Source: Hypomesus transpacificus
Taxonomy: Eukaryota; Chordata; Actinopteri; Osmeriformes; Osmeridae
Direction of reading: 5' to 3'
Length of the DNA: 64,000 nucleotides
NCBI RefSeq assembly: GCF_021917145.1
Contig: NC_061074.1
Location: 9,380,155-9,444,154, forward strand
Positions 1-64,000 of the stretch are shown here, in pieces. The notes beneath the pieces are model-generated. The model searched no databases. It was given only the letters and a program-made list of their open reading frames with translations, and was not told the DNA's origin. The first letter of the stretch is position 1, and each line of letters opens with the position of its first letter. A program made the translations under genes and the position numbers.

Positions 1-207
1 CGGGAGAGAGAAAGAAAGAAAGGGAGGTAAAGAGAGGGAAGAAGAGGGGGGAGATAACGAGTGAGGGAAGTAGGTAAAGAAAGAGAGAGGGAGGGAGAAT
101 AAGAGAGAGAAGCAGGGAGATAGAGAGTGAGGTAGAGAGAGGTAGGGAGAGAGACAGGTAAAGAGATAGAGGTAGGGAGAGAGAGGGAGGGATAGAGTGA
201 GGCCGAG

Positions 208-244
<37 letters not shown>

Positions 245-310
245 AAGAGAGGGAGGCAGAGAAGTAGAGAGAGGGAGGGAGAGTAAGAGAGAGAAGCAGG
301 GAGACAGAGA
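1..310. repeat. Purine-rich (GA)n low-complexity tract
   Basis: The plus strand is almost pure A/G, with GAGA and GGGA runs and a loose recurring pattern of gaggtagggagagaga. No gene is visible. Similar purine tracts recur at 600-910 and 1330-1510. The strong strand asymmetry could support triplex (H-DNA) structure, but that is inference. Confidence 0.9.
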
Positions 311-429
311 GTGAGAGATAAACACCTCAAGGCTACTAAACAGAAAACAGGGAGAAACAGTGTAACCATCACGTTGCAAAATGTCATCAATAAGAGGGCC
401 AGTCGGTTTCAAAGCTGGGCAGCCTGGAG

Positions 430-1890
430 ACAGGTGATGTGTGTGTGTGTGTGTATGTATGTGTGTGTGAAGCTCTCTGCCCTACAGACAGGTACAGTAA
501 TAATGCTAGATGACATAGAAGCTACCATGAACGCATCTCTTCCATTAATGATGGAGAAGGAGGGGGGGGGGCTTAAATGCCAGCTGAAAGAAAATACAAT
601 GTTAACACAGAGAGATGGATGGATGGATGGACAGACACACAGGAGAGAGAGAGGAGGAGAAGGTTTATGGAGAGAGGGAGGGATGAAGATAGAGAGAGGG
701 TGGGTGAGAGACAGACAGAGAGAGAGAGTTTGAGAGACAGACAGAGAGAGACAGACAACAGAGAGAGAGAGAGAGAGAGAGGAGAGAGAAAGGGACAGAA
801 ACAGAGAAACAGAGGGAGAGAGAGAGGGGAGGAGAGAGGGGAGAGAGAGAGACAGACAGAAAGAGACAGAGGGAGAGAGAGAGAGGAAGAGAGAGAGAGA
901 GAGGTGGAGGTAGATTACAGTAATTGCAGAGGACTGCACATTCCCCACTTGCCAGTGTTCTGAGAACAAACAAATAATTTCAGAATTGTAATGAGACAGT
1001 CGAATGATGTGTGTGTGTGGCTGTGTGTGTGTGGTGTGTTTGTTTGTGCGTGTGGCTGTGTGTGTGAGTGTGGCTGTGTGAGTGTGTGTTGTTGTGGTGT
1101 GTGTGTGTGACTCCCCTCCTCCCTCCTTGTCAAACAGCAGATGAACACATCTCTAGTGACCTGCTGAACCTCCCTGACCGAGTTCCCATAATTCTTCTAG
1201 TTGAACCTGTGTGGTCTCCACGGTAACAAAGACTAGTACCACCCCAGAATTGGCACCTGCTTCCGGAAACCTCTGACACAGCATGCACACACACACACAC
1301 ACAAACATGCTCACACACTCATATAGAATGAGGTATTGTGAGAGAGAAAGAGAGAGAGGAGGGAGAGAGAGGAAGAGGGAGGGAGAGTAAGAGAGAGGGA
1401 GAGAGAGCGAGAGAGAGGGAGGGAGAGAGTCAAAGAGAGAGGGAGGGAGAGAGAGAGTAAGAGAGAGAGAGAGAGAGGGAGGAAGAAAGAAAGAGAGGGA
1501 GGGAGAGAGACACTTACTTTAAGACTCCTTCCCTGTCAGACTAAACGTTCTCACGTGTGTGTGTGTGTGTGTGTGTATGTGAGTGAGTGCGTGAGTGTGT
1601 GAGTGTGTGTGTGGTGATGTTGCTATTGTGTGTGTGTTTTTACGGTCATGTTACTGATGTGTATGTACAGTATGTGGTGATGTTGCTGTTGTGTGTGTGT
1701 GTGGTTGCTATTGTGTGTGTGATGATGTTGCTATTGTGTGTGTGTGTGTGTGTGTGGTGATGTTGCTATTGTGTGTGTGTGTGTGGTGATTTTGCTATTG
1801 TGTATGTGTGTGTGTGGTGATGTTGCTATTGTGTGTGTGTGTGTGTGTGTGTGGTGATGTTGCTATTGTGTGTGTGTGTGAGCTCATCTT
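430..1890. repeat. Block of (GT)n and (GA)n microsatellites
   Basis: Short (GT)n runs at 437-470, 1010-1110 and 1555-1880 alternate with (GA)n at 600-910 and 1330-1510. Between 1615 and 1880 a longer unit containing ggtgatgttgctattgtg recurs about seven times, separated by (GT)n of variable length. The only non-simple DNA is at about 1130-1270, where I see no gene. Confidence 0.85.
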
Positions 1891-2044
1891 TTCTCCCTCC
1901 CCAGCGGATGACAGGAAGATGCTGGTTATCTCCATACTGCCGGTTCCCCAGCAACACTGTGTCATTCACTAATGGGACGCCACCATGTTGGATCGATAAA
2001 CTCCTGAATCTCCAATAATGATGATCCTGCACACTCACACACCT

Positions 2045-2072
2045 GATCTCTCTCTCTCTCTCTCCCCCCCTC

Positions 2073-2160
<88 letters not shown>

Positions 2161-2184
2161 ACACTCTCTGTCTCTCCCTCTCTC

Positions 2185-2218
<34 letters not shown>

Positions 2219-2250
2219 CTCATCTCTCCCTCACTCTCTCTCTCACTCCC
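2045..2250. repeat. (CT)n microsatellite
   Basis: About 200 bases of nearly uninterrupted CT dinucleotide on the plus strand with a few CCC interruptions. The reading frames through it only encode Ser-Leu or Arg-Glu runs and are not genes. Confidence 0.95.
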
Positions 2251-2254
2251 TCAC

Positions 2255-2580
2255 CAGCCTTGTGTCTCCAGCCCCGTGTCTCCATATCTCCAGCCTCGTG
2301 TCCCCAGCCCTGTGTCTCCAGCCCTGTGTATCCAGCCTCGTGTCTCCAGCCCCGTGTCCCCAGCCCCGTGTCCCCAGCCCTGTGTATCCAGCCTCGTGTC
2401 CCCAGCCCTGTGTATCCAGCCTCGTGTCTCCAGCCCCGTGTCCCCAGCCCCGTGTCCCCAGCCCTGTGTATCCAGCCCTGTGTATCCAGCCTCGTGTCTC
2501 CAGCCCCTTGTCTCCAGCCCCGTGTCTCCAGCCCTGTGTCTCCAGCCCCGTGTCTCCAGCCCTGTGTCCCCAGCCCCGTT
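2255..2580. repeat. 14-bp minisatellite
   Basis: Tandem copies of a 14-base unit, cagccccgtgtctc, with C/T and T/C variants (ccctgtgtat, cctcgtgtcc). Because 14 is not a multiple of 3 the frame cycles, so all three plus frames stay open. The predicted proteins here are artefacts of the repeat. Confidence 0.9.
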
Positions 2581-2599
2581 CCCTTGGTGGTTGCAGCCT

Positions 2600-3270
2600 G
2601 GGTGTGGGGGGGGGTCTGTTTATTCATCCAAATAGTGCACACAGAAACAACAGCATAAAATCAAGAAGTATATAGTTCTGACAGAATGTTTGATGTAGGA
2701 ATGCAGACATTCCTCGTACCAGCATTCAGAAATGTGTGCAGTCATGTAGATCACACTGACCTGATCTGAAACTCTCACACTGCCCTCTAGTGGGAGAAAT
2801 ATGGAAATACGCTTTGTGTGACTCCTCTGGTATGGACATAAGAACACCTTCTGAATTACCACAGCCTGAAATAACACCCTTCTCCAACCTCACTGAGAAG
2901 GAGAGGGAGGGCGATAGGGGGAGAGGGGGAGAGGGGTACAGGGGCAGAGGGGGAGGGAGAGATAGAAAAAGAGAGAGTGTGTGTCATGTTTATGCATGGG
3001 TTATCTGTGTGCTTTGATGTGTGCACATATATGTGTGTGTATATCCTGTAAGTGTGTGTGCGTATCTGTGTGTGTGTTTGTGTGTGAGTACATTTGTGTA
3101 TGGTTTGGTGTGTCCTCCTGGGAAATGTTCCCAGAGTTTAGAACCTCCTGGTGATAAAGTCTGTCTGGAACAGCCAGTGATTCATAGGGGAGAGGGTAAG
3201 AGAGATGAAGATAGAGAAAGAGGGAGAGAGGAGGGGTGGAGAGATACAACAGGGGAGGAGAGGAGAGAGA
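2600..3270. other. Anonymous intergenic DNA with short simple repeats
   Basis: Ordinary mixed sequence with a small GGGGAGA-rich patch (2895-2970) and (GT)n at 3010-3110. I see no splice-bounded conserved coding segment and no RNA gene. Confidence 0.6.
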
Positions 3271-3274
3271 CAAG

Positions 3275-3977
3275 GTGAGGAGGAAAAAGAGGGGGAGGTC
3301 GACAGGAGAGAGGCAGAGAAGGTGAGGAGGAAAGAGAGGGGGAGGTGGACAGGAGAGAGGCAGAGAAGGTGAGGAGGAAAGAGAGGGGGAGGTGGACAGG
3401 AGAGAGGCAGAGAAGGTGAGGAGGAAAGAGAGGGGGAGGTGGACAGGTGAGAGGCAGAGAAGGTGAGGAGGAAAGAGAGGGGGAGGTGGACAGGAGAGAG
3501 GCAGAGAAGGTGAGGAGGAAAGAGAGGGGGAGGTGGACAGGAGAGAGGCAGAGAAGGTGAGGAGGAAAGAGAGGGGGAGGTGGACAGGAGAGAGGCAGAG
3601 AAGGTGAGGAGGAAAGAGAGGGGGAGGTGGACAGGAGAGAGGCAGAGAAGGTGAGGAGGAAAGAGAGGGGGAGGTGGACAGGAGAGAGGCAGAGAAGGTG
3701 AGGAGGAAAGAGAGGGGGAGGTGGACAGGAGAGAGGCAGAGAAGGTGAGGAGGAAAGAGAGGGGGAGGTGGACAGGAGAGAGGCAGAGAAGGTGAGGAGG
3801 AAAGAGAGGGGGAGGTGGACAGGAGAGAGGCAGAGAAGGTGAGGAGGAAAGAGAGGGGGAGGTGGACAGGAGAGAGGCAGAGAAGGTGAGGAGGAAAGAG
3901 AGGGGGAGGTGGACAGGAGAGAGGCAGAGAAGGTGAGGAGGAAAGAGAGGGGGAGGTGGACAGGAGAGAGGCAGAGA
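3275..3977. repeat. 47-bp minisatellite, about 15 near-identical copies
   Basis: The unit is 47 bases, starting gtgaggaggaaagagagggg and containing ggaggtggacagg. Unit starts at 3322 and 3369 confirm the period. Copies are nearly perfect apart from single changes (for example ggtcgac near 3297 and aggtgag near 3445), which suggests recent amplification or homogenisation. Each unit carries AAG|GTGAGG, which resembles a splice donor, but no exon is visible next to it. Confidence 0.95.
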
Positions 3978-4900
3978 AGAAGGGAAAGACAGATGAGGAG
4001 AGAGAGGAGAGTTAGCAGAGAGAGTTGGGAGGAGGAGGGAGGACAGAGAGGGAAGGAGTTAAGAGCAATGCCAGCAATATGATCTTTGAAAAGGAAGAAT
4101 GTTTAAGGAGGATGAGTGGGGGGAAGAGTGAAGGAGTCTGGGAGAGAAGAAAGGAGGGAGGTTACTCGTCATGACTCATATAGTTGAGGGGAGGGTATCA
4201 TTGATCTTGAGGTGTGTGTGTGTGTCAGATGTGGGGTGTGCCTCTGTGGCCCACCTCAGCTCATCCAGGCAGTCTGCTTTAACTGTCAGGAACATTTCTT
4301 CTCCACTTGTCCCTGCAAGGCCACCATATGGAAGCTTACCTCTGCTTGACAGATGACTAACCAGCTGGGGATGGGTACGCTAGGCTAACGCTAGTCTAAA
4401 GCTTTCCTCCTACCAAAACAGCTGGGAATGCAGGCTGGCGCTATCATACGCTAGCTTGTCCACTGGAACTGGGATGCTCCAGGGGTTTGACTGGTAAACA
4501 TGGAGGAGAGAGAGCGAGACAGAAAAGGGAAGAGGCAAGAGGAGGACACAAGAGGAGGAGAGGTTGAATGGGTGTCTGGAATTCACGTTCTGATCTGCAG
4601 ACATTCTTGTCTGAGGGGTGTACACCAACCATGTGGAATTGGTCCTCTCTCTTCTCTCTCTCTGTTTTCCCTCTCCCTTGTATATGTGTAAAGTGTGTGT
4701 TTGCACATGTGTATAGTGTGTGTTTGCACATGTGTACAGTGTGTGTTTGCACGTGTATAGTCCGTGTGTGCATAGTGTCTGTGTGTGTCTGGTCCATTCA
4801 AGTTAGAGCACTTTGCCTTCTGACAGCAATATGAACATGACAGAAAGAGCCTGTACAAGCTCCCTCCTCCACCTCCTCTCTCTACACCAGCACTATACTC
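3978..4900. other. Intergenic DNA, GA-rich then mixed
   Basis: GA-rich to about 4170, then mixed sequence. A palindromic-like stretch with gctagc repeats lies at 4375-4460, and a small repeat of about 25 bases built on gtgtgtttgcacatgtgtat occurs at 4690-4760. No gene recognised. Confidence 0.55.
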
Positions 4901-4904
4901 ATCT

Positions 4905-5110
4905 GTCTTCCCTCATCCCTCATCCCTCATCCCTGTTCCCTCAGCCCTCAGCCCTCATCCCCCAGCCCTCAGCCCTCAGCCCTCATCCCCCAGCCCTCAG
5001 CCCTCAGCCCTCAGCCCCCAGCCCTCAGCCCTCAGCCCTCAGCCCTCAGCCCTCATCCCCCAGCCCCCAGCCCTCATCCCTCATCCCTGTTCCCTGTTCC
5101 TTCAGCCCTC
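4905..5110. repeat. CCCTCAGCC/CCCTCATCC low-complexity tandem repeat
   Basis: Seven-base units ccctcag and ccctcat in irregular order, with ccccag variants. The open frames across it are Pro-Ser-Gln repeats of no coding value. Confidence 0.9.
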
Positions 5111-5357
5111 AGAATCCCTGCTTATTGACATACACCGTGATGCACTCGCAACAATAACTTTCAACCCGCACAGGAACTGTCCATAATTCCGACAGCTATA
5201 TAGTCAAATCCTGCGCGCGCTTGTGTGTGCGTAGTCTTGAGTGAGTATAAGATTTTTTGACAAACGGTAGAGTTCTGGTGATAAGATGACATCTACCTTG
5301 TCCAGCATTCATCCTACAATCGCTGGTTGCACACACACACACGATACACACTCTTAA

Positions 5358-5572
5358 AGTGCATCACAGCACACAGGAAAGTATTCACAGCACATAATGA
5401 AAACGTGAAAAGGTTTTTAATTGTTTTAAATTTTTGCAAATCTATAAAAATATGAAACAAACTTTGTCATTATGGGTTATTGTGTATATAATTTTGAGGG
5501 AAAAAAAGGAATTTAATACATTTTAAAATAAGGCTGTAACATAAAAAAATTGAATACTTTCAGGATGCACTG
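5358..5572. mobile_element. Tc1/mariner-like MITE
   Basis: A roughly 215-base element with inverted ends. The left end reads agtgcatc then gaaagtattca; the right end reads tgaatactttc then gatgcactg, followed by TA. The left terminal repeat has a small insertion. CAGTG ends flanked by TA are typical of Tc1/mariner elements, and the interior (cattatgggttattgtg, aataaggctgtaac) resembles a widespread fish repeat. It has no coding capacity. The family is inferred from the ends and interior from memory. Confidence 0.55.
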
Positions 5573-5619
5573 TAAATAGCTTGTACACACACAAACAGCT
5601 TACACACACACCACTCTGT

Positions 5620-6490
5620 CCCTCCCTCCCACTCTCTCTATCCCTCCCTTTCCCCCTCCCGCCCTCCCTCCCTCTCACTCAAACCCTCCCTCCCTACGCC
5701 CCTCCCTTCGCCCCTCCCTCCCTCCCGCCCTCCCACTCCCTCCCTCCCCCCCTCCTGCCCTCCCTGTGCTGCGATGGACCTGATCACCATGTAGCATCTC
5801 TACTGGCTCCGTGTTCACCCTCACCTCGTCATCCAGCTCTTTGGGCGCTCGTCCAAGTGGAGGGGAGGGGGATGCTGGCTGAACCACCCTCAGCTACAGT
5901 GCTCTGTTGTGGGGGGAGCTCAGTGCTCTCCCCTGACCAGCCAGGGGCCTGGTAATGGCTGTGTTTACTGCAGGCTGGGGGCCCAGCAGATGGTGACAGA
6001 TGGAGCGATGAATCTATCAAGGTGTTGAACATGCACAGGGACAACACTGTGGGCCAGCACGGCGTCCATTAAAGCTCCGATTATGATAATTGTGCTCTCC
6101 ATGAAAATGGAGAGAGGGTAGAGAGAAAGGAGAGGGAGGAGGGGAAAGGACAGACAGAGAACGGGAGAGGGAGAGAGATAGAGAGGGAGAGAGAGAGGGA
6201 GGGAGAGAAAGAAAAAGGGAGAGAAAGTTAAACGTAGAGAGACAGAGTGAGGGAAAGAGAGACAAAAAGAGAGTGAAACAGAAAGATAAGGAGAGAGAGA
6301 GGGAGAGAGAGAATGAGAAAGAGAGAGAGAGGGGAGAGAGAGAAAAAGAAAGCGAGAGAGGGGGGAGTTGGAGAGTGGTGGCTGTGTTGGTTCACTGTGG
6401 AGGATATGGATGCAGGGACATGGAGAGAGAGAGTGTGTGTGTTCAAACCCCTGTGTGTCTGTGTGCACTTGTGTATCTCTGTGTGTGATT
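5620..6490. repeat. CT-rich tract, short unique segment, then GA-rich tract
   Basis: Positions 5620-5765 are CCCTCCCT repeats, 5766-6100 is ordinary unique-looking DNA without a recognisable exon, and 6110-6365 is a GA-rich tract. Translations are low complexity only. Confidence 0.75.
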
Positions 6491-6497
6491 GTGCCTC

Positions 6498-6720
6498 CAT
6501 CAGAGATGAAAGATACTCATGTTAAAAAAGATTGGTAAAAGTTAAAGTACTGACTACATTATTTCACTCAAGTTAAAGTAAAGAAGTGTGGGCTCTGACA
6601 TACTTAAGCAAAAAGTGGCCATTACTCCGACCTGTTTTAGTGTCACGCTGGTAACAGGACCTCACATCATATTAATACATGAATACAAGAGGACACGATA
6701 GACAGTAATCCTTTTTGACT
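6498..6720. mobile_element. Possible hAT-like repeat fragment
   Basis: Starts cagagatgaaagatactcat and contains gttaaagtactgactac and gttaaagtaaag. This resembles the ends of fish hAT-type repeats with AAGTACT motifs. No second terminus or target duplication was found, so this is a weak call. Confidence 0.3.
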
Positions 6721-6770
6721 TTCGAACATCTTCTTGTTGTCTTCTGCCTCCATGGTAGCTTCTTAGCTTC

Positions 6771-6995
6771 TTAAAAGACTACATTTCCCCTGCAGAGGAC
6801 TACATTTCCCCTGCAGAGGACTACATTTCCCCTGCAGAGGACTACATTTCCCCTGCAGAGGACTACATTTCCCCTGCAGAGGACTACAATTCCCCTGCAG
6901 AGGACTACATTTCCCCTGCAGAGGACTACATTTCCCCTGCAGAGGACTACATTTCCCCTGCAGAGGACTAAATTTCCCCTGCAGAAGACTACATT
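6771..6995. repeat. 21-bp minisatellite, about 10 copies
   Basis: Unit gaggactacatttcccctg plus ca (21 bases), with single-base variants such as acaattcccc and actaaatttc near the right edge. Each unit contains CTGCAG. Confidence 0.95.
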
Positions 6996-7152
6996 TACCA
7001 GACAGGAGGACTACATTACCAGGACACTTGGTAAGTTGACAAAAGTTACATAAGAAATTAAACCAGATCGATCAGCATTGCTATGTAGACTTACAAAAAT
7101 GGTTCATTTTGTTCTCCTCAGAATGCTGATGCTGCTCTGGGTGTTGTGTGCT

Positions 7153-7353
7153 ACATTTACATTAAGTCATTTAGCAGACGCTCTTATCCAGAGCGACTTA
7201 CAGTAAGTACAGGGACATTCCCTCGAGGGACATTCCCCCGAGGCAAGTAGGGTGAAGTGCCTTGCCCTAGGACACATCGTCATTTTGACACGGCCAGGAA
7301 TCGAACTGGCAACCTTCAGCCCGACTCCCTAACTGCTCAGCCACCTGACTCCC
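7153..7353 (-). mobile_element. tRNA-headed SINE with L2-type tail
   Basis: Read on the minus strand, it starts ggagtcaggtggctgagcag, an A-box-like head, continues with a B-box-like ggttgccagttcgattcc, then gcaaggcacttcaccctac, and ends with gcgtctgctaaatgac and aatgtaaatg. The last part matches the 3' tail of the L2 copies at 13068 and 54140. A related copy lies at 10788-10982. The structure (tRNA-like head, body, LINE-shared tail) is read from the sequence. The formal family name is not assigned. Confidence 0.8.
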
Positions 7354-9360
7354 TAGGTACTGTGTGTGCTGAAGACATTTAACATGTAATGGTCCGGCTG
7401 GAAAGGGTTGAAACACAATCAATCTTATTCCGAACAGTTACGCAGGCAAATCTAACGACTGAACCATAAAAAATACACAAACTGCAAACAAAGGCAATGT
7501 TGGATGACAATCACCCACTGTAGCGCACATGTGAACCCATCCCGCCGTCCACAGTGTAACAAACAGTGATGGAATGAAATCCAAAACAAGCCTTCAGACT
7601 TTCAATATATACTGTAAGTGGATTCAATATATCAGTGGTTTCTATCTATAAGTGGATCTTTCTAACTCAACACCGGTGTGGCATTAAGCCACAGCAGTAA
7701 ACAAAAGCCGTTCATTTTACATCTCCAAAAAGGTGCAGCATATTCTGGTGAAATTGCTTTCCTGTTGAGATAATTACCCCCATGAAGTCTCACTGATACC
7801 AATATGTACAGTGGGGGGGATGGAGGGGTGTGGGGGGGGGCTGGAGGGGTGGGGGGGTAGTTAGGGTTAATAGTTTCCATAATATACTGTTGTTGTTTTC
7901 CCTTTTTCCAACCCTTTTATTGGTTTCTGCTCCAGTCGCTGAACAGCCTTCCCACGAGGGTTGATAGCTCGGTATGCAAATGAGAGCAAGCTGCTGCTGC
8001 AGTGATAGGGCGCAAGCCACTGAATAATTCATGAGACAGAGAGACCTCATCAGCTACAAACAGAAACTTCCAGCTGTCCTGCTGTGCACCACCCTGGCCT
8101 GACCTACACTGGCAGCACACACACACTCATTCACTCACTCACACAGACACACTCATACACAATCACACTCACACAAACAGACTTATGCACACAGCGGCCC
8201 TTGAGACGTGAACGCACATTCACTCTATGCAATAATGAAACACTGTATATCTCTAACGACAAACACACACACATACAAACACTGTACATCTCGGGTAACA
8301 AACACCCACACATGCACACACAAATGAAAGATGAAAGACAACCTACTTTTCTAAAACTGTGTTCTGAGAGGCTGGCTGCTCTGAGCATGTTCAGCCACTG
8401 AACTGAGCCAGACTTGATGTTGAACACAGGGCAGGGGCTTCAGAGCATTTGTTGACAGGACGAAGTGAAACAGTGATACAGTGTCTACCAGAATCTTTTA
8501 AAATATATTTCACAACAAAGACCAATGCAAAAGATCTGGTGTCGTTTGAAATAACTGAGTTCCTCCTGGAAGCACAAGCAATAAAAGTAGGAAACTGAAT
8601 TTAAGAGAATATTTTATACCCCTCAAAACCTAAATTGGATTGTGTTTATGAGTCCCCTGCATATTGCTGTTACCATACATGTGAAAGTACTCCTGTTTCC
8701 CGGTGATATAAAACTCCAGCCAACAGGATCTCGTTTCCATGAGACACTCTGGGCTTTCCTAACTCAACACCAGAACACCAGGAGTCCCCCATGTTAAACC
8801 ACCAAATTGTAGGTTTTGTGTTTACATTAACATTTAATAGCAAGCAGGATTCTTCTGTTCAAGAAATTATTTTCAATCTTTCTTTCTTTCTATATATGTT
8901 TTATTGATGTTACCCCTGAGGTTTGTATGAGGCCTGAACAGAGAAGGTACCTGTTGGGTGTAACAAGCACCTCTTCGTGTGGTCACATGAGGTAAGAGGT
9001 AGCATTTATAGCATCATAAAGGAACTGGGAGTACAGCCAGTTACGCTTCCTTTAGAAGACAATACAGCACTTATCGTGCATTCAGACCTTTCTTTTCTGA
9101 GGTAAAAGTAGAGAGAGCCTGGTTACAGTAATGACCCTTTAATCAGAGATGGAGGTTCTACTTATCTGAATGAATGTTGCCATGGAGGTTCCACCCTCCT
9201 GAACGAGGGCAGGAACACTCCTGTGTTGGTCTGCAGCCTGGAGTCATCCCTGGAGCACCTTGATGTGACACAGCCTGCAGATCCCTGGAAGATTCCTGGA
9301 AGTCCAGGAACTCTGGTCTGCCCGACCGTTCCACACTCACAAACATCACTCTGAGGGAGG
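7354..9360. other. Intergenic DNA, no gene seen
   Basis: Mostly unique-looking AT-balanced DNA with a GGGG/CCCC-rich patch at 7808-7860 and CA repeats at 8110-8320. None of the reading frames shows a recognisable domain or exon structure. Confidence 0.55.
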
Positions 9361-9612
9361 GATGGAGGGATGGCTGACTGGCTGTTAAAGGGATGGGGGA
9401 ATAGAGGGATGGAGGGATGGTGGAGGGATGGAGGGATGGAGGGATGGTGGAGGGATGGAGGGATGGAGGGATGGTGGAGGGATGGAGGGATGGAGGGATG
9501 GTGGAGGGATGGAGGGATGGAGGGATGGTGGAGGGATGGTGGAGGGATGGAGGGATGGTGGAGGGATGGAGGGATGGTGGGATGGAGGGATGGTGGAGGG
9601 ATGGAGGGATGG
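9355..9612. repeat. GATGGAGG / GATGGTGGAGG tandem repeat
   Basis: Units gatggagg (8 bases) and gatggtggagg (11 bases) alternate in higher-order groups such as gatggtgga followed by ggatggaggg. Both strands read as open (Met-Glu-Gly-Trp and Pro-Ser-Ile-Pro repeats) only because the repeat lacks stops. Confidence 0.95.
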
Positions 9613-10787
9613 TGAAGAGCAGCGGGGTGTGTCGAGGCAGGTGAGCAGAGGGCAGGGGTATCCCAGCGTGACCATGGAGGGCAGTGAGGCATGGATGTGT
9701 TCATCTGGGCAGCGTCGATACGAACGCAACGCATACAGGGATTAGAGAGCGCCCATATCAGCCTGTCCCAGTCTGTTCATGTATGTGGATGTGTGTGTGG
9801 ATGTTTGTGTGTGTGGATGTGTGTGTGTGTGGATGTGTGAGTGGATGTATGTGTGTGTGTTTATGCGTGTTTGACATTCCATCTAACGTTACCTCCGGGC
9901 GTCCACTTCCTGCTGGACCTTTGCTCCTCCATGTCAACACCTTAACAACACCCTAACAACGCCCTAACAACTCAGCTGCTGCTGTCACTTGAAGGTTTCT
10001 GGTTAAATAAAGGTTAAATAAAATGTGAGTCTGTGGTATTTGGTTTAATGTGTTAACTATCCACATTTGCATTTCAGTTCCTCTGCAAAAAAGATTTCCA
10101 AGAAAATTGAGTTCCATTGAAACTGAGGTTTCCAATAACATCAGCAATCATTTGAAACTGAAACAGAGGAGGAGAGCTGGGTTCCAGTTTTGTCAGAGGT
10201 TAAACAGGGACTTAATTGCTGTTCAGGAAAGCTTTGAATGCAATGACAAGGACAAGGACGCTCCCTACTGGTTAACATACGAATGAAACCCTCAGAAGGA
10301 ATTCAGATAAACTGGCAAAAATACCAGGAATAGTTTGACGGGAACTTGATTCAGCCAATGAGAGTGCATGATCACCCTACTAACATTGCTTATACAAGTG
10401 CAACAGTGATAAGACTGTAGGTGTTGATGTGGGATATACTGGTGGTTGTATTACTTGTGAAGCACCAGAAGTAGAATTGGAAGCCTTCATATGTCTTACC
10501 TGCTGTTGTGAGAGGTCACAACAAAGAGGCACTTTGTTCAGCATTTCAATACATTTTAATGCTGCACCTGGCTGAAGGCTATTGGCTGGGACAGGATTGC
10601 TGGAACATAATTGGTTGGCAAGTAGTGGGGCACTCAAAAATGTGATTAGTCTTAGTGACACTGAGCTATCTGTGTTGTTAAACACATCTCAGAGGGTCTC
10701 ATCAGCTTAAAGGTGTTCATAGAGAACAAAAAGTTTCTTTTTTTCCAACAAAACATGAACTATAATTGGAAAACTGCTTATAGCATT
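9613..10787. other. Intergenic DNA, no gene seen
   Basis: Contains a (GT)n patch at 9785-9870 and a taacaacaccc triplet near 9945. The rest is unique-looking without recognisable coding segments. Confidence 0.5.
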
Positions 10788-10982
10788 ACATTTACATTTA
10801 GTCATTTAGCAGACGCTCTTATCCAGAGTGACTTACAGTAAGTGCGGGGACATTCCCCCGAGGCAAGTAGGGTGAAGTGCCTTGCCCAAGGACACAACAT
10901 CATTTCCCAGCCGGGAATCGATCCGACAACCTTCTGATTACTAGCCCGATTCCCTAACCTAACCGCTTAGCTACCTGACTCC
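10788..10982 (-). mobile_element. tRNA-headed SINE with L2-type tail, second copy
   Basis: Same structure as the element at 7153-7353. On the minus strand it runs from ggagtcaggtagctaagcgg through gatcgattcccggc to the tail gcgtctgctaaatgacta and aatgtaaatg. It differs from the first copy by scattered substitutions and small indels, so they are independent insertions. Confidence 0.82.
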
Positions 10983-11600
10983 AGCAGGATGTCAATGAAA
11001 AAGATCCAAAAACAAACAACAACAATCATTACAAAATACTAGCTGTAGTTTCCCTTTAGAGATCCTACCTCAGAGGAAAGTCCAGTCATTTTGTTAAAGT
11101 TTTCTGACCAGGCATTAAATGACTAACAGTGTATTATGTTATCCAACATTTGTAAGATAGGTTTTTGGTTTATTGTCAGTGGTTTGTTGTTTAGTTTTTT
11201 GTTCCATTGTTTTGTTCCATCCGTAGTTTGAACTCAGTTACATTGGCAACGTATGCTGCAAAACTAACCTGGTCTGGGGCAGGCTTACTGTCAGGCTTGG
11301 ACCGTGTTGTTGCTTAACCAGACGTTCCTGTAACACTGACCCAATGGGAAAACAATCATTCACCACAGTCTTTCTGGTGTAATGTACATTTATAGAAAAA
11401 TATACTTACATTTATGAAAGGATGTATGCATTAAATTCAAGATTTAAGATTTTTATTTGTCACATACATGATTATACATGGTACAATATGCAGTGAAAGG
11501 TGTTGTTGTACCTGAAACCACTTAAATAAAATAGATTAAAGGAGACAATGCTGAACAATGATTTCAGAATGAAACAAACCTGCAAACAAACAACCTCGCT

Positions 11601-11925
11601 ATTGACCATAGGCCCCACCCTAGTCTGTCCTCCTTTTGACCATAGGCCCCACCCTAGTCTGTCCTCCTATTGACCATAGGCCCCACCCTAGTCTGTCCTC
11701 CTTTTGACCATAGGCCCCACCCTAGTCTGTCCTCCTTTTGACCATAGGCCCCACCCTAGTCTGTCCTCCTTTTGACCATAGGCCCCACCCTAGTCTGTCC
11801 TCCTTTTGACCATAGGCCCCACCCTAGTCTTTCCTCCTATTGACCATAGGCCCCACCCTAGTCTGTCCTCCTATTGACCATAGGCCCCATCCTAGTCTGT
11901 CCTCCTATTGACCTCGCTCTAGGCC
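11601..11925. repeat. 34-bp minisatellite, about 10 copies
   Basis: The unit is ttgaccataggccccaccct followed by agtctgtcctccta or ...cctt. The offset between ccata motifs is 34 bases. It abuts the 3' end of the sulfotransferase coding region, so the last copies may lie in its 3' UTR. Confidence 0.95.
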
Positions 11926-11930
11926 CCGCA

Positions 11931-12827
11931 CTAGACTGTCCTACTGGCTTCCTTTGCCTTTCCTGGACCTGATTGGTTCATCCTGGCCTGATGCTTTGAT
12001 GCAGCCTTCCTGGCAGCTTGTACGTGCTTGGCCGCTAGCTCTGGGAACTGCTTGGTGTACAGAGCCTTCGTGTATGTGAGTTCTGGAGTGATGAGCTTCT
12101 GGCAGAAAGTTCTGTCAGGGCCGTCCAACCCCGGGTTCAAGTTGTAACCTTGGATAACGGCTGTGCCGTATTGGAATGGCTTCAGCTCGGTATCTTTGAC
12201 CTGTGAAGGGTCAACTGCCCTGCCCTCTTTGAGGCAAGTTCTTGTCAGCTGGGCGCGTCGTTCCTGCAACTGAGCCACCTCTCGCTTCATCTCCTCCCGA
12301 CCCACCAAAGTGTCCACTCTTCTCCAGAAGGTGGCGTTAAAGTGCAGGTAGACACGCCAGTCGAGGGCGTTCCAGGTTCGGATCTTGTCAGCAGTGAGTG
12401 ACGAGACAGTGCGGCGTGAGCCTTGATTGCGGCTATTAAGTCTGAAGGAGACCACATCATCCAGCGACCAGCAGAGGGCGTATTTGAGCAGGATCATTGA
12501 CTCATCAAAGTGCTCGGATATAAGAATGAGTTGGAAATCATGCTGAATTGCAGTTATCACATTGGAAGCCATTTTCTCCAAGCCAGGGTTGTCTGCAGCG
12601 ATGTTGTTGTCAAAACCAAAGTCGTAAGACAGGAGGTTGCGTGCGTAGTGGTTGCCAGGTAGAGACATGTTGAAATGACTTGAACCGTTGCCCAGGAAGT
12701 CATCAAGATTTTTACTCTTGACAAACGCTGGGCTGCTTTTGTAGTACATGAACACTGACTCCATCATGTCCACAGGATTCCTCAGTATAGAGAAGTAGAA
12801 TGAGTCTTCAGGCATAACCTTCCTCAC
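11931..12827 (-). CDS. gal3st: gal3st coding exon 4 (C-terminal catalytic half)
   Basis: Acceptor TTTCTCTCAG| precedes GTGAGGAAGG, so the exon begins with Val, not an initiator. It contains FSILRNPVDMMESVF (3'-phosphate-binding segment) and the conserved family C-terminal half, with WRVYLHFNATFW and LKPFQYGTAVIQGYNLNPG. The C-terminus is Lys/Ala-rich (AKHVQAARKAASKHQ). Confidence 0.92.
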   Translation of the reverse strand: MRKVMPEDSFYFSILRNPVDMMESVFMYYKSSPAFVKSKNLDDFLGNGSSHFNMSLPGNHYARNLLSYDFGFDNNIAADNPGLEKMASNVITAIQHDFQLILISEHFDESMILLKYALCWSLDDVVSFRLNSRNQGSRRTVSSLTADKIRTWNALDWRVYLHFNATFWRRVDTLVGREEMKREVAQLQERRAQLTRTCLKEGRAVDPSQVKDTELKPFQYGTAVIQGYNLNPGLDGPDRTFCQKLITPELTYTKALYTKQFPELAAKHVQAARKAASKHQARMNQSGPGKAKEASRTV

Positions 12828-15800
12828 CTGAGAGAAACGTAACAGGAAGGGTCAACACAGCAGTAGTTATAGTGTGGTGGAAACAACTCCACACCTCCAT
12901 CAGAGACACTGACTGTCTCCCCACGTTCAAGAAAATGCTCAAGACGCACTTGTTCCGGGAGTACAACAGTACTTAGGAAGATTGGCTGGACCTGATGTTA
13001 GTGTCCTCCAGGATCTCTTGGAAGTCGCTTTGGATACAAGCGTCTGCTAAATGCATAAATGTAAATGTGGCGTGAGCTCCGCAGAGGCGTGACTTCTATA
13101 GACGTGGAATCTACTTCCGGTTCACAGCAACACAACGTAACATGCTTTTTGGCTGGGCACTGGTGTACCTCATTCAGCCTCTAGGGGGAGTATGCTACAT
13201 CCCTGTTGTCATGCGAACATGGACAGGATGGCCGGGTGGAAAACCTGATTGTGTTTTTACTCAGTTTTTTATATTGGCAAAACTTTTGGCCCTGTTTTGA
13301 GCCCATATCAACCATTCCAATTCCAAAACGTTTAGGGTTTTCAAAATACAAAGGCAAGGTCGGTAATGATGAGATGCAGTTGTTGTCATATTTGCTGAAA
13401 TAAACTTCACATCCTAATAGCAACCAATATATCTAAAGCTTTGACAGTAAAATTAAAGGAGGGTTATAAACATGACCAATCATTTTGAATGGATTGAACT
13501 GAATGATTGGTAGCCATTTGCACCACAGGTGTACTGCAAAGTACCCCAACGTAATGCATTGTAACATACCCTAACGTAGCAGAGTGTATTGTAATGTTCC
13601 CCAACATAGTGCAGTGCACCATACCTGTACGTAACTAATCATACTTTCACATTCCCCAACGTAACATTGCTTTCTGCAACATATTGTAACGTGCCCCAAC
13701 ATAGAAGTGTGCTGTAACATACTGTAACTTATTGCAAAATAAAATCTTGTATTGTAAGGTACTGTAACATACCCAAACGTAACATTGTAATGTAGTGTAT
13801 TGCAGTGGACCCTAACCCTAACCATACCGTGCCACAAATGGTCTGCATATTCAATGTAAAACATCTGCACATATTATCCATGACAGGACTCACCTCTGGT
13901 AAATTCAACCTCAGGTGGTTACACATGATGTGGAACTTCTTCTTACTCCTGCTCTGCTCACCCTCCACGAAGTAGGACGCAAACAGGTTAGGGTAGAACA
14001 GTTGGCTGTGCATGTTATACGGAAGGGCAAAGGTCAGGTTTTGGCTGTCGCCATAGCGATACAGAATGTTGAGAATGGTGCTGCTGGCAGTTTTGTGTGT
14101 CTTCAGGAAAAAGATGTGCTTCTTTGGCCTACAGGACCTGACCTCTGCTATATTTTGGCCCGGGACTGAATCCTCACTGTTGCTGTTGAGACTAGGGGGG
14201 CGGGGCTGGCTGTTAGGACTACCCAGCTCATTGGCCAAATCCAAACTCTGAACAGTAGCGTGTAACTGGGCTCTGCGTGTATTTGTCTCGGACTTTAGGA
14301 TTCTGTTGACAAGTTCATCAAGTCCTCTCGGCAAGGAAGGCTTTGAAGATAAGAAGAGTTCTTTTTGGTGCTTTCTTACTTCCTGCCTCGGGTCAGCATC
14401 TTGTGACCTCTGACCTCTCCTCCCTTCTCTCCTCTTTCCTCGCTCCTCTGGCGTCTCTGTGCTGGGACGTGTGTGTGCTGAGTGTGAGGGAAGGGCTCTC
14501 TGGATCATGCTGAACTGCACATCCAGCAGCTTGTCATTCCTGGAACAAAACAAATACCACACCTGTCAATCAAATTGTCCTGAAACATGATCAGGCACTT
14601 ATTTATAATATCTCATAATAAAATAGAAAAATTCTACATTACTTTTTTCATTAGGTGTCATTTTATTGTCATTTGTCCGTGCTCTTGTAGTAGCCAGCTA
14701 CTTTTGTCAGTGGTGTGATTTGGGATATATGTTTATAAAACAATGGAATGGTGTTTCTTCACCGCTGCTGGAGACAGTAGATGATTTGAACCCAGGATCT
14801 CTTGCTCTACCACTGCGCTATATTCATTCTCAGATCTAACAAACATTTTATGTGACATGATAATGTGATACCTGCACTGGAAAATGACTCCCAGGATCTG
14901 TGTGGCCGTAAGAAGCACCATGAGGACCATCATCAGCCGCAATAGGTTACCCAGGTGACTCTGCAGCAAGACCGTCCACCGCCTGCAGGGGGCAGGCAAG
15001 GACCAGCAGGAATTACAATCTACACTAGTTGAAGAAGAAGAACCGAATAAAAAGTGTATGCAATCCAAGACCCCACCCTCTGCTCCTTGGCTTGAAGCAA
15101 AGACCCCGATACATTTTGGAGGTTTTGAATTTCAGTTTTTGCCCCCTGGCTTGTTCCGGTGATTTTATTGTATTAATTCAAGTCAAAATATAATATAATG
15201 TTATGAAACATGGAGTGTGCAGCATGTTTGTTTTTAGCTGAGCCGAAACTAACCCTAACCCTAACCCTGGCAGATCCCTAGCTTGCTCTGCTAGGCCCAC
15301 AAACACTGCACAACGTACGTTGCTCGTTTACTGTTGTGTTAACATTTAAATGATCCAAGATGGCGCCGATGATGGCTGCCTCGGCAGGTCAGTGCGTCTT
15401 GTTTTGTCTTGTTATTATTACAGTGTGATTGTCTTGTATTGTCAGTTAATTCAGTGTTCTGCCAGGAGTTCTCTAACAAGAGACAAACTTCTAAACATCA
15501 AGGAAACAACTCCTGTGGATTTATTTCCCACTTTTCTGCTCCTAGCGTCTGAATTAGTGGGCTTTCTTGTCAAAGCCGCGCTAGGCTCTGCTCAAGCAGG
15601 GAAATGCCGCCGAAGGAGAAAATGTGCGGAAGCTCTTTTTGGGCTATGCAGACACGGGATGGACGAACTTCAGCTACTGATGGTGAAAAACAACTGCACT
15701 GTAATAATACCATAATCTTGATTATGGTAATGCAGCTAAAACAACAGCATATCAGAAGTCAACATCAGACCCTTTTATGGGTCCAGTGGAACAACCGTGA

Positions 15801-18800
15801 AGTGAGTCGAGGCATCTCAAGGGCAAAGGACAAAAGAGCCTCCAACACTGCTGGTACACACTACATGACACACACACTACCATACACACACACACACTAC
15901 CATACACACACACACACTACCATACACACACACACACTACCATATACACCCCCGCTACAGGACACACACACTACAGGACACACACAGCAGAGTGTTGGCC
16001 TTGGGCGAGCTGGCCATACAGCACTTTGTGAGGCAGCCAATTGAGCGGCATCCTTATGACATGCCCTAGCCATCGTAGCTGATGGTGGGTGATGGTGGCC
16101 TCAATGCTCTTACACCCTGCTCCCCTGAGGATCTCAGTGTGTGGCACACACACTGTGACCACACGTGGTTTGCCACACACACACGCCAAGTGGTTCCTAG
16201 CATGCGCTGGAGACAGTGGATGTGAAAATGCTCCAAGGACTTCACATGCCGGCTGTAAGTGACCCAGGCTTCACAACTGTAGAGGAGGGTGGTCATGCAA
16301 ACGGCTTGATACACAGAGACTTTCGTATGGAGATATAAGTTCTTGTTTTGAAAGATCCGGCGCCTGAGTCTCCCAAAGGCAGCTGACGCTTTTTGGATTC
16401 TGTTCTGAACCTCATCGTCGATGTTATTGTCCTCTGAGAGGATGCTCCCCAGGTATTTGAATGATGGTACTACAGACAGATGCTTATCAGTGATGCTGAA
16501 GATGGGTGGAGTGGATGGGATGTTGTTGCTCCACTGACAGACTACCTCTGTTTTGGTGATGTTGATAGTCAGCCCCATCCTGCTGTAAGCCTTCACAGCT
16601 GCATCCAGGACAGCCTGGAGGTCTTGTCGAGTGCGAGCCATAAGAGCGCAGTCATCTGCATACTGCAGCTCGAGGACCCTCACTCTGTGCAGCTTGGTGG
16701 TTGCTTGCAGCCTCCTGATGTTGAAGAGATTGCCATCTAGCCTATAGACTACTGTCACCCCGCTGTTGTCCTCAATTTCCTTATGGAGACGTTGGGTGAC
16801 GCATAGGAGGAAGATGTTAAAGAGCACTGGTGCTAGTGCACACCCCTGCCTGACCCCTGTGCACACAGGGAAGGAGGCAGACTCTTGTCCTCCTATTGTC
16901 ACCCTAGCATTCATACCATCATGAAACTGACGGAGGAAACTTGCTAGGGCATCCAAAGCGGAGCAAGATGTCCCACAGTAGGTCTCTCTGTCGAAGGCTT
17001 TGGAGAGGTCTACAAAAGCCATACACAAGTCTTGATGTTGGTCTTTGCACTTTTCCTGAAGTTGCCTGGCTGTGAAGACCATGTCGACTCTACTCCTGTT
17101 CTTTCTAAAGCCACACTGTGATTCTGGGAGCAGTGACTCTGATGTTGTTGAGTAGCCTCTGCAGCAACACCTTGGCCAGGACCTTACCAGCAACAGCAAG
17201 GAATGATATACCCTGTGGTTCCCACATGTGGTCTTGTCACCTTTGTTCTTGTATATGGTGACAATTTTGGCATCTCTCCATTGCTGTGGGATGTTTTCAT
17301 CAGCCCATACTTTAATGATGTGTTGATGCAGCGCTCTTGTACCGAGGTAACCACCCTGTTTTGGCAGTTCTGCAGGGATATTGTCAATGCCCAGAGACTT
17401 GTTGTGTTTCAGGGAGCGGATGGCTGACAGAACCTCCAGGAAGGTCGGAGGCTGGTTAAGGTTGTCAATCGGTGGAAGTTCAGGCAGTTGATCCAGGATG
17501 GTGTGATCTGCTTCAGAGTCCTGATGAATCAGGGTATTAAAATGTTCAGCCCACCTCTCCAGTACACTGCTCTGGCCTTTAAAGACTCAGAGCCCATCTG
17601 CCTCTTTTCAGGGGTGTAATGCAGTGGTTTGTTGGGCCGTAGATAGATTTGACTGCATTGTCAAAGTTATGTATATCATGGCCGCTGCGTTCTGAATCCT
17701 CTGGAGAGGGCGGGTTGCGCATGCTGGGAGACCGGCCGACTGGTTATGGTCAGGTTGTGCTCACAACAGAGAGTAAGTAATCTCATGCGATTTGAGTTGG
17801 CCTGACCAACAACATGCCTGCCAAGCACTCCTTTTCATATACTGTCACTCTGCCCCACATGAGCATTGAAGTCCCCAAGGAGGAGGACCTTGTCGGTCTT
17901 AGGGATCCGCTGGAGAGCCTCATCCAGTCTTTAACCTCAGTGTCGGATGGCAGGGTTGGGGCATACACACTATGAAGTGTAGCAAAGCGGTTCTTCGCCA
18001 GGGGGATACGGAGGGTCATCAGTCTTACACTGATGCCCACAGGTATTTCAGCGAGTCTTGTAGCAGTGTGTTCCTGATGGCCCGTCCCACACCGTGCAGA
18101 TGTTGTCCACCTAGGGAGTAGCCTTTCCAGAAAAAGGTGTAACCGGACCCTTCCTCTGTCAGCAACCCTTCATCAAGGAGCCTGGTCTCGCTAATCGCGG
18201 CGATATCGTTATTGTAACGTCTCAGCTCCTTTTGGGGATTTATTTCTTCTGTTTCGACAGCAGAAGTGGAATGACCCGACAGGTGCGGTATCCTGTCCAG
18301 GTGTGAGTTGAGTGGGCCTTTTTTAGGCCACCTTTTCTAGGCCCCTCCTCAGTTTGAGGTGAGCAGTGTGGTCCCTAAATAAGGCTGCTCAGTCACACAG
18401 GGTGCTGCCGAGAACAGCTGCCACTCAGTCCCAGCTGATAGCGACCAATACCCTGTGCCGCTGCCCAACCAGGGTTCACCTCTGATCCTCTGAACTGACA
18501 TGCAGCTCTGTGAACACTGTATGTTAACCATCCATGTCCCCGACAAGCTAGCCCTAGCACAGCACGGTGGGAGGGTTGATACTGAGAAGGGAGTTTAACC
18601 TTCAACTCGGTTACACAAGCATAAATACACACACACCATACATCATGTAGGCATGCAAGCTCCAACCTGCATGCAAGGTCCAAGGAAAGACATGCTCTCT
18701 CTTTTCTCTCTTCTAAACTCTCTCTGTTCCTAATGCCTCGGTATGTGTGTGTGGTACATCTGTCTCCCTCTTACTCCCTTACCCACACACTTAAACTCCA

Positions 18801-20602
18801 CCTCCTTTCCCTCCCTCCCTTCAACCTGGCTGGAACTTTTGTCTTAAAAGTCTGTGAAAGGTTCCAGTTCTGTTGTCTGTATAGGACCTGTCTGCTACAG
18901 ACCCTGACACTACACTGGTCTGGTGTTGTCTGTCTAGGAGCTGTCTGCTACAGACTGACAGCACACTGGTCTGGTGTTGTCTGTCTAGGAGCTGTCTGCT
19001 ACAGACTGACAGCACACTGGTCTGGTGTTGTCTGTCTAGGAGCTGTCTGCTACAGACTGACAGCACACTGGTCTGGTGTTGTCTGTGTAGGAGCTGTCTG
19101 CTACAGACTGACAGCACACTGGTCTGGTGTTGTCTGTGTAGGAGCTGTCTGCTACAGACTGACAGCACACTGGTCTGGTGTTGTCTGTCTAGGAGCTGTC
19201 TGCTACAGACTGACAGCACACTGGTCTGGTGTTGTCTGTCTAGGAGCTGTCTGCTACAGACTCTGACACTACACTGGTCTTTCCATGTGAGTGCTGTTTG
19301 TTCAGATTGAAGCGTTTGGTAAATGATTAAAATTTCAAATAAATTCAGCCAGTGGGCATAACTTGTAGACAAATGTGAATGTGAATACAAACAACACTTA
19401 TGGCTATTTTCGTCGGTTGATGGGTAAAATATGTTTGTCGTCATATTGGTGGTAGGAGTGTTTTAGTCATTTGATATAATGTAAAAATGTTATGTAATAT
19501 AATTGCTGCTTGCCTGAAAAATCTAGTGACAATCCGTCAACTGCTCTCCAATCAGGGCCAAGTTCTCCATTTCCAGGTCTCAGCTGCCAAAACAAGCTTC
19601 CAGAGCTGCCTCAGTCTAATTGTATCTATATAGGGTTACAGTCGGTGTCTGCTGTTAGATTTACCTTTTGCATTTAGGCTACATGTAGGCTACATTTATT
19701 CACAGGAAAAGCTTTTATCCAAAGCTATATGTAGCAATTGGGCTACAACAGAAAGTATTTTTTGCATAGTTTTAACAACAGTCTAACAGTATCTGACAGA
19801 GGTCAGAGTCAAGGAACGGTCTATATTTACCAAGCACGGCGCAACGATTCACTTCATCTACTCTAGTGCTGTTGTTATCTGTAACAGTATAGGTGAAACC
19901 AAGCCGAGAATGCTGACACTGCGTCCTTGTGGAAAGAGTTTGGACAGATATATAGTTTCATGTGTTGGAGCCCGCGGGTAAGGCATCGTGTGGAACAGAC
20001 TTGAAAGTTTGGCTGTCCTTGCATTAGTTAGTTGATTTAGCTTATACCCTTTTCATCAAGCGCTTAAGTCTGAATAAATTAATGGAAAATGACATTAATA
20101 AATAAACACGTGTTTTTTCAGGAATGTTTCAAATAGGTACTGTAAGTAGGCTAGCTGTTCCAATATAGACTTTTTTTTTTCAATATTCGTATACAACATC
20201 TGTTTGAAAAAGACTGACAATTGTTTGAGCTGTTCGGGTAGGCTACTCGTGTCATTGTCATTGCCAATTCCATTCCTACCGTGTCCAGTCTGTTTGTATT
20301 TCAACGTAAATACGCACGTCTTTAACAAGAACATTCCTTCAAAGGCAAACATCTCGTAGTCGTACCGTTAGATCTGCTCGCGTGCATAGCTACTTGACTG
20401 GATGAGGTTATTTATTTGTCTATGGGTACAACAGCAACAGTTTCCAGTCATATTGGACGTATGCTATTTAACAGACTAACACACAATAGGCAGCACAACC
20501 CCAAATCAAGACCAATGTAGGTACTTACGAAGGGCACGGCAGGGAAGACGTCTGGGAGAACACTGCTTGCTTCTTGGGGGATTTATTTGGCGAGGGTGGC
20601 AT
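11931..20602 (-). CDS. gal3st: Galactose-3-O-sulfotransferase (Gal3ST family), four coding exons
   Basis: Golgi type II membrane enzyme that transfers sulfate from PAPS to the 3-OH of galactose on glycolipids or glycoproteins (family knowledge). Joining 20529-20602, 14872-14982, 13894-14539 and 11931-12827 gives an intact 575-residue frame with GT-AG junctions and matching phases (2, 2, 0). Residues about 41-59 form a hydrophobic signal anchor. A long basic stem follows. The PAPS 5'-phosphosulfate-binding loop LKTHKTASST is at about 206-215, and the 3'-phosphate-binding segment ILRNPVDMMESVF at about 290-302. It is longer than typical members (about 400-480 residues, from memory), mainly in the stem. 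Which paralogue is uncertain; Gal3ST2 is plausible because human GAL3ST2 is also on 2q37. Intron 1 (5.5 kb) holds a LINE and a 51-bp minisatellite. A degenerate copy of the last exon lies at 28725-29366. Confidence 0.88.
12890..13068 (+). mobile_element. L2-like LINE 3' fragment in gal3st intron 3
   Basis: Matches the 3' end of the L2 copies at 30330-30411 and 53670-54140: ctccatcagagacactgact, then gcacttgttccgggagtaca, then the terminal tail tcgctttggatacaagcgtc with taaatgtaaatg. Most of the 3' non-coding part is missing compared with the 54-kb copy, so it is internally deleted. Confidence 0.8.
13550..13810. repeat. Degenerate ACATACCCTAACGTA-type repeats in gal3st intron 3
   Basis: Loose, diverged copies of a motif around tgtaacataccctaacgta recur with irregular spacing across about 260 bases of intron. 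No coding value. Confidence 0.6.
13894..14539 (-). CDS. gal3st: gal3st coding exon 3 (stem and PAPS-binding loop)
   Basis: Acceptor TTTGTTCCAG| and donor CCAGAG|GTGAGT. It codes for a basic, Ser/Arg-rich stem and then the start of the catalytic domain with LKTHKTASSTILNILYRYG. It ends HLRLNLPE, which continues in frame into VRKVMPEDSF of exon 4. Confidence 0.9.
14872..14982 (-). CDS. gal3st: gal3st coding exon 2 (signal anchor)
   Basis: Bounded by acceptor CCCCTGCAG| and donor |GTATCA. It encodes RWTVLLQSHLGNLL followed by the hydrophobic run RLMMVLMVLLTATQILGVIF, the expected transmembrane anchor of a type II Golgi enzyme. Phase 2 in and phase 2 out. Confidence 0.8.
15240..15275. repeat. 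Short telomere-like CCCTAA run
   Basis: Four consecutive ccctaa-type units (actaaccctaaccctaaccc). It is a short interstitial telomeric-like sequence inside gal3st intron 1. Confidence 0.7.
15351..15720 (+). mobile_element. 5' fragment of a non-LTR retrotransposon
   Basis: Starts with gatccaagatggcgccgatg, like LINE 5' ends, and encodes SLTRDKLLNIKETTP then KCRRRRKCAEALFG and GMDELQLLM. This resembles the region leading into the endonuclease domain of fish LINEs, with an internal deletion. No endonuclease catalytic residues remain. The call is by resemblance from memory. Confidence 0.5.
15860..15990. repeat. CA-rich 20-bp tandem repeat
   Basis: Repeats of cacacacactaccataca and related units, about five copies, then caggacacacacacta. 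It sits at the 3' edge of the minus-strand LINE below. Confidence 0.8.
15995..18260 (-). mobile_element. Degenerate non-LTR retrotransposon with endonuclease and reverse transcriptase
   Basis: The minus strand encodes a long reverse transcriptase remnant (17199-16066) with GFRKNRSRVDMVF, FVDLSKAFD, GVRQGCALAPVLFN, the catalytic box YADDCALMA, GLTINITKTEV and FKYLGSILSED. Upstream frames give SPYTRTKV and, at 18040-17783, the endonuclease piece RLMTLRIPLAKNRFATLHSVYAP. Several frameshifts and a deletion after SKAFD show it is dead. It lies in gal3st intron 1 in gene-sense orientation. The clade is not assigned. A patch at about 17680-17735 resembles L2 sequence seen at 53540-53575 and may be a small nested fragment. 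Confidence 0.85.
18900..19270. repeat. 51-bp minisatellite, about 7 copies, in gal3st intron 1
   Basis: The unit starts tctggtgttgtctgtctagg and continues agctgtctgctacagactga. Starts at 18919 and 18970 give a 51-base period. Because 51 is a multiple of three with no stop, both strands show a repeated 17-residue frame. That is a property of the repeat, not a gene. Confidence 0.95.
19280..20500. other. gal3st intron 1 / 5' flank, no further feature
   Basis: AT-rich unique-looking DNA. A short relic of the SINE/L2 tail (aaaagcttttatccaaagct) is visible near 19705-19728. Nothing else is recognisable. Confidence 0.5.
20529..20602 (-). CDS. gal3st: gal3st coding exon 1
   Basis: Starts MPPSPNKSPKKQAVFS and encodes the short cytoplasmic tail (24 residues plus two bases). 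It ends CCCTTC|GTAAGT, a good donor. The phase (2) matches the acceptor at 14982, giving a Ser codon at the junction. The ATG is the only Met that leads into the anchor exon in frame. The assignment rests on phase, splice consensus and membrane topology. Confidence 0.7.
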
Positions 20603-20839
20603 CGTGTCTATGGTTAAAGCGGGTGTCTCTAAACTCCGCAACAAACTCCGTCCCGAGTCAGTCCTCGTGTCTCCCGTTCTCCACAGTGCTTCACACCCTT
20701 ATACCCTAACCTCTCTCTCTTCCTCACAGTGCCCTATCCTCAATGTTGCTAGCGATCTTCCTCTCGCTAGCAACTCCACCCGCTATGTCGTTATGAGATT
20801 GAGCCAGAACAGGCTCAGGCAATCAGGAAAGAGATGGAA

Positions 20840-20867
20840 AGAGAGAAAGAGAGAGAGATGGAAAGAG

Positions 20868-20906
<39 letters not shown>

Positions 20907-20930
20907 AAGAGAGAGGGGTGGGTGGGTGGG
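20840..20930. repeat. (GA)n microsatellite
   Basis: GA dinucleotide run followed by (GGGT)n. It lies about 240 bases upstream of the gal3st start codon, so it is probably in the promoter or 5' UTR region. Confidence 0.85.
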
Positions 20931-21255
20931 TGACGGAGAATGAAAATAAGAACAAAGACTGCTGCTGTCGCCAGCAGGACCTGGAGGTGAACACGTAGGG
21001 CTGCTCTCTGGGGGAAAGGATTTGCACTTCACTCAGTTATCAGGCTTTAATAACTAGAAATGTGTTCGTTGATATTACTACTTTCCAGTCATATGTTAAT
21101 GTTAAGATGTCATGTAATTAGCATTCCCCCCCCCCCCCCTCTCATGAATCATTTTAGTTAAAGACATTCAACTAATCAAGGCGATAGATCCGCACGATTG
21201 GCGCCCGCGCCGCGCTCTCACTCCTTTCTCACCACAGCGTAAGATCACCCTGCGC

Positions 21256-22584
21256 AGTGGCGTAACTATAGGGAGTGCAAGGAGTGCAGCTGCACTAGGG
21301 CCCGTGGCGAAAGGGGGCCCGTCCTCGATCTCACCGTAAAAGTGAGACAACCTGACCGGGCCCCTTAAGGCAATCTGACCTGGCCCCTTGCACCGCTGTA
21401 ATACCGCCAATTGAGGATCACATATGATCTAGTGTTATCAATTCGCAAACATTTCTCAATTATGGTGTCAGTTATTCAGAATTATGAGCTATCACCTGCC
21501 CAATAAACATTTTAAAAACAGTCAGTGTTAACAACAGCAAATAATTAATTTTTCCTCATTTGCCTTTTGCTGAATAAAACAAATGTCGTTTTTATTAAGT
21601 AATATTGCCCTCGAAAAATAGCAAGGATGTCTGGGTAATATTGTTGTCAAAGATTCCCGCCCACCCACAAACGATTGTTCCCATCCAGTTGTTGGAATAC
21701 CACAGACAGTTGTTGTTGGGATACTACAGTTGTGTTGCATTAGCGTTTTGAAGCGAATTAGGCTACCCCATGCCATGCCCTTTAACATAAAAGTGGCTCC
21801 AGAAAGCGGCAGGAACGAAAAGAGCAAGATGTAAGGATGGCAAAGCTGTCAAAACTATCCTCATTTGGATTGTGGCGAAGCGTGTTGAAGAGGACGCTAC
21901 GTCTGACCCCCAGCCCGGCAACAGCAATGAGTGTGAAACTCAGCCACCAGGGTAGGCTAATAATTACATAACCTTTACTGTCTGGTATATGCAGTTGACA
22001 TGGCTATTAAAAGTCATAAAAATGCATATATAGGCCTAGGCTACCAGGCAGCGGCCAGGTTAGATATAGTAAACTGTGCAGGATGTAGTCGGAAAATAGC
22101 TAAAGCTAGATAGACTAAATGTAAACTAGCATATCTAACGAACATAAAATTAAATATTCACCATCGAAGTGACTGTTTTTTTTTACTAGTACCCAGATAG
22201 CACACATGACAGATCGAAACGTCATTCATAACGTCGGATAAGCCTCGGTAAATGATCAGATTTTCTTCTCATCTCTGTGCTCTATTTCAAACGTCGCAGA
22301 TACGTCGGCTCATGACTGACTGTTCCATTATTCTCATTCCGTGTTGTAGCAAGCATAATCTAGAGCCAAAGACTTGCGAGTCAGAGCCGTTCACTTTTAA
22401 AAAACCGTAATCTATCTTCACATAGAAGGAGCAGTCGTTACCCTTAATTGTACATCATGAGTAGCCTAAATTTCCTTGCGCATCGCTAAACTGAAAACTC
22501 AATAATTTCGCCTGACGATAGGTCGGTAAGGGGCCCGTTGGTGAGATCTGCACTCGGGCCCGCCAAGTCCTTGTTACGCCGCTG
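21256..22584. mobile_element. hAT-superfamily DNA transposon (non-autonomous or decayed)
   Basis: Terminal inverted repeats: left cagtggcgtaactatag, right ccttgttacgccgctg (reverse complement cagcggcgtaacaagg). It is flanked by an 8-base direct repeat, accctgcg at 21248-21255 and gccctgcg at 22585-22592 (one mismatch), as expected for hAT. On the plus strand near 21790-21835, VAPESGRNEKSKM resembles the N-terminus of ZMYM-type hAT transposases. No intact transposase frame remains. Length is 1329 bases. Confidence 0.85.
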
Positions 22585-22857
22585 GCCCTGCGCCAGCTTT
22601 TACACATCTATAATCTCCAGCCTGTAGCGCAAATAATATAACATCAGCATTAGATTCATGTGATAATAACACCCAACAGCTAAAGCCTAATTACACGTTT
22701 GTTATAGGCCTAATGGTACGTTTTTCATGGAAAGAATGTCTTCTACAGCCTCAACATTGTTGATCTTTAAAGTTTCCAGTTTCCCTTCTGAAGGGGAGGT
22801 GCCAGAATATTTCCGAAATTTGACCTCAGGCTCAGTCTGTTAACAACTCAAGAGTCA

Positions 22858-23565
22858 GGTGAGAGGAGAGGGGGTGAGAGAGGGGCAGGTGAGAGGAGAG
22901 GGGCAGGTGAGAGGAGAGGGGGTGAGAGAGGGGCAGGTGAGAGGAGAGGGGGTGAGAGAGGGGCAGGTGAGAGGAGAGGGGGTGAGAGAGGGGCAGGTGA
23001 GAGGAGAGGGGGTGAGAGAGGGGCAGGTGAGAGGAGAGGGGGTGAGAGAGGGGCAGGTGAGAGGAGAGGGGGTGAGAGAGGGGCAGGTGAGAGGAGAGGG
23101 GGTGAGAGAGGGACAGGTGAGAGGAGAGGGGGTGAGAGAGGGGCAGGTGAGAGGAGAGGGGGTGAGAGAGGGGCAGGTGAGAGGAGACGGGGTGAGAGAG
23201 GGGCAGGTGAGAGGAGAGGGGGTGAGAGATGGGCAGGTGAGAGGAGAGGGGGTGAGAGAGGGGCAGGTGAGAGGAGAGGGGGTGAGAGAGGGGCAGGTGA
23301 GAGGAGAGGGGGTGAGAGAGGGGCAGGTGAGAGGAGAGGGGGTGAGAGAGGGGCAGGTGAGAGGAGAGGGGGTGAGAGAGGGGCAGGTGAGAGGAGAGGG
23401 GGTGAAAGAGGGGCAGGTGAGAGGAGAGGGGGTGAGAGAGGGGCAGGTGAGAGGAGAGGGGATGAGAGAGGGGCAGGTGAGAGGAGAGGGGCAGGTGAGA
23501 GAGGGGCAGGTGAGAGGAGAAGGGGTGAGAGAGGGGCAGGTGAGAGGAGAGGGGGTGAGGTGTAG
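22858..23565. repeat. 30-bp purine minisatellite, about 23 copies
   Basis: The unit is ggtgagaggagagggggtga plus gagaggggca (30 bases), highly homogeneous, with short variant units at both ends. There are no stops on either strand, so about 240- to 300-codon frames appear in both directions. These are artefacts. Each unit contains GCAG|GTGAGA (donor-like) and several G-runs. Confidence 0.96.
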
Positions 23566-23599
23566 AAGCCCAGACACTTTTCTCAGATCAGAATTGGGC

Positions 23600-24090
23600 T
23601 GTTTTCAGAAATACATGTGTGTGTGGAGGGTGTGTGCGTGGGGGGAAGGGGTGTTTGTGAGTGTGGAGGTTGTGCGGAGGGTGTGTGTGAGTGTGTGTCG
23701 AGGGAGTGTGGGGTGGTTGGAGCTTGTTTTGCCAGTAAAAGCCTCCTTTGTCAGATGGAAGTAGAGGTAAAACGAGCCTGCAGCAGGCCAACTGGACTGG
23801 GCTGAACATGGCATGGTACACCCCCCCCCCCCACACACACACCTTACACACCCCCACACTGGGCTGAACGTGGCATTGTACACCCCCCCAACAGCACACC
23901 CCACACACACACCTTGCACACCGCTACCACACACACACACTCCCATCAAACACATACACCCCCCCACTCCTACCACACACACAAGTTACACACACACCTA
24001 CCCTCCACACACAGCCTCTACACACACTTACCACACCCTCCACACTCGTACCCCCCCACACACACACACTTGCTTGCTTGTCCATCGAGG
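23600..24090. repeat. GT-rich then CA-rich microsatellite region
   Basis: GT-rich at 23610-23700. CA/CCCC-rich at 23815-24075, including two copies of a segment containing ctgggctgaacatggcatgg or a near match, followed by C-tracts. No gene seen. Confidence 0.75.
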
Positions 24091-24099
24091 CCGATGATG

Positions 24100-24425
24100 A
24101 CGTCCACTTCTGATTTCACCGGTGGATTCTCTGATGACTGTACAGTCCTATTCTGGATCCACAGATTTTGTCACATGTGGGACATGTGTATGTGCTAGTG
24201 ATGGTACTGGCAACCTTGGCTGTGTTTCCTCTACGCCTTCTTTCCCGCCTTCCTGTCTCCTGGCTGTTCTGTCCTCCTCCAGCGCTTCTGTCCCGTCCCG
24301 GCACACCTGACGCCAGGTGTTACGGTCAGCAGCCAAGCCCTCCAGGTCCCCAGGTCTGATTTTACACCTCTTCAGTGCTGATTTTATCTGATCTTTATAG
24401 CGCTTCTTCTGCCCCCCGGCAGACC
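24100..24425 (-). mobile_element. C-terminal fragment of a LINE ORF with zinc-finger motif
   Basis: The minus strand encodes KKRYKDQIKSALKRC, then LAADRNTWRQVCRDG, EALEEDRTARRQ and a C2H2-like motif YTCPTCDKICGSRIGLYSHQ. This arrangement resembles the end of retrotransposon ORF2 proteins of the same type as the copy at 15995-18260. It is broken by a frameshift between the two halves. It is not a cellular zinc-finger gene. Confidence 0.65.
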
Positions 24426-24429
24426 CTCC

Positions 24430-25640
24430 CCCCCCCCCCCCCACACACACACACACATACACTCTCCACACACAGACTCAGGTGGACTCATCTTCTCTCT
24501 TTCATCATCTCTTTCTCCTTTGTTTCCCCTCACGGATAATGGTTTTTAGCTAATTGCTTTGTTCCTCTCTCTCTTCCTTTCTTTCTCCCTCCCTCCCCCT
24601 CTCTGTCACAGCCAGTTATATACACATCTTGGATAAGGTCAGATTTTCAGACTGTCAAAGAGAGTTGCGCTCTAATTTGATTCCTACACTCTCAGGATTA
24701 GATATTCATTAATCTGTGTCCATTGTGCCACAGAGACAGTTCCCTGTGAGGAAGAGCCTACTTTAGTTCCCCAGCTAGCAAATCTGAGCTGACACACTCA
24801 GGTGTATCTAGATATGTATCAGATGTTTGGCCAACACTTGAAGGTTCCATGAAAAGGGTTGAACCTAGTTCAGGCTGTGTATCAGGGGCCATCAGACTAA
24901 CCCTTGAGAGGACATAACTACTGCATGCATTCACAGACCACACTCACATGCTCACATTATCTCTTCTTCCTCATACTCCCCTCCCCCTCCTCTCTGCCTT
25001 TCCTTCCTCCTCCTCCTCCCAGTGTCTAGTGTGTGTGTTTGTTCACAGCTCCGCCCATCTCTTAGACTGGAGAACACATGCTTCCTCTTACAGCCTATTG
25101 CAGTGGGCATGGAAAAAAGAGGGAACAGCAGACACCAAAAGTTGGTGTGTAAGGATACACACACACACTCACACACATACACACACTTCAAAACTGCACA
25201 TAATAGTGTACACCATTTCCCAGCCATGTGTGAAATAACACAAACACACACAGCACACACAGACAGACTGGGAAAGGACTATGGAACTCTGGACAGCTCA
25301 TGCTCGTGTGAAAAGAGTTGAATTTCAGAACAGCAATGTTAGAGGTGCCTACAATGAAGCCAGGGAACTGAGTCAGGGGAGAGAAGGAGAGGGGTAAGAG
25401 AGATGGAAGACAGGGGGAGGAGAGAGGGAGAGGAGGAGAGAGGGAGGAGAGGAGACTGGAAAGAGGGAGGGGGCAGGGAGCCAGGGAGGAAAGGGGGAGA
25501 GAGGGAATAAAGGGGTGAGAAAGGGTTGAGATGAGAGGGGAGAGAATGAGCAGGGAAGAGGTGTATGGGGAGAGGAGGAGGAAGAGACAGACACACAAAT
25601 GTGCATGTACACACACACATATACACGCACACACACATTC
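24430..25640. other. Intergenic DNA with CT, CA and GA simple repeats
   Basis: A poly-C patch at 24427-24442, CT-rich at 24560-24605 and 24965-25020, CA repeats at 25145-25190, and a GA-rich tract at 25375-25590. The remainder is unique-looking with no recognisable exon. Confidence 0.6.
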
Positions 25641-25964
25641 CTAATCACCCGCTGTAGTCTTTTGTAATCACACTGCCTTCTGTGTGTATGTCTGCTCCTC
25701 TTGTGTTTGTCGATTAGTCCTGTCTTGATGTGTGTGTGTTCCTGTCTTTAAGTTTGTTGCCTGTGTTATCCCCCAATTTGGAACCATGTAGCTTAGTTGG
25801 CAAATTGTGTATCTTTGAGTAAATAAAACAAGCGGAGCTTGTTCATGCAGGGGACACGAGACCTAGCGCGTCACGAGCAATCGTCATCACGCGTCAAGGC
25901 ACACCTCCCTAATAGGGCAGGGTATATAGCAGGGATCCCAGCTTGCAATTCTAGTACAACACAG

Positions 25965-26220
25965 ACGGTCTCGGCCTCCCCTGTGGCCTCCGCCTCCCCG
26001 GCCTCCGCCTCCCCGACCTCCGCCTCCCCGGCCTCCTGCGGCCTCCACCTCCCCGGCCTCCACCTCCCCGGCCTCCTGCGGCCTCCACCTCCCTGGCCTC
26101 CACCTCCCCGGCCTCCTGCGGCCTCCACCTCCCCGGCCTCCACCTCCCCGGCCTCCTGCGGCCTCCACCTCCCCGGCCTCCACCTCCCCGGCCTCCACCT
26201 CCCCGGCCTCCATCCTTTGT
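25965..26220. repeat. GC-rich CTCCNCCTCCCCGGC minisatellite
   Basis: 15-base units (ggcctccacctcccc) group with tcctgcggcctcc spacers into a higher-order unit of about 57 bases. A TATA-like gtatatagcaggg lies 40 bases upstream (25922) and AATAAA lies downstream (26319), so the whole could be a transcribed repeat or an LTR-like unit. That is speculative. Confidence 0.85.
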
Positions 26221-27545
26221 CTGGTTCTCCTTTTTTCTTCTTTCTCATCGGAAATGCGTTCGCTGCCCAGATGTCGAGACAAATCAAATATTACAATAAT
26301 GTATTGTATCGTGTGGAATAAAGTATCAGTTAACAACACTACTGAGTCCTCCTGTCTGAACCTAAGTTCTTTTGAGTGATGAAGAAAGTGTTTTGTCCGT
26401 CTCGCAGCAAGAATCACACAGCACTTTAGAATATCGTCACAAAATCACATAGCACTGTAGAACAGTCGCACAATCTCATAGCCCTGTAAAACGGTCACAA
26501 TATTGAAGAATAAAAGAACTTCAATATCATGTGGTATTGAACTACAAATATGGCCTTTTTCAAGCCAAACTATCCTCACTCTCCGGGCGCTCCATCATGG
26601 GACGCGCCTACAAAGACCCAACTCTTTGGGAACGCGCATACAATAATTTTCACAACTTCGTTACCTCATAAGTAACAAAAAAACACAATTCGTGCTTAAA
26701 AGAGACAAGTTAATTCATAAACTGCCAGTCTATCTTTCCCTTAGTGTTTGATTGTGTCCCTCGCTGATCATTAAATGCTAAGCTTGTCAGCGTAGCCTAA
26801 AAGCGTAACTGTCCCTTTACATTGTCAAAGTATCCCTAACTTGTATAAAACCACTTTACCCTTAAAAGAGGGTCTCTCGCATAAAGCCTTTGACCCTGAT
26901 ACATAATGACCTCCCACCTACTCTGCTTGGTCTTAAGAATAGTCCAACACAAAACTTAATACAGTTACAATTCAAACAAAAATAAAAGTCCCAATAAGAT
27001 CTCTGTTCAACTAAAGTTTTCAGCTTTTAACATGCATTTAAAAAATAACACATACCTTTCCTTGTTTGGTTCACCCCTGGTCTCTATTTGTAAAACCATA
27101 CTCTCTGTTAACAGATCCTTTACCTCAGATCAATAATATAGATTATATTACATATTTTTTCAATACTTCACGCGACCAGGGTTCTTGTACGCTATCAGAG
27201 TTTGCCAACTCTGACCTAGACAAAGTAAAAATAGCAAGTCAATTAATGACCCAAATTTACTAAACCAAAACTCTAATATTATCTTCCTCCTGTTGAGGCC
27301 TAGCAGACTCTGGTCTGCTAAAACCAGGCTCCCAACTGAACGTCACAATAAAAAGTTCTTAAATTGTTTACGTTACCAGCATCGCAGAGGGACAGAGGCG
27401 CACCAAGCATAAAGCTGTCCATGAATGGGGTTTTGGAAAAGGATCCCCTTACCATTTTGTTTTGTGCACCACGAGTTCTGCTTTATACTGGTGCCGCCGT
27501 GGGTCTCTCCTGGATCTGGTTCTGTAATCCTGCTGCTCGACAACG
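26221..27545. other. AT-rich intergenic DNA, no gene seen
   Basis: No recognisable coding segment. The 20-base string gaaagtgttttgtccgtctc occurs at about 26384 and again at about 27558, so parts of this stretch may be retroelement-derived. Confidence 0.5.
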
Positions 27546-27552
27546 CCAATTG

Positions 27553-28062
27553 ATGAGGAAAGTGTTTTGTCCGTCTCTTCATAAACGGAGTGATTAAGTT
27601 CAGTTGAGTTCTGGATTTTAATAAGTATTATCAATCTGCAGATTGGGAGAGAAAAACCAGACCTCTGACAATAAAATGAAAAGACAACACCAGGCTTAGG
27701 TCTCAATCATGTCTCTCTCGGCTCTGAAGGCCGGAGGACCATCTTTTATAGGGCACAAGAACGTAAACATAGATAGTGACAGTCAGGCAGTAATGACGTT
27801 ACAACAGTCTCAGAGAAAGAGATTCACTGCTCCCAACACATGACCACTCAGACCAGAGAGTTCATAGTTGGAGCTCTCCTTGTAGTCATGACAAGGAACA
27901 TTTATCCTGTACTTTCTCCTGATCCCGAACATCTATTAACCCACACAATCTACTCTTATTAATAGCAAGCTTACATGAGAACATACTAACAAGTATCCAA
28001 TGACTAGTTCTATTGATTTGTGAATAATGTACGCACACAGGAAATCCCAATTTCATCCACAT
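27553..28062 (-). mobile_element. Possible LTR of a retroelement
   Basis: Read on the minus strand, the segment begins TGTGGATGAAATTGGG, has a TATA box (CCCTATAAAAGATGG, near 27745-27755) and ends CTTTCCTCATCA, so it has TG...CA ends. Just beyond the end, TGGCGTTGTCGAGCAG could be a primer-binding site. No paired LTR or gag/pol was found, and I checked no target duplication. Low confidence. Confidence 0.35.
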
Positions 28063-28508
28063 GAGCCTGCCCTCTGTCTTGCTGTTGTAAACGCGTGTAC
28101 ATTTTTTGGCGTATTTATTCTATGACAACGCGGAAGTACATTCTCGTTAACCTTTACTGTTCCTGTCGCCTTAGCATAGAATAACAAAAATTACTGATGT
28201 GCCATCTGAACCGAACCAAAAACCAAGGTATTAAACTGTGGGCTAACTGTATTGTTGCATCCGTAAAACACAAACACTCATTGTTACAATTAGCATTATT
28301 GGCCTCTGAATGATGGGTCTGTTTGTGCATGTGTAAGTGTATGTATTCAACAAGTCAGTATGCATTAATGTGATAAATGTAATAAATTAATGAAAAAACG
28401 TCTATCTGAAGTGAAATATAAATAGAGCAAAGTAACAGTTTCCAGACAGTACAAACAAGACAATGCTTTCGTATGTTTCACTGTGTGTAGAGGTATGTTT
28501 GATGTGTA

Positions 28509-28625
28509 ATCCGAATCCGAATCAGAAAGGGTTTTAATCCCCATGAAAGTTTGCACAGACAAGGAAGGTGCATACATTCAACATATAGGAATCTTAAATT
28601 TTAAATATGTGGTCTAACTATAGAC
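28509..28625. repeat. Dispersed repeat, copy 1
   Basis: Shares about 110 bases with 49283-49400, including catgaaagtttgcacagaca, gaaggtgcatacatt and catataggaatctta. It is a dispersed element of unknown class. The second copy carries a 15-base insertion. Confidence 0.7.
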
Positions 28626-28724
28626 TGTAGTGTGACTGTGTAGTGTGAGAAATAGTGTTATTAAGGAACTTGGAGGCATTTGGTTGTGAAAACTATTTGG
28701 GCTCATTCTGTCTTCTACTTCTGT

Positions 28725-29366
28725 AATGCAGCAGCTTGTTAGTGCTTGGCAACTAGCTCTGAAAACTGCTTGGCATACAGAGCCTTTGTGTACGTCAGTT
28801 TTAAAGTGATGAGCTTCTGGCAGAAGGTTCTGTCAGGGCCGTCCAACCCCAGCAATCAACGATCTATGTAGACCCTGCTCACCATTCAGACTCTGCCAGA
28901 TTGTTAACTCAGCTAGAACAAAGAACATTAAAAACTACCTTTTGAAACTTTTTGCCTCACGAGTCCGTTTTAAGGTCCGAACATTGCTGTACTGTAACAC
29001 CCGGGTTCAAGTTGTAACCTTGGATAACGGCTGTGCCGTATTGGAATGGCTTCAGCTCGGTATCTTTGACCTGTGAAGGGTCAACTGCCCCGCCCTCTTT
29101 GAGGCAAGTTCTTGTTAGCTGGACGCGTCGCTCATGCAACTGAGCCACCTCTTGCTTCATCTCCTCCCGTGTCCACTCTTCTCCCGAAGGTGGCGTTAAA
29201 GTGCAGGTAGACACGCCAGTCGAGGGCGTTCTATGTTCGGATCTTGTCAGCAGTGACTGACGAGAGAGTGTGGCGTGAGCCTTGATTGCGGCTGTAAAGT
29301 CTGAAGGAGACCACATCATCCAGCGACCAGCAGAGGGCGTATTTGAGCAGGATCATTGACTCATCA
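28725..29366 (-). pseudogene. Processed-looking or duplicated fragment of the gal3st last exon
   Basis: Strongly similar to 11990-12505 of the gal3st gene (for example LKPFQYGTAVIQGYNLNPG is preserved). It is disabled by an inserted block of about 150 bases at 28851-29000, an 11-base deletion in the segment matching cccaccaaagtgtcc (near 29170) that shifts the frame, and further substitutions. Its right end stops at tcattgactcatca, where an L2 LINE begins. Only this exon is represented, so I cannot tell a partial genomic duplication from a truncated retrocopy. Confidence 0.85.
28851..29000. mobile_element. Insertion of about 150 bp inside the gal3st pseudo-exon
   Basis: Relative to the functional exon, extra sequence from agcaatcaacgatctatgta to gtaacac interrupts the string ccaaccccgggttc. 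No clear inverted ends are visible. It may be a fragment of another mobile element. Confidence 0.6.
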
Positions 29367-30590
29367 GTCTGCTGGACCTTTCTGCAGCATTTGATATGGT
29401 TAACCATCAGATCCTGCTCGCCAGACTTTCTCGGGCATCAGTGGATCTCATCATACCTGTCGGAAAGATCCTACCAGGTCTCCTGTGGAGGCAAAGTGTC
29501 TTGCCCCCACCAGCTCTCCACTGGTGTCCACAGGACTCCGTCCTTTGACCCCTCCTCTTTTCCCTGTACACCACCTCGCTTGGACCAACCATCACCTCCC
29601 ATGGCTTCTCCTACCGCTACCCTGACGACACAAAGCTGTACCTGTCGTTCCCCCCGACTGATCCGGGGATCTCAGCTAGGATCGAAGCCTGCCTCACAGA
29701 CATCTCCGCCTGGATGACCAAGCACCACCTCCAGCTGAACCTTGCCAAAACAGAACCTCTCATTATCCCGCCCAAACCCTCCATCTCCCACGATCTCTCA
29801 ATCACCCTGGGATCTGCGACCATAGATGATGAGCTCTCCCTCACAGCCCACATTGCTGCGGTCTCCCAGTCATGTAGGTTCACCCTCTACAACATCCGGA
29901 AGATCAGGAGATACCTGTCTGAGCATTCCACCCAGCTGCTAGTCCAAGCGCTTGTCCTCTCCAAGTTGGACTACTGCAACTCCCTGATCGCTGGTCTCCC
30001 AGCATGCGCAACCCGCCCTCTCCAGAGGATTCAGAATGCAGCAGCCCGCCTGGTCTTCAATTTACCCGCTCCCATGTTACCCCGCTCCTCATCTCCCTCC
30101 ACTGGCCTCCCATTACAGCCCGTATCAGATTCAAGACCCTGGTACTGACCTTCCAAGCGGTGAACGGGACTGCACCCGACTACATCGGGTCTATGCTCCA
30201 GCCTTACACCCCCACGCGCCACCTGTCTTCTTCTGACAACCGTCTGGTGGTCCCACCGCTCAAGAGCGCCCAGTCCCAACACAAGCTCTTCTTCTGTCTG
30301 GCTCCCCAATGGTGGAATCAACTCCCCACCTCCATCAGAGACACTGACTGTCTCCCCACATTCAAGAGAAGGCTCAAGACGCACTTGTTCCAGGAGTACA
30401 ACAGTACTTAAGATTCATTGGACCTGATACTTCCTCCAGGATCACAATGACTCTTATTGAGAGACTTGTTGCTCTTGTTGGTTAGTTGTAACTGACTTAC
30501 AACTTTTGTACTTGCGGTTTAATATATTTTTGTAGCTTGCTTTTTTCCACAGGTACACCCTTCTACTTGTTGAGGTTCATGTTGAGTTCA
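29367..30590 (+). mobile_element. L2-like LINE, 5'-truncated reverse transcriptase
   Basis: The plus strand encodes LLDLSAAFDMVNHQIL at the start, then LGPTITSHGFSYRYPDDTKL (the catalytic YxDD appears as YPDD), WMTKHHLQLNLAKTE, and SKLDYCNSLIAGLP with LQRIQNAAARLVF, typical of L2/CR1-group reverse transcriptases and their C-terminal domain. Frames shift at about 29460, 29710 and 30110. The 3' UTR is cut off before the terminal tail seen in the copy at 54140. The 5' end abuts the gal3st pseudo-exon. Confidence 0.88.
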
Positions 30591-31640
30591 AAAGTCTGGT
30601 GGAGTAATCCATTCGGATCCAAAATGGTCCACAGCCATCAAAACAATTTCGTCCTGTTTCACAATTTTGATCTTGATGAAAAGAAAGTTTAAATCTCAGT
30701 TCAGTTTAGTATCTCATCAACTCACAATCATTTTCCCTGTATTTGTGTGGTAGATTTCGAGATTTTATTTTGCTCTTTTCTGATGCACCTCCACATGCAG
30801 CGGCGTGATCCACAGGTACTCCTCTGATCCTCTCCTCTTCCTCTTCATCACATGTCCTCTGACTCATTGATCTCATTCAGTGTTGTACTGTAGGGGGGAG
30901 CAGTGCTTACACATTAAACACACACCAGATAAGAGTTTATCTCCCCAGGAACTGTGTCTCCATCCACAGTGGTTATCAGAGAGGGCCTTCCTGTCGGCTC
31001 AGTGAGTAAAGTTTGCTTGGATGAGTTGGGGTGATAGCATAGCGGAGACTGCAGTTGGCCTTTGACCCTGTGTCATACGGCTGCCCTGTAGCTCAGGCAA
31101 CAGAAGAGCACTGTGAGGATTATATATGGAAGGATCACATCTGTGATCACATGACATAGCAGCATGGAAGATACCAGCATGACTCTCCTTCAGGACCCTC
31201 TTCTCTCCTCCTCCCTCCTTCTCCTCACCACCTCTCCTCCCCCCCTCTCCTCTCTGGACTGGACTGCTGGGGGACCCTGGCCCTCTGGCGTCACAGACCG
31301 TTGACCCTGTGGTGACAGAAAACTGACAAAAACTGTTGAACCGTGAAAGCGTAGTGTAGGAACTGTGTTATTCTCAAGAGAAGAGAGGGCGTTGATAGGG
31401 AGAGATACAATAGAGACACACACACACACAGACACCCTGTCACCCTCTCTCTCTACATGACCCCCCTCTCATGTACTCTACCAACCACAGGACCAACAAG
31501 CGAGTCTTTCAATGAACTGTGACAAGGTGTTGTTCTTGGGCCCCTCCTCTCCCACCCCCCCTCTCCTGCCTTCCGGGAACACTAATTGGCTACATGCAGA
31601 GTAATGTGACCAATCGAATCATCCTCCGGCGGGAGGAGGG
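30591..31640. other. Intergenic DNA, no gene seen
   Basis: Unique-looking DNA with CT-rich 31195-31260 and a CA run at 31415. A CCAAT-containing segment (gaccaatcgaatc) at 31607 precedes a GC-rich block and may belong to the promoter proposed below. Confidence 0.5.
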
Positions 31641-31649
31641 TTGAGATTG

Positions 31650-31959
31650 GAGAGAGCAGAGCGGAGGAGCTCAGTCCGCCCGCCACCCTGAAGAGTTCCT
31701 GGGGAGACGACGTCCTGTCCCCTCGCCTCAGGTGTCCTCTGGGTCCCGTCCGCCCCCCGACCAGCTCGGCTGACAAGGGTCCCGTCCGCCCCCCGACCAG
31801 TTCGGCTGACAAGGGTCCCGTCCGCCCCCCGACCAGCTCGGCTGACAAGGGTCCCGTCCGCCCCCCGACCAGCTCGGCTGACAAGGGTCCCGTCCGCCCC
31901 CCGACCAGCTCGGCACCAACGTGAGGGCCCATCCCTGGCCCCTCTGTCTGCGCTCGCCG
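31650..31959 (+). promoter_or_regulatory. Candidate kcnj13 promoter and 5' noncoding exon
   Basis: A GC-rich block with upstream CCAAT sequences (31607) ends cgctcgccg|gtgagttttg, a strong splice donor at 31960. A matching acceptor, tgttttctgggcag|, lies at 36564, 65 bases before the kcnj13 ATG. Joining the two is inference; no transcript evidence is available. The 36-bp minisatellite at 31745-31918 would then lie within the 5' UTR. Confidence 0.35.
31745..31918. repeat. 36-bp minisatellite, about 5 copies
   Basis: The unit is aagggtcccgtccgcccccc followed by gaccagctcggctgac (36 bases), with only one or two substitutions between copies. It is open on the minus strand only because of its 12-codon period. 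Confidence 0.95.
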
Positions 31960-33190
31960 GTGAGTTTTGTTGTTGATTAGACCAACCTTCAACAAGAAAG
32001 ATGATTGATTAACTAAGACTTGGTTACCGCTATGTTGGTAGAATGTGTTTGTGGTATGGCTTGAGAAATTGGAAGACTTTTACAAAGCAGAAATAATTTT
32101 CGTTTGTCCTTCTCTGGCCCGAGACAAATGAATGAACAGATGTGAGCTGTTTCATAGAGAAACTTTGGTGTGTTGGCTTGTTTGATATTTAAACTGGAAG
32201 ACAGTTACATTCAGTATTTTAATTAGTATCTTGGGTATTTAGATGTAATCAAGTATACTGTAATCTTGTATTCATATATTTAAAGCTTAATCTTTTTATT
32301 GTGCCAGAGGCAAAAAAATTACCAAACAACAAATGAATAATTGGAGTTGCAATCTCAATGCTGGAGACTTTTTACATGTAAAAAACACTGTAATGGCAAA
32401 TTTATTTCTGTTAGTATCACATTCCAATCATTTTTCACATCACGGAAGCTCAAAGCACTGGTGAAACATTTCTACTGGCAAATTCTTCCACCAAACATTC
32501 AAATCGTATGAATCTCAATACTGCATTTTAATCTTTATTCTAGCAGGCGGTATTTCCTTGTGCACAATTGCATTTACAGTTCATCGGAATTATGCAAAAG
32601 AAAAGCGAAACAGCTCGTTCATTGTTAAAGTAAACATTCACCGACGGGCTGGTGAACACAGGACGGTGATGTAACGCTGTGTTCACACGCTGCAAGCAAG
32701 TCTATATAGCTAGAAACACAGTATTACCTCGCTTCAGATACGGATCACTGAAGAACTTCCTTGTCTGTCATTTTAGGTGGTTCAACAGATGGTGTCATAT
32801 CAGGTGGTGTCAAACAGACTAGCAAACTTCTCTGTAACTTCCTTGTTATTTGTCTAAATGTTACCGTAGGAGCCTAAATCTGCACGCTTCTCTGTTTTCA
32901 CCAAAAGCACAGGGCCAGTATGGTTTCAACACATACGAATGTCAAACATTGTCTTAAATCTTCATTAATCAAACATTAAACTTGTATAAATATTTTTCTC
33001 GTCTTCCCACATTGACATTTTCTAAAATGTCAGCCTGTTTTTTGAAGAAAAGGCACTTATTTTGCTCCATCTTGATAGAGTCGAAGAAAGATACGAACTC
33101 ATGATGTAGTTTGAGTTTGGAGAGGCATCAGAGCGGTTTCCGAAATGTACTCAATAGTAATCTATAGTAATCTATGGTAATCTATAGTGA
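31960..33190. other. AT-rich DNA, no feature seen
   Basis: Unique-looking AT-rich sequence. If the proposed 5' exon is right, this is kcnj13 intron. No coding segment recognised. Confidence 0.5.
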
Positions 33191-33194
33191 TCTA

Positions 33195-33830
33195 TAGTAA
33201 TCTATGCTTCGTGTCGTCAGTAAGGCAGACATGCTTCGTGTCGTCAGTAAGACAGACATGCTTCTTGTAGTCAGTAAGACAGACATGCTTCTTGTCGTCA
33301 GTAAGACAGACATGCTTCTTGTCGTCAGTAAGACAGACATGCTTTGTGTCGTCAGTAAAGCCCCCATCACACCATAACATTCTGGTCAACGTTCTCTGAA
33401 CGTTCTAATCGTTCAATTTCGAGCGTTCTAGGGTGAGTGACTAACGCATGACTAGTGTGGGACTGACGCATGAGGAGGGTGTAACAGCGACTAAGTAAGA
33501 CACCCCTGAAAACTATTTGCACAATTGTGCATGTTCAAAACTTTTTTTTGGGACCAGCGTTCTCCGCCGATCAATGCCGATTACCGACAATTACCAAGCG
33601 TCCACACATTGCTCTTCTGGCGCTTTACCAGCGACCATGGACAATTACCAACGTTTCCTCTAATGTCATAGAATGTTGACCAGAACGTTTAGATGTGACG
33701 GGCCTTAAGACAAGACATGCTTTGTGTCGTCATTAAGACAGAGACATGCTTCGTGTCGTCAGTAAGGCAGACATGCTTTGTGTCGTCAGTAAGGCAGACA
33801 TGCCTTTTGTCGTCAGTAAAGCCTGTGTTT
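33195..33830. repeat. 27-bp minisatellite, interrupted by a MITE
   Basis: Unit gtcgtcagtaagacagacat plus gcttcgt or gcttctt (27 bases), copies at 33215-33357 and again at 33710-33825. The two halves are separated by the inverted-repeat element at 33358-33707, so the array predates the insertion. Confidence 0.9.
33358..33707. mobile_element. MITE with terminal inverted repeats of about 38 bp
   Basis: The left end aagcccccatcacaccataa with cattctggtcaacgttct pairs with the right end gaatgttgaccagaacgttt and agatgtgacgggcctta read in reverse complement. It is about 350 bases with no coding capacity and inserted in the 27-bp array. A TTAA-like sequence borders the right end, but the target duplication is not clear, so the superfamily is open. 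Confidence 0.75.
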
Positions 33831-35700
33831 TGCTAAAGTAGAACAAAGGGTCAAACATTTTCCAAGCTGAAGCAACAGCATGGTGTCTGTTCTAATCCTC
33901 ACCATGTGTCTGGGAGGGGCAATGGCAGGGCGACTGTAGATACACAAACAACATTCTATCACCCATTTCTTCAACACCAGAGAAAGCATTTACAGGTGTC
34001 CTTGAAGGATCACTAACTTTCCAGAATGAATAAGCGTAGACGGCGTGTAGACTTCTCAACCACACATCCACAATAAGAAAACATGCTAAAGGTTAATGTT
34101 TAAATATAATCATATAGCTGACATAAATTATGTCTTTGTACAATCCTATTGGATGCATTGGTTGAATGATATTATTTGTTTAGGACAAGACAGACAAGAA
34201 TCAGGAAGAATATTAACAAACTCCTGGTGTTACTTTTGCATGGCAGTCATTGGTCTGTTGGAGATGGAGGGCGGGAGGGGGGGGGTTGTTAAAGAGGGGG
34301 GGTAGAGAGGGAGGGGGGGTTGTCTGGACAGTTGGCCCTCCCTCACAGAAACACCACAGGGAACCAAATTGTGATGTTTTCATACATTTTATAATGAATG
34401 AATGTGGAATGAATGCAAATGCAGTGAATGCAGATGCAGTGAATGCAGATTCAGTGAATGTTGTGTGTTTCTGTAAGCAGCCAACTCAACTTCAACTTTA
34501 TTTATCCTTAAAAAGGAAATTAATGTGCAGCAGGGGTCAGAAACACCAACACAAAACAGCACCGCCAAACGTGTTTGTCCTCCACTGCAGTTCATCTAGA
34601 CGCTCTGTCTGGGACTCGGTAATGAGGGTTGACTAGTAAAACATCTTCCTGTCTCTGGTTGCTTCATGTGTATGTTGTGTTCCTGCTGCAGTGCGTGTTT
34701 CCCTGCTCTGAGGCGGGAATTCAGCCCCACACGGCACATGTGAAGAGCATGTTGTTCTATTTCAGTGGATGTGGGACTAACAGACCTGTGGGTGACAGTG
34801 GAAGTCAATAGTCATGCCTTGCGCGATTACAGATTAACAGACCATAACAATGTTGCTCACCAGGAGCCAGTCCTGTATTTACTGTAATGATTTGATAGTT
34901 TTTCTCCCATCTCCACATAACCGTAATTGTGATAATAGTTGACCAAGCAGCCCCTTGGGCCAGACTTGCTGTCACACTAAAAGGGTCATTAAGATCATTA
35001 GACACCAACTACATTTATAATAATTTACTTGTTTAGTAGGCGCTTGTCACTGCTGACAGTTGGGTTACTAATGCCAGCTAACAGTTGGGCTACTGATGAT
35101 CTAAGGACAGCGGTGGTTACTGATATCTCAACCTCAAAGCCATATGCTGCTCATGTGACATGCTACACACGACAGCTACACACACGCTACACACATGCTG
35201 CACACACTACACACGTCAGCTACACACACACAAGCTACACTCAAGCTACACACATGCTGCACACACTACACACATACTACACACACACACCAGCTACAAA
35301 AAATATGATCACATTAAATAGGCCCCCCAGTCTGTTAAAGACGCTCTCATGACTGAAGACACCAGCTCTCTTCTGACTATTTTAACCAGCGCTCAGGGCC
35401 CCTGCATGACCACATGATCCTGCGGGTCTTCTGAGATTACACGGCTGGAAGACCCTTTTCTTCCAGATTGATTTTACAGTTTCATCAAATAATTTGATTG
35501 TTTAAGACTTTGTCAATTGTTAATTAATTGTTCATTAGCAAGGTGTGCAGACACCTTTACCCATAAGTCCCAGCACCTGCAGTGTTGTGGCGTGTGGCTC
35601 ACACATTCTTAGAGGCACTTTATTTTCCTTGTTATTTCTTTTATTTTAAGTGTTTTGGTGAATCCCCCTGTATGGTATACCTGCAGCAGTCACACATCCT
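33831..35700. other. Intergenic or kcnj13 intron DNA, no gene seen
   Basis: Includes a G-rich patch (34265-34320), a three-copy gaatgcagat repeat (34410-34455) and a CA/ACACGCTAC-type repeat (35160-35300). The rest is unique-looking. None of the short frames shows a known domain. Confidence 0.55.
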
Positions 35701-35704
35701 GCTC

Positions 35705-36152
35705 AGGACTCGGGGCCCTTCTCCCTCGGGGTCTGCCATGGCCATCCAGGGCCTCGAGGCCCTTCTCCCTCGGGGTCTGCCACGGCCATCCAGGGACTCG
35801 AGGCCCTTCTCCCTCGGGGTCTGCCACGGCCATCCAGGGACTCGAGGCCCTTCTCCCTCGGGGTCTGCCACGGCCATCCAGGGACTCGAGGCCCTTCTCC
35901 CTCGGGGTCTGCCACGGCCATCCAGGGCCTCGAGGCCCTTCTCCCTCGGGGTCTGCCACGGCCATCCAGGGCCTCGAGGCCCTTCTCCCTCGGGGTCTGC
36001 CACGGCCATCCAGGGCCTCGAGGCCCTTCTCCCTCGGGGTCTGCCATGGCCATCCAGGGCCTCGAGGCCCTTCTCCCTCGGGGTCTGCCATGGCCATCCA
36101 GGGCCTCGAGGCCCTTCTCCCTCGGGGTCTGCCACGGCCATCCAGGGACAAC
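35705..36152. repeat. 44-bp GC-rich minisatellite, about 10 copies
   Basis: The unit is gggactcgaggcccttctcc then ctcggggtctgccacggcca and tcca (44 bases; starts at 35749 and 35793). Alternating gggact/gggcct and cacggc/catggc variants mark sub-families. It ends about 480 bases upstream of the kcnj13 start codon. The frames across it on both strands are repeat artefacts. Confidence 0.95.
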
Positions 36153-36564
36153 TCTCCCGTGCACTACAGACATAGAGATGTGTAACCGATGTTACGTCAT
36201 GCACAAGTACTGTGTCATTAATTTTTGCGTACCACTCGGATGAAAGAGATCCAGACAGTTTAGTGTGCAATTAGAGTAAGTAGTAAGAGCTCCGTTCCCC
36301 ACAGAGAAGAGACGCATTCCTGCGCTGCAGGGCGCTGGTCCCTCAGCCTACCCCCCCCCCGCCGGCCTCCTCTCTAATCACCAGCAACAATATTGACACA
36401 GAAACAGAGACTGTGTTCAGCTGCGTGGTTATTTCTGTCACTGTTCCTCATAACTTTACAAGACGAACGACGCAGAGCTGGGTGATCGATCGCCTGATTC
36501 CCGTCTCCGAGCATTCGTACTGACACACACACGGCGGTACTTATGACTTGTGTTTTCTGGGCAG

Positions 36565-38050
36565 ATCTTCTCGTCACCCCCGACGTGTCGCCTCGGAAAC
36601 CCTGTGCCCCCTCTTCGCTTCTTGTCACCATGACAACCAGACCAAACAGCAACCACGGCCCGGACGCCAAGGCTCAGTCCTCGCCTCTGTTGTCCCCGAC
36701 GACCTGCCAGCGCCTGGTCACCAAGGACGGACGGTGTAACCTGCGCCCCCCCGCGCCCCTTCCTGGGCCCTGGGCCGGGGCCTCTGCCTGCCTGCTGGCC
36801 CTGCAGGACCTGTGGGGCTCCCTGCTCAGCCTGCGCTGGCGATGGGTCCTCCTGGCCTTCTGTACCTCCTTCCTGGCCCACTGGCTGCTGTTTGCCTGCT
36901 TGTGGTACCTGCTGGCTCACCTGAACGGAGACCTGGAGGTGGAGGACCATGACGCTCCGCCCGAGGGCCATGTGGTGTGTGTCAAACACATCACCTCCTT
37001 CACAGCAGCCTTCTCCTTCTCGCTGGAGACACAGTTAACCATCGGCTACGGGACCATGTTTCCCAGTGGAGACTGTCCCAGCGCCATCGTGCTGCTGGCC
37101 GTGCAGATGCTGCTGGGACTCATGCTGGAGGCTTTCATCACAGGTGGGGAACAGGAGGGTCCAGCCTCCAACCCTATAGAGATTTTCACTGTAGGAAATG
37201 GGAAAGGGTTCATTTTTAAAGAGTAATGTAATATTCAAACATTGGTAAATTGTCAAATATTTTATATTAATTTAATGTTAAATGCTTATCAGAAAGATAC
37301 ATATGAGTGAGTTATTGTTAATTATGACACTGAATCCAAAGCTTAAAATTATGATCTAGAATCATAGGCGAAGAAAGAAACATGTGCTTGTAGCCTGTAG
37401 ACATCCTGTCATTCACTTATCTTCCTCCTCTCCACCCTCCTCCTCCCACCCTTCTCCACCATCTCCTACCTCCAGGCGCCTTTGTAGCAAAGATCGCCCG
37501 CCCCCAGAAGCGGGCAGGTGCTATTCAGTTCAGCCCTCAGGCTGTGGTGGGCCAGCACCTGGGCCAGCCTTGCCTCATGTTCCGCGCCGCCAACCTGCTG
37601 CGACGCCCCCTGGTGCAGGTGAAGGTGAGTGCCGTGCTGTACGAGGAGCGCGACGGCCAGGCCCTGCACCAGACAGCGCTAGACTTCCAGCTGGACCATC
37701 TGGGCTCGCAGCCCTGCCCCTTCTTCATCTTCCCCCTCACCTTCTACCACCTCCTGGAGCGTCCCAGTCCACTATACCCCGCCCTGCGCGAGGGCCGCGC
37801 TGGACACTTCGAGCTGGTGGTCTTCCTCTCTGCGTCCCAGGAGGGCACCGGGGACACCTGCCAGAAGAGGACGTCGTACTTGCGGCAGGAGATCCAGCTG
37901 GAGCGCTGCTTTGTGCCGGCCGCAGGGCTGGACGGCCTGGGCAGGTACAAGTTAAGCACTCAGCACTTTGACACCACCCACTCCAAAGAGCCCCTGGATA
38001 AGGAGTGTGTGGTGCAGATCAATGGGGATGGTAATGACAGGATGGAGTAG
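36565..38050 (+). CDS. kcnj13: Inward-rectifier potassium channel Kir7.1, two coding exons
   Basis: Tetrameric plasma-membrane K+ channel subunit with very weak rectification and low conductance, active in transporting epithelia and, in zebrafish, in pigment patterning (family knowledge). Coding exons 36630-37143 and 37476-38050 join in phase 1 (ACA G|GC) to give 362 residues, close to human Kir7.1 (360). M1 is at about 73-96, the pore filter TIGYG at 137-141, and M2 at about 152-172, followed by [14 protein letters not shown] and the cytoplasmic C-domain ([15 protein letters not shown]). Met143 right after the filter ([12 protein letters not shown]) is the Kir7.1 signature; other Kirs have Arg there. 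The start is the ATG at 36630 in gtcaccATGaca. An upstream in-frame ATG at 36543 lies before the acceptor tttctgggcag| at 36564 and is probably intronic. The N-terminus is about 18 residues longer than human and proline-rich. Feature start 36565 marks the exon, including short 5' UTR. Confidence 0.95.
36630..37143 (+). CDS. kcnj13: kcnj13 coding exon 1 (N-terminus, M1, pore, M2)
   Basis: 171 codons plus one base. It contains [11 protein letters not shown], the M1 helix, the pore helix [12 protein letters not shown], filter TIGYG and M2. It ends ATCACAG|GTGGGG. The exon break just after M2 matches the known vertebrate KCNJ13 gene structure as I recall it. Confidence 0.95.
37476..38050 (+). CDS. 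kcnj13: kcnj13 coding exon 2 (cytoplasmic domain)
   Basis: Acceptor ctcctacctccag|. It begins with the rest of the Gly codon then [12 protein letters not shown] and runs through the Ig-like cytoplasmic domain to a TAG stop at 38048-38050. It shares FDTTHSKEP with the family C-terminus region. Confidence 0.95.
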
Positions 38051-38054
38051 AGGG

Positions 38055-38740
38055 GGGGGAATAGAGATGGGGTAGAGGTAGGAAGGTTAGGATGTGGAGT
38101 GAGGAGGGGGGGTTGGAGGGGTGAGGAGGTGAGGTTGTGGGGGGTTAGTGGAGGTGGGGTGGAGGTGGGGTGGGGGGTAATGGAGGTGGGGGATAGTGGA
38201 GGTGGGGTGGAGGTGGGGTGGGGGGTAATGGAGGTGGGGGATAGTGGAGGTGGGGTGGAGGTGGGGTGGGGGGTAATGGAGGTGGGGGATAGTGGAGGTG
38301 GGGTGGGGAGTGGTGGAGGTGGGGTGGAGGTGGGGGGGGGATGGGGTGGGGGGTAGTGGAGGTGGGGTGGGGAGTGGGGGAGGTGGGGTGGAGGTGGGGT
38401 GGGGGGTAGTGGAGGTGGGGTGGAGGTGGGGTGGGGGGTAGTGGAGGTGGGGGATAGTGGAGGTGGGGGGTAGTGGAGGTGGGGTGGGGGGTAGTGGAGG
38501 TGGGGTGGGGGGTAGTGGAGGTGGGGGATAGTGGAGGTGGGGGGTAGTGGAGGTGGGGTGGGGGGTAGTGGAGGTGGGGGATAGTGGAGGTGGGGGGTAG
38601 TGGAGGTGGGGTGGGGGGTAGTGGAGGTGGGGGATAGTGGAGGTGGGGGGTAGTGGAGGTGGGGTGGGGGGTAGTGGAGGTGGGGGATAGTGGAGGTGGG
38701 GTGGAGGGGGTGGAAGTGGGGGTAGTGGAAGTGGAGGGCG
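38055..38740. repeat. G-rich minisatellite directly after the kcnj13 stop codon
   Basis: Units such as gtggaggtggggtgg and ggggggtagtggaggtgg (about 20 and 34 bases) repeat for nearly 600 bases and so probably form the start of the 3' UTR. G-runs of four to seven on the plus (mRNA) strand could form G-quadruplexes. The long minus-strand Pro/Thr/Ser frame is an artefact. Confidence 0.9.
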
Positions 38741-40347
38741 GCATTATGAGCAACTCACCATGACAACAACACAAACCAACATGGGGAGCCAGCTTGACTA
38801 AATCCACATCCACACAGTAGGGCATTTACCCTGGAGCATTTACCCTGGAGCATTTACCCTGGGGCCTAAGGGACCAGCCCTCCTCTGATCACCACTGGGA
38901 CTCATCTCTACCTGAGATGGATTCAGAGGGTGAGGCCTCCTTCCACCAGCGCAGTGCTGCTAAGTCCTTTAGACCAGCTGCACTAGGACGTGGTGTCTCC
39001 TGTCACCCTGATTCAGACATTTGCTGCACATGCTAGATAGTCAACACTGCAGAAGGAGAACAATCACAAATACCACTTCATCTCTGTTGATTAATTGATT
39101 GATTAATTGATTGATTTATAAATGATTGATTGAATAGAACATTGCCATGATAGTGAGTTAGGTGGGGTTTTTTGTATTTAATTTTTTGTAAGTAATCTAA
39201 AATCAGTTTTTATATCCACAAATGATTAGTTTAAGATCACTTGACCGTTTAAATGAGTGAGACACTACCATGAGGAGAGGTCCCTGTAGTGTTGATTATA
39301 AAGCTGAGATAGAAGAATGTGATAACACATGTTTTATAGTCATCGTTTGGTATATGTATACTGAATCACTGTTGGATTCAAATGGATTCTAAAAACTGAA
39401 AGGGTAAAAACATATGAAAGTTTAAAAATGAGAGACTGAGGAAATAACTTGTTGTCGGATGTGAGATTTTAGGAAGCGAAATCTTGTTGTATCATAATAT
39501 TACAATGGATTGTACAGTGTACATTATAAGTAATAAAGGATATTTTCTAAACATGTTCTAAGAGACGGACATGTTTTTTCTGCTTCAAAAGTTGTTTCTG
39601 TTATACCACACTGCCCCCTGTCGTTCAGCAGAGGAACTGATGCTGAGACAGTGGAGGGTCCTGGCTTTACCGAGTGTGGCAGCCAAGGAAATTCTTAATT
39701 TCAGTAAACCAGAGAGGGTACAACTGGGCGAAAAAAGGGCACTCCTGTGTAAAAATTGTCATAAACTATATTGTGACTTAATATTCCCCTTCTACTGATA
39801 TTGTAAAGCATTTACTAGTACTCACATTGCATTTCATTAATAAAGAAACCCCTTTGAAACAAGCTGGTTCAAACAAAGTAGCCACTTAGGGCGTCTGGCA
39901 GTATCTTAGCTGGGATTGTGATTCAAACAGTACCATCTGATAACTGAGAATATGCCCCCAAAAACTTAAATAAGCTTACATTTATTTTGGTAAAACTGGC
40001 TGGAAACTTTGCTGGAAATACAGGCATTTCAATTGAGCTGTTGTCTAAGAAGCAATAGTTCGTTCATACCTCAACTAGGTAGCCAAAAGGAAACTTGAAG
40101 TGCTGCTCACTATATGGGTTGTCTATAGCCATGTTTCTGAACTGGTGGGTCAAGACCCGGACGTATTCTTCGGCTCCCTCAAAAAGTCTAACTTTTATTT
40201 TGATAAGTTACTGAACTTCCGATGGTGCGCTTTAATTTTGAATAGTGCGTAGGTTCACACAGTGCCGCCCGCATTCTAGGAAATGATTGAAATATATGAA
40301 ATTATTTATGAAATTATCAGGGCTCTCAAGTCGCGATACCTTGTATT
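38741..40347. other. Probable kcnj13 3' flank, AT-rich
   Basis: No coding feature. Candidate polyadenylation signals are AATAAA at 39532 and 39839, which would imply a very long 3' UTR. A small 9-base repeat (tggagcatttaccc) lies at 38830-38865. The assignment of this stretch to the kcnj13 transcript is inference. Confidence 0.4.
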
Positions 40348-40698
40348 CTGTGGCGGTTCTAGACAACATTTACTGGGGGGGCCAAGGTGGGGCCAAGGTG
40401 GGGCCAAGGTGGGGCCAAGGTGGGGCCAAGGTGGGGCCGAGGTGGGGCCAAGGTGGGGCCAAGGTGGGGCCAGTGTTTAATCAGAGGAGCACATTAAAAA
40501 ACGGACACAAATTATATTTAAATATTAAACACTAAAATGTTGCTTTACATTAAAATCATAGAAACTTTCATTTTGTACATAAAGAGTTTCAATTGAAACA
40601 ATAAGGTAGGGCCATCAAAAATTTGACATACAGTAGGCCATTGCTGCAAAAGGTGGGCATGAACCCCTGAAAATAAATAAATAATAATATATAAAAAT

Positions 40699-40742
<44 letters not shown>

Positions 40743-40841
40743 CAACCTGCTCAGGAGGGCCAAAGGGGGGGGGGGGGGGGGGTCAGCGATATTTTTACAG
40801 GGGCACTGGCCGCTATACGCCCCAGTATAGAACCGCCACTA
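40348..40841. mobile_element. hAT-like element with GTGGCGGTTCTA inverted ends
   Basis: The left end ctgtggcggttctag and right end tatagaaccgccacta are inverted repeats of about 13 bases. The interior holds an 11-base ggtggggccaa array (40374-40470), an AT-rich part, a (TA)n run at 40705-40740 and a G18 tract at 40767-40784. The ends match the TSD-bearing element at 53195-53521. No target duplication is visible here. Confidence 0.7.
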
Positions 40842-41887
40842 CCCATAACCCAATTTAATCATTTCTCACGCTAAGAAGTAAGAGATAACTTGTCCTGCTT
40901 TATACAATTAATGGACGAGGCGCAGGCATACTGAGATTTACATTTACACGTATTAATTTGGCAGATGATAGTTGTCTTGAGTTATACAGCGTTAAATGCC
41001 AATCAGAAAACATCCTGAGGTTAGACCAGTTGACAACCACTGATCTATAGTATCCACTCCAATCGTTGGTAGACCCGGTGCTTTGGACAACTTGCTGCTC
41101 AATCAAAGGTACTGTAAACGAGACGGTACAATTTCTGGGGAATGATTGCATTGGTTGCTGTAGGTATAGGTAACAACGCTAGTGCTAAATAACTACCTGG
41201 TCGGCTCCATGACGCCGGGTAAGCAGGAATCGTGAGACTGCTCACCAAAAAAAACAAAGGGAACCCATTTGTATGTAGTTGTGCTGGTTTACATGCACTA
41301 ACTTACATATAGGCCTACATGAGAATATGATTAACGTTTGCAGTGTTTGCACTAGTGCTGACGTTGTGACGTTAGGCTAGCACTGAGTGCCCTTTGGCCA
41401 CACGAGGCAGTTTTTGCCACAAAAACTTAACGGAATGTTCGCGCGAATACAAGCAACTCAATCGGGACCAAGACGAACATTTTGATACCGACGTTGTCTA
41501 TGTAGTGCAAATATTCAAGTTTTTTTAGGGGTGGGAAAATAGTAATAAATAATAAATATATATGAGAGAGAGTAATGGTTGTGATCGCCGAAGGGATGAG
41601 CACACCCAATAATACAACACCCTCCGTGACCTATGGGCTTTACAAAAAAAAAGGACAGCTTACAATTTCTGATTTGGAATCTCGAGCGGTCTCCTTGGGA
41701 ACATTCAAGTTGTTACCTTAACGTCATGTTGAGCTGCCAATCTTGCATACACAGCGTGTATTTAACAAGAACACAAGTCATCAAATTAAATCAATTAATG
41801 TAATTAATCATCAAAACATTTCACTCCTCATGAATTATTGAGTATGACGACAATACCTTAAAATCTAATTTCTCAAGATATCGTATT
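40842..41887. other. Intergenic DNA, no gene seen
   Basis: Unique-looking, AT-rich. It contains a short decayed SINE/L2-tail relic at 40936-40970 (gagatttacatttacac). No open frame of interest. Confidence 0.5.
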
Positions 41888-41959
41888 GGCTCGTTGGTCT
41901 AGGGGTATGATTCTCGCTTAGGGTGCGAGAGGTCCCGGGTTCAAATCCCGGACGAGCCC
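41888..41959 (+). tRNA. tRNA-Pro (anticodon AGG)
   Basis: A 72-base cloverleaf from ggctcgttggtctagggg to ggacgagccc. The acceptor stem is GGCTCGT/ACGAGCC, the anticodon stem is CTCGC/GCGAG with loop TTAGGGT, and the T arm is CCCGGGTTCAAATCCCGG. Internal promoter boxes A and B are intact and a T-run follows (acttttac). No intron. Confidence 0.97.
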
Positions 41960-42269
41960 CACTTTTACAATTTTATATTGATGTACTGCGGTGACAGTAT
42001 CAATTTTGTAAACATCTTGTTAAATATCACTTTACCACGTTAAAACGATACAATTACTAAATAATAGCCTATGCAGGTAAAGCAACCACACAGAATGATG
42101 ATGTTGATGGGAAAGCAGAAGTCAATGTGTCTACATAGTTTGTCATCCTTGAGGGTATAGGTAGGCTGGCATACAATTAAAACATGTGTGAATACGTCTG
42201 TGACATTGCTTGTAAAAAGGGCTATAACAACAAAGGATGATTTGATTGTTTATATTCAGTCAAAACCAT

Positions 42270-42341
42270 TGACCCCGACGTGATTTGAACACGCAACCTT
42301 CTGATCTGGAGTCAGACGCGCTACCGTTGCGCCACGAGGTC
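42270..42341 (-). tRNA. tRNA-Trp (anticodon CCA)
   Basis: The minus strand begins GACCTCGTGGCGCAACGG and carries anticodon CCA in loop CTCCAGA with stem GTCTGA/TCAGA-type pairing. The T arm is GCGTGTTCAAATCACGT and it ends GGGGTC plus discriminator A. It matches the vertebrate nuclear tRNA-Trp as I recall it. No intron. Confidence 0.96.
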
Positions 42342-43059
42342 TGCTCATAAATAGACGAAAAAAGACTAAATGAATGGAATGTATAAACTTTCTTCTTTAA
42401 AGTTTAAGATGGTGTATAGGCAGTTGTTGAGAAGCACTTTTTGTCATATTTGCCTAGCTAAAACTCACATCTTAAGCAAACCAATACATCTAAAGGTTTG
42501 ACGGTAATACGAAACCAATCCGACATCTGTGGGTGTCGCAGGATTGTAATAAATGCGACAAATCATCAACACTGTTCCGAGACTAATGATTGGACGGGCT
42601 ACCTGTCTGTCAACCTACTGTACCTACCTGCGTGCAGTCCGTAGTTTCTGTAGTTAGTTAGTTACCATAGTTATTGTAGTTAGTTTGTTACTATAGTTTT
42701 CAACCGGGCTAGGCAGAAGTATTCTAAACAACCAAGAAAGAGATCAGGCAATGAATCAAGTTCCAGATTTTACCTTTAAAAGACAAAAGTAAAAAGTACT
42801 AACGTGAATGTTCCAAGCTAACGTTATAACCAGTAACGGACGACGCGCAGGTAACCGGGTGAAGCAACATTGAAGCGCAAACAGCCGTGTAAACTCGCCT
42901 TCGGTGAGCGTGAAGCTCGCGAAGGGTCGCCCCGGGGGGGGGGGGGTTGCTACCAAATCTCACGCCAAGGTTTTGGGAAAAGTTGCCAGCCCTACTCAAT
43001 CGGTCTACAGGAGACGAGGCAAACATTTTGATATCTGTAGAATACTGATCCGTCATGTC

Positions 43060-43131
43060 GGCTCGTTGGTCTAGGGGTATGATTCTCGCTTTGGGTGCGA
43101 GAGGTCCCGGGTTCAAATCCCGGACGAGCCC
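43060..43131 (+). tRNA. tRNA-Pro (anticodon TGG)
   Basis: Identical to the Pro-AGG gene at 41888 except at the first anticodon base (loop TTTGGGT, so TGG). All stems and the A and B boxes are conserved, followed by a T-run (cccttttt). A single substitution changes the isoacceptor. Confidence 0.97.
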
Positions 43132-43306
43132 GCCCTTTTTAATCTTGTGATGAAGTTTAAGCTTAAGGTATAGCGTTGTTACTGAGTGGTTTATATTATA
43201 AACTTGTATGTATGATTTATTTGTAAATGCTGCGGTACGGTAACCTATCAATAGGTTTGAGTTGCATCAAACTGAGGTAAAATGTTACTGATTCAGCATA
43301 AAATAT

Positions 43307-43380
43307 TGGCCAGTACGGGGATCGAACCCGCGACCTTGGCGTTATTAGCACCACGCTCTAACCAACTGAGCTAACCGGCC
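43307..43380 (-). tRNA. tRNA-Ile (anticodon AAT)
   Basis: The minus strand begins GGCCGGTTAGCTCAGTTGG, has anticodon AAT in loop CTAATAA, T arm GCGGGTTCGATCCCCGT, and ends CTGGCC plus discriminator A. The acceptor stem pairs GGCCGGT with ACTGGCC through a G-U pair. It is 74 bases with no intron. Confidence 0.96.
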
Positions 43381-43434
43381 ATTTTGCTATGGTGCTAAAC
43401 TGTGCGTTTTTTTACGTAAAAACTGTCGTTTTAA

Positions 43435-44415
43435 CCCCAGTGTTGTCTTAACATTCTGTACACTCCCCTTGTCCTAAGGGTAAAAAATGACCCACCTTCA
43501 CCAAAACCCTAAAATAAAGCAGCTTTATTGAATTTTAAACTCCTAATCTATTTTGCATGAAGAAACAACCTATACTTCTTCATAACATTTGTGAATATGC
43601 AGGTTTTACCTCTTCAAATTACAGAAAGACTACATTTAATCAGTGGACAACTATTCGTTTTTATTACAGCAGACCTGTCATAACTGTTTTCTTTACTAAA
43701 GTAGAGGTGTATTATTGCTTCATGCTCCGGGTTGTATTATTCCCCATGTTCTTCTTCAGATACCTCCTCTTCTAAATCATTGTACTCTTGTTCCTTCTGG
43801 ACATCTGAAAATATCAGATCTACAACCTGTAGATCTGAGAGCTGAGACCCTAACCCTGTTGGGCACTGAAATGTAAGTCATGGCTTCAGCAAAGAATACT
43901 GGGGGAACTGTCATTTGCAGGACCTTTGTAGCCTCTGACTGCATTCCCCATCAGGAAACAATGCTTTGAAGACATTTGTATTTAGTCTGAAATTTGGTTT
44001 AGTTTGTCTGAAATTGTTTTTTCGTCTGTGAGCTTGAGTCATGTAGGGAGGGGAGATGCTGCACCTGCACACGGAAGTTTTAGCTTTGTCTGAGTTCAAT
44101 CAGTAGCACAAATAATGTAATTATCTTATTGTATGTGTGTGAGTGTATGTGTGTGTATGTGTATGTGTGTCAATTTTCTTTTTTTTGTGGTGTGTATAAT
44201 GGTTTTATAACTGCCGGGTCAAAAATGACCCCTAAGACAATCTTTGTACCCTAGTGGTGTACAGCTTTCATGGAAATGTGAACAAAGACAATGTTTCACT
44301 TCTTCTAATGTTGGGGTCAATAGGGAAACGTCATTAATTATATAACATTTAGGGGGTTTTCTATGCTGATAAACATAGTGACGGGTCATTTTTGACCCCC
44401 AAGACAACACAAGGG
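43435..44415. mobile_element. piggyBac-like DNA transposon, non-autonomous
   Basis: Flanked by TTAA at 43431-43434 and 44416-44419. The left end reads ccccagtgttgtctt; the right end aagacaacacaaggg is its inverted repeat (consensus CCCYWGTGTTGTCTT). A sub-terminal ggtcaaaaatgacccc-type palindrome occurs at 44217-44235 and 44383-44400. No intact transposase is present; short frames inside are unrecognised. TTAA plus these ends indicate the piggyBac superfamily. Confidence 0.8.
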
Positions 44416-44535
44416 TTAAACATAACGTGTTGATTTTATTTGACTGATATTTTACATTACACACACATCTACTACAATTTACTTCATGTTTAAGCACGGT
44501 TCTCCTCCACAATCATAAAAAAAATGCATCAGTTA

Positions 44536-45557
44536 CTACCCTCTGCGGGTACACTCTACTACACTGCAGCGGAGCAGTGTATCGGACACGTAGCTGAAGA
44601 GAAGGCGTACCTCGTCTGGAGACAGGCTTGGTGCACAGGACAGAGATCAATAACATTAACAGTAACACTGACCTTTCCACAAATCTAATGTTATTTCCTT
44701 CAGCCCTTTCTGACAAGCAATGTCATAGACAGCTTCACAGATGCCCACAGCCTGTAACTGACCTAAACCTTCAAAAATGAAGAAAAAAACTCCCCAAACC
44801 AGCTCACCTGTCCTGTAAGAGTACTGCCCACGCATGGTCCTTCTGGGCCTGTCTCTGGTCATGCTGGGCCTGTCTCTGGTCATGCTGGGCCTGTCTGTGG
44901 CGCTCCAGTCGCTCCAGCAGGAGACTCCCCGCCTCGTCCATCTCCTCGAAATGACAGCTGATGTTGTTAAGCCTCCGCTCCAGCCTGGAGGGTTCAGACC
45001 GTCACAATCAGTCTTGTCCAGTCACAGAGACTGTGCTGCTGTCTAACTCCAGCCCCTGCATCACCTAACGCTAGCCCTAACCCTAACTCCAGCCCCTGCA
45101 TCACCTAACGCTTGCCCTAACCCTAACTCCAGCCCCTGCATCACCTAACGCTAGCCCTAACCCTAACTCCAGCCCCTGCATCACCCAACGCTAGCCCTAA
45201 CCCTAACTCCAGCCCCTGCATCACCTAACGCTAACCCTAACCCTAACTCCAGCCCCTGCATCACCTAACGCTAGCCCTAACCCTAACTCCAGCCCCTGCA
45301 TCACCTAACGCTAGCCCTAACCCTAACTCCAGCCCCTGCATCACCTAACGCTAGCCCTAACCCTAACTCCAGCCCCTGCATCACCTAACGCTTGCCCTAA
45401 CCCTAACTCCAGCCCCTGTATCACCTAACGCTAGCCCTAACCCTAACTCCAGCCCCTGTATCACTTAACGCTAGCCCTAACCCTAACTCCAACCCCGGCA
45501 TCACCTGTCCATCGTGCTGCTGAAGCCTTGGTCAGAGCTGTCCTCATCTCCAGACAT
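44536..45557 (-). CDS. Unrecognised small gene, four predicted coding exons
   Basis: Exons 45505-45557, 44825-44984, 44673-44751 and 44536-44615 join in consistent phases (2, 0, 1) to a 123-residue protein. It starts MSGDEDSSDQGFSS, has a helical Glu/Arg-rich, coiled-coil-like part (RLNNISCHFEEMDEAGS, LLLERLERHRQAQ), then VGICEAVYDIACQKGLKEI, and ends with EVRLLFSYVSDTLLRC. I do not recognise the family. The donor of exon 2 (GCA|GTACTC) is weak. A stronger GACAG|GTGAGC at 44807 does not fit the phase of exon 3, so this part of the model is uncertain. Exon 2 holds a 21-base internal triplication encoding QAQHDQR. Intron 1 is almost entirely a 40-bp minisatellite. The gene lies downstream of ngef on the same strand. 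Confidence 0.5.
44827..44897. repeat. 21-bp in-frame tandem triplication inside an exon
   Basis: The unit gggcctgtctctggtcatgct is repeated about three times within predicted exon 2 of the small gene. On the minus strand it gives QAQHDQR repeated and keeps the frame. Confidence 0.85.
45041..45504. repeat. 40-bp minisatellite with telomere-like core, abutting a splice donor
   Basis: The unit is ctccagcccctgcatcacct then aacgctagccctaaccctaa (40 bases; copies at 45061 and 45101), about 11 copies. Each unit includes CCCTAACCCTAA. On the minus strand each unit also reads AG|GTGATGCAGGGG, matching the true exon-1 donor at 45504/45505 (ACAG|GTGATGCCGGGG). The array fills the intron. Confidence 0.95.
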
Positions 45558-47168
45558 CTTGGCACGCACTTCACCTCAACACAACCCAAAGCACCTCCCA
45601 ACAACTGTCCCACACTCACTAGCTGAAACACACACACACACTCTCTCACATGCCCAGACACCAACACCCAAACCCTGTCTGCTGACCAGAACTGAGGAGA
45701 CTCAGTGCTATTTTGATCAGTCACTAAAATAGACAGCGAATGGCAGGGCGACGTTTAAGTCCGCTGGGGACGGTATGTCAGTTAGGCCAGTGGGGAAGTG
45801 ATCCATTTTGCAAGGGGGTCACTGTAGAGGTTTGGTTTTCAGACAATGTTTTTGTTGTAGACTTTTATATTCTGTGTTTATGAGATAAGATCAGAGATTT
45901 TTTGGGGTGGTATTCACAAAGTAAGCTACTTGACCTGATGCAATAATTCTGCTTGTACACTAAGGAGAGTATTTGTACATGAGGGGGAGGTAGAAGTTTA
46001 GAGCGATGGTTCTCTGGTCACTGTTGACAGGTCCTTAAAGCCCCGTCCACCTGAATCATCTGTTGTGGGAATCAATCAGAAACAGCTTGGTAAACAAACG
46101 CATGTACTAATCCTGCATGGTAAACTCCCTCATGTCATAGACATGAAGAGTTCAGTTGTCTTTCTCACAGTTTATTTGATTTTCACACAGATGTTCCAAG
46201 ATCAACACAATTGCTGGGAAAACTGTGCTTAAAGTTAGCTACCTGTCAAACCAGTTTGAACCCAGTTACAACAACAGTAATTCATTTCAGATCTATTTTT
46301 ATAAACAATAAATTACAATTACATCTTACAAAATGAAATGAGACAGTAATTCTGTAATAATTATTTCTTCATTAAACATTGTTAAGGTTGACAATATAAA
46401 CATGTACATAACTTAAACACAACACACACGCGTATTATGTGCCGGTTTGGTTGGTGTTCTGGCACATTCTGTTCGGGTGTTCCACATGCTTTTGTTTTGG
46501 TGATGGACTGGTCAAGCAAGATTGTTGCACATGTGTGTGTTAGCAAGGGACCTAACTCCAAAATACACGTGTGAAAGTCCTGAAATTCTTAATTCTACCC
46601 TCGAGCAAAAGTTAGCACCTTCCTTCTTTCATAATTATACGTTCTTTATATACAGATTCTTGATACATTCATGGTTGATTTCCATTCTTGACTGGGTGGC
46701 TTATATTTAGCTTTTTAGTTTTGTTCATTCTGTACAGACAGGTCTCTCTTTACAAAAGTGTGGATTTGTCAAGTCATTGTTGAGGGCGATTTGCTTCTCT
46801 AACGATGCGCTTCCGAAGTACTAGACTATGCAGCAGGTGTGGTTACAGGGTGAAGGCTAACCCATACCTAGCCATGAGAACAGGCTGGTTACAGTACATT
46901 CACATGCTCTCCATGCAAACAGGCTGGTTCTCTCATGCGTAGATTATCACCAGCCTGGGTCTGGTCTGGGTCGCAGTATAATTCAGTCCCAGAACATTTC
47001 AGAGGAAGTTTATATTAGGCATGCAGGTTTGTAAGTGCTCTGAACCAGCAAGCCCAGCACGGCATAATGCACAAAATCAGATGCACAATACATGTGTCGG
47101 TGCAATCCCTGAATCAAACCACATCCCTGTCTAACCACACAACCACCCTGGCTTTGTGGTCTGGAGGT
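45558..47168. other. Intergenic DNA between ngef and the small gene
   Basis: AT-rich unique-looking DNA. It presumably contains the ngef 3' UTR and the small gene's promoter. No coding exon, tRNA or repeat larger than short CA runs was recognised. Confidence 0.5.
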
Positions 47169-47419
47169 TCACTGCTCGTCTTCCGGCTGGTCTGTCCAAG
47201 TACCAAAGAAGTTGGAGACTTTGGGAGTGCGCCTGCCCCCCCTGGAAGCCCCCCTGGAGCCCCCCCTGGGTCCGGAGGAGGAGCCCCCCTGAGCCTGGTG
47301 GATCCGCTGGCACTCGCGCAGGTTCTGGGCTCGGACCTCTTGGTTCTGGATCTCCTCCACCACACGGCTGGGGAACCAGCCCCGCTCACCATCGTGGAGC
47401 CGCTCTCCCATCATCCAGC
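47169..47419 (-). CDS. ngef: ngef last coding exon, end of SH3 and C-terminus
   Basis: Acceptor CCCCCCAG|. It encodes [17 protein letters not shown] then [16 protein letters not shown], completing the SH3, and a Gly/Ser/Arg-rich tail with [18 protein letters not shown]. It ends PEDEQ then TGA at 47171-47169. Confidence 0.93.
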
Positions 47420-50400
47420 CTGGGGGGAGGAGGGAGAGCAAGGAGAGGTAGAGAGGGAGGAGAGTGCAGGAAGGACAAAAGGAGTGTGTGCAATGAAAAA
47501 TGCTAAAATGCATAAATGTAAAAAGGACCAACAAAGCGGAGAAAATCTGTTGAGTGTCAGAGATCCTGCTCATGAGATGAAGTAGCTCTCCTCTCTTACC
47601 ATCGACCGTCCTCTCCAGGATGTTTAGGACATCTGCCATCTCTATAGAGAGCTCGTCAGGCTCCTGGGACATGTAGGACTGAATACACTGCACCTGGGGA
47701 GAGTCTGAGAGGACCAGAGGGAAGGCCTGTAGGTTAGACGGAGTTCTCCAAGGTTTAGCACTGACATTATGAACGTGTGTGTGTATCATCAGAGCGGCAT
47801 GAGCTCACCAGCCTGGTGGGTGCTGGTGGATGTGAAGCGTGTGCGTCTGTTAGGAGTGAGAGCACAGATCCATCGCAGCTTGTCGCTCCTGCCAACAGCA
47901 TCATCATGGCAGAGAGGAACACATTGGTTACAAAAACTGGTTTTGCAGTTGTTAACTCAGTTGTTAGTTGTTTTAGGTGTTGGTTCTGAAGCCAGCAGGC
48001 GAGAGCTTACATGCTGCTGGTCTTGAGCATGTAGCTGACCTGCCGGTCTTCCTGGTTCTCCAGCAGCTTGAGGGTGAAGACACTGGCCAGCAGCTGTCCC
48101 TGGTCCTCCAGGTCCTCCGTCCTCAGCATGGCCCGCGGACAGGAGTCCAGCACCTGGAACCTGTCCCCACTACCATGGGAAACACACCATACACACACCA
48201 TACACACACATCAGACAGCCACACCCCCACACAAGTAACCAATATTAGTATCTTAACAAAGCTCTGTGATACAAAGTCACAAACCAGAGACTGTGTTGTT
48301 GTTGTTTTACAAAGAAGTCTTGAGCTTCCAGTCTTTGATCATTCTGTCATCTTGTCTGTGATTGTGGGGTGACTTCCTGTGGTTGCACTGCATTGTGGGA
48401 TAGACTGTGAAGCTGACCTGGAGCTGCGCTTGGTGACGAGCAGCAGGTTGTTGAACAGGAAGAGGTACAGGGGCTGATACAGCTTGCGGCTCCGCATGGT
48501 CCTAGTGCTCTTGGGGCCGGTCATCTGCTGAACCTCGCCTTTCTTCAGCAGCCAACGAGAGTGGGAGATGACAGGCACAGACTGAGGAGGTCAAAGGTTG
48601 AATAAAAACTTGATCAGGTGTACAACTGTAAGGATAACAGGTTAGAGCTGTACTCGTGGTTCACAGTGCTCTTGGAATTGTGTGAATTTGAAAATAAACA
48701 ACAGTGTATTCAGAGTTATTTTGAAATTCTATATTCTTTACCTTTTGATCAATCAAGTCAACAACAAAGAAGTACATTATGTTCATATCTTAAAAATAAT
48801 CTAGAAACATTAGAACATTTTGTTTCTTGTTGATTGTTTAAATGTGTGGCCCTGAATGTGTGTCTGAAGTACCATGCACCATTTCAACTTGGTAAGTCAA
48901 AATATGATGGAATTACAGCTGTTTAAACTTTGTCCAAAAGATGACCAAAGCTAATACTCTTCCCTTTCTATTCATAAAAACGAAATAGTTGATGTGATGT
49001 GTTGATGTTATTATACTTTTGAAGATATTGACTAAACTTCATGTTGGTCACTATTGTTGTGAAAAGGTCAAGTTTCAGTTCAATATTTTGTAGAAATATG
49101 ACTAAAGGAGCTTCTCGTGATTCTGTTCTTTCATTGTTTTAAGATGTTTTATACATGAGCAAATGAAAGAATGAATTAATAAATGAATGAATGAATGAAT
49201 GAGAGAAGGTTTCAATTCTGCAGTTTCAAATGTGATCATCATTTTGAAAAATATCTGTGTGTGAGTCTGTGCATGTGTGTTAATCAGAATCTGAATGGGT
49301 TGGAATTTCCATGAAAGTTTGCACAGACAAGGAATTAGCTTTGGCCAGGAAGGTGCATACATTAAACATATAGGAATCTTAACAATTTAAATATGAGGTC
49401 TAACTCTACTAAGGGTACGTAAACTAGCAATATTAAGTGTGTCTGTCCAGTCCTGGGATTTTGAGACACTGAGAAGCTCTTGAATTTGATATATAGAAGT
49501 TTGAGAACCCTGATGTTAGCACACCAAAGACATATTTACTGCCCAATGATTTCTTCTGAAAGGTTTGTTCTTAGTACTGGTAATGTTTTGGTCAACTAAT
49601 TTTAGTCAGGGTGGATGCAGTTCTACTCTATGTGCTCAGAACTGTCTGTGTGACTGAGTGTGTTATGTTACCCCCACACCCCACCCTGGCATGAACTCGA
49701 TCCCTGCACGTCATACTGTCACGTCATACTGTCACATGTCTCTGTCACGTCATACTGTCATGTCATACTGTCATGTCATACTGTCATGTCATACTGTCAC
49801 GTCATGCTGTCACGTCATACTGTCATGCCATACTGTCACGTCATAATGTCACGTCATACTGTCACGTCATACTGTCACGTCAAACTGTCACATGTCTCTG
49901 TCATGTCATACTGTCATGTCATGCTGTCACGTCATACTGTCACATCATACTGTCACTTCATACTGTCACGTCATACTGTCACATGTCTCTGTCACGTCAT
50001 ACTGTCATGTCATACTGTCATGTCATACTGTCACATGTCTCTGTCACATGTCTCTGTCACGTCATACTGTCACGTCATACTGTCACGTCATACTGTCACG
50101 TCATACTGTCATGTCATACTGTCACGTCATACTGTCACGTCATACTGTCACGTCATGCTGTCACGTCATGCTGTCACGTCATACTGTCATGTCATACTAT
50201 CACATGTCTCTGTCACGTCATACTGTCATGTCATACTATCACATGTCTCTGTCACGTCATACTGTCACATGTCTCTGTCACGTCATACTGTCATGTCATA
50301 CTGTCATGTCATGCTGTCACGTCATGCTGTCACGTCATACTGTCACATCATACTGTCATGTCATACTGTCACGTCATACTGTCATGTCATACTGTCACTT

Positions 50401-53400
50401 CATACTGTCACGTCATACTGTCACATGTCTCTGTCACGTCATACTGTCATGTCATACTGTCACATGTCTCTGTCACGTCATACTGTCACATGTCTCTGTC
50501 ACATCATACTGTCACGTCATGCTGTCACGTCATACTGTCACGTCATACTGTCACGTCATGCAGTCACGTCATACTGTCATGTCATACTGTCATGTCATGC
50601 TGTCACGTCATGCTGTCACGTCATACTGTCACATCATACTGTCATGTCATACTGTCACGTCATACTGTCACGTCATACTGTCATGTCACACTGTCACGTC
50701 ATACTGTCACGTCATACTGTCACATGTCTCTGTCACGTCATACTGTCATGTCATACTGTCACATGTCTCTGTCACGTCATACTGTCACGTCATACTGTCA
50801 CGTCATACTGTCATGTCATACTGTCATGTCATACTGTCACGTCATGCTGTCACATCATACTGTCACGTCATGCTGTCACGTCATACTGTCACGTCATACT
50901 GTCACGTCATGCTGTCACGTCATACTGTCATGTCATACTATCACATGTCTCTGTCACGTCATACTGTCATGTCATACTGTCACATGTCTCTGTCACGTCA
51001 TACTGTCACGTCATACTGTCACGTCATACTGTCATGTCATACTGTCATGTCATACTGTCATGTCATACTGTCACATGTCTCTGTCACGTCATACTGTCAC
51101 GTCATACTGTCACGTCATACTGTCACGTTTCTCTGTCACATCATACTGTCACGTCTCTCTGTCACATCATACTGTCACATGTCTCTGTCATGTCATACTG
51201 TCACGTCATATTGTCACATCATACTGTCACGTCTCTCTGTCACGTCATACTGTCACATCATACTGTAACGTCATGCTGTCACGTCATACTGTCACGTCAT
51301 GCTGTCATGTCTCTCTGTCACGTCATACTGTCACGTCATACTGTCACATGTCTCTGTCACGTCATACTGTAACATCATGCTGTCACGTCTCTCTGTCACG
51401 TCTCTCTGTCACGTCATACTGTCATGTCATACTGTCACGTCTCTCTGTCTCAGGGAAAGACTAGGCAGCATGTATAGAAAGCATGTTTTCAAATTTGGCT
51501 CAATGATACAACAGGTCAATCACTACTCCCAGACCGCTAATGGCCCACATACGCCGGTTTCCAAACGGTTTCCAAACCTCATTGGCTTCAATATGACATC
51601 CCTCTGAAGTACCATGCACCATTTCAACTTGGTAAGTCAAAATATGATGGAATTACAGCTGTTTAAACTTTGTCCAAAAGCTGACCAAAGCTAATACTCT
51701 TCCCTTTCTATTCATAAAAACGAAATAGTTGATGTGTAGCAGAGAGGATAGAGAGGCTGACTAGCAACCACATGCTCTGACTAGCAACCACATGCCCTGA
51801 CTAGCAACCACATGCTCTGACTAGCAACCACATGCTCTGACTAGCAACCACATGCTCTGACTAGCAACCACATGCTCTGACTAGCAACCATATGCTCTTG
51901 AGTTTGAATCTCCATGCAGCCTGTTGTTGTTTGCCACGCATGAATACATTTAGTTCTGTTGTTGTCCAACTCTTGACCTTCTACAATGTACATTTTATTT
52001 TGAAGAGGAACCTGCATCGCTGCTTGCAGCTCTATTTTTGCTTATTTCTGTTTTATTTTGCTTATTTCTTTAATTGCTGCTACCTCGTTGACCGTAGTCT
52101 TGTCTTAAGCATTTTATTGTCACTGACTATTTGCTGAATAAAACATTTAGTGTTTTACAGTACCTTGGATTTGAACTCCAGTGTTTTCTCGATGCTGATG
52201 AGTTCCTCGGTGCGACTCATCTTCCTCACACCCTCGTTACACTCCTTCACAATCTGAGAAACACAGAAAAAACCCTGTACTGACACAGGGGCAGAAACAG
52301 CCCAGAACTGACACAGGGGCAGAAACAGCCCAGAACTGACACAGGGGCAGAAACAGCCCAGAACTGACACAGGGGCAGAAACAGCTTTACAGAACACAGT
52401 TCTGCATCATAAAACCTTGTACTGACACAGAGGCAACACCTGCCATGTTGAACAACTATCTGCAGACAATCTTCAAATAAGAATTATAATGAATGTTGTA
52501 GTTATTTGTGTATCCTTAAAATTAAAAAAGCAATAAGAAGCTTCACTAAAATAAACTACATAGCAATACATATGGTAACAAGGGTATAGAGGTATAATAT
52601 TTTGCATAAGTGAAACTTGGTATGGGAGAGGTTGGGCTTTCCAGAGGTAAGTGGAGGCTAATATTGATCTTGTTTTGTTAACACAACCTTCAACTCCCCC
52701 TTCACAATATCCTCACCCTCCCCCACACTGGGCCTTCTGACACGTTTGTATGTAAGTAACTTTCTGAACAAAATTAACTTTGCTTCAAACCCTCACAACA
52801 TTTTTCTACCTTCTCCACCCTTCTTCAGGTCCAGCCAAGCATTCCTAAGTGCCGCTGTACTCCTGGAACAAGTGCGTCTTGAGCCTTTTCTTGAAGGTGG
52901 AGACAGTCTGTGATGGAGGAGGGGAGTTGATTCCACCACTGGGAGGCCAGACAGGAGAAGAGCTTGTCTTGGGAACGGGCGATCTTGAACGGTGGGGCCA
53001 CCAGGCGGTTGTCTGAAGAAGACCGTAGGTGGCGGGTGGGGGTGTAAGGCTGCAGGAGAGACTTGATGTAGTCGGTGCAGTCCCGTTCACTGCTCGGAAG
53101 GTCAGTACCAGGGTTTTGAATCTGATGAGGGCCGTGATGGGTAGCCAGTGGAGGGAGATGAGGAGCGGGGTAACATGGGAGCGTCTGGGTAGATCAGTGG
53201 CGGTTCTGGCACATTGCGCGCCCAGGGCAAGTTTATCACTTGCACCCCCCCCCCCCTCCCGGGAGAAAGAAATCCCCCGAGAGCCCCCAGAACGAGCACT
53301 GCTACTACCTGGCTGCGACATACGAACACAAAACTGCTGCACGGCAAGCAGGGGTGCCTGCAGCTGCCTGAAGAGGGCGCCAATATGCCAATTCCCCACA

Positions 53401-56400
53401 AACTGAAATGATCGATAAGAGAAAACCGCGCAGAGATTTCTTTTTTTTTAAATGCTTCAGCGCCCCCCACGTGACATGAGAAAATGCCCCCCCGGTCTGC
53501 CCGTGCCTAAAACCGCCCCTGGGGTAGATTGTAGATCAGGTAGGCCTCTGAAGAGGGCGGGTTATGCATGGTGGGATTCAGAACACCTGGTGGTCCCACC
53601 GTTCAAGACCGCCCGGTCCCAACACAAGCTCTTCTCCCGTCTGGCCCCCCAGTGGTGGAATCAACTGCCCACCTCCATCAGAGACACTGACTGTCTCCCC
53701 ACCTTCGAGAAAAGGCTCAAGACACAATTGTTCCGGGAGTACAACGGTACTTAGGAATGGTTTGCTGGACCCGATGTTAGTTTCCTCAAGGATCACAATG
53801 ACTCTTGCTTAGCACTTGTTGCTCTTGTTGATTTAAACTGATTTAAATTGTTGTACTCGCTGTGAAATATTTTTTACTGCTGCTTGCTTTTTTACAGGTA
53901 CACTTGCACTTGTAGCAATTCATGTTGTTTAATTGTAACTTGTTTAACTACATGCTCTTATGGTTCTTCCCTTTGGCACTTATTTTGGTTGTTCACAATA
54001 TGTGCTTCATGTTTTGGCTACCCGCAATGTTTTTGGGGCTATCTTGTTGTTATTATCAGTGACCTATGCACTTTGTAAAACTCTCTCTTGGAAGTCGCTT
54101 TGGATGAAAGCGTCTGCTGAATGAATAAATGTAAATGCAAGTAATGTAACCTTTATATAAAGTTATGCTATGTGCTTACAATGGTGGTTAATGTTGCCTT
54201 AATGTAAAGTGTTGCCATACAGTTAAATGGTAGCTAATGTAACCTTAATTTAGAGTGTTGTCAAAAATAATCTTAAGCAGTTCCAAGTTTCAAAACCAAA
54301 CCCCACAATGATCTGTACAAGTTAGAAACAACATTCCATTGAATTGAGCCAGGTGATGGTTTCTATCCAGTATCATTCCATGGGAGTCAGAGACAGGTGT
54401 GACAGCCATTGTCAGAACCAACTGTGTTGTTGATCATTTGTGAGCGACCACACCCTGAATGTTCCTAGGCATGAGGGTTAGGGTTAAGCTACCGGGTTAA
54501 GAATGAGGGCTAGGATGAGGAGGGCTAGGATGAGGGCTAGGATGAGGAGGGCTAAGATGAGGGCTAGGATGAGGAGGGCTAAGATGAGGATGAGGGCTAG
54601 GATGAGGGCTAGGATGAGGATGAGGGCTAGGATGAGGAGGGCTAGGATGAGGGCTAGGATGAGGAGGGCTAAGATGAGGATGAGGGCTAGGATGAGGGCT
54701 AAGATGAGGAAGGCTAGGATGAGGGCTAGGATGAGGAAGGCTAAGATGAGGGCTAGGATGAGGAGGGCTAAGATGAGGATGAGGGCTAGGATGAGGGCTA
54801 GGATGAGGATGAGGGCTAGGATGAGGAGGGCTAGGATGAGGGCTAGGATGAGGAGGGCTAAGATGAGGATGAGGGCTAGGATGAGGGCTAAGATGAGGAA
54901 GGCTAGGATGAGGGCTAGGATGAGGAGGGCTAAGATGAGGGCTAGGATGAGGAGGGCTAAGATGAGGGCTAGGATGAGGGCCAGGGTTACCTGCTCCAGC
55001 AGCTGGTGAGCCTTGATGGCGTTGGCCTCCCTCTCTGAGCTCTCCTCCGCTTTCTTCAGGATGTTCTATGAAGCAACACAGAAGACTCGCTCAAACTCTG
55101 ACGTTGATAATACCGTCCCCTGCTGGGGTGTTTCCTTGACATCGTCACAGCCATCACTCAACGACTGGCTGTAAAAACAAACAGATTCACTGCACCGTCA
55201 CAACTTTCAACCCATGCCGGTGATTCACCAGAATCACCTGAGAACTATGCTGTTCCTTTCAGCAATTTGGGATTCAGATGGACAATTACACCAAACGTGT
55301 CATAACACATGTACTTTATACACAGCCCTTCCTATGCTGGAAGTTCAGAGCGGCTGTTTAACTCACTGACCTGAACCACCAGCTCCTGTTTGACTCACTG
55401 ACCTGAACCACCAGCTCCTGTTTGACTCACTGACCTGAACCACCAGCTCCTGTTTGACTCACTGACCTGAACCACCAGCTCCTGTTTGACTCACTGACCT
55501 GAACCACCAGCTCCTGTTTGACTCACTGACCTGAACCACCAGCTCCTGTTTGACTCACTGACCTGGACCAGCAGCTCCTGTTTGACTTACTGACCTGAAC
55601 CACCAGCTCCTGTTTGACTCACTGACCTGAACCACCAGCTCCTGTTTGACTCACTGACCTGAACCAGCAGCTCCTGTTTGACTCACTGACCTGAACCACC
55701 AGCTCCTGTTTGACTCACTGACCTGAACCACCAGCTCCTGTTTGACTCACTGACCTGAACCACCAGCTCCTGTTTGACTTACTGACCTGAACCACCAGCT
55801 CCTGTTTGACTCACTGACCTGAACCACCAGCTCCTGTTTGACTCACTGACCTGAACCACCAGCTCCTGTTTGACTCACTGACCTGAACCAGCAGCTCCTG
55901 TTTGACTCACTGACCTGAACCACCAGCTCCTGTTTGACTCACTGACCTGGACCACCAGCTCTTGTTTGACTCACTGACCTGAACCACCAGCTCCTGTTTG
56001 ACTCACTGACCTGAACCAGCAGTTTGAGCCGGGTGATCCTCTGGAAGGGGAGGATGAGGAAGGATGTGAAGGACAGGCCTCGGACCCGGGAGTGGTTTTC
56101 CAGCCCAGCCATGGTCTCACGGAACGCCTGGTTTCCCTGTCTGGGCCCACACATTAAACCATGTGAAGATTGTCAGAAGGTTAGCAGTGAACACATACAG
56201 TAAATGTTGTTGCACTATTTGCACGTCACTTTGGATTAAAAAACACTTCAACTAACAATAACAAAATGTAAATGGTAAATTTGTCATCAGAAAACAGACG
56301 TACTACAAACATACCACATTTTAATAGTCTCTATAAACATAGACCACAGTGAAATAATCTCTACAAACATAGACCACAGTTGAGTAGTCTCTACACAGAG

Positions 56401-59400
56401 CCAGCTTGATTTCCACTAAGATTCTGGATGTATAGAAGGTCATATTAAACCCATAGTTTATTTTCTTAATCAATATTATTATTGATTATTAGGTGTGACC
56501 GTAGCTTGTGTCAGTGTGCCTCACAACAAGTCGTCTCAGGTCAGTTTACAACAATCACCTTCAAAAACAGTCAACAGATTTAGTCAATTAAGTATAGCTA
56601 ACTTTTCTATCTGACTTTAGAGGACTGTTAGATTCTAATAAGAAAAGTTAACTCTCATAACAGGTAGGATAAAACATCAGCATTCAAACCATGAGGCTTT
56701 GTTTGTATGACCCAACATCCACCACAACCTGTCTATGCGTCTCCCTCTCCTGACAGTTCAGTCAGCCAGCCACCAGGGGACCCTGATCCTGTGGTCCATT
56801 TTTACATTTTATAAAAGTGTTTTGCATAGAGGCCAGGGGGAGAGCGTAACAATAGCCTTTGTTTGTTCCCCAGAGCTGCAGTGCAGCTTGACGGTAATCT
56901 GCTCTGGTATGACCGCAGCAGAAACCTCTTAAGAGTCCCTCAGGTTCGGAAGGGTTTGCTCACTTGCGTGGCATGAAGATGGACAGTACATCTGTCAGAG
57001 GATTGTCATACATCACAGACTGACAATAACAACAAAACCTGCCATCCTGTCAGATCTCTACATTAGAACCTGCCATCCAGTCAGACAGGGAGATCTCTAT
57101 GTTAACAGTTTCCCTGTTAAAGTCTCATGATCTCACTGAGATTTGGATGTTATGGTCACTACTGCTCCCGATTTACACACTGTGTCTCTTTCCTACATAC
57201 ACACACACTCGCGTGCACTCACACACACACTCACACACAAACTCACACACACATTCTCCATGAGAGGACGTTAGGGTGAGATGAGGAGAGACGCTGGCCC
57301 TGTTCACCATCGAGACCACAGACACAGCAACACACACACTCACACAAAGACATACAATACTCTGTTTTCTCACACACACCTTTGCCCTTATGAACACATG
57401 ACTGAGCGGCATGTTATTATAGCAAAGGGGTGTGGTTGTATTGTTCTCATAGCTGCCAGTCACACAAGTCTGTCAGTGGACTGTCCTGTTCCGCAGACAG
57501 ACAGCCGGAATGCTGTCAGTCTGACTCTACAGTGGTAAAACTAGGCCCAGAAATATAAACGTTGTATTGCTTTAGTCTGGTTCTATATCATGTCACGTCT
57601 GTGTGGTCAGCCGTTAACCAGATATGGCATGTAACAGCTGTGGTTAGTAGAATTGATGGGCTTGACCATGAAAAAACACAATTCTGTGTTAGGGTTAGTA
57701 AAATTGCTGATTTCAGAATGGCTTTGCCTGACAAACCATATGCTCAAAGCCCCACCACCATGAACCACGAGAGATGACAAAGCTGAAATCATCAGTAAGA
57801 GACAGTGTTTCACCCACAGGATGCGTCGGTAGTTCTTCTCCTGGTAGACCTGGTTGATGACGTAGGCGATGAACACGTGGAAGTGCTCCCTGGCGTGGAG
57901 GCAGACGATGTCACAAACGTCGGAGATCTGGATCGACTGCTCAATGCGGTTCTCCAGGTCCATCAGGAACCTGGCAGGATGTGACATCATCAGACAGGGA
58001 CAGCAAAACAAGGGTTGCATCAATAGGTGCGTTCGACATGACCCGACATGCGGGGTCTCACACACGACAACTTTGACGTGTGTTTTGTATTAATGGGACA
58101 CCTTCAGTTTCGCCAATGCTCAAATCCGGACCAAACAGTTGAATTGAATTAAACATTTATGGGAGAAAGGGTTTTACTCCGCTTCTTCACTAACGAAAAG
58201 ACTACGTTTAATTATAAATAGAGTAAAGTAAGCAAACAGCGCCGTGACTGACGTCAGCGCAGCAAACCACGAGAAGCTGAAATGTCCGACTTCACAGAGC
58301 CGTTTTCAACTCCTCCCCGACTGCAAGCGGCTACTCTCGCCGGTCGTTTCATGCAGCTGCAGTCCATGTCAAACGCACCTAATGGCTTGTTAAACAGTAT
58401 TGTTACCATAATTATTGAGGGTGTTAACTAGTTAATGGTTCACTGATCTAAGCCGTCTCGATTCTATTTCTAAAATACAGTATTTGACGTATTGTTGGAG
58501 GCACAGTATCTACAGCTAGGGCCTAATTATACCAAATAACAAAGCAACCACAGAATGAATAATCGTTTTACCTTTCACTGGCTTTCATCACCTCTTCAAT
58601 ATTTGAAAACAGGAAGTGCATGTCTGATTGGCTGAGAGTGTTGACCAGCCCCGGGTTCCGCAGGAAGTGAGTCTCCAGGACCTCCAGGCTCTTGTAGTAG
58701 GACGCCTCAGACGTCACCAGCTCAAACATGGCCTTGGAGACAGGACCAGAAATATGTCACCAAAGTATAGATTATAAAGTACATCCATACCACATTCACT
58801 GGGTACACTCACTAAAAGTTTCCATTCCAGATCATGATCTGTCTACATGACCTACCTGGCCCTCTCTTTCCGCCCTTGACCCCCCGCCCTCCCCCGGGTA
58901 GACCTTCAGCCTTCGCCCTCACCTCCCCTGGGTAGACCTTCAGCCTTCGCCCTCACCTCCCTCCCCCTGGGTAGACCTTCAGCCTTCGCCCTCACCTCCC
59001 TCCCCCGGGTAGACCTTCAGCCTTCGCCCTCACCTCCCTCCCCCGGGTAGACCTTCAGCCTTCACCCTCACCTCCCTCCCCCTGGGTAGACCTTCAGCCT
59101 TCGCCCTCACCTCCCTCTCCCAGGTAGACCTTCAGCCTTCACCCTCACCTCCCTCTCCCAGGTAGACCTTCAGCCTTCACCCTCACCTCCCTCCCCCTGG
59201 GTAGAACTTCAGCCTTCGCCCTCACCTCCCTCTCCCGGGTAGACCTTCAGCCTTCACCCTCACCTCCCCTGGGTAGACCTTCAGCCTTCACCCTCACCTC
59301 CCTCTCCCAGGTAGACCCTCAGCCTTCACCCTCACCTCCCTCTCCCAGGTAGACCTTCAGTCTTCACCCTCACCTCCCTCCCCCTGGGTAGACCTTCAGC

Positions 59401-61833
59401 CTTCGCCCTCACCTCCCTCCCCCTGGGTAGACCTTCAGCCTTCGCCCTCACCTCCCCCGGGTAGACCTTCAGCCTTCGCCCTCACCTCCCTCCCCCGGGT
59501 AGACCTTCAGCCTTCACCCTCACCTCCCTCCCCCTGGGTAGACCTTCAGCCTTTGCCCTCACCTCCCTCTCCCGGGTAGATCTTCAGCCTTCACCCTCAC
59601 CTCCCTCCCCCGGGTAGACCTTCAGCCTTCACCCTCACCTCCCTCCCCCTGGGTAGACCTTCAGCCTTCACCCTCACCTCCCTCCCCCGGGTAGACCTTC
59701 AGCCTTCACCCTCACCTCCCCCGGGTAGACCTTCAGCCTTCACCCTCACCTCCCTCCCCTAGTAGACCTTCAGCCTTCGCCCTCACCTCCCTCCCCCCGG
59801 GTAGACCTTCAGCCTTCACCCTCACCTCCCTCCCCTAGTAGACCTTCAGCCTTTGCCCTCACCTCCCTCCCCCCGGGTAGACCTTCAGCCTTCACCCTCA
59901 CCTCCCCCGGGTAGACCTTCAGCCTTCACCCTCACCTCCCTCCCCTAGTAGACCTTCAGCCTTCGCCCTCACCTCCCTCCCCCCGGGTAGACCTTCAGCC
60001 TTCACCCTCACCTCCCTCCCCCCGGGTAGACCTTCAGCCTTCACCCTCACCTCCCTCCCCCCGGGTAGACCTTCAGCCTTCGCCCTCACCTCCTGGATGA
60101 TGATCTCCCTCTGGGGCAGCAGTTCCAGCAGCCCGCTGTGCTGCACGGCCTCCAGGTTCTGCCACAGGCTGAGGGAGCGAGTGTTGTTCCTCAGCTGCAG
60201 CTGCAGGGCCGGGGGCGAGGTGGCCCCCCCGCCCCCCCCTGGGCCCCCCGGGCCGGGAGACGTTACCCCCGTCACGCTGCCGACGCTGCTCGATCTCTTG
60301 CTGTTTGGATGTGTCCCGGTACTCCTGGTACAGGAAGGCTGGAGGGATGAGAATAATAACGATAACGAAAATATTAACAACAATAGCAATAATAATAATA
60401 ACAACAATAATAAGAAGAATAATGAGAATAGTATTAGCAACAATAATGATAACAATAATAAGAATGATAACAGTAATAATAATAACAACAATTATAATAG
60501 ATAATAATAATGATAATGTACATTTTTCTCACCCGTAGTCACTTTTAACCAAAGTAATGTACAAATATAACTTATGTCACTCTGAATATTTTACTAATTA
60601 AAAGGCCTCGACTGACAACTATTCATTGGGAAGATGCTTTTATCCAAAGCAAAGTACACAAGGTATCATGCAGTCAGATCAATCATGAATGCAGAACATG
60701 GCTTCCCCTCCATGCCCACTACCAGCTCCGTCTGAGGAAGGAGGTGAAGGACACTGTGTGTTCATGTACTTCATGTACAAAGAACAATCAGTTCCCTTGT
60801 AACGTTTCTCTCATGCATGGCTGGCATTCTGCTAAAGCTATTCCATGATTTGTGTCTGCATATGGAGTCAGGGAGGGGGGAAAATGGAGGGCGGGGAGGA
60901 TAGGGGGCAGGGAGGGGGGCAGTCAGGGGGTGTGGGGGGGGGGCAGGGAGGGAGGTGGGGACAGGAAGAGGGAGGTGAGGGTAAGTAAGGGACAGGGAGA
61001 GGGAGGTGGGGGCAGGTAGGGGTAGGTAGGGGGCAGGTTCAAGAGAGCAGATTTTTTTCTGAAGCTGGTGATTTCTTACAGAGGAAAAAGGCTGAGTTTG
61101 CACAGCTTATGTCTGTGTCTACATCCTGTGTTGTTTGTGTGCTGCAGGAGGGTTTAGGGTTAGGGTGACTTTGAACGTGTTGCATAAGAACCACCGTCAT
61201 ATTCAGAAACTCACCAAGGTGGGCGTCCGAGCTAACACTTACATAAGAGGCACGGAGAGAGAGAGAAGTGTTACTGAGACACGAGGAAGTAGGAAGAGTA
61301 CATGCAGAGAGAGAAACTTTACAAAGGGAGAGAGAGACTTACTGAGACAGGAGCTGAGAGAGAGAGGGAGAGAGAGAGAAAGAGAGAGAGAAATGGAGAG
61401 AAAGAGAGAGAGAGAAATGGAGAGAAAGAGAGAGAGAGACCTGTATAAGATGAAGTTTGGTGAACACTTTTTACAGTCCATGAATATGAGTCCCTGTTCC
61501 GTCATGTTCAACAGGCATCCTTAGACGGACCCTAGTCTGAACACACCTGTTCTACAACAGTAACATTTAATATTTGATTTATTTACCAGGGGCTTCTCTC
61601 AAAAACTATATCAAATTGTGCATGTAGTGAGCAGCTGGTTTAGCCAGCGAGCAGAGCCTAGTGTTACAGTTACACCCTAACCCCTCTGTGTCTCCACCTC
61701 TACCTCTCCTCCACTCTGTGTTTTCACCTCCACATCTTCTCCTCTCTTCTCACCTATGTTTTTGACGATGTTCAGGGTGTGGCAGATGGACTCGATCTTC
61801 ATCTGAGAAGAGCTCTCTCCGTTGTTTAGTATT
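47169..61833 (-). CDS. ngef: Neuronal Rho guanine-nucleotide exchange factor (ephexin-1), 3' twelve exons
   Basis: Dbl-family GEF that activates RhoA, Rac1 and Cdc42 downstream of EphA receptors in neurons (family knowledge). Twelve exons with GT-AG sites encode, in order, an N-terminal linker ([15 protein letters not shown]), the DH domain ([16 protein letters not shown] to [16 protein letters not shown], with [16 protein letters not shown] as its conserved core helix), the PH domain ([34 protein letters not shown]) and the C-terminal SH3 ([36 protein letters not shown]). The ephexin DH-PH-SH3 order plus the kcnj13 neighbour identify NGEF rather than other ephexins. The stop is at 47169. 5' exons are outside the window. 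One exon (60090-60338) has a one-base frame conflict in a G/C homopolymer. Three introns start with minisatellites. Confidence 0.92.
47600..47704 (-). CDS. ngef: ngef exon, first half of SH3 domain
   Basis: Encodes [17 protein letters not shown] and [17 protein letters not shown], the ALYDY-like first strand (here CIQSYMSQ) and RT loop of the SH3. Acceptor CTCTCAG|, donor TCGATG|GTAAGA. Confidence 0.93.
47809..47888 (-). CDS. ngef: ngef exon, PH C-terminal helix
   Basis: Encodes [18 protein letters not shown], the PH C-terminal helix with its conserved Trp, then TSTSTHQA. Acceptor TTGGCAG|, donor GGCTG|GTGAGC. Confidence 0.92.
48011..48169 (-). CDS. ngef: ngef exon, PH domain
   Basis: Encodes [32 protein letters not shown] and [15 protein letters not shown]. 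Acceptor ATGGTAG|, donor AGCAT|GTAAGC. Phase 2 on both sides. Confidence 0.94.
48418..48581 (-). CDS. ngef: ngef exon, first half of PH domain
   Basis: Acceptor CCTCAG|, donor CTCCAG|GTCAGC. It encodes [16 protein letters not shown], a basic linker [10 protein letters not shown] and [16 protein letters not shown]. It is separated from the previous exon by the intron holding the 13-bp satellite. Confidence 0.94.
48863..48996. repeat. 134-bp direct repeat, left copy
   Basis: Nearly identical to 51603-51736 (one visible difference, aaaagatgacc versus aaaagctgacc). It starts tctgaagtaccatgcaccat and ends gaaatagttgatgtg. Both lie in one ngef intron, either side of the 13-bp satellite. Confidence 0.95.
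49283..49400. repeat. Dispersed repeat, copy 2
   Basis: Second copy of the element at 28509-28625, with catgaaagtttgcacagaca and gaaggtgcatacatt. It has an extra attagctttggccag. Confidence 0.7.
49690..51452. repeat. 13-bp satellite array of about 1.75 kb in an ngef intron
   Basis: Roughly 130 copies of tcatactgtcacg with A/G and C/T variants, interspersed with a longer variant acatgtctctgtcacg that forms higher-order groups. Because 13 is not a multiple of three and the unit has no stop in any plus frame, all three plus frames are open for about 450-570 codons. These are not proteins. The minus strand carries many copies of TGACGTGACAGTA. Confidence 0.97.
51603..51736. repeat. 134-bp direct repeat, right copy
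   Basis: Partner of 48863-48996, in the same orientation. It begins within a few dozen bases of the end of the satellite-adjacent unique segment and ends just before the 20-bp array. Confidence 0.95.
51757..51896. repeat. 20-bp minisatellite, 7 copies
   Basis: The unit is ctgactagcaaccacatgct (20 bases), with one ccctg variant and a final catatgct. Confidence 0.95.
52164..52253 (-). CDS. ngef: ngef exon, end of DH domain
   Basis: 30 codons, [17 protein letters not shown] then [13 protein letters not shown]. Acceptor TTTCTCAG|, donor TCCAAG|GTACTG. It contains the DH C-terminal helix. Confidence 0.93.
52268..52392. repeat. 28-bp minisatellite next to an ngef splice acceptor
   Basis: The unit is acacaggggcagaaacagcc plus cagaactg (28 bases), about 4.5 copies, beginning 15-20 bases upstream of the acceptor of exon 52164-52253. 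Confidence 0.9.
52843..53579 (-). mobile_element. L2-like LINE fragment, interrupted by a hAT MITE
   Basis: The minus strand matches the RT C-terminal and 3' region of the copy at 29990-30400 ([33 protein letters not shown]). It is split at 53195-53521 by a MITE and resumes at 53522-53579 (ctctgaagagggcgggttat). It lies tail-out against a second, oppositely oriented L2 fragment from about 53580. Confidence 0.85.
53195..53521. mobile_element. hAT-like MITE with perfect 8-bp target duplication
   Basis: The left end cagtggcggttctggcac and right end gtgcctaaaaccgcccctg are inverted repeats. The flanks gggtagat (53187-53194) and gggtagat (53522-53529) are a perfect 8-base duplication inside the L2 copy. 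It is 327 bases with a C14 tract and CT-rich interior. Confidence 0.9.
53580..54140 (+). mobile_element. L2-like LINE 3' end with complete tail
   Basis: The plus strand encodes [18 protein letters not shown] then [12 protein letters not shown] and stop. It continues through the whole 3' UTR to tcgctttggatgaaagcgtc and tgaataaatgtaaatg. That tail is the reference for the SINE tails at 7153 and 10788. Confidence 0.88.
54503..54985. repeat. Minisatellite of AGGATGAGGGCT units just inside an ngef intron
   Basis: Units ggctaggatgag, ggctaagatgag and gatgag combine into a higher-order repeat. The array starts about 7-13 bases inside the donor (CAG|GTAACCCTGGCCCTCATCC on the minus strand). The plus frame reads Arg-Ala-Arg-Met repeats, an artefact. 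Confidence 0.95.
54991..55065 (-). CDS. ngef: ngef exon, DH domain
   Basis: 25 codons, [16 protein letters not shown] then IKAHQLLEQ. Acceptor CTTCATAG|, donor GAGCAG|GTAACC. It continues the DH helix directly after LKLLVQ. Confidence 0.93.
55370..56010. repeat. 32-bp minisatellite made of an exon-intron junction
   Basis: The unit is ctgacctgaaccaccagctc plus ctgtttgactca (32 bases), about 20 copies. On the minus strand each unit reads TGGTGGTTCAG|GTCAGTGAGTC. The adjoining exon ends CTGCTGGTTCAG|GTCAGTGAGTC, so about 12 exonic bases plus the donor are repeated. Some units keep the exon version (aaccagcag). Confidence 0.97.
56011..56140 (-). CDS. ngef: ngef exon, DH conserved core
   Basis: Acceptor GGCCCAG|, donor GTTCAG|GTCAGT. 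It encodes [15 protein letters not shown] then [16 protein letters not shown] and VQ, the CR3 helix that contacts the GTPase. Its last dozen bases and the donor are copied in the adjacent 32-bp array. Confidence 0.95.
57818..57970 (-). CDS. ngef: ngef exon, DH domain
   Basis: Acceptor CTGCCAG|, donor ATCCT|GTGGGT (weak). It encodes [33 protein letters not shown] and [15 protein letters not shown], matching the middle of the ephexin DH domain. Confidence 0.92.
58572..58732 (-). CDS. ngef: ngef exon, start of DH domain
   Basis: Acceptor TCTCCAAG|, donor GTGAAAG|GTAAAA. It encodes [16 protein letters not shown], the first conserved DH helix (CR1), then [13 protein letters not shown] and [13 protein letters not shown]. 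Confidence 0.93.
58870..60089. repeat. Minisatellite of 31-38 bp units containing a splice donor
   Basis: Units such as gtagaccttcagccttcgcc plus ctcacctccctcccccgg repeat about 33 times over 1.2 kb. On the minus strand each reads GGGAG|GTGAGGGCGAAGG. The adjoining ngef exon ends CAGGAG|GTGAGGGCGAAGG, so the donor and first intronic bases are the repeat core. Length variants arise from missing ccctccc blocks. Confidence 0.96.
60090..60338 (-). CDS. ngef: ngef exon, linker into DH domain, with apparent frameshift
   Basis: Acceptor CCCTCCAG|, donor CAGGAG|GTGAGG. It begins [17 protein letters not shown] and ends [16 protein letters not shown] with [11 protein letters not shown], both ephexin-like, but the two halves are in different frames. 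The switch falls in a poly-G/C segment at about 60222-60252. The length (249) is one base off what the flanking phases need. Confidence 0.85.
60350..60515. repeat. AAT/AAC-rich microsatellite in an ngef intron
   Basis: Imperfect (AAT)n and (AAC)n trinucleotides with GAT interruptions. It starts close to the acceptor of exon 60090-60338. Confidence 0.9.
60850..61440. repeat. G-rich and GA-rich tracts in an ngef intron
   Basis: GGGGAGG-type runs at 60868-61035 and (GA)n at 61252-61440, separated by unique DNA that includes a short gggttagggt motif at 61150. Confidence 0.85.
61754..61833 (-). CDS. ngef: ngef exon, N-terminal region (first in window)
   Basis: Acceptor TTCTTTCAG|, donor ACATAG|GTGAGA. 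It encodes [15 protein letters not shown] then [10 protein letters not shown]. It joins in phase 1 to the LYQEYRD exon. The upstream partner exon is not visible in the remaining 2 kb. Confidence 0.8.
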
Positions 61834-63575
61834 CTGAAAGAAGAAGAAAGAACTAGAGACACTTTCTGGGGAGATTGTGAGGTGTGCTTGCGTTGGTTGC
61901 AAATGGGTCAGATTTTTTACAAAACATTTACAACTGATATTTCTCTATATTTTAAATAAGTATGCACCTCTTATTATTTATGAAGAATGCATAGATAAAA
62001 AGCTTACATTTGCTGCTGCTCATTTACACAAAAAAAAGGTTTTTGTTGGGATATGTTGCATACCTGGACCAGGCTGAACCTTTCAGGGTGAGTAGAATAG
62101 TTTGCTTTTGCTTTCTTTACATATTTGTGACTGGACAAAGACGTTGGTAATACTTGCTGCTGCGACTTGATCTTGAAATGCTTTCTATAAGTACAAGCAC
62201 AAGAATCGTAGCTTTCCAATTATGTAGGACATGTGTAGCCTAAAAATATATTTGTTAAAATGTAGTGCGTAGTAACTGAGGGAGGAGGGGGCAGCATGTC
62301 CGTCCCGTTTGCAGGCCCGAGCGAGATCAGGATATATGAGAGAGAATACAGGTTGTGTCTTGCCAAAGGCAATCACACCAGAAGTGCAGCTTCCCCTAAC
62401 ATTTAAAAAATTGTCAAATATTTACTATTGTGTTAACATTTTAAATGCGTTAGAACACGTTCAGAGTTCGTTCAGAATCAGCTACATATATTAGCAGGTC
62501 AACTGACTGATTTCCTTCTCATACATTCCCGTAGTGCCACAGTGCATTTCCCTGTTGAAGCTCAGCTTCCATGGACTTCAATGGGGCTGCTTTGAACAGT
62601 TTTTTTCAGTGCTATGAAACTATACGGCCATTGGATAAATGCTGCGATTATGTCCCGCCCTGGACGCTCAGCGTCTCTGGGGGTGAATAGAGGAGTGGGA
62701 TGGCCTGGACGCTGGGCTTCCGTGTGATGATTGGAGGGTCTGTCGAAAGACTGCACCTACTTTTGATTGACATTAATTTTGTTCTATAAAAAGTCATCAA
62801 AGCTATTCATGCTCAGTCCCATCGCGGATTTTGCAACTAGTAGTTGAAAGATAAACTGGAGCAACCTATTTCTTGGTATTTGCTTGACGAAATTGCTAAC
62901 CAATTTTCATCATTCATTTCATACAATTATACACCACGTTCCTTGTTTCAGTTTAACCTAATTTCCAAATTTCCTCCTTTGAGATTAATATTGTTTTGTT
63001 AGATAATTCATTCATTCATTCAGTGGGTTAGGCTAGTGTAGAAGGGGTGAACTAGCCAGTGAACTAGTCAAATAAATGCAACGTTTTTAGGATGTAGGCT
63101 GAAAATCAGCTTCCCCTCCCCCTTGACAGACCAGCAGCCGCACTGAATCACAGCCAATGAGAACATCAGAGGAGAGGACAAGAAGGAATTGAAAAGCATT
63201 TCCATCCTTCTGGTTCGACACCGCAGCACAAGGTCACACTTGTTACAGAAATTCTGCAGTGCAGAACTGTGAACATGAGGGATGACAGGAATATGAACAG
63301 GCAATTCAGACTAGACTAAATAACGACATAATGAGCACATAGCAGCAGTCGCTCAGTCAAACAAATCAAACGTTTGTTTAGTTTTTTATGACATACCTGT
63401 GTTCCACTGACAAGAATAAACCTCATTATCATGTTTGTCTGACAACCGGATCTAAAACACTGTTGTTCTTCAAACAATTAAATGTAAAATGTTCAATTTT
63501 AAATGAACAGAGGAAAGCTTATGAGAAAGCATCGACAACAATGGACCTCTCATCTTTATAACTATTCCTCAACTC
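61834..63575. other. Upstream ngef intron or flank, no exon seen
   Basis: AT-rich unique-looking DNA. I looked on the minus strand for further ngef exons with good acceptor and donor sites and found none that I could support. Confidence 0.45.
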
Positions 63576-64000
63576 CCGTCTTCCTCTCTCCCCCTCCTCC
63601 ACTCCTTCTCCTCCCCTCCTCTCCCCTTTCCTCCCTTTTCTTCTCCCCCCTTATCCCCCTCATCTCCCTCTCTTCCCCCCCCTGACCTCCCCCCTCCCCT
63701 CCCTACCTGTACCCCCTCCTCTAGCAGCCCCTCCTCCCCCTCTCCTCTCCCCTCCTTACCCCATTCTCCCTCTCCTCTCCTCTCCCCCTTCCCACCCTCT
63801 CCTCTCCCCTCCTTACCCCATTCTCCCTCTCCTCTCCTCTCCCCCTCCCCACCCTCTCCTCTCCCCTCCTTACCCCATTCTCCCTCTCCTCTCCCCCTCC
63901 CCACCCTCTCCTTCCCCTCCTTTCCCCATTCTCCCTCTCCTCTCCTCTCACCCTCCCCACCCTCTCCTTCCCCTCTTTTCCCCATTCTCCCTCTCCTCTC
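63576..64000. repeat. CT-rich tract with 49- to 55-bp higher-order repeat
   Basis: CCCCTCC/CTCTCC runs. From about 63735 a larger unit recurs containing ccattctccctctcctctcc and ccaccctctcc, about five copies to the window edge. It probably continues beyond the window. Confidence 0.9.

Follow-up and report, generated by a model that had tools for sequence, protein, structure and literature searches.

Tandem repeats which span exon-intron boundaries have been described from amphioxus under the name "mirages"; excerpts of PMC3087553 report them in globin genes, cite Adh3 as a further case, and state that they do not seem to disturb regular splicing. The excerpted part of PMC3902484 mentions a mirage in troponin C, and repeats of a similar kind in PGBD5. 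From humans, the minisatellite of IFI6 (G1P3, 6-16) is known to provide multiple splice donors, according to the title of Turri, Cuin and Porter (1995), as cited in PMC2572611 and PMC2915984, and two of the downstream repeat donors are used, as stated in a portion of PMC4526556. Internal tandem repeats at exon-intron boundaries were found also in human segmental duplications, where minisatellite variation alters splicing (PMC2812944, in excerpt). As for fishes, an excerpt of PMC3045353 mentions repeat alleles in the first intron of seabream myostatin-2, with a predicted extra acceptor, and minisatellites in growth-hormone introns; thus, intronic minisatellites of fishes are already known. No description of an array which copies a junction was found for any fish in the open-licence literature, which was covered mostly by titles and the beginnings of abstracts.

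The 32-bp array of a ngef-like gene of Hypomesus transpacificus, which is described here, belongs to the known "mirage" kind and resembles human IFI6; it is not categorically new. As in the amphioxus mirages of Adh3, BflGb6, BflGb9 and troponin C, the unit spans the end of an exon and the start of an intron, and splice signals are copied. The amphioxus mirages occur at 5' and 3' junctions, whereas the fish arrays of this study are situated at 5' junctions. For BflGb6, 6 and 3 units were reported in two haplotypes (PMC3087553, in excerpt); the arrays of the ngef-like gene contain 20 and 31 extra donors and are known from the sequence of one assembly. Unlike the repeats in human segmental duplications, the exon end of the ngef-like gene seems to have been duplicated into an intron that was already present. 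What is added here is another donor array of this gene, with a possible in-frame use, together with signs of recurrence in the genome.

The ngef-like gene and its 32-bp array

The window, i.e., the whole stretch of 64,000 nt of H. transpacificus DNA which was analysed, carries on its minus strand a RhoGEF-PH-SH3 gene. Eleven exons were placed, with GT-AG junctions and a reading frame open to its stop; the model takes in the gene without its 5' part. The joined peptide matched the Pfam families RhoGEF (6e-37), SH3 and SOS1/NGEF-like PH (the latter at the cut-off), and structures of ARHGEF16 over residues 8-445 of 449 (1e-90). The name ngef stems from the initial annotation, the match to the SOS1/NGEF-like PH family and a likeness to ephexin sequences. 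The same window also contains genes for Kir (IRK) and for a galactose-3-O-sulfotransferase, and the load of minisatellites is very high, with 23 arrays occupying 10,246 of the 64,000 bases (merged by hand from TRF output, mostly at scores of 200 or above). The features of the first array are as follows (a slash marks the splice junction or its copy).

56011..56136, minus strand: exon D, RhoGEF/DH core, ending in ...LLVQ, phase 0; the 12 terminal bases form the exonic portion of the repeat (Pfam RhoGEF, homology)
56005..56013, minus strand: authentic 5' splice site CAG/GTCAGT (gapless homology over the junction)
55371..56010, minus strand: 20 tandem units of 32 bp, consensus GTCAGTGAGTCAAACAGGAGCTGGTGGTTCAG, each ending in the copied exon end and followed by the copied donor (20 decoys)
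55354..55370, minus strand: final partial unit GTCAGTGAGTTAAACAG, probably a remnant of the intron start before the array arose
54991..55065, minus strand: exon E, NILKK...LLEQ, phase 0 (gene model)

The end of exon D at 56011 is supported by the protein alignment to ARHGEF16, which is without a gap across the junction of exons D and E (LLVQ/NILKK). Twenty consecutive units, each of exactly 32 bp in the sense reading, follow from the first intronic base onwards, as the initial annotation had stated in claiming that the array begins without a gap at the real junction. The call by TRF was 55354-56022, with 20.9 copies of 32 bp and 97% matches. The motif CAG/GTCAGT is present 21 times, once as the real donor and 20 times as a copy, every 32 bp from 56011 to 55371; the claim that the intron array copies the 5' splice site of the exon about 20 times could thus be confirmed.

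Each unit comprises 12 exon-like and 20 intronic bases in register, in agreement with the proposed composition of about 12 terminal exonic bases, the donor and the first intronic bases. The match to the exon end, whose failure the annotation had named as counter-evidence, amounts to 11 of 12 bases for the consensus unit and to all 12 for unit 4 (55914) and unit 11 (55690). Retention of an exonic variant in some units, as had also been noted, was found for the C of the third-last codon (CTG), which is kept in three of 20 units (4, 11 and 14), in unit 14 (55594) together with another change. Altogether, 15 of the 20 units do not differ from the consensus, and mean identity is 98.75%; variation is confined to four positions with eight substitutions in total, interspersed among the units. 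The final partial unit equals GAGTTAAACAG, and the sequence departs from the repeat at CCGCTCTG.

A match to the unit pattern with three mismatches or fewer was not obtained in any of 100 dinucleotide shuffles of the window. A chance match of the unit to the exon end was rejected on account of the register and of the 11-12 matching bases. A 76-base probe of the array, compared with the fish's own assembly (437 Mb), gave at least nine matches, all inside the 32-bp array; a dispersed unit was rejected, since among the matches listed the probe found only the array itself.

Decoy donors and the origin of the array

The row of decoy donors which had been proposed for the sense strand is present, since all 20 units are followed by CAG/GTCAGT. 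Over positions -3 to +6 the 20 decoys do not differ from the real donor, and because of the identical bases pairing with U1 is the same. The real donor has a C at +3, and 6% of the 984 GT sites in the gene, the tying decoys counted, pair with U1 as well or better. A second GT four bases downstream (TCA/GTGAGT) was considered and is not favoured; its pairing with U1 was weaker (-5.7 versus -8.8 kcal/mol) and its use would change the frame.

In the gene model, every one of the 20 decoys leads to a premature stop. Decoys 1 (+32) and 2 (+64) cause a frameshift with a stop in downstream exons, and decoys 3 to 20 all run into a TGA in the third unit, including decoys 3, 6, 9 etc., which lengthen the exon by multiples of 96 bases without a change of frame. 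The expectation that any decoy would shift the frame was therefore not correct in this form, as every third decoy keeps it; in effect it holds, as all 20 truncate. The full reading frame is kept by the first donor alone, and a full-length protein containing the repeat was rejected as a product, since unit 3 contains a TGA and frameshifts also occur. The repeats of IFI6 reportedly consist of 12 bases, are in frame and start at the end of the exon, and two downstream units are used; the unit of the ngef-like array has 32 bases, and in-frame isoforms from downstream donors, as in IFI6, are not predicted for it, with truncation by 20 of 20 decoys.

The conservation of the protein and the published amphioxus cases suggest that the first donor would win, and the expected normal product would be an unchanged ngef mRNA. 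Exclusive use of this donor is not assured, since splicing of human IFI6 makes use of two downstream repeat donors. Use of a decoy should yield a truncated mRNA, which would probably be subject to decay. Introns in which 20-30 identical donors lie 32-39 bp apart represent natural tests of the choice of the spliceosome among equal 5' splice sites; the exon-proximal donor, the intron-proximal donor or a random one could be preferred.

As to the origin of the array, the exon-intron junction is the likely seed, because the array abuts the exon and its units repeat the exon end in register. The same had been proposed in the initial annotation. It is supported by the fact that the stretch of exon D which the unit repeats belongs to the DH core, conserved in the family (Pfam RhoGEF, gapless alignment), for which reason the end of exon D would have come first and the repeat would derive from it; a derivation of the exonic part from the repeat is unlikely, since it encodes LLVQ in the DH core. 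The route itself can be sketched as follows. A short duplication over the 5' splice junction, comprising the last 10-15 or so exonic and approximately the first 17-22 intronic bases, was probably joined at a microhomology of two bases (CT). When the start of the intron, as retained where the array ends, was joined to the exon end, a length of 32 bp and 29 of the 32 bases of a C-variant unit were rebuilt. Breakpoints at intron positions 17, 18, 20, 21 and 22 all scored 29/32, and the CT microhomology lies at breakpoints 20-22; the join is thus bracketed rather than fixed, since five breakpoints score equally. The three differences between the rebuilt seed and the unit require later substitutions. 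Amplification to 20 copies would have followed by slippage or unequal exchange, and then homogenisation. The array would be tolerated because the exon-proximal donor is intact; if this donor is used, all extra copies are removed with the intron. The comparable anatomy of a further junction of the gene and of hmgcr and st7-like junctions elsewhere in the genome speaks for this origin, whereas the mere GGAG that the second array has in common with its exon speaks against it. A "mirage" minisatellite from duplication of an exon end, with an intact proximal donor, is in our judgement a highly probable explanation; since any decoy truncates and its product is a likely target of decay, the array would most likely be neutral or a mild source of mis-splicing.

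Other explanations have to be weighed against this one. The array might be regulatory, in the sense that steady use of extra donors lowers the output of ngef via nonsense-mediated decay and that the copy number tunes expression. The identity of all 20 decoys with the real donor over -3 to +6, the premature stop following from each of them, and the use of downstream repeat donors in human IFI6 (PMC4526556, in part) are in accordance with this notion. However, many 32-bp intronic repeats would give such frames and stops, and the nine donor positions (9/32), which carry none of the eight substitutions, would be expected to carry merely about two, so that a constraint on these positions is not demonstrated. 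A regulatory function appears unlikely to us.

Less probable still is an unrelated intronic minisatellite which expanded up to the exon as to a barrier and whose match to the exon end is a coincidence. The great abundance of tandem repeats in the window (TRF gave 128 rows for its whole length) and the second array of the gene, which has just GGAG in common with its exon, would fit such an origin, but the 11-12 exonic bases in register and the exonic C kept in 3/20 units argue against it, as does the start at the donor side of three of the six large arrays of the gene, where 0.085 would be expected. Inflation of a short junction duplication by the assembler we consider to be even more remote; an identity of 98.75% between units and the proneness of repeats to mis-assembly would be compatible with an artefact, but the variants at four positions are scattered through the units and similar arrays are found at other junctions. 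The copy number may still be wrong.

Further arrays in the same gene

The initial annotation treated the 32-bp array as a lone case, but another donor array starts at a junction of the same gene. This array and others of the gene are listed here.

60090..60338, minus strand: exon A, ending in ...IIIQE/GTGAGG, with a junction of exons A and B gapless to ARHGEF16; the 5' limit is the nearest acceptor that fits
58887-60093, minus strand: second donor array, at the junction after exon A; units of 34-39 bp at 58887..60089, with 31 copies of GAG/GTGAGG after the authentic donor
54503..54985, minus strand: array in the intron after exon E, starting 5 nt after the exon; periods of 12, 27 and 189 bp, without strong copied donors
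52264..52385, minus strand: 28-bp array, whose end lies 10 nt ahead of exon F

The second donor array contains 32 GAG/GTGAGG donors in all, and its exon lies three introns upstream of that of the 32-bp array. Its first three units have 39 bp and are open in frame, and use of the respective decoys would lengthen the protein by 13, 26 or 39 residues; in the model, three of the 31 decoys keep the frame and the other 28 lead to a stop. With three predicted in-frame decoys this array is closer to IFI6. Compared with the 32-bp array, seeding by the junction is less sure here, because just four exonic bases (GGAG) are shared with exon A.

Starts of arrays close to donors were evaluated by random shifts of every array within the intron to which it belongs. 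Three of the six large intronic arrays (TRF score of 200 or above) start at most 6 nt from the donor, versus 0.085 expected (p 2e-5; 200,000 placements), with cut-offs picked after the arrays had been seen and a list of arrays made by hand from TRF output; other cut-offs of score and distance gave p values for the donor side from 1.5e-5 to 7.8e-4. One of 11 arrays (47236-47269) lies in no modelled intron and was dropped. Exons E and F are separated by an intron with an array near each end, 5 nt from its start and 10 nt from its end. An intron gain by a tandem duplication spanning AGGT, which would supply both intron ends, does not fit the 32-bp array; the modelled acceptor at 55066 lies outside the array, 288 bases beyond it.

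Donor arrays elsewhere in the genome

Groups of three CAGGTRAGT words with starts 17-47 bases apart were counted 265 times (127 + 138) in the own assembly (437 Mb), versus 34 (31 + 3) for the backward pattern, where counts are overlapping triples rather than arrays and one array is counted repeatedly. Triples of the GTAAGT form only were found 12 times, versus 22 in the backward control; the excess thus rests on GTGAGT. This result argues against a general rule for donors of every kind, and base composition may lie behind it. By eye, at least about 21 arrays could be discerned among the matches listed (contigs C2-C12), of which 20 were fetched and one on C12 was left out. Arrays near exons were the following.

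C7:9443028-9447218, minus strand: exon end of hmgcr (L046; structure match 1.7e-13), followed by a 26-bp array
C9:845006-849140, minus strand: ST7-family exon (L049; Pfam 1.1e-16), followed by a 42-bp donor array
C10:12782444-12786552, array on the strand opposite to the exon: 20-bp donor-like array (L052), shortly before an exon of cytochrome c heme lyase

In two of the 20 fetched arrays, hmgcr and st7-like, the first donor coincides exactly with the end of an exon supported by homology. In hmgcr, the terminal 13 exonic bases recur in all seven donor-to-donor intervals of its array, and seven exonic bases in all five intervals of the st7-like one. At L048, where the exon is delimited by its open frame alone, without a Pfam match, 13 exonic bases recur in three of four intervals; a further array (L053) seems, by eye alone, to precede an exon on the opposite strand. 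Placement of exons was attempted for the fetched arrays and gave none for the remaining 15 of 20. Peptides from the flanks of L040, L043, L046, L047, L048, L049, L050 and L058, picked for their open frames, were compared with Pfam, and one of eight matched; of two sent to the structure library, one matched.

These data are signs that junction-copying arrays recur in this genome, and the arrays suggest a route from coding edges to minisatellite seeds. Donor junctions might even be recurrent birthplaces of minisatellites in this fish lineage, with a mutational hotspot at CAG/GTGAGT-like junctions giving rise to decoy-donor arrays (in ngef twice, hmgcr, st7-like and others) and to a genome-wide natural library of tandem-donor introns; we put this forward tentatively, as a possibility with somewhat less than even chances. 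Should mirages be common in the genome, the rule of donor choice and the mutational bias could both be read from one RNA data set.

Two other arrays of the window deserve mention. In a 30-bp array at 22850-23559 (plus strand), which begins at AGTCAG/GTGAGAGG, 41 CAG/GTGAGA donor-like sites were counted, versus 9.4 in Markov resamples; an exon was looked for upstream, and none was identified there. At 11594-11950 (minus strand) the end of the galactose-3-O-sulfotransferase frame, stop codon included, resembles by eye a degenerate unit of the 34-bp array which follows, so that here, too, an array may have been seeded by the end of a coding sequence.
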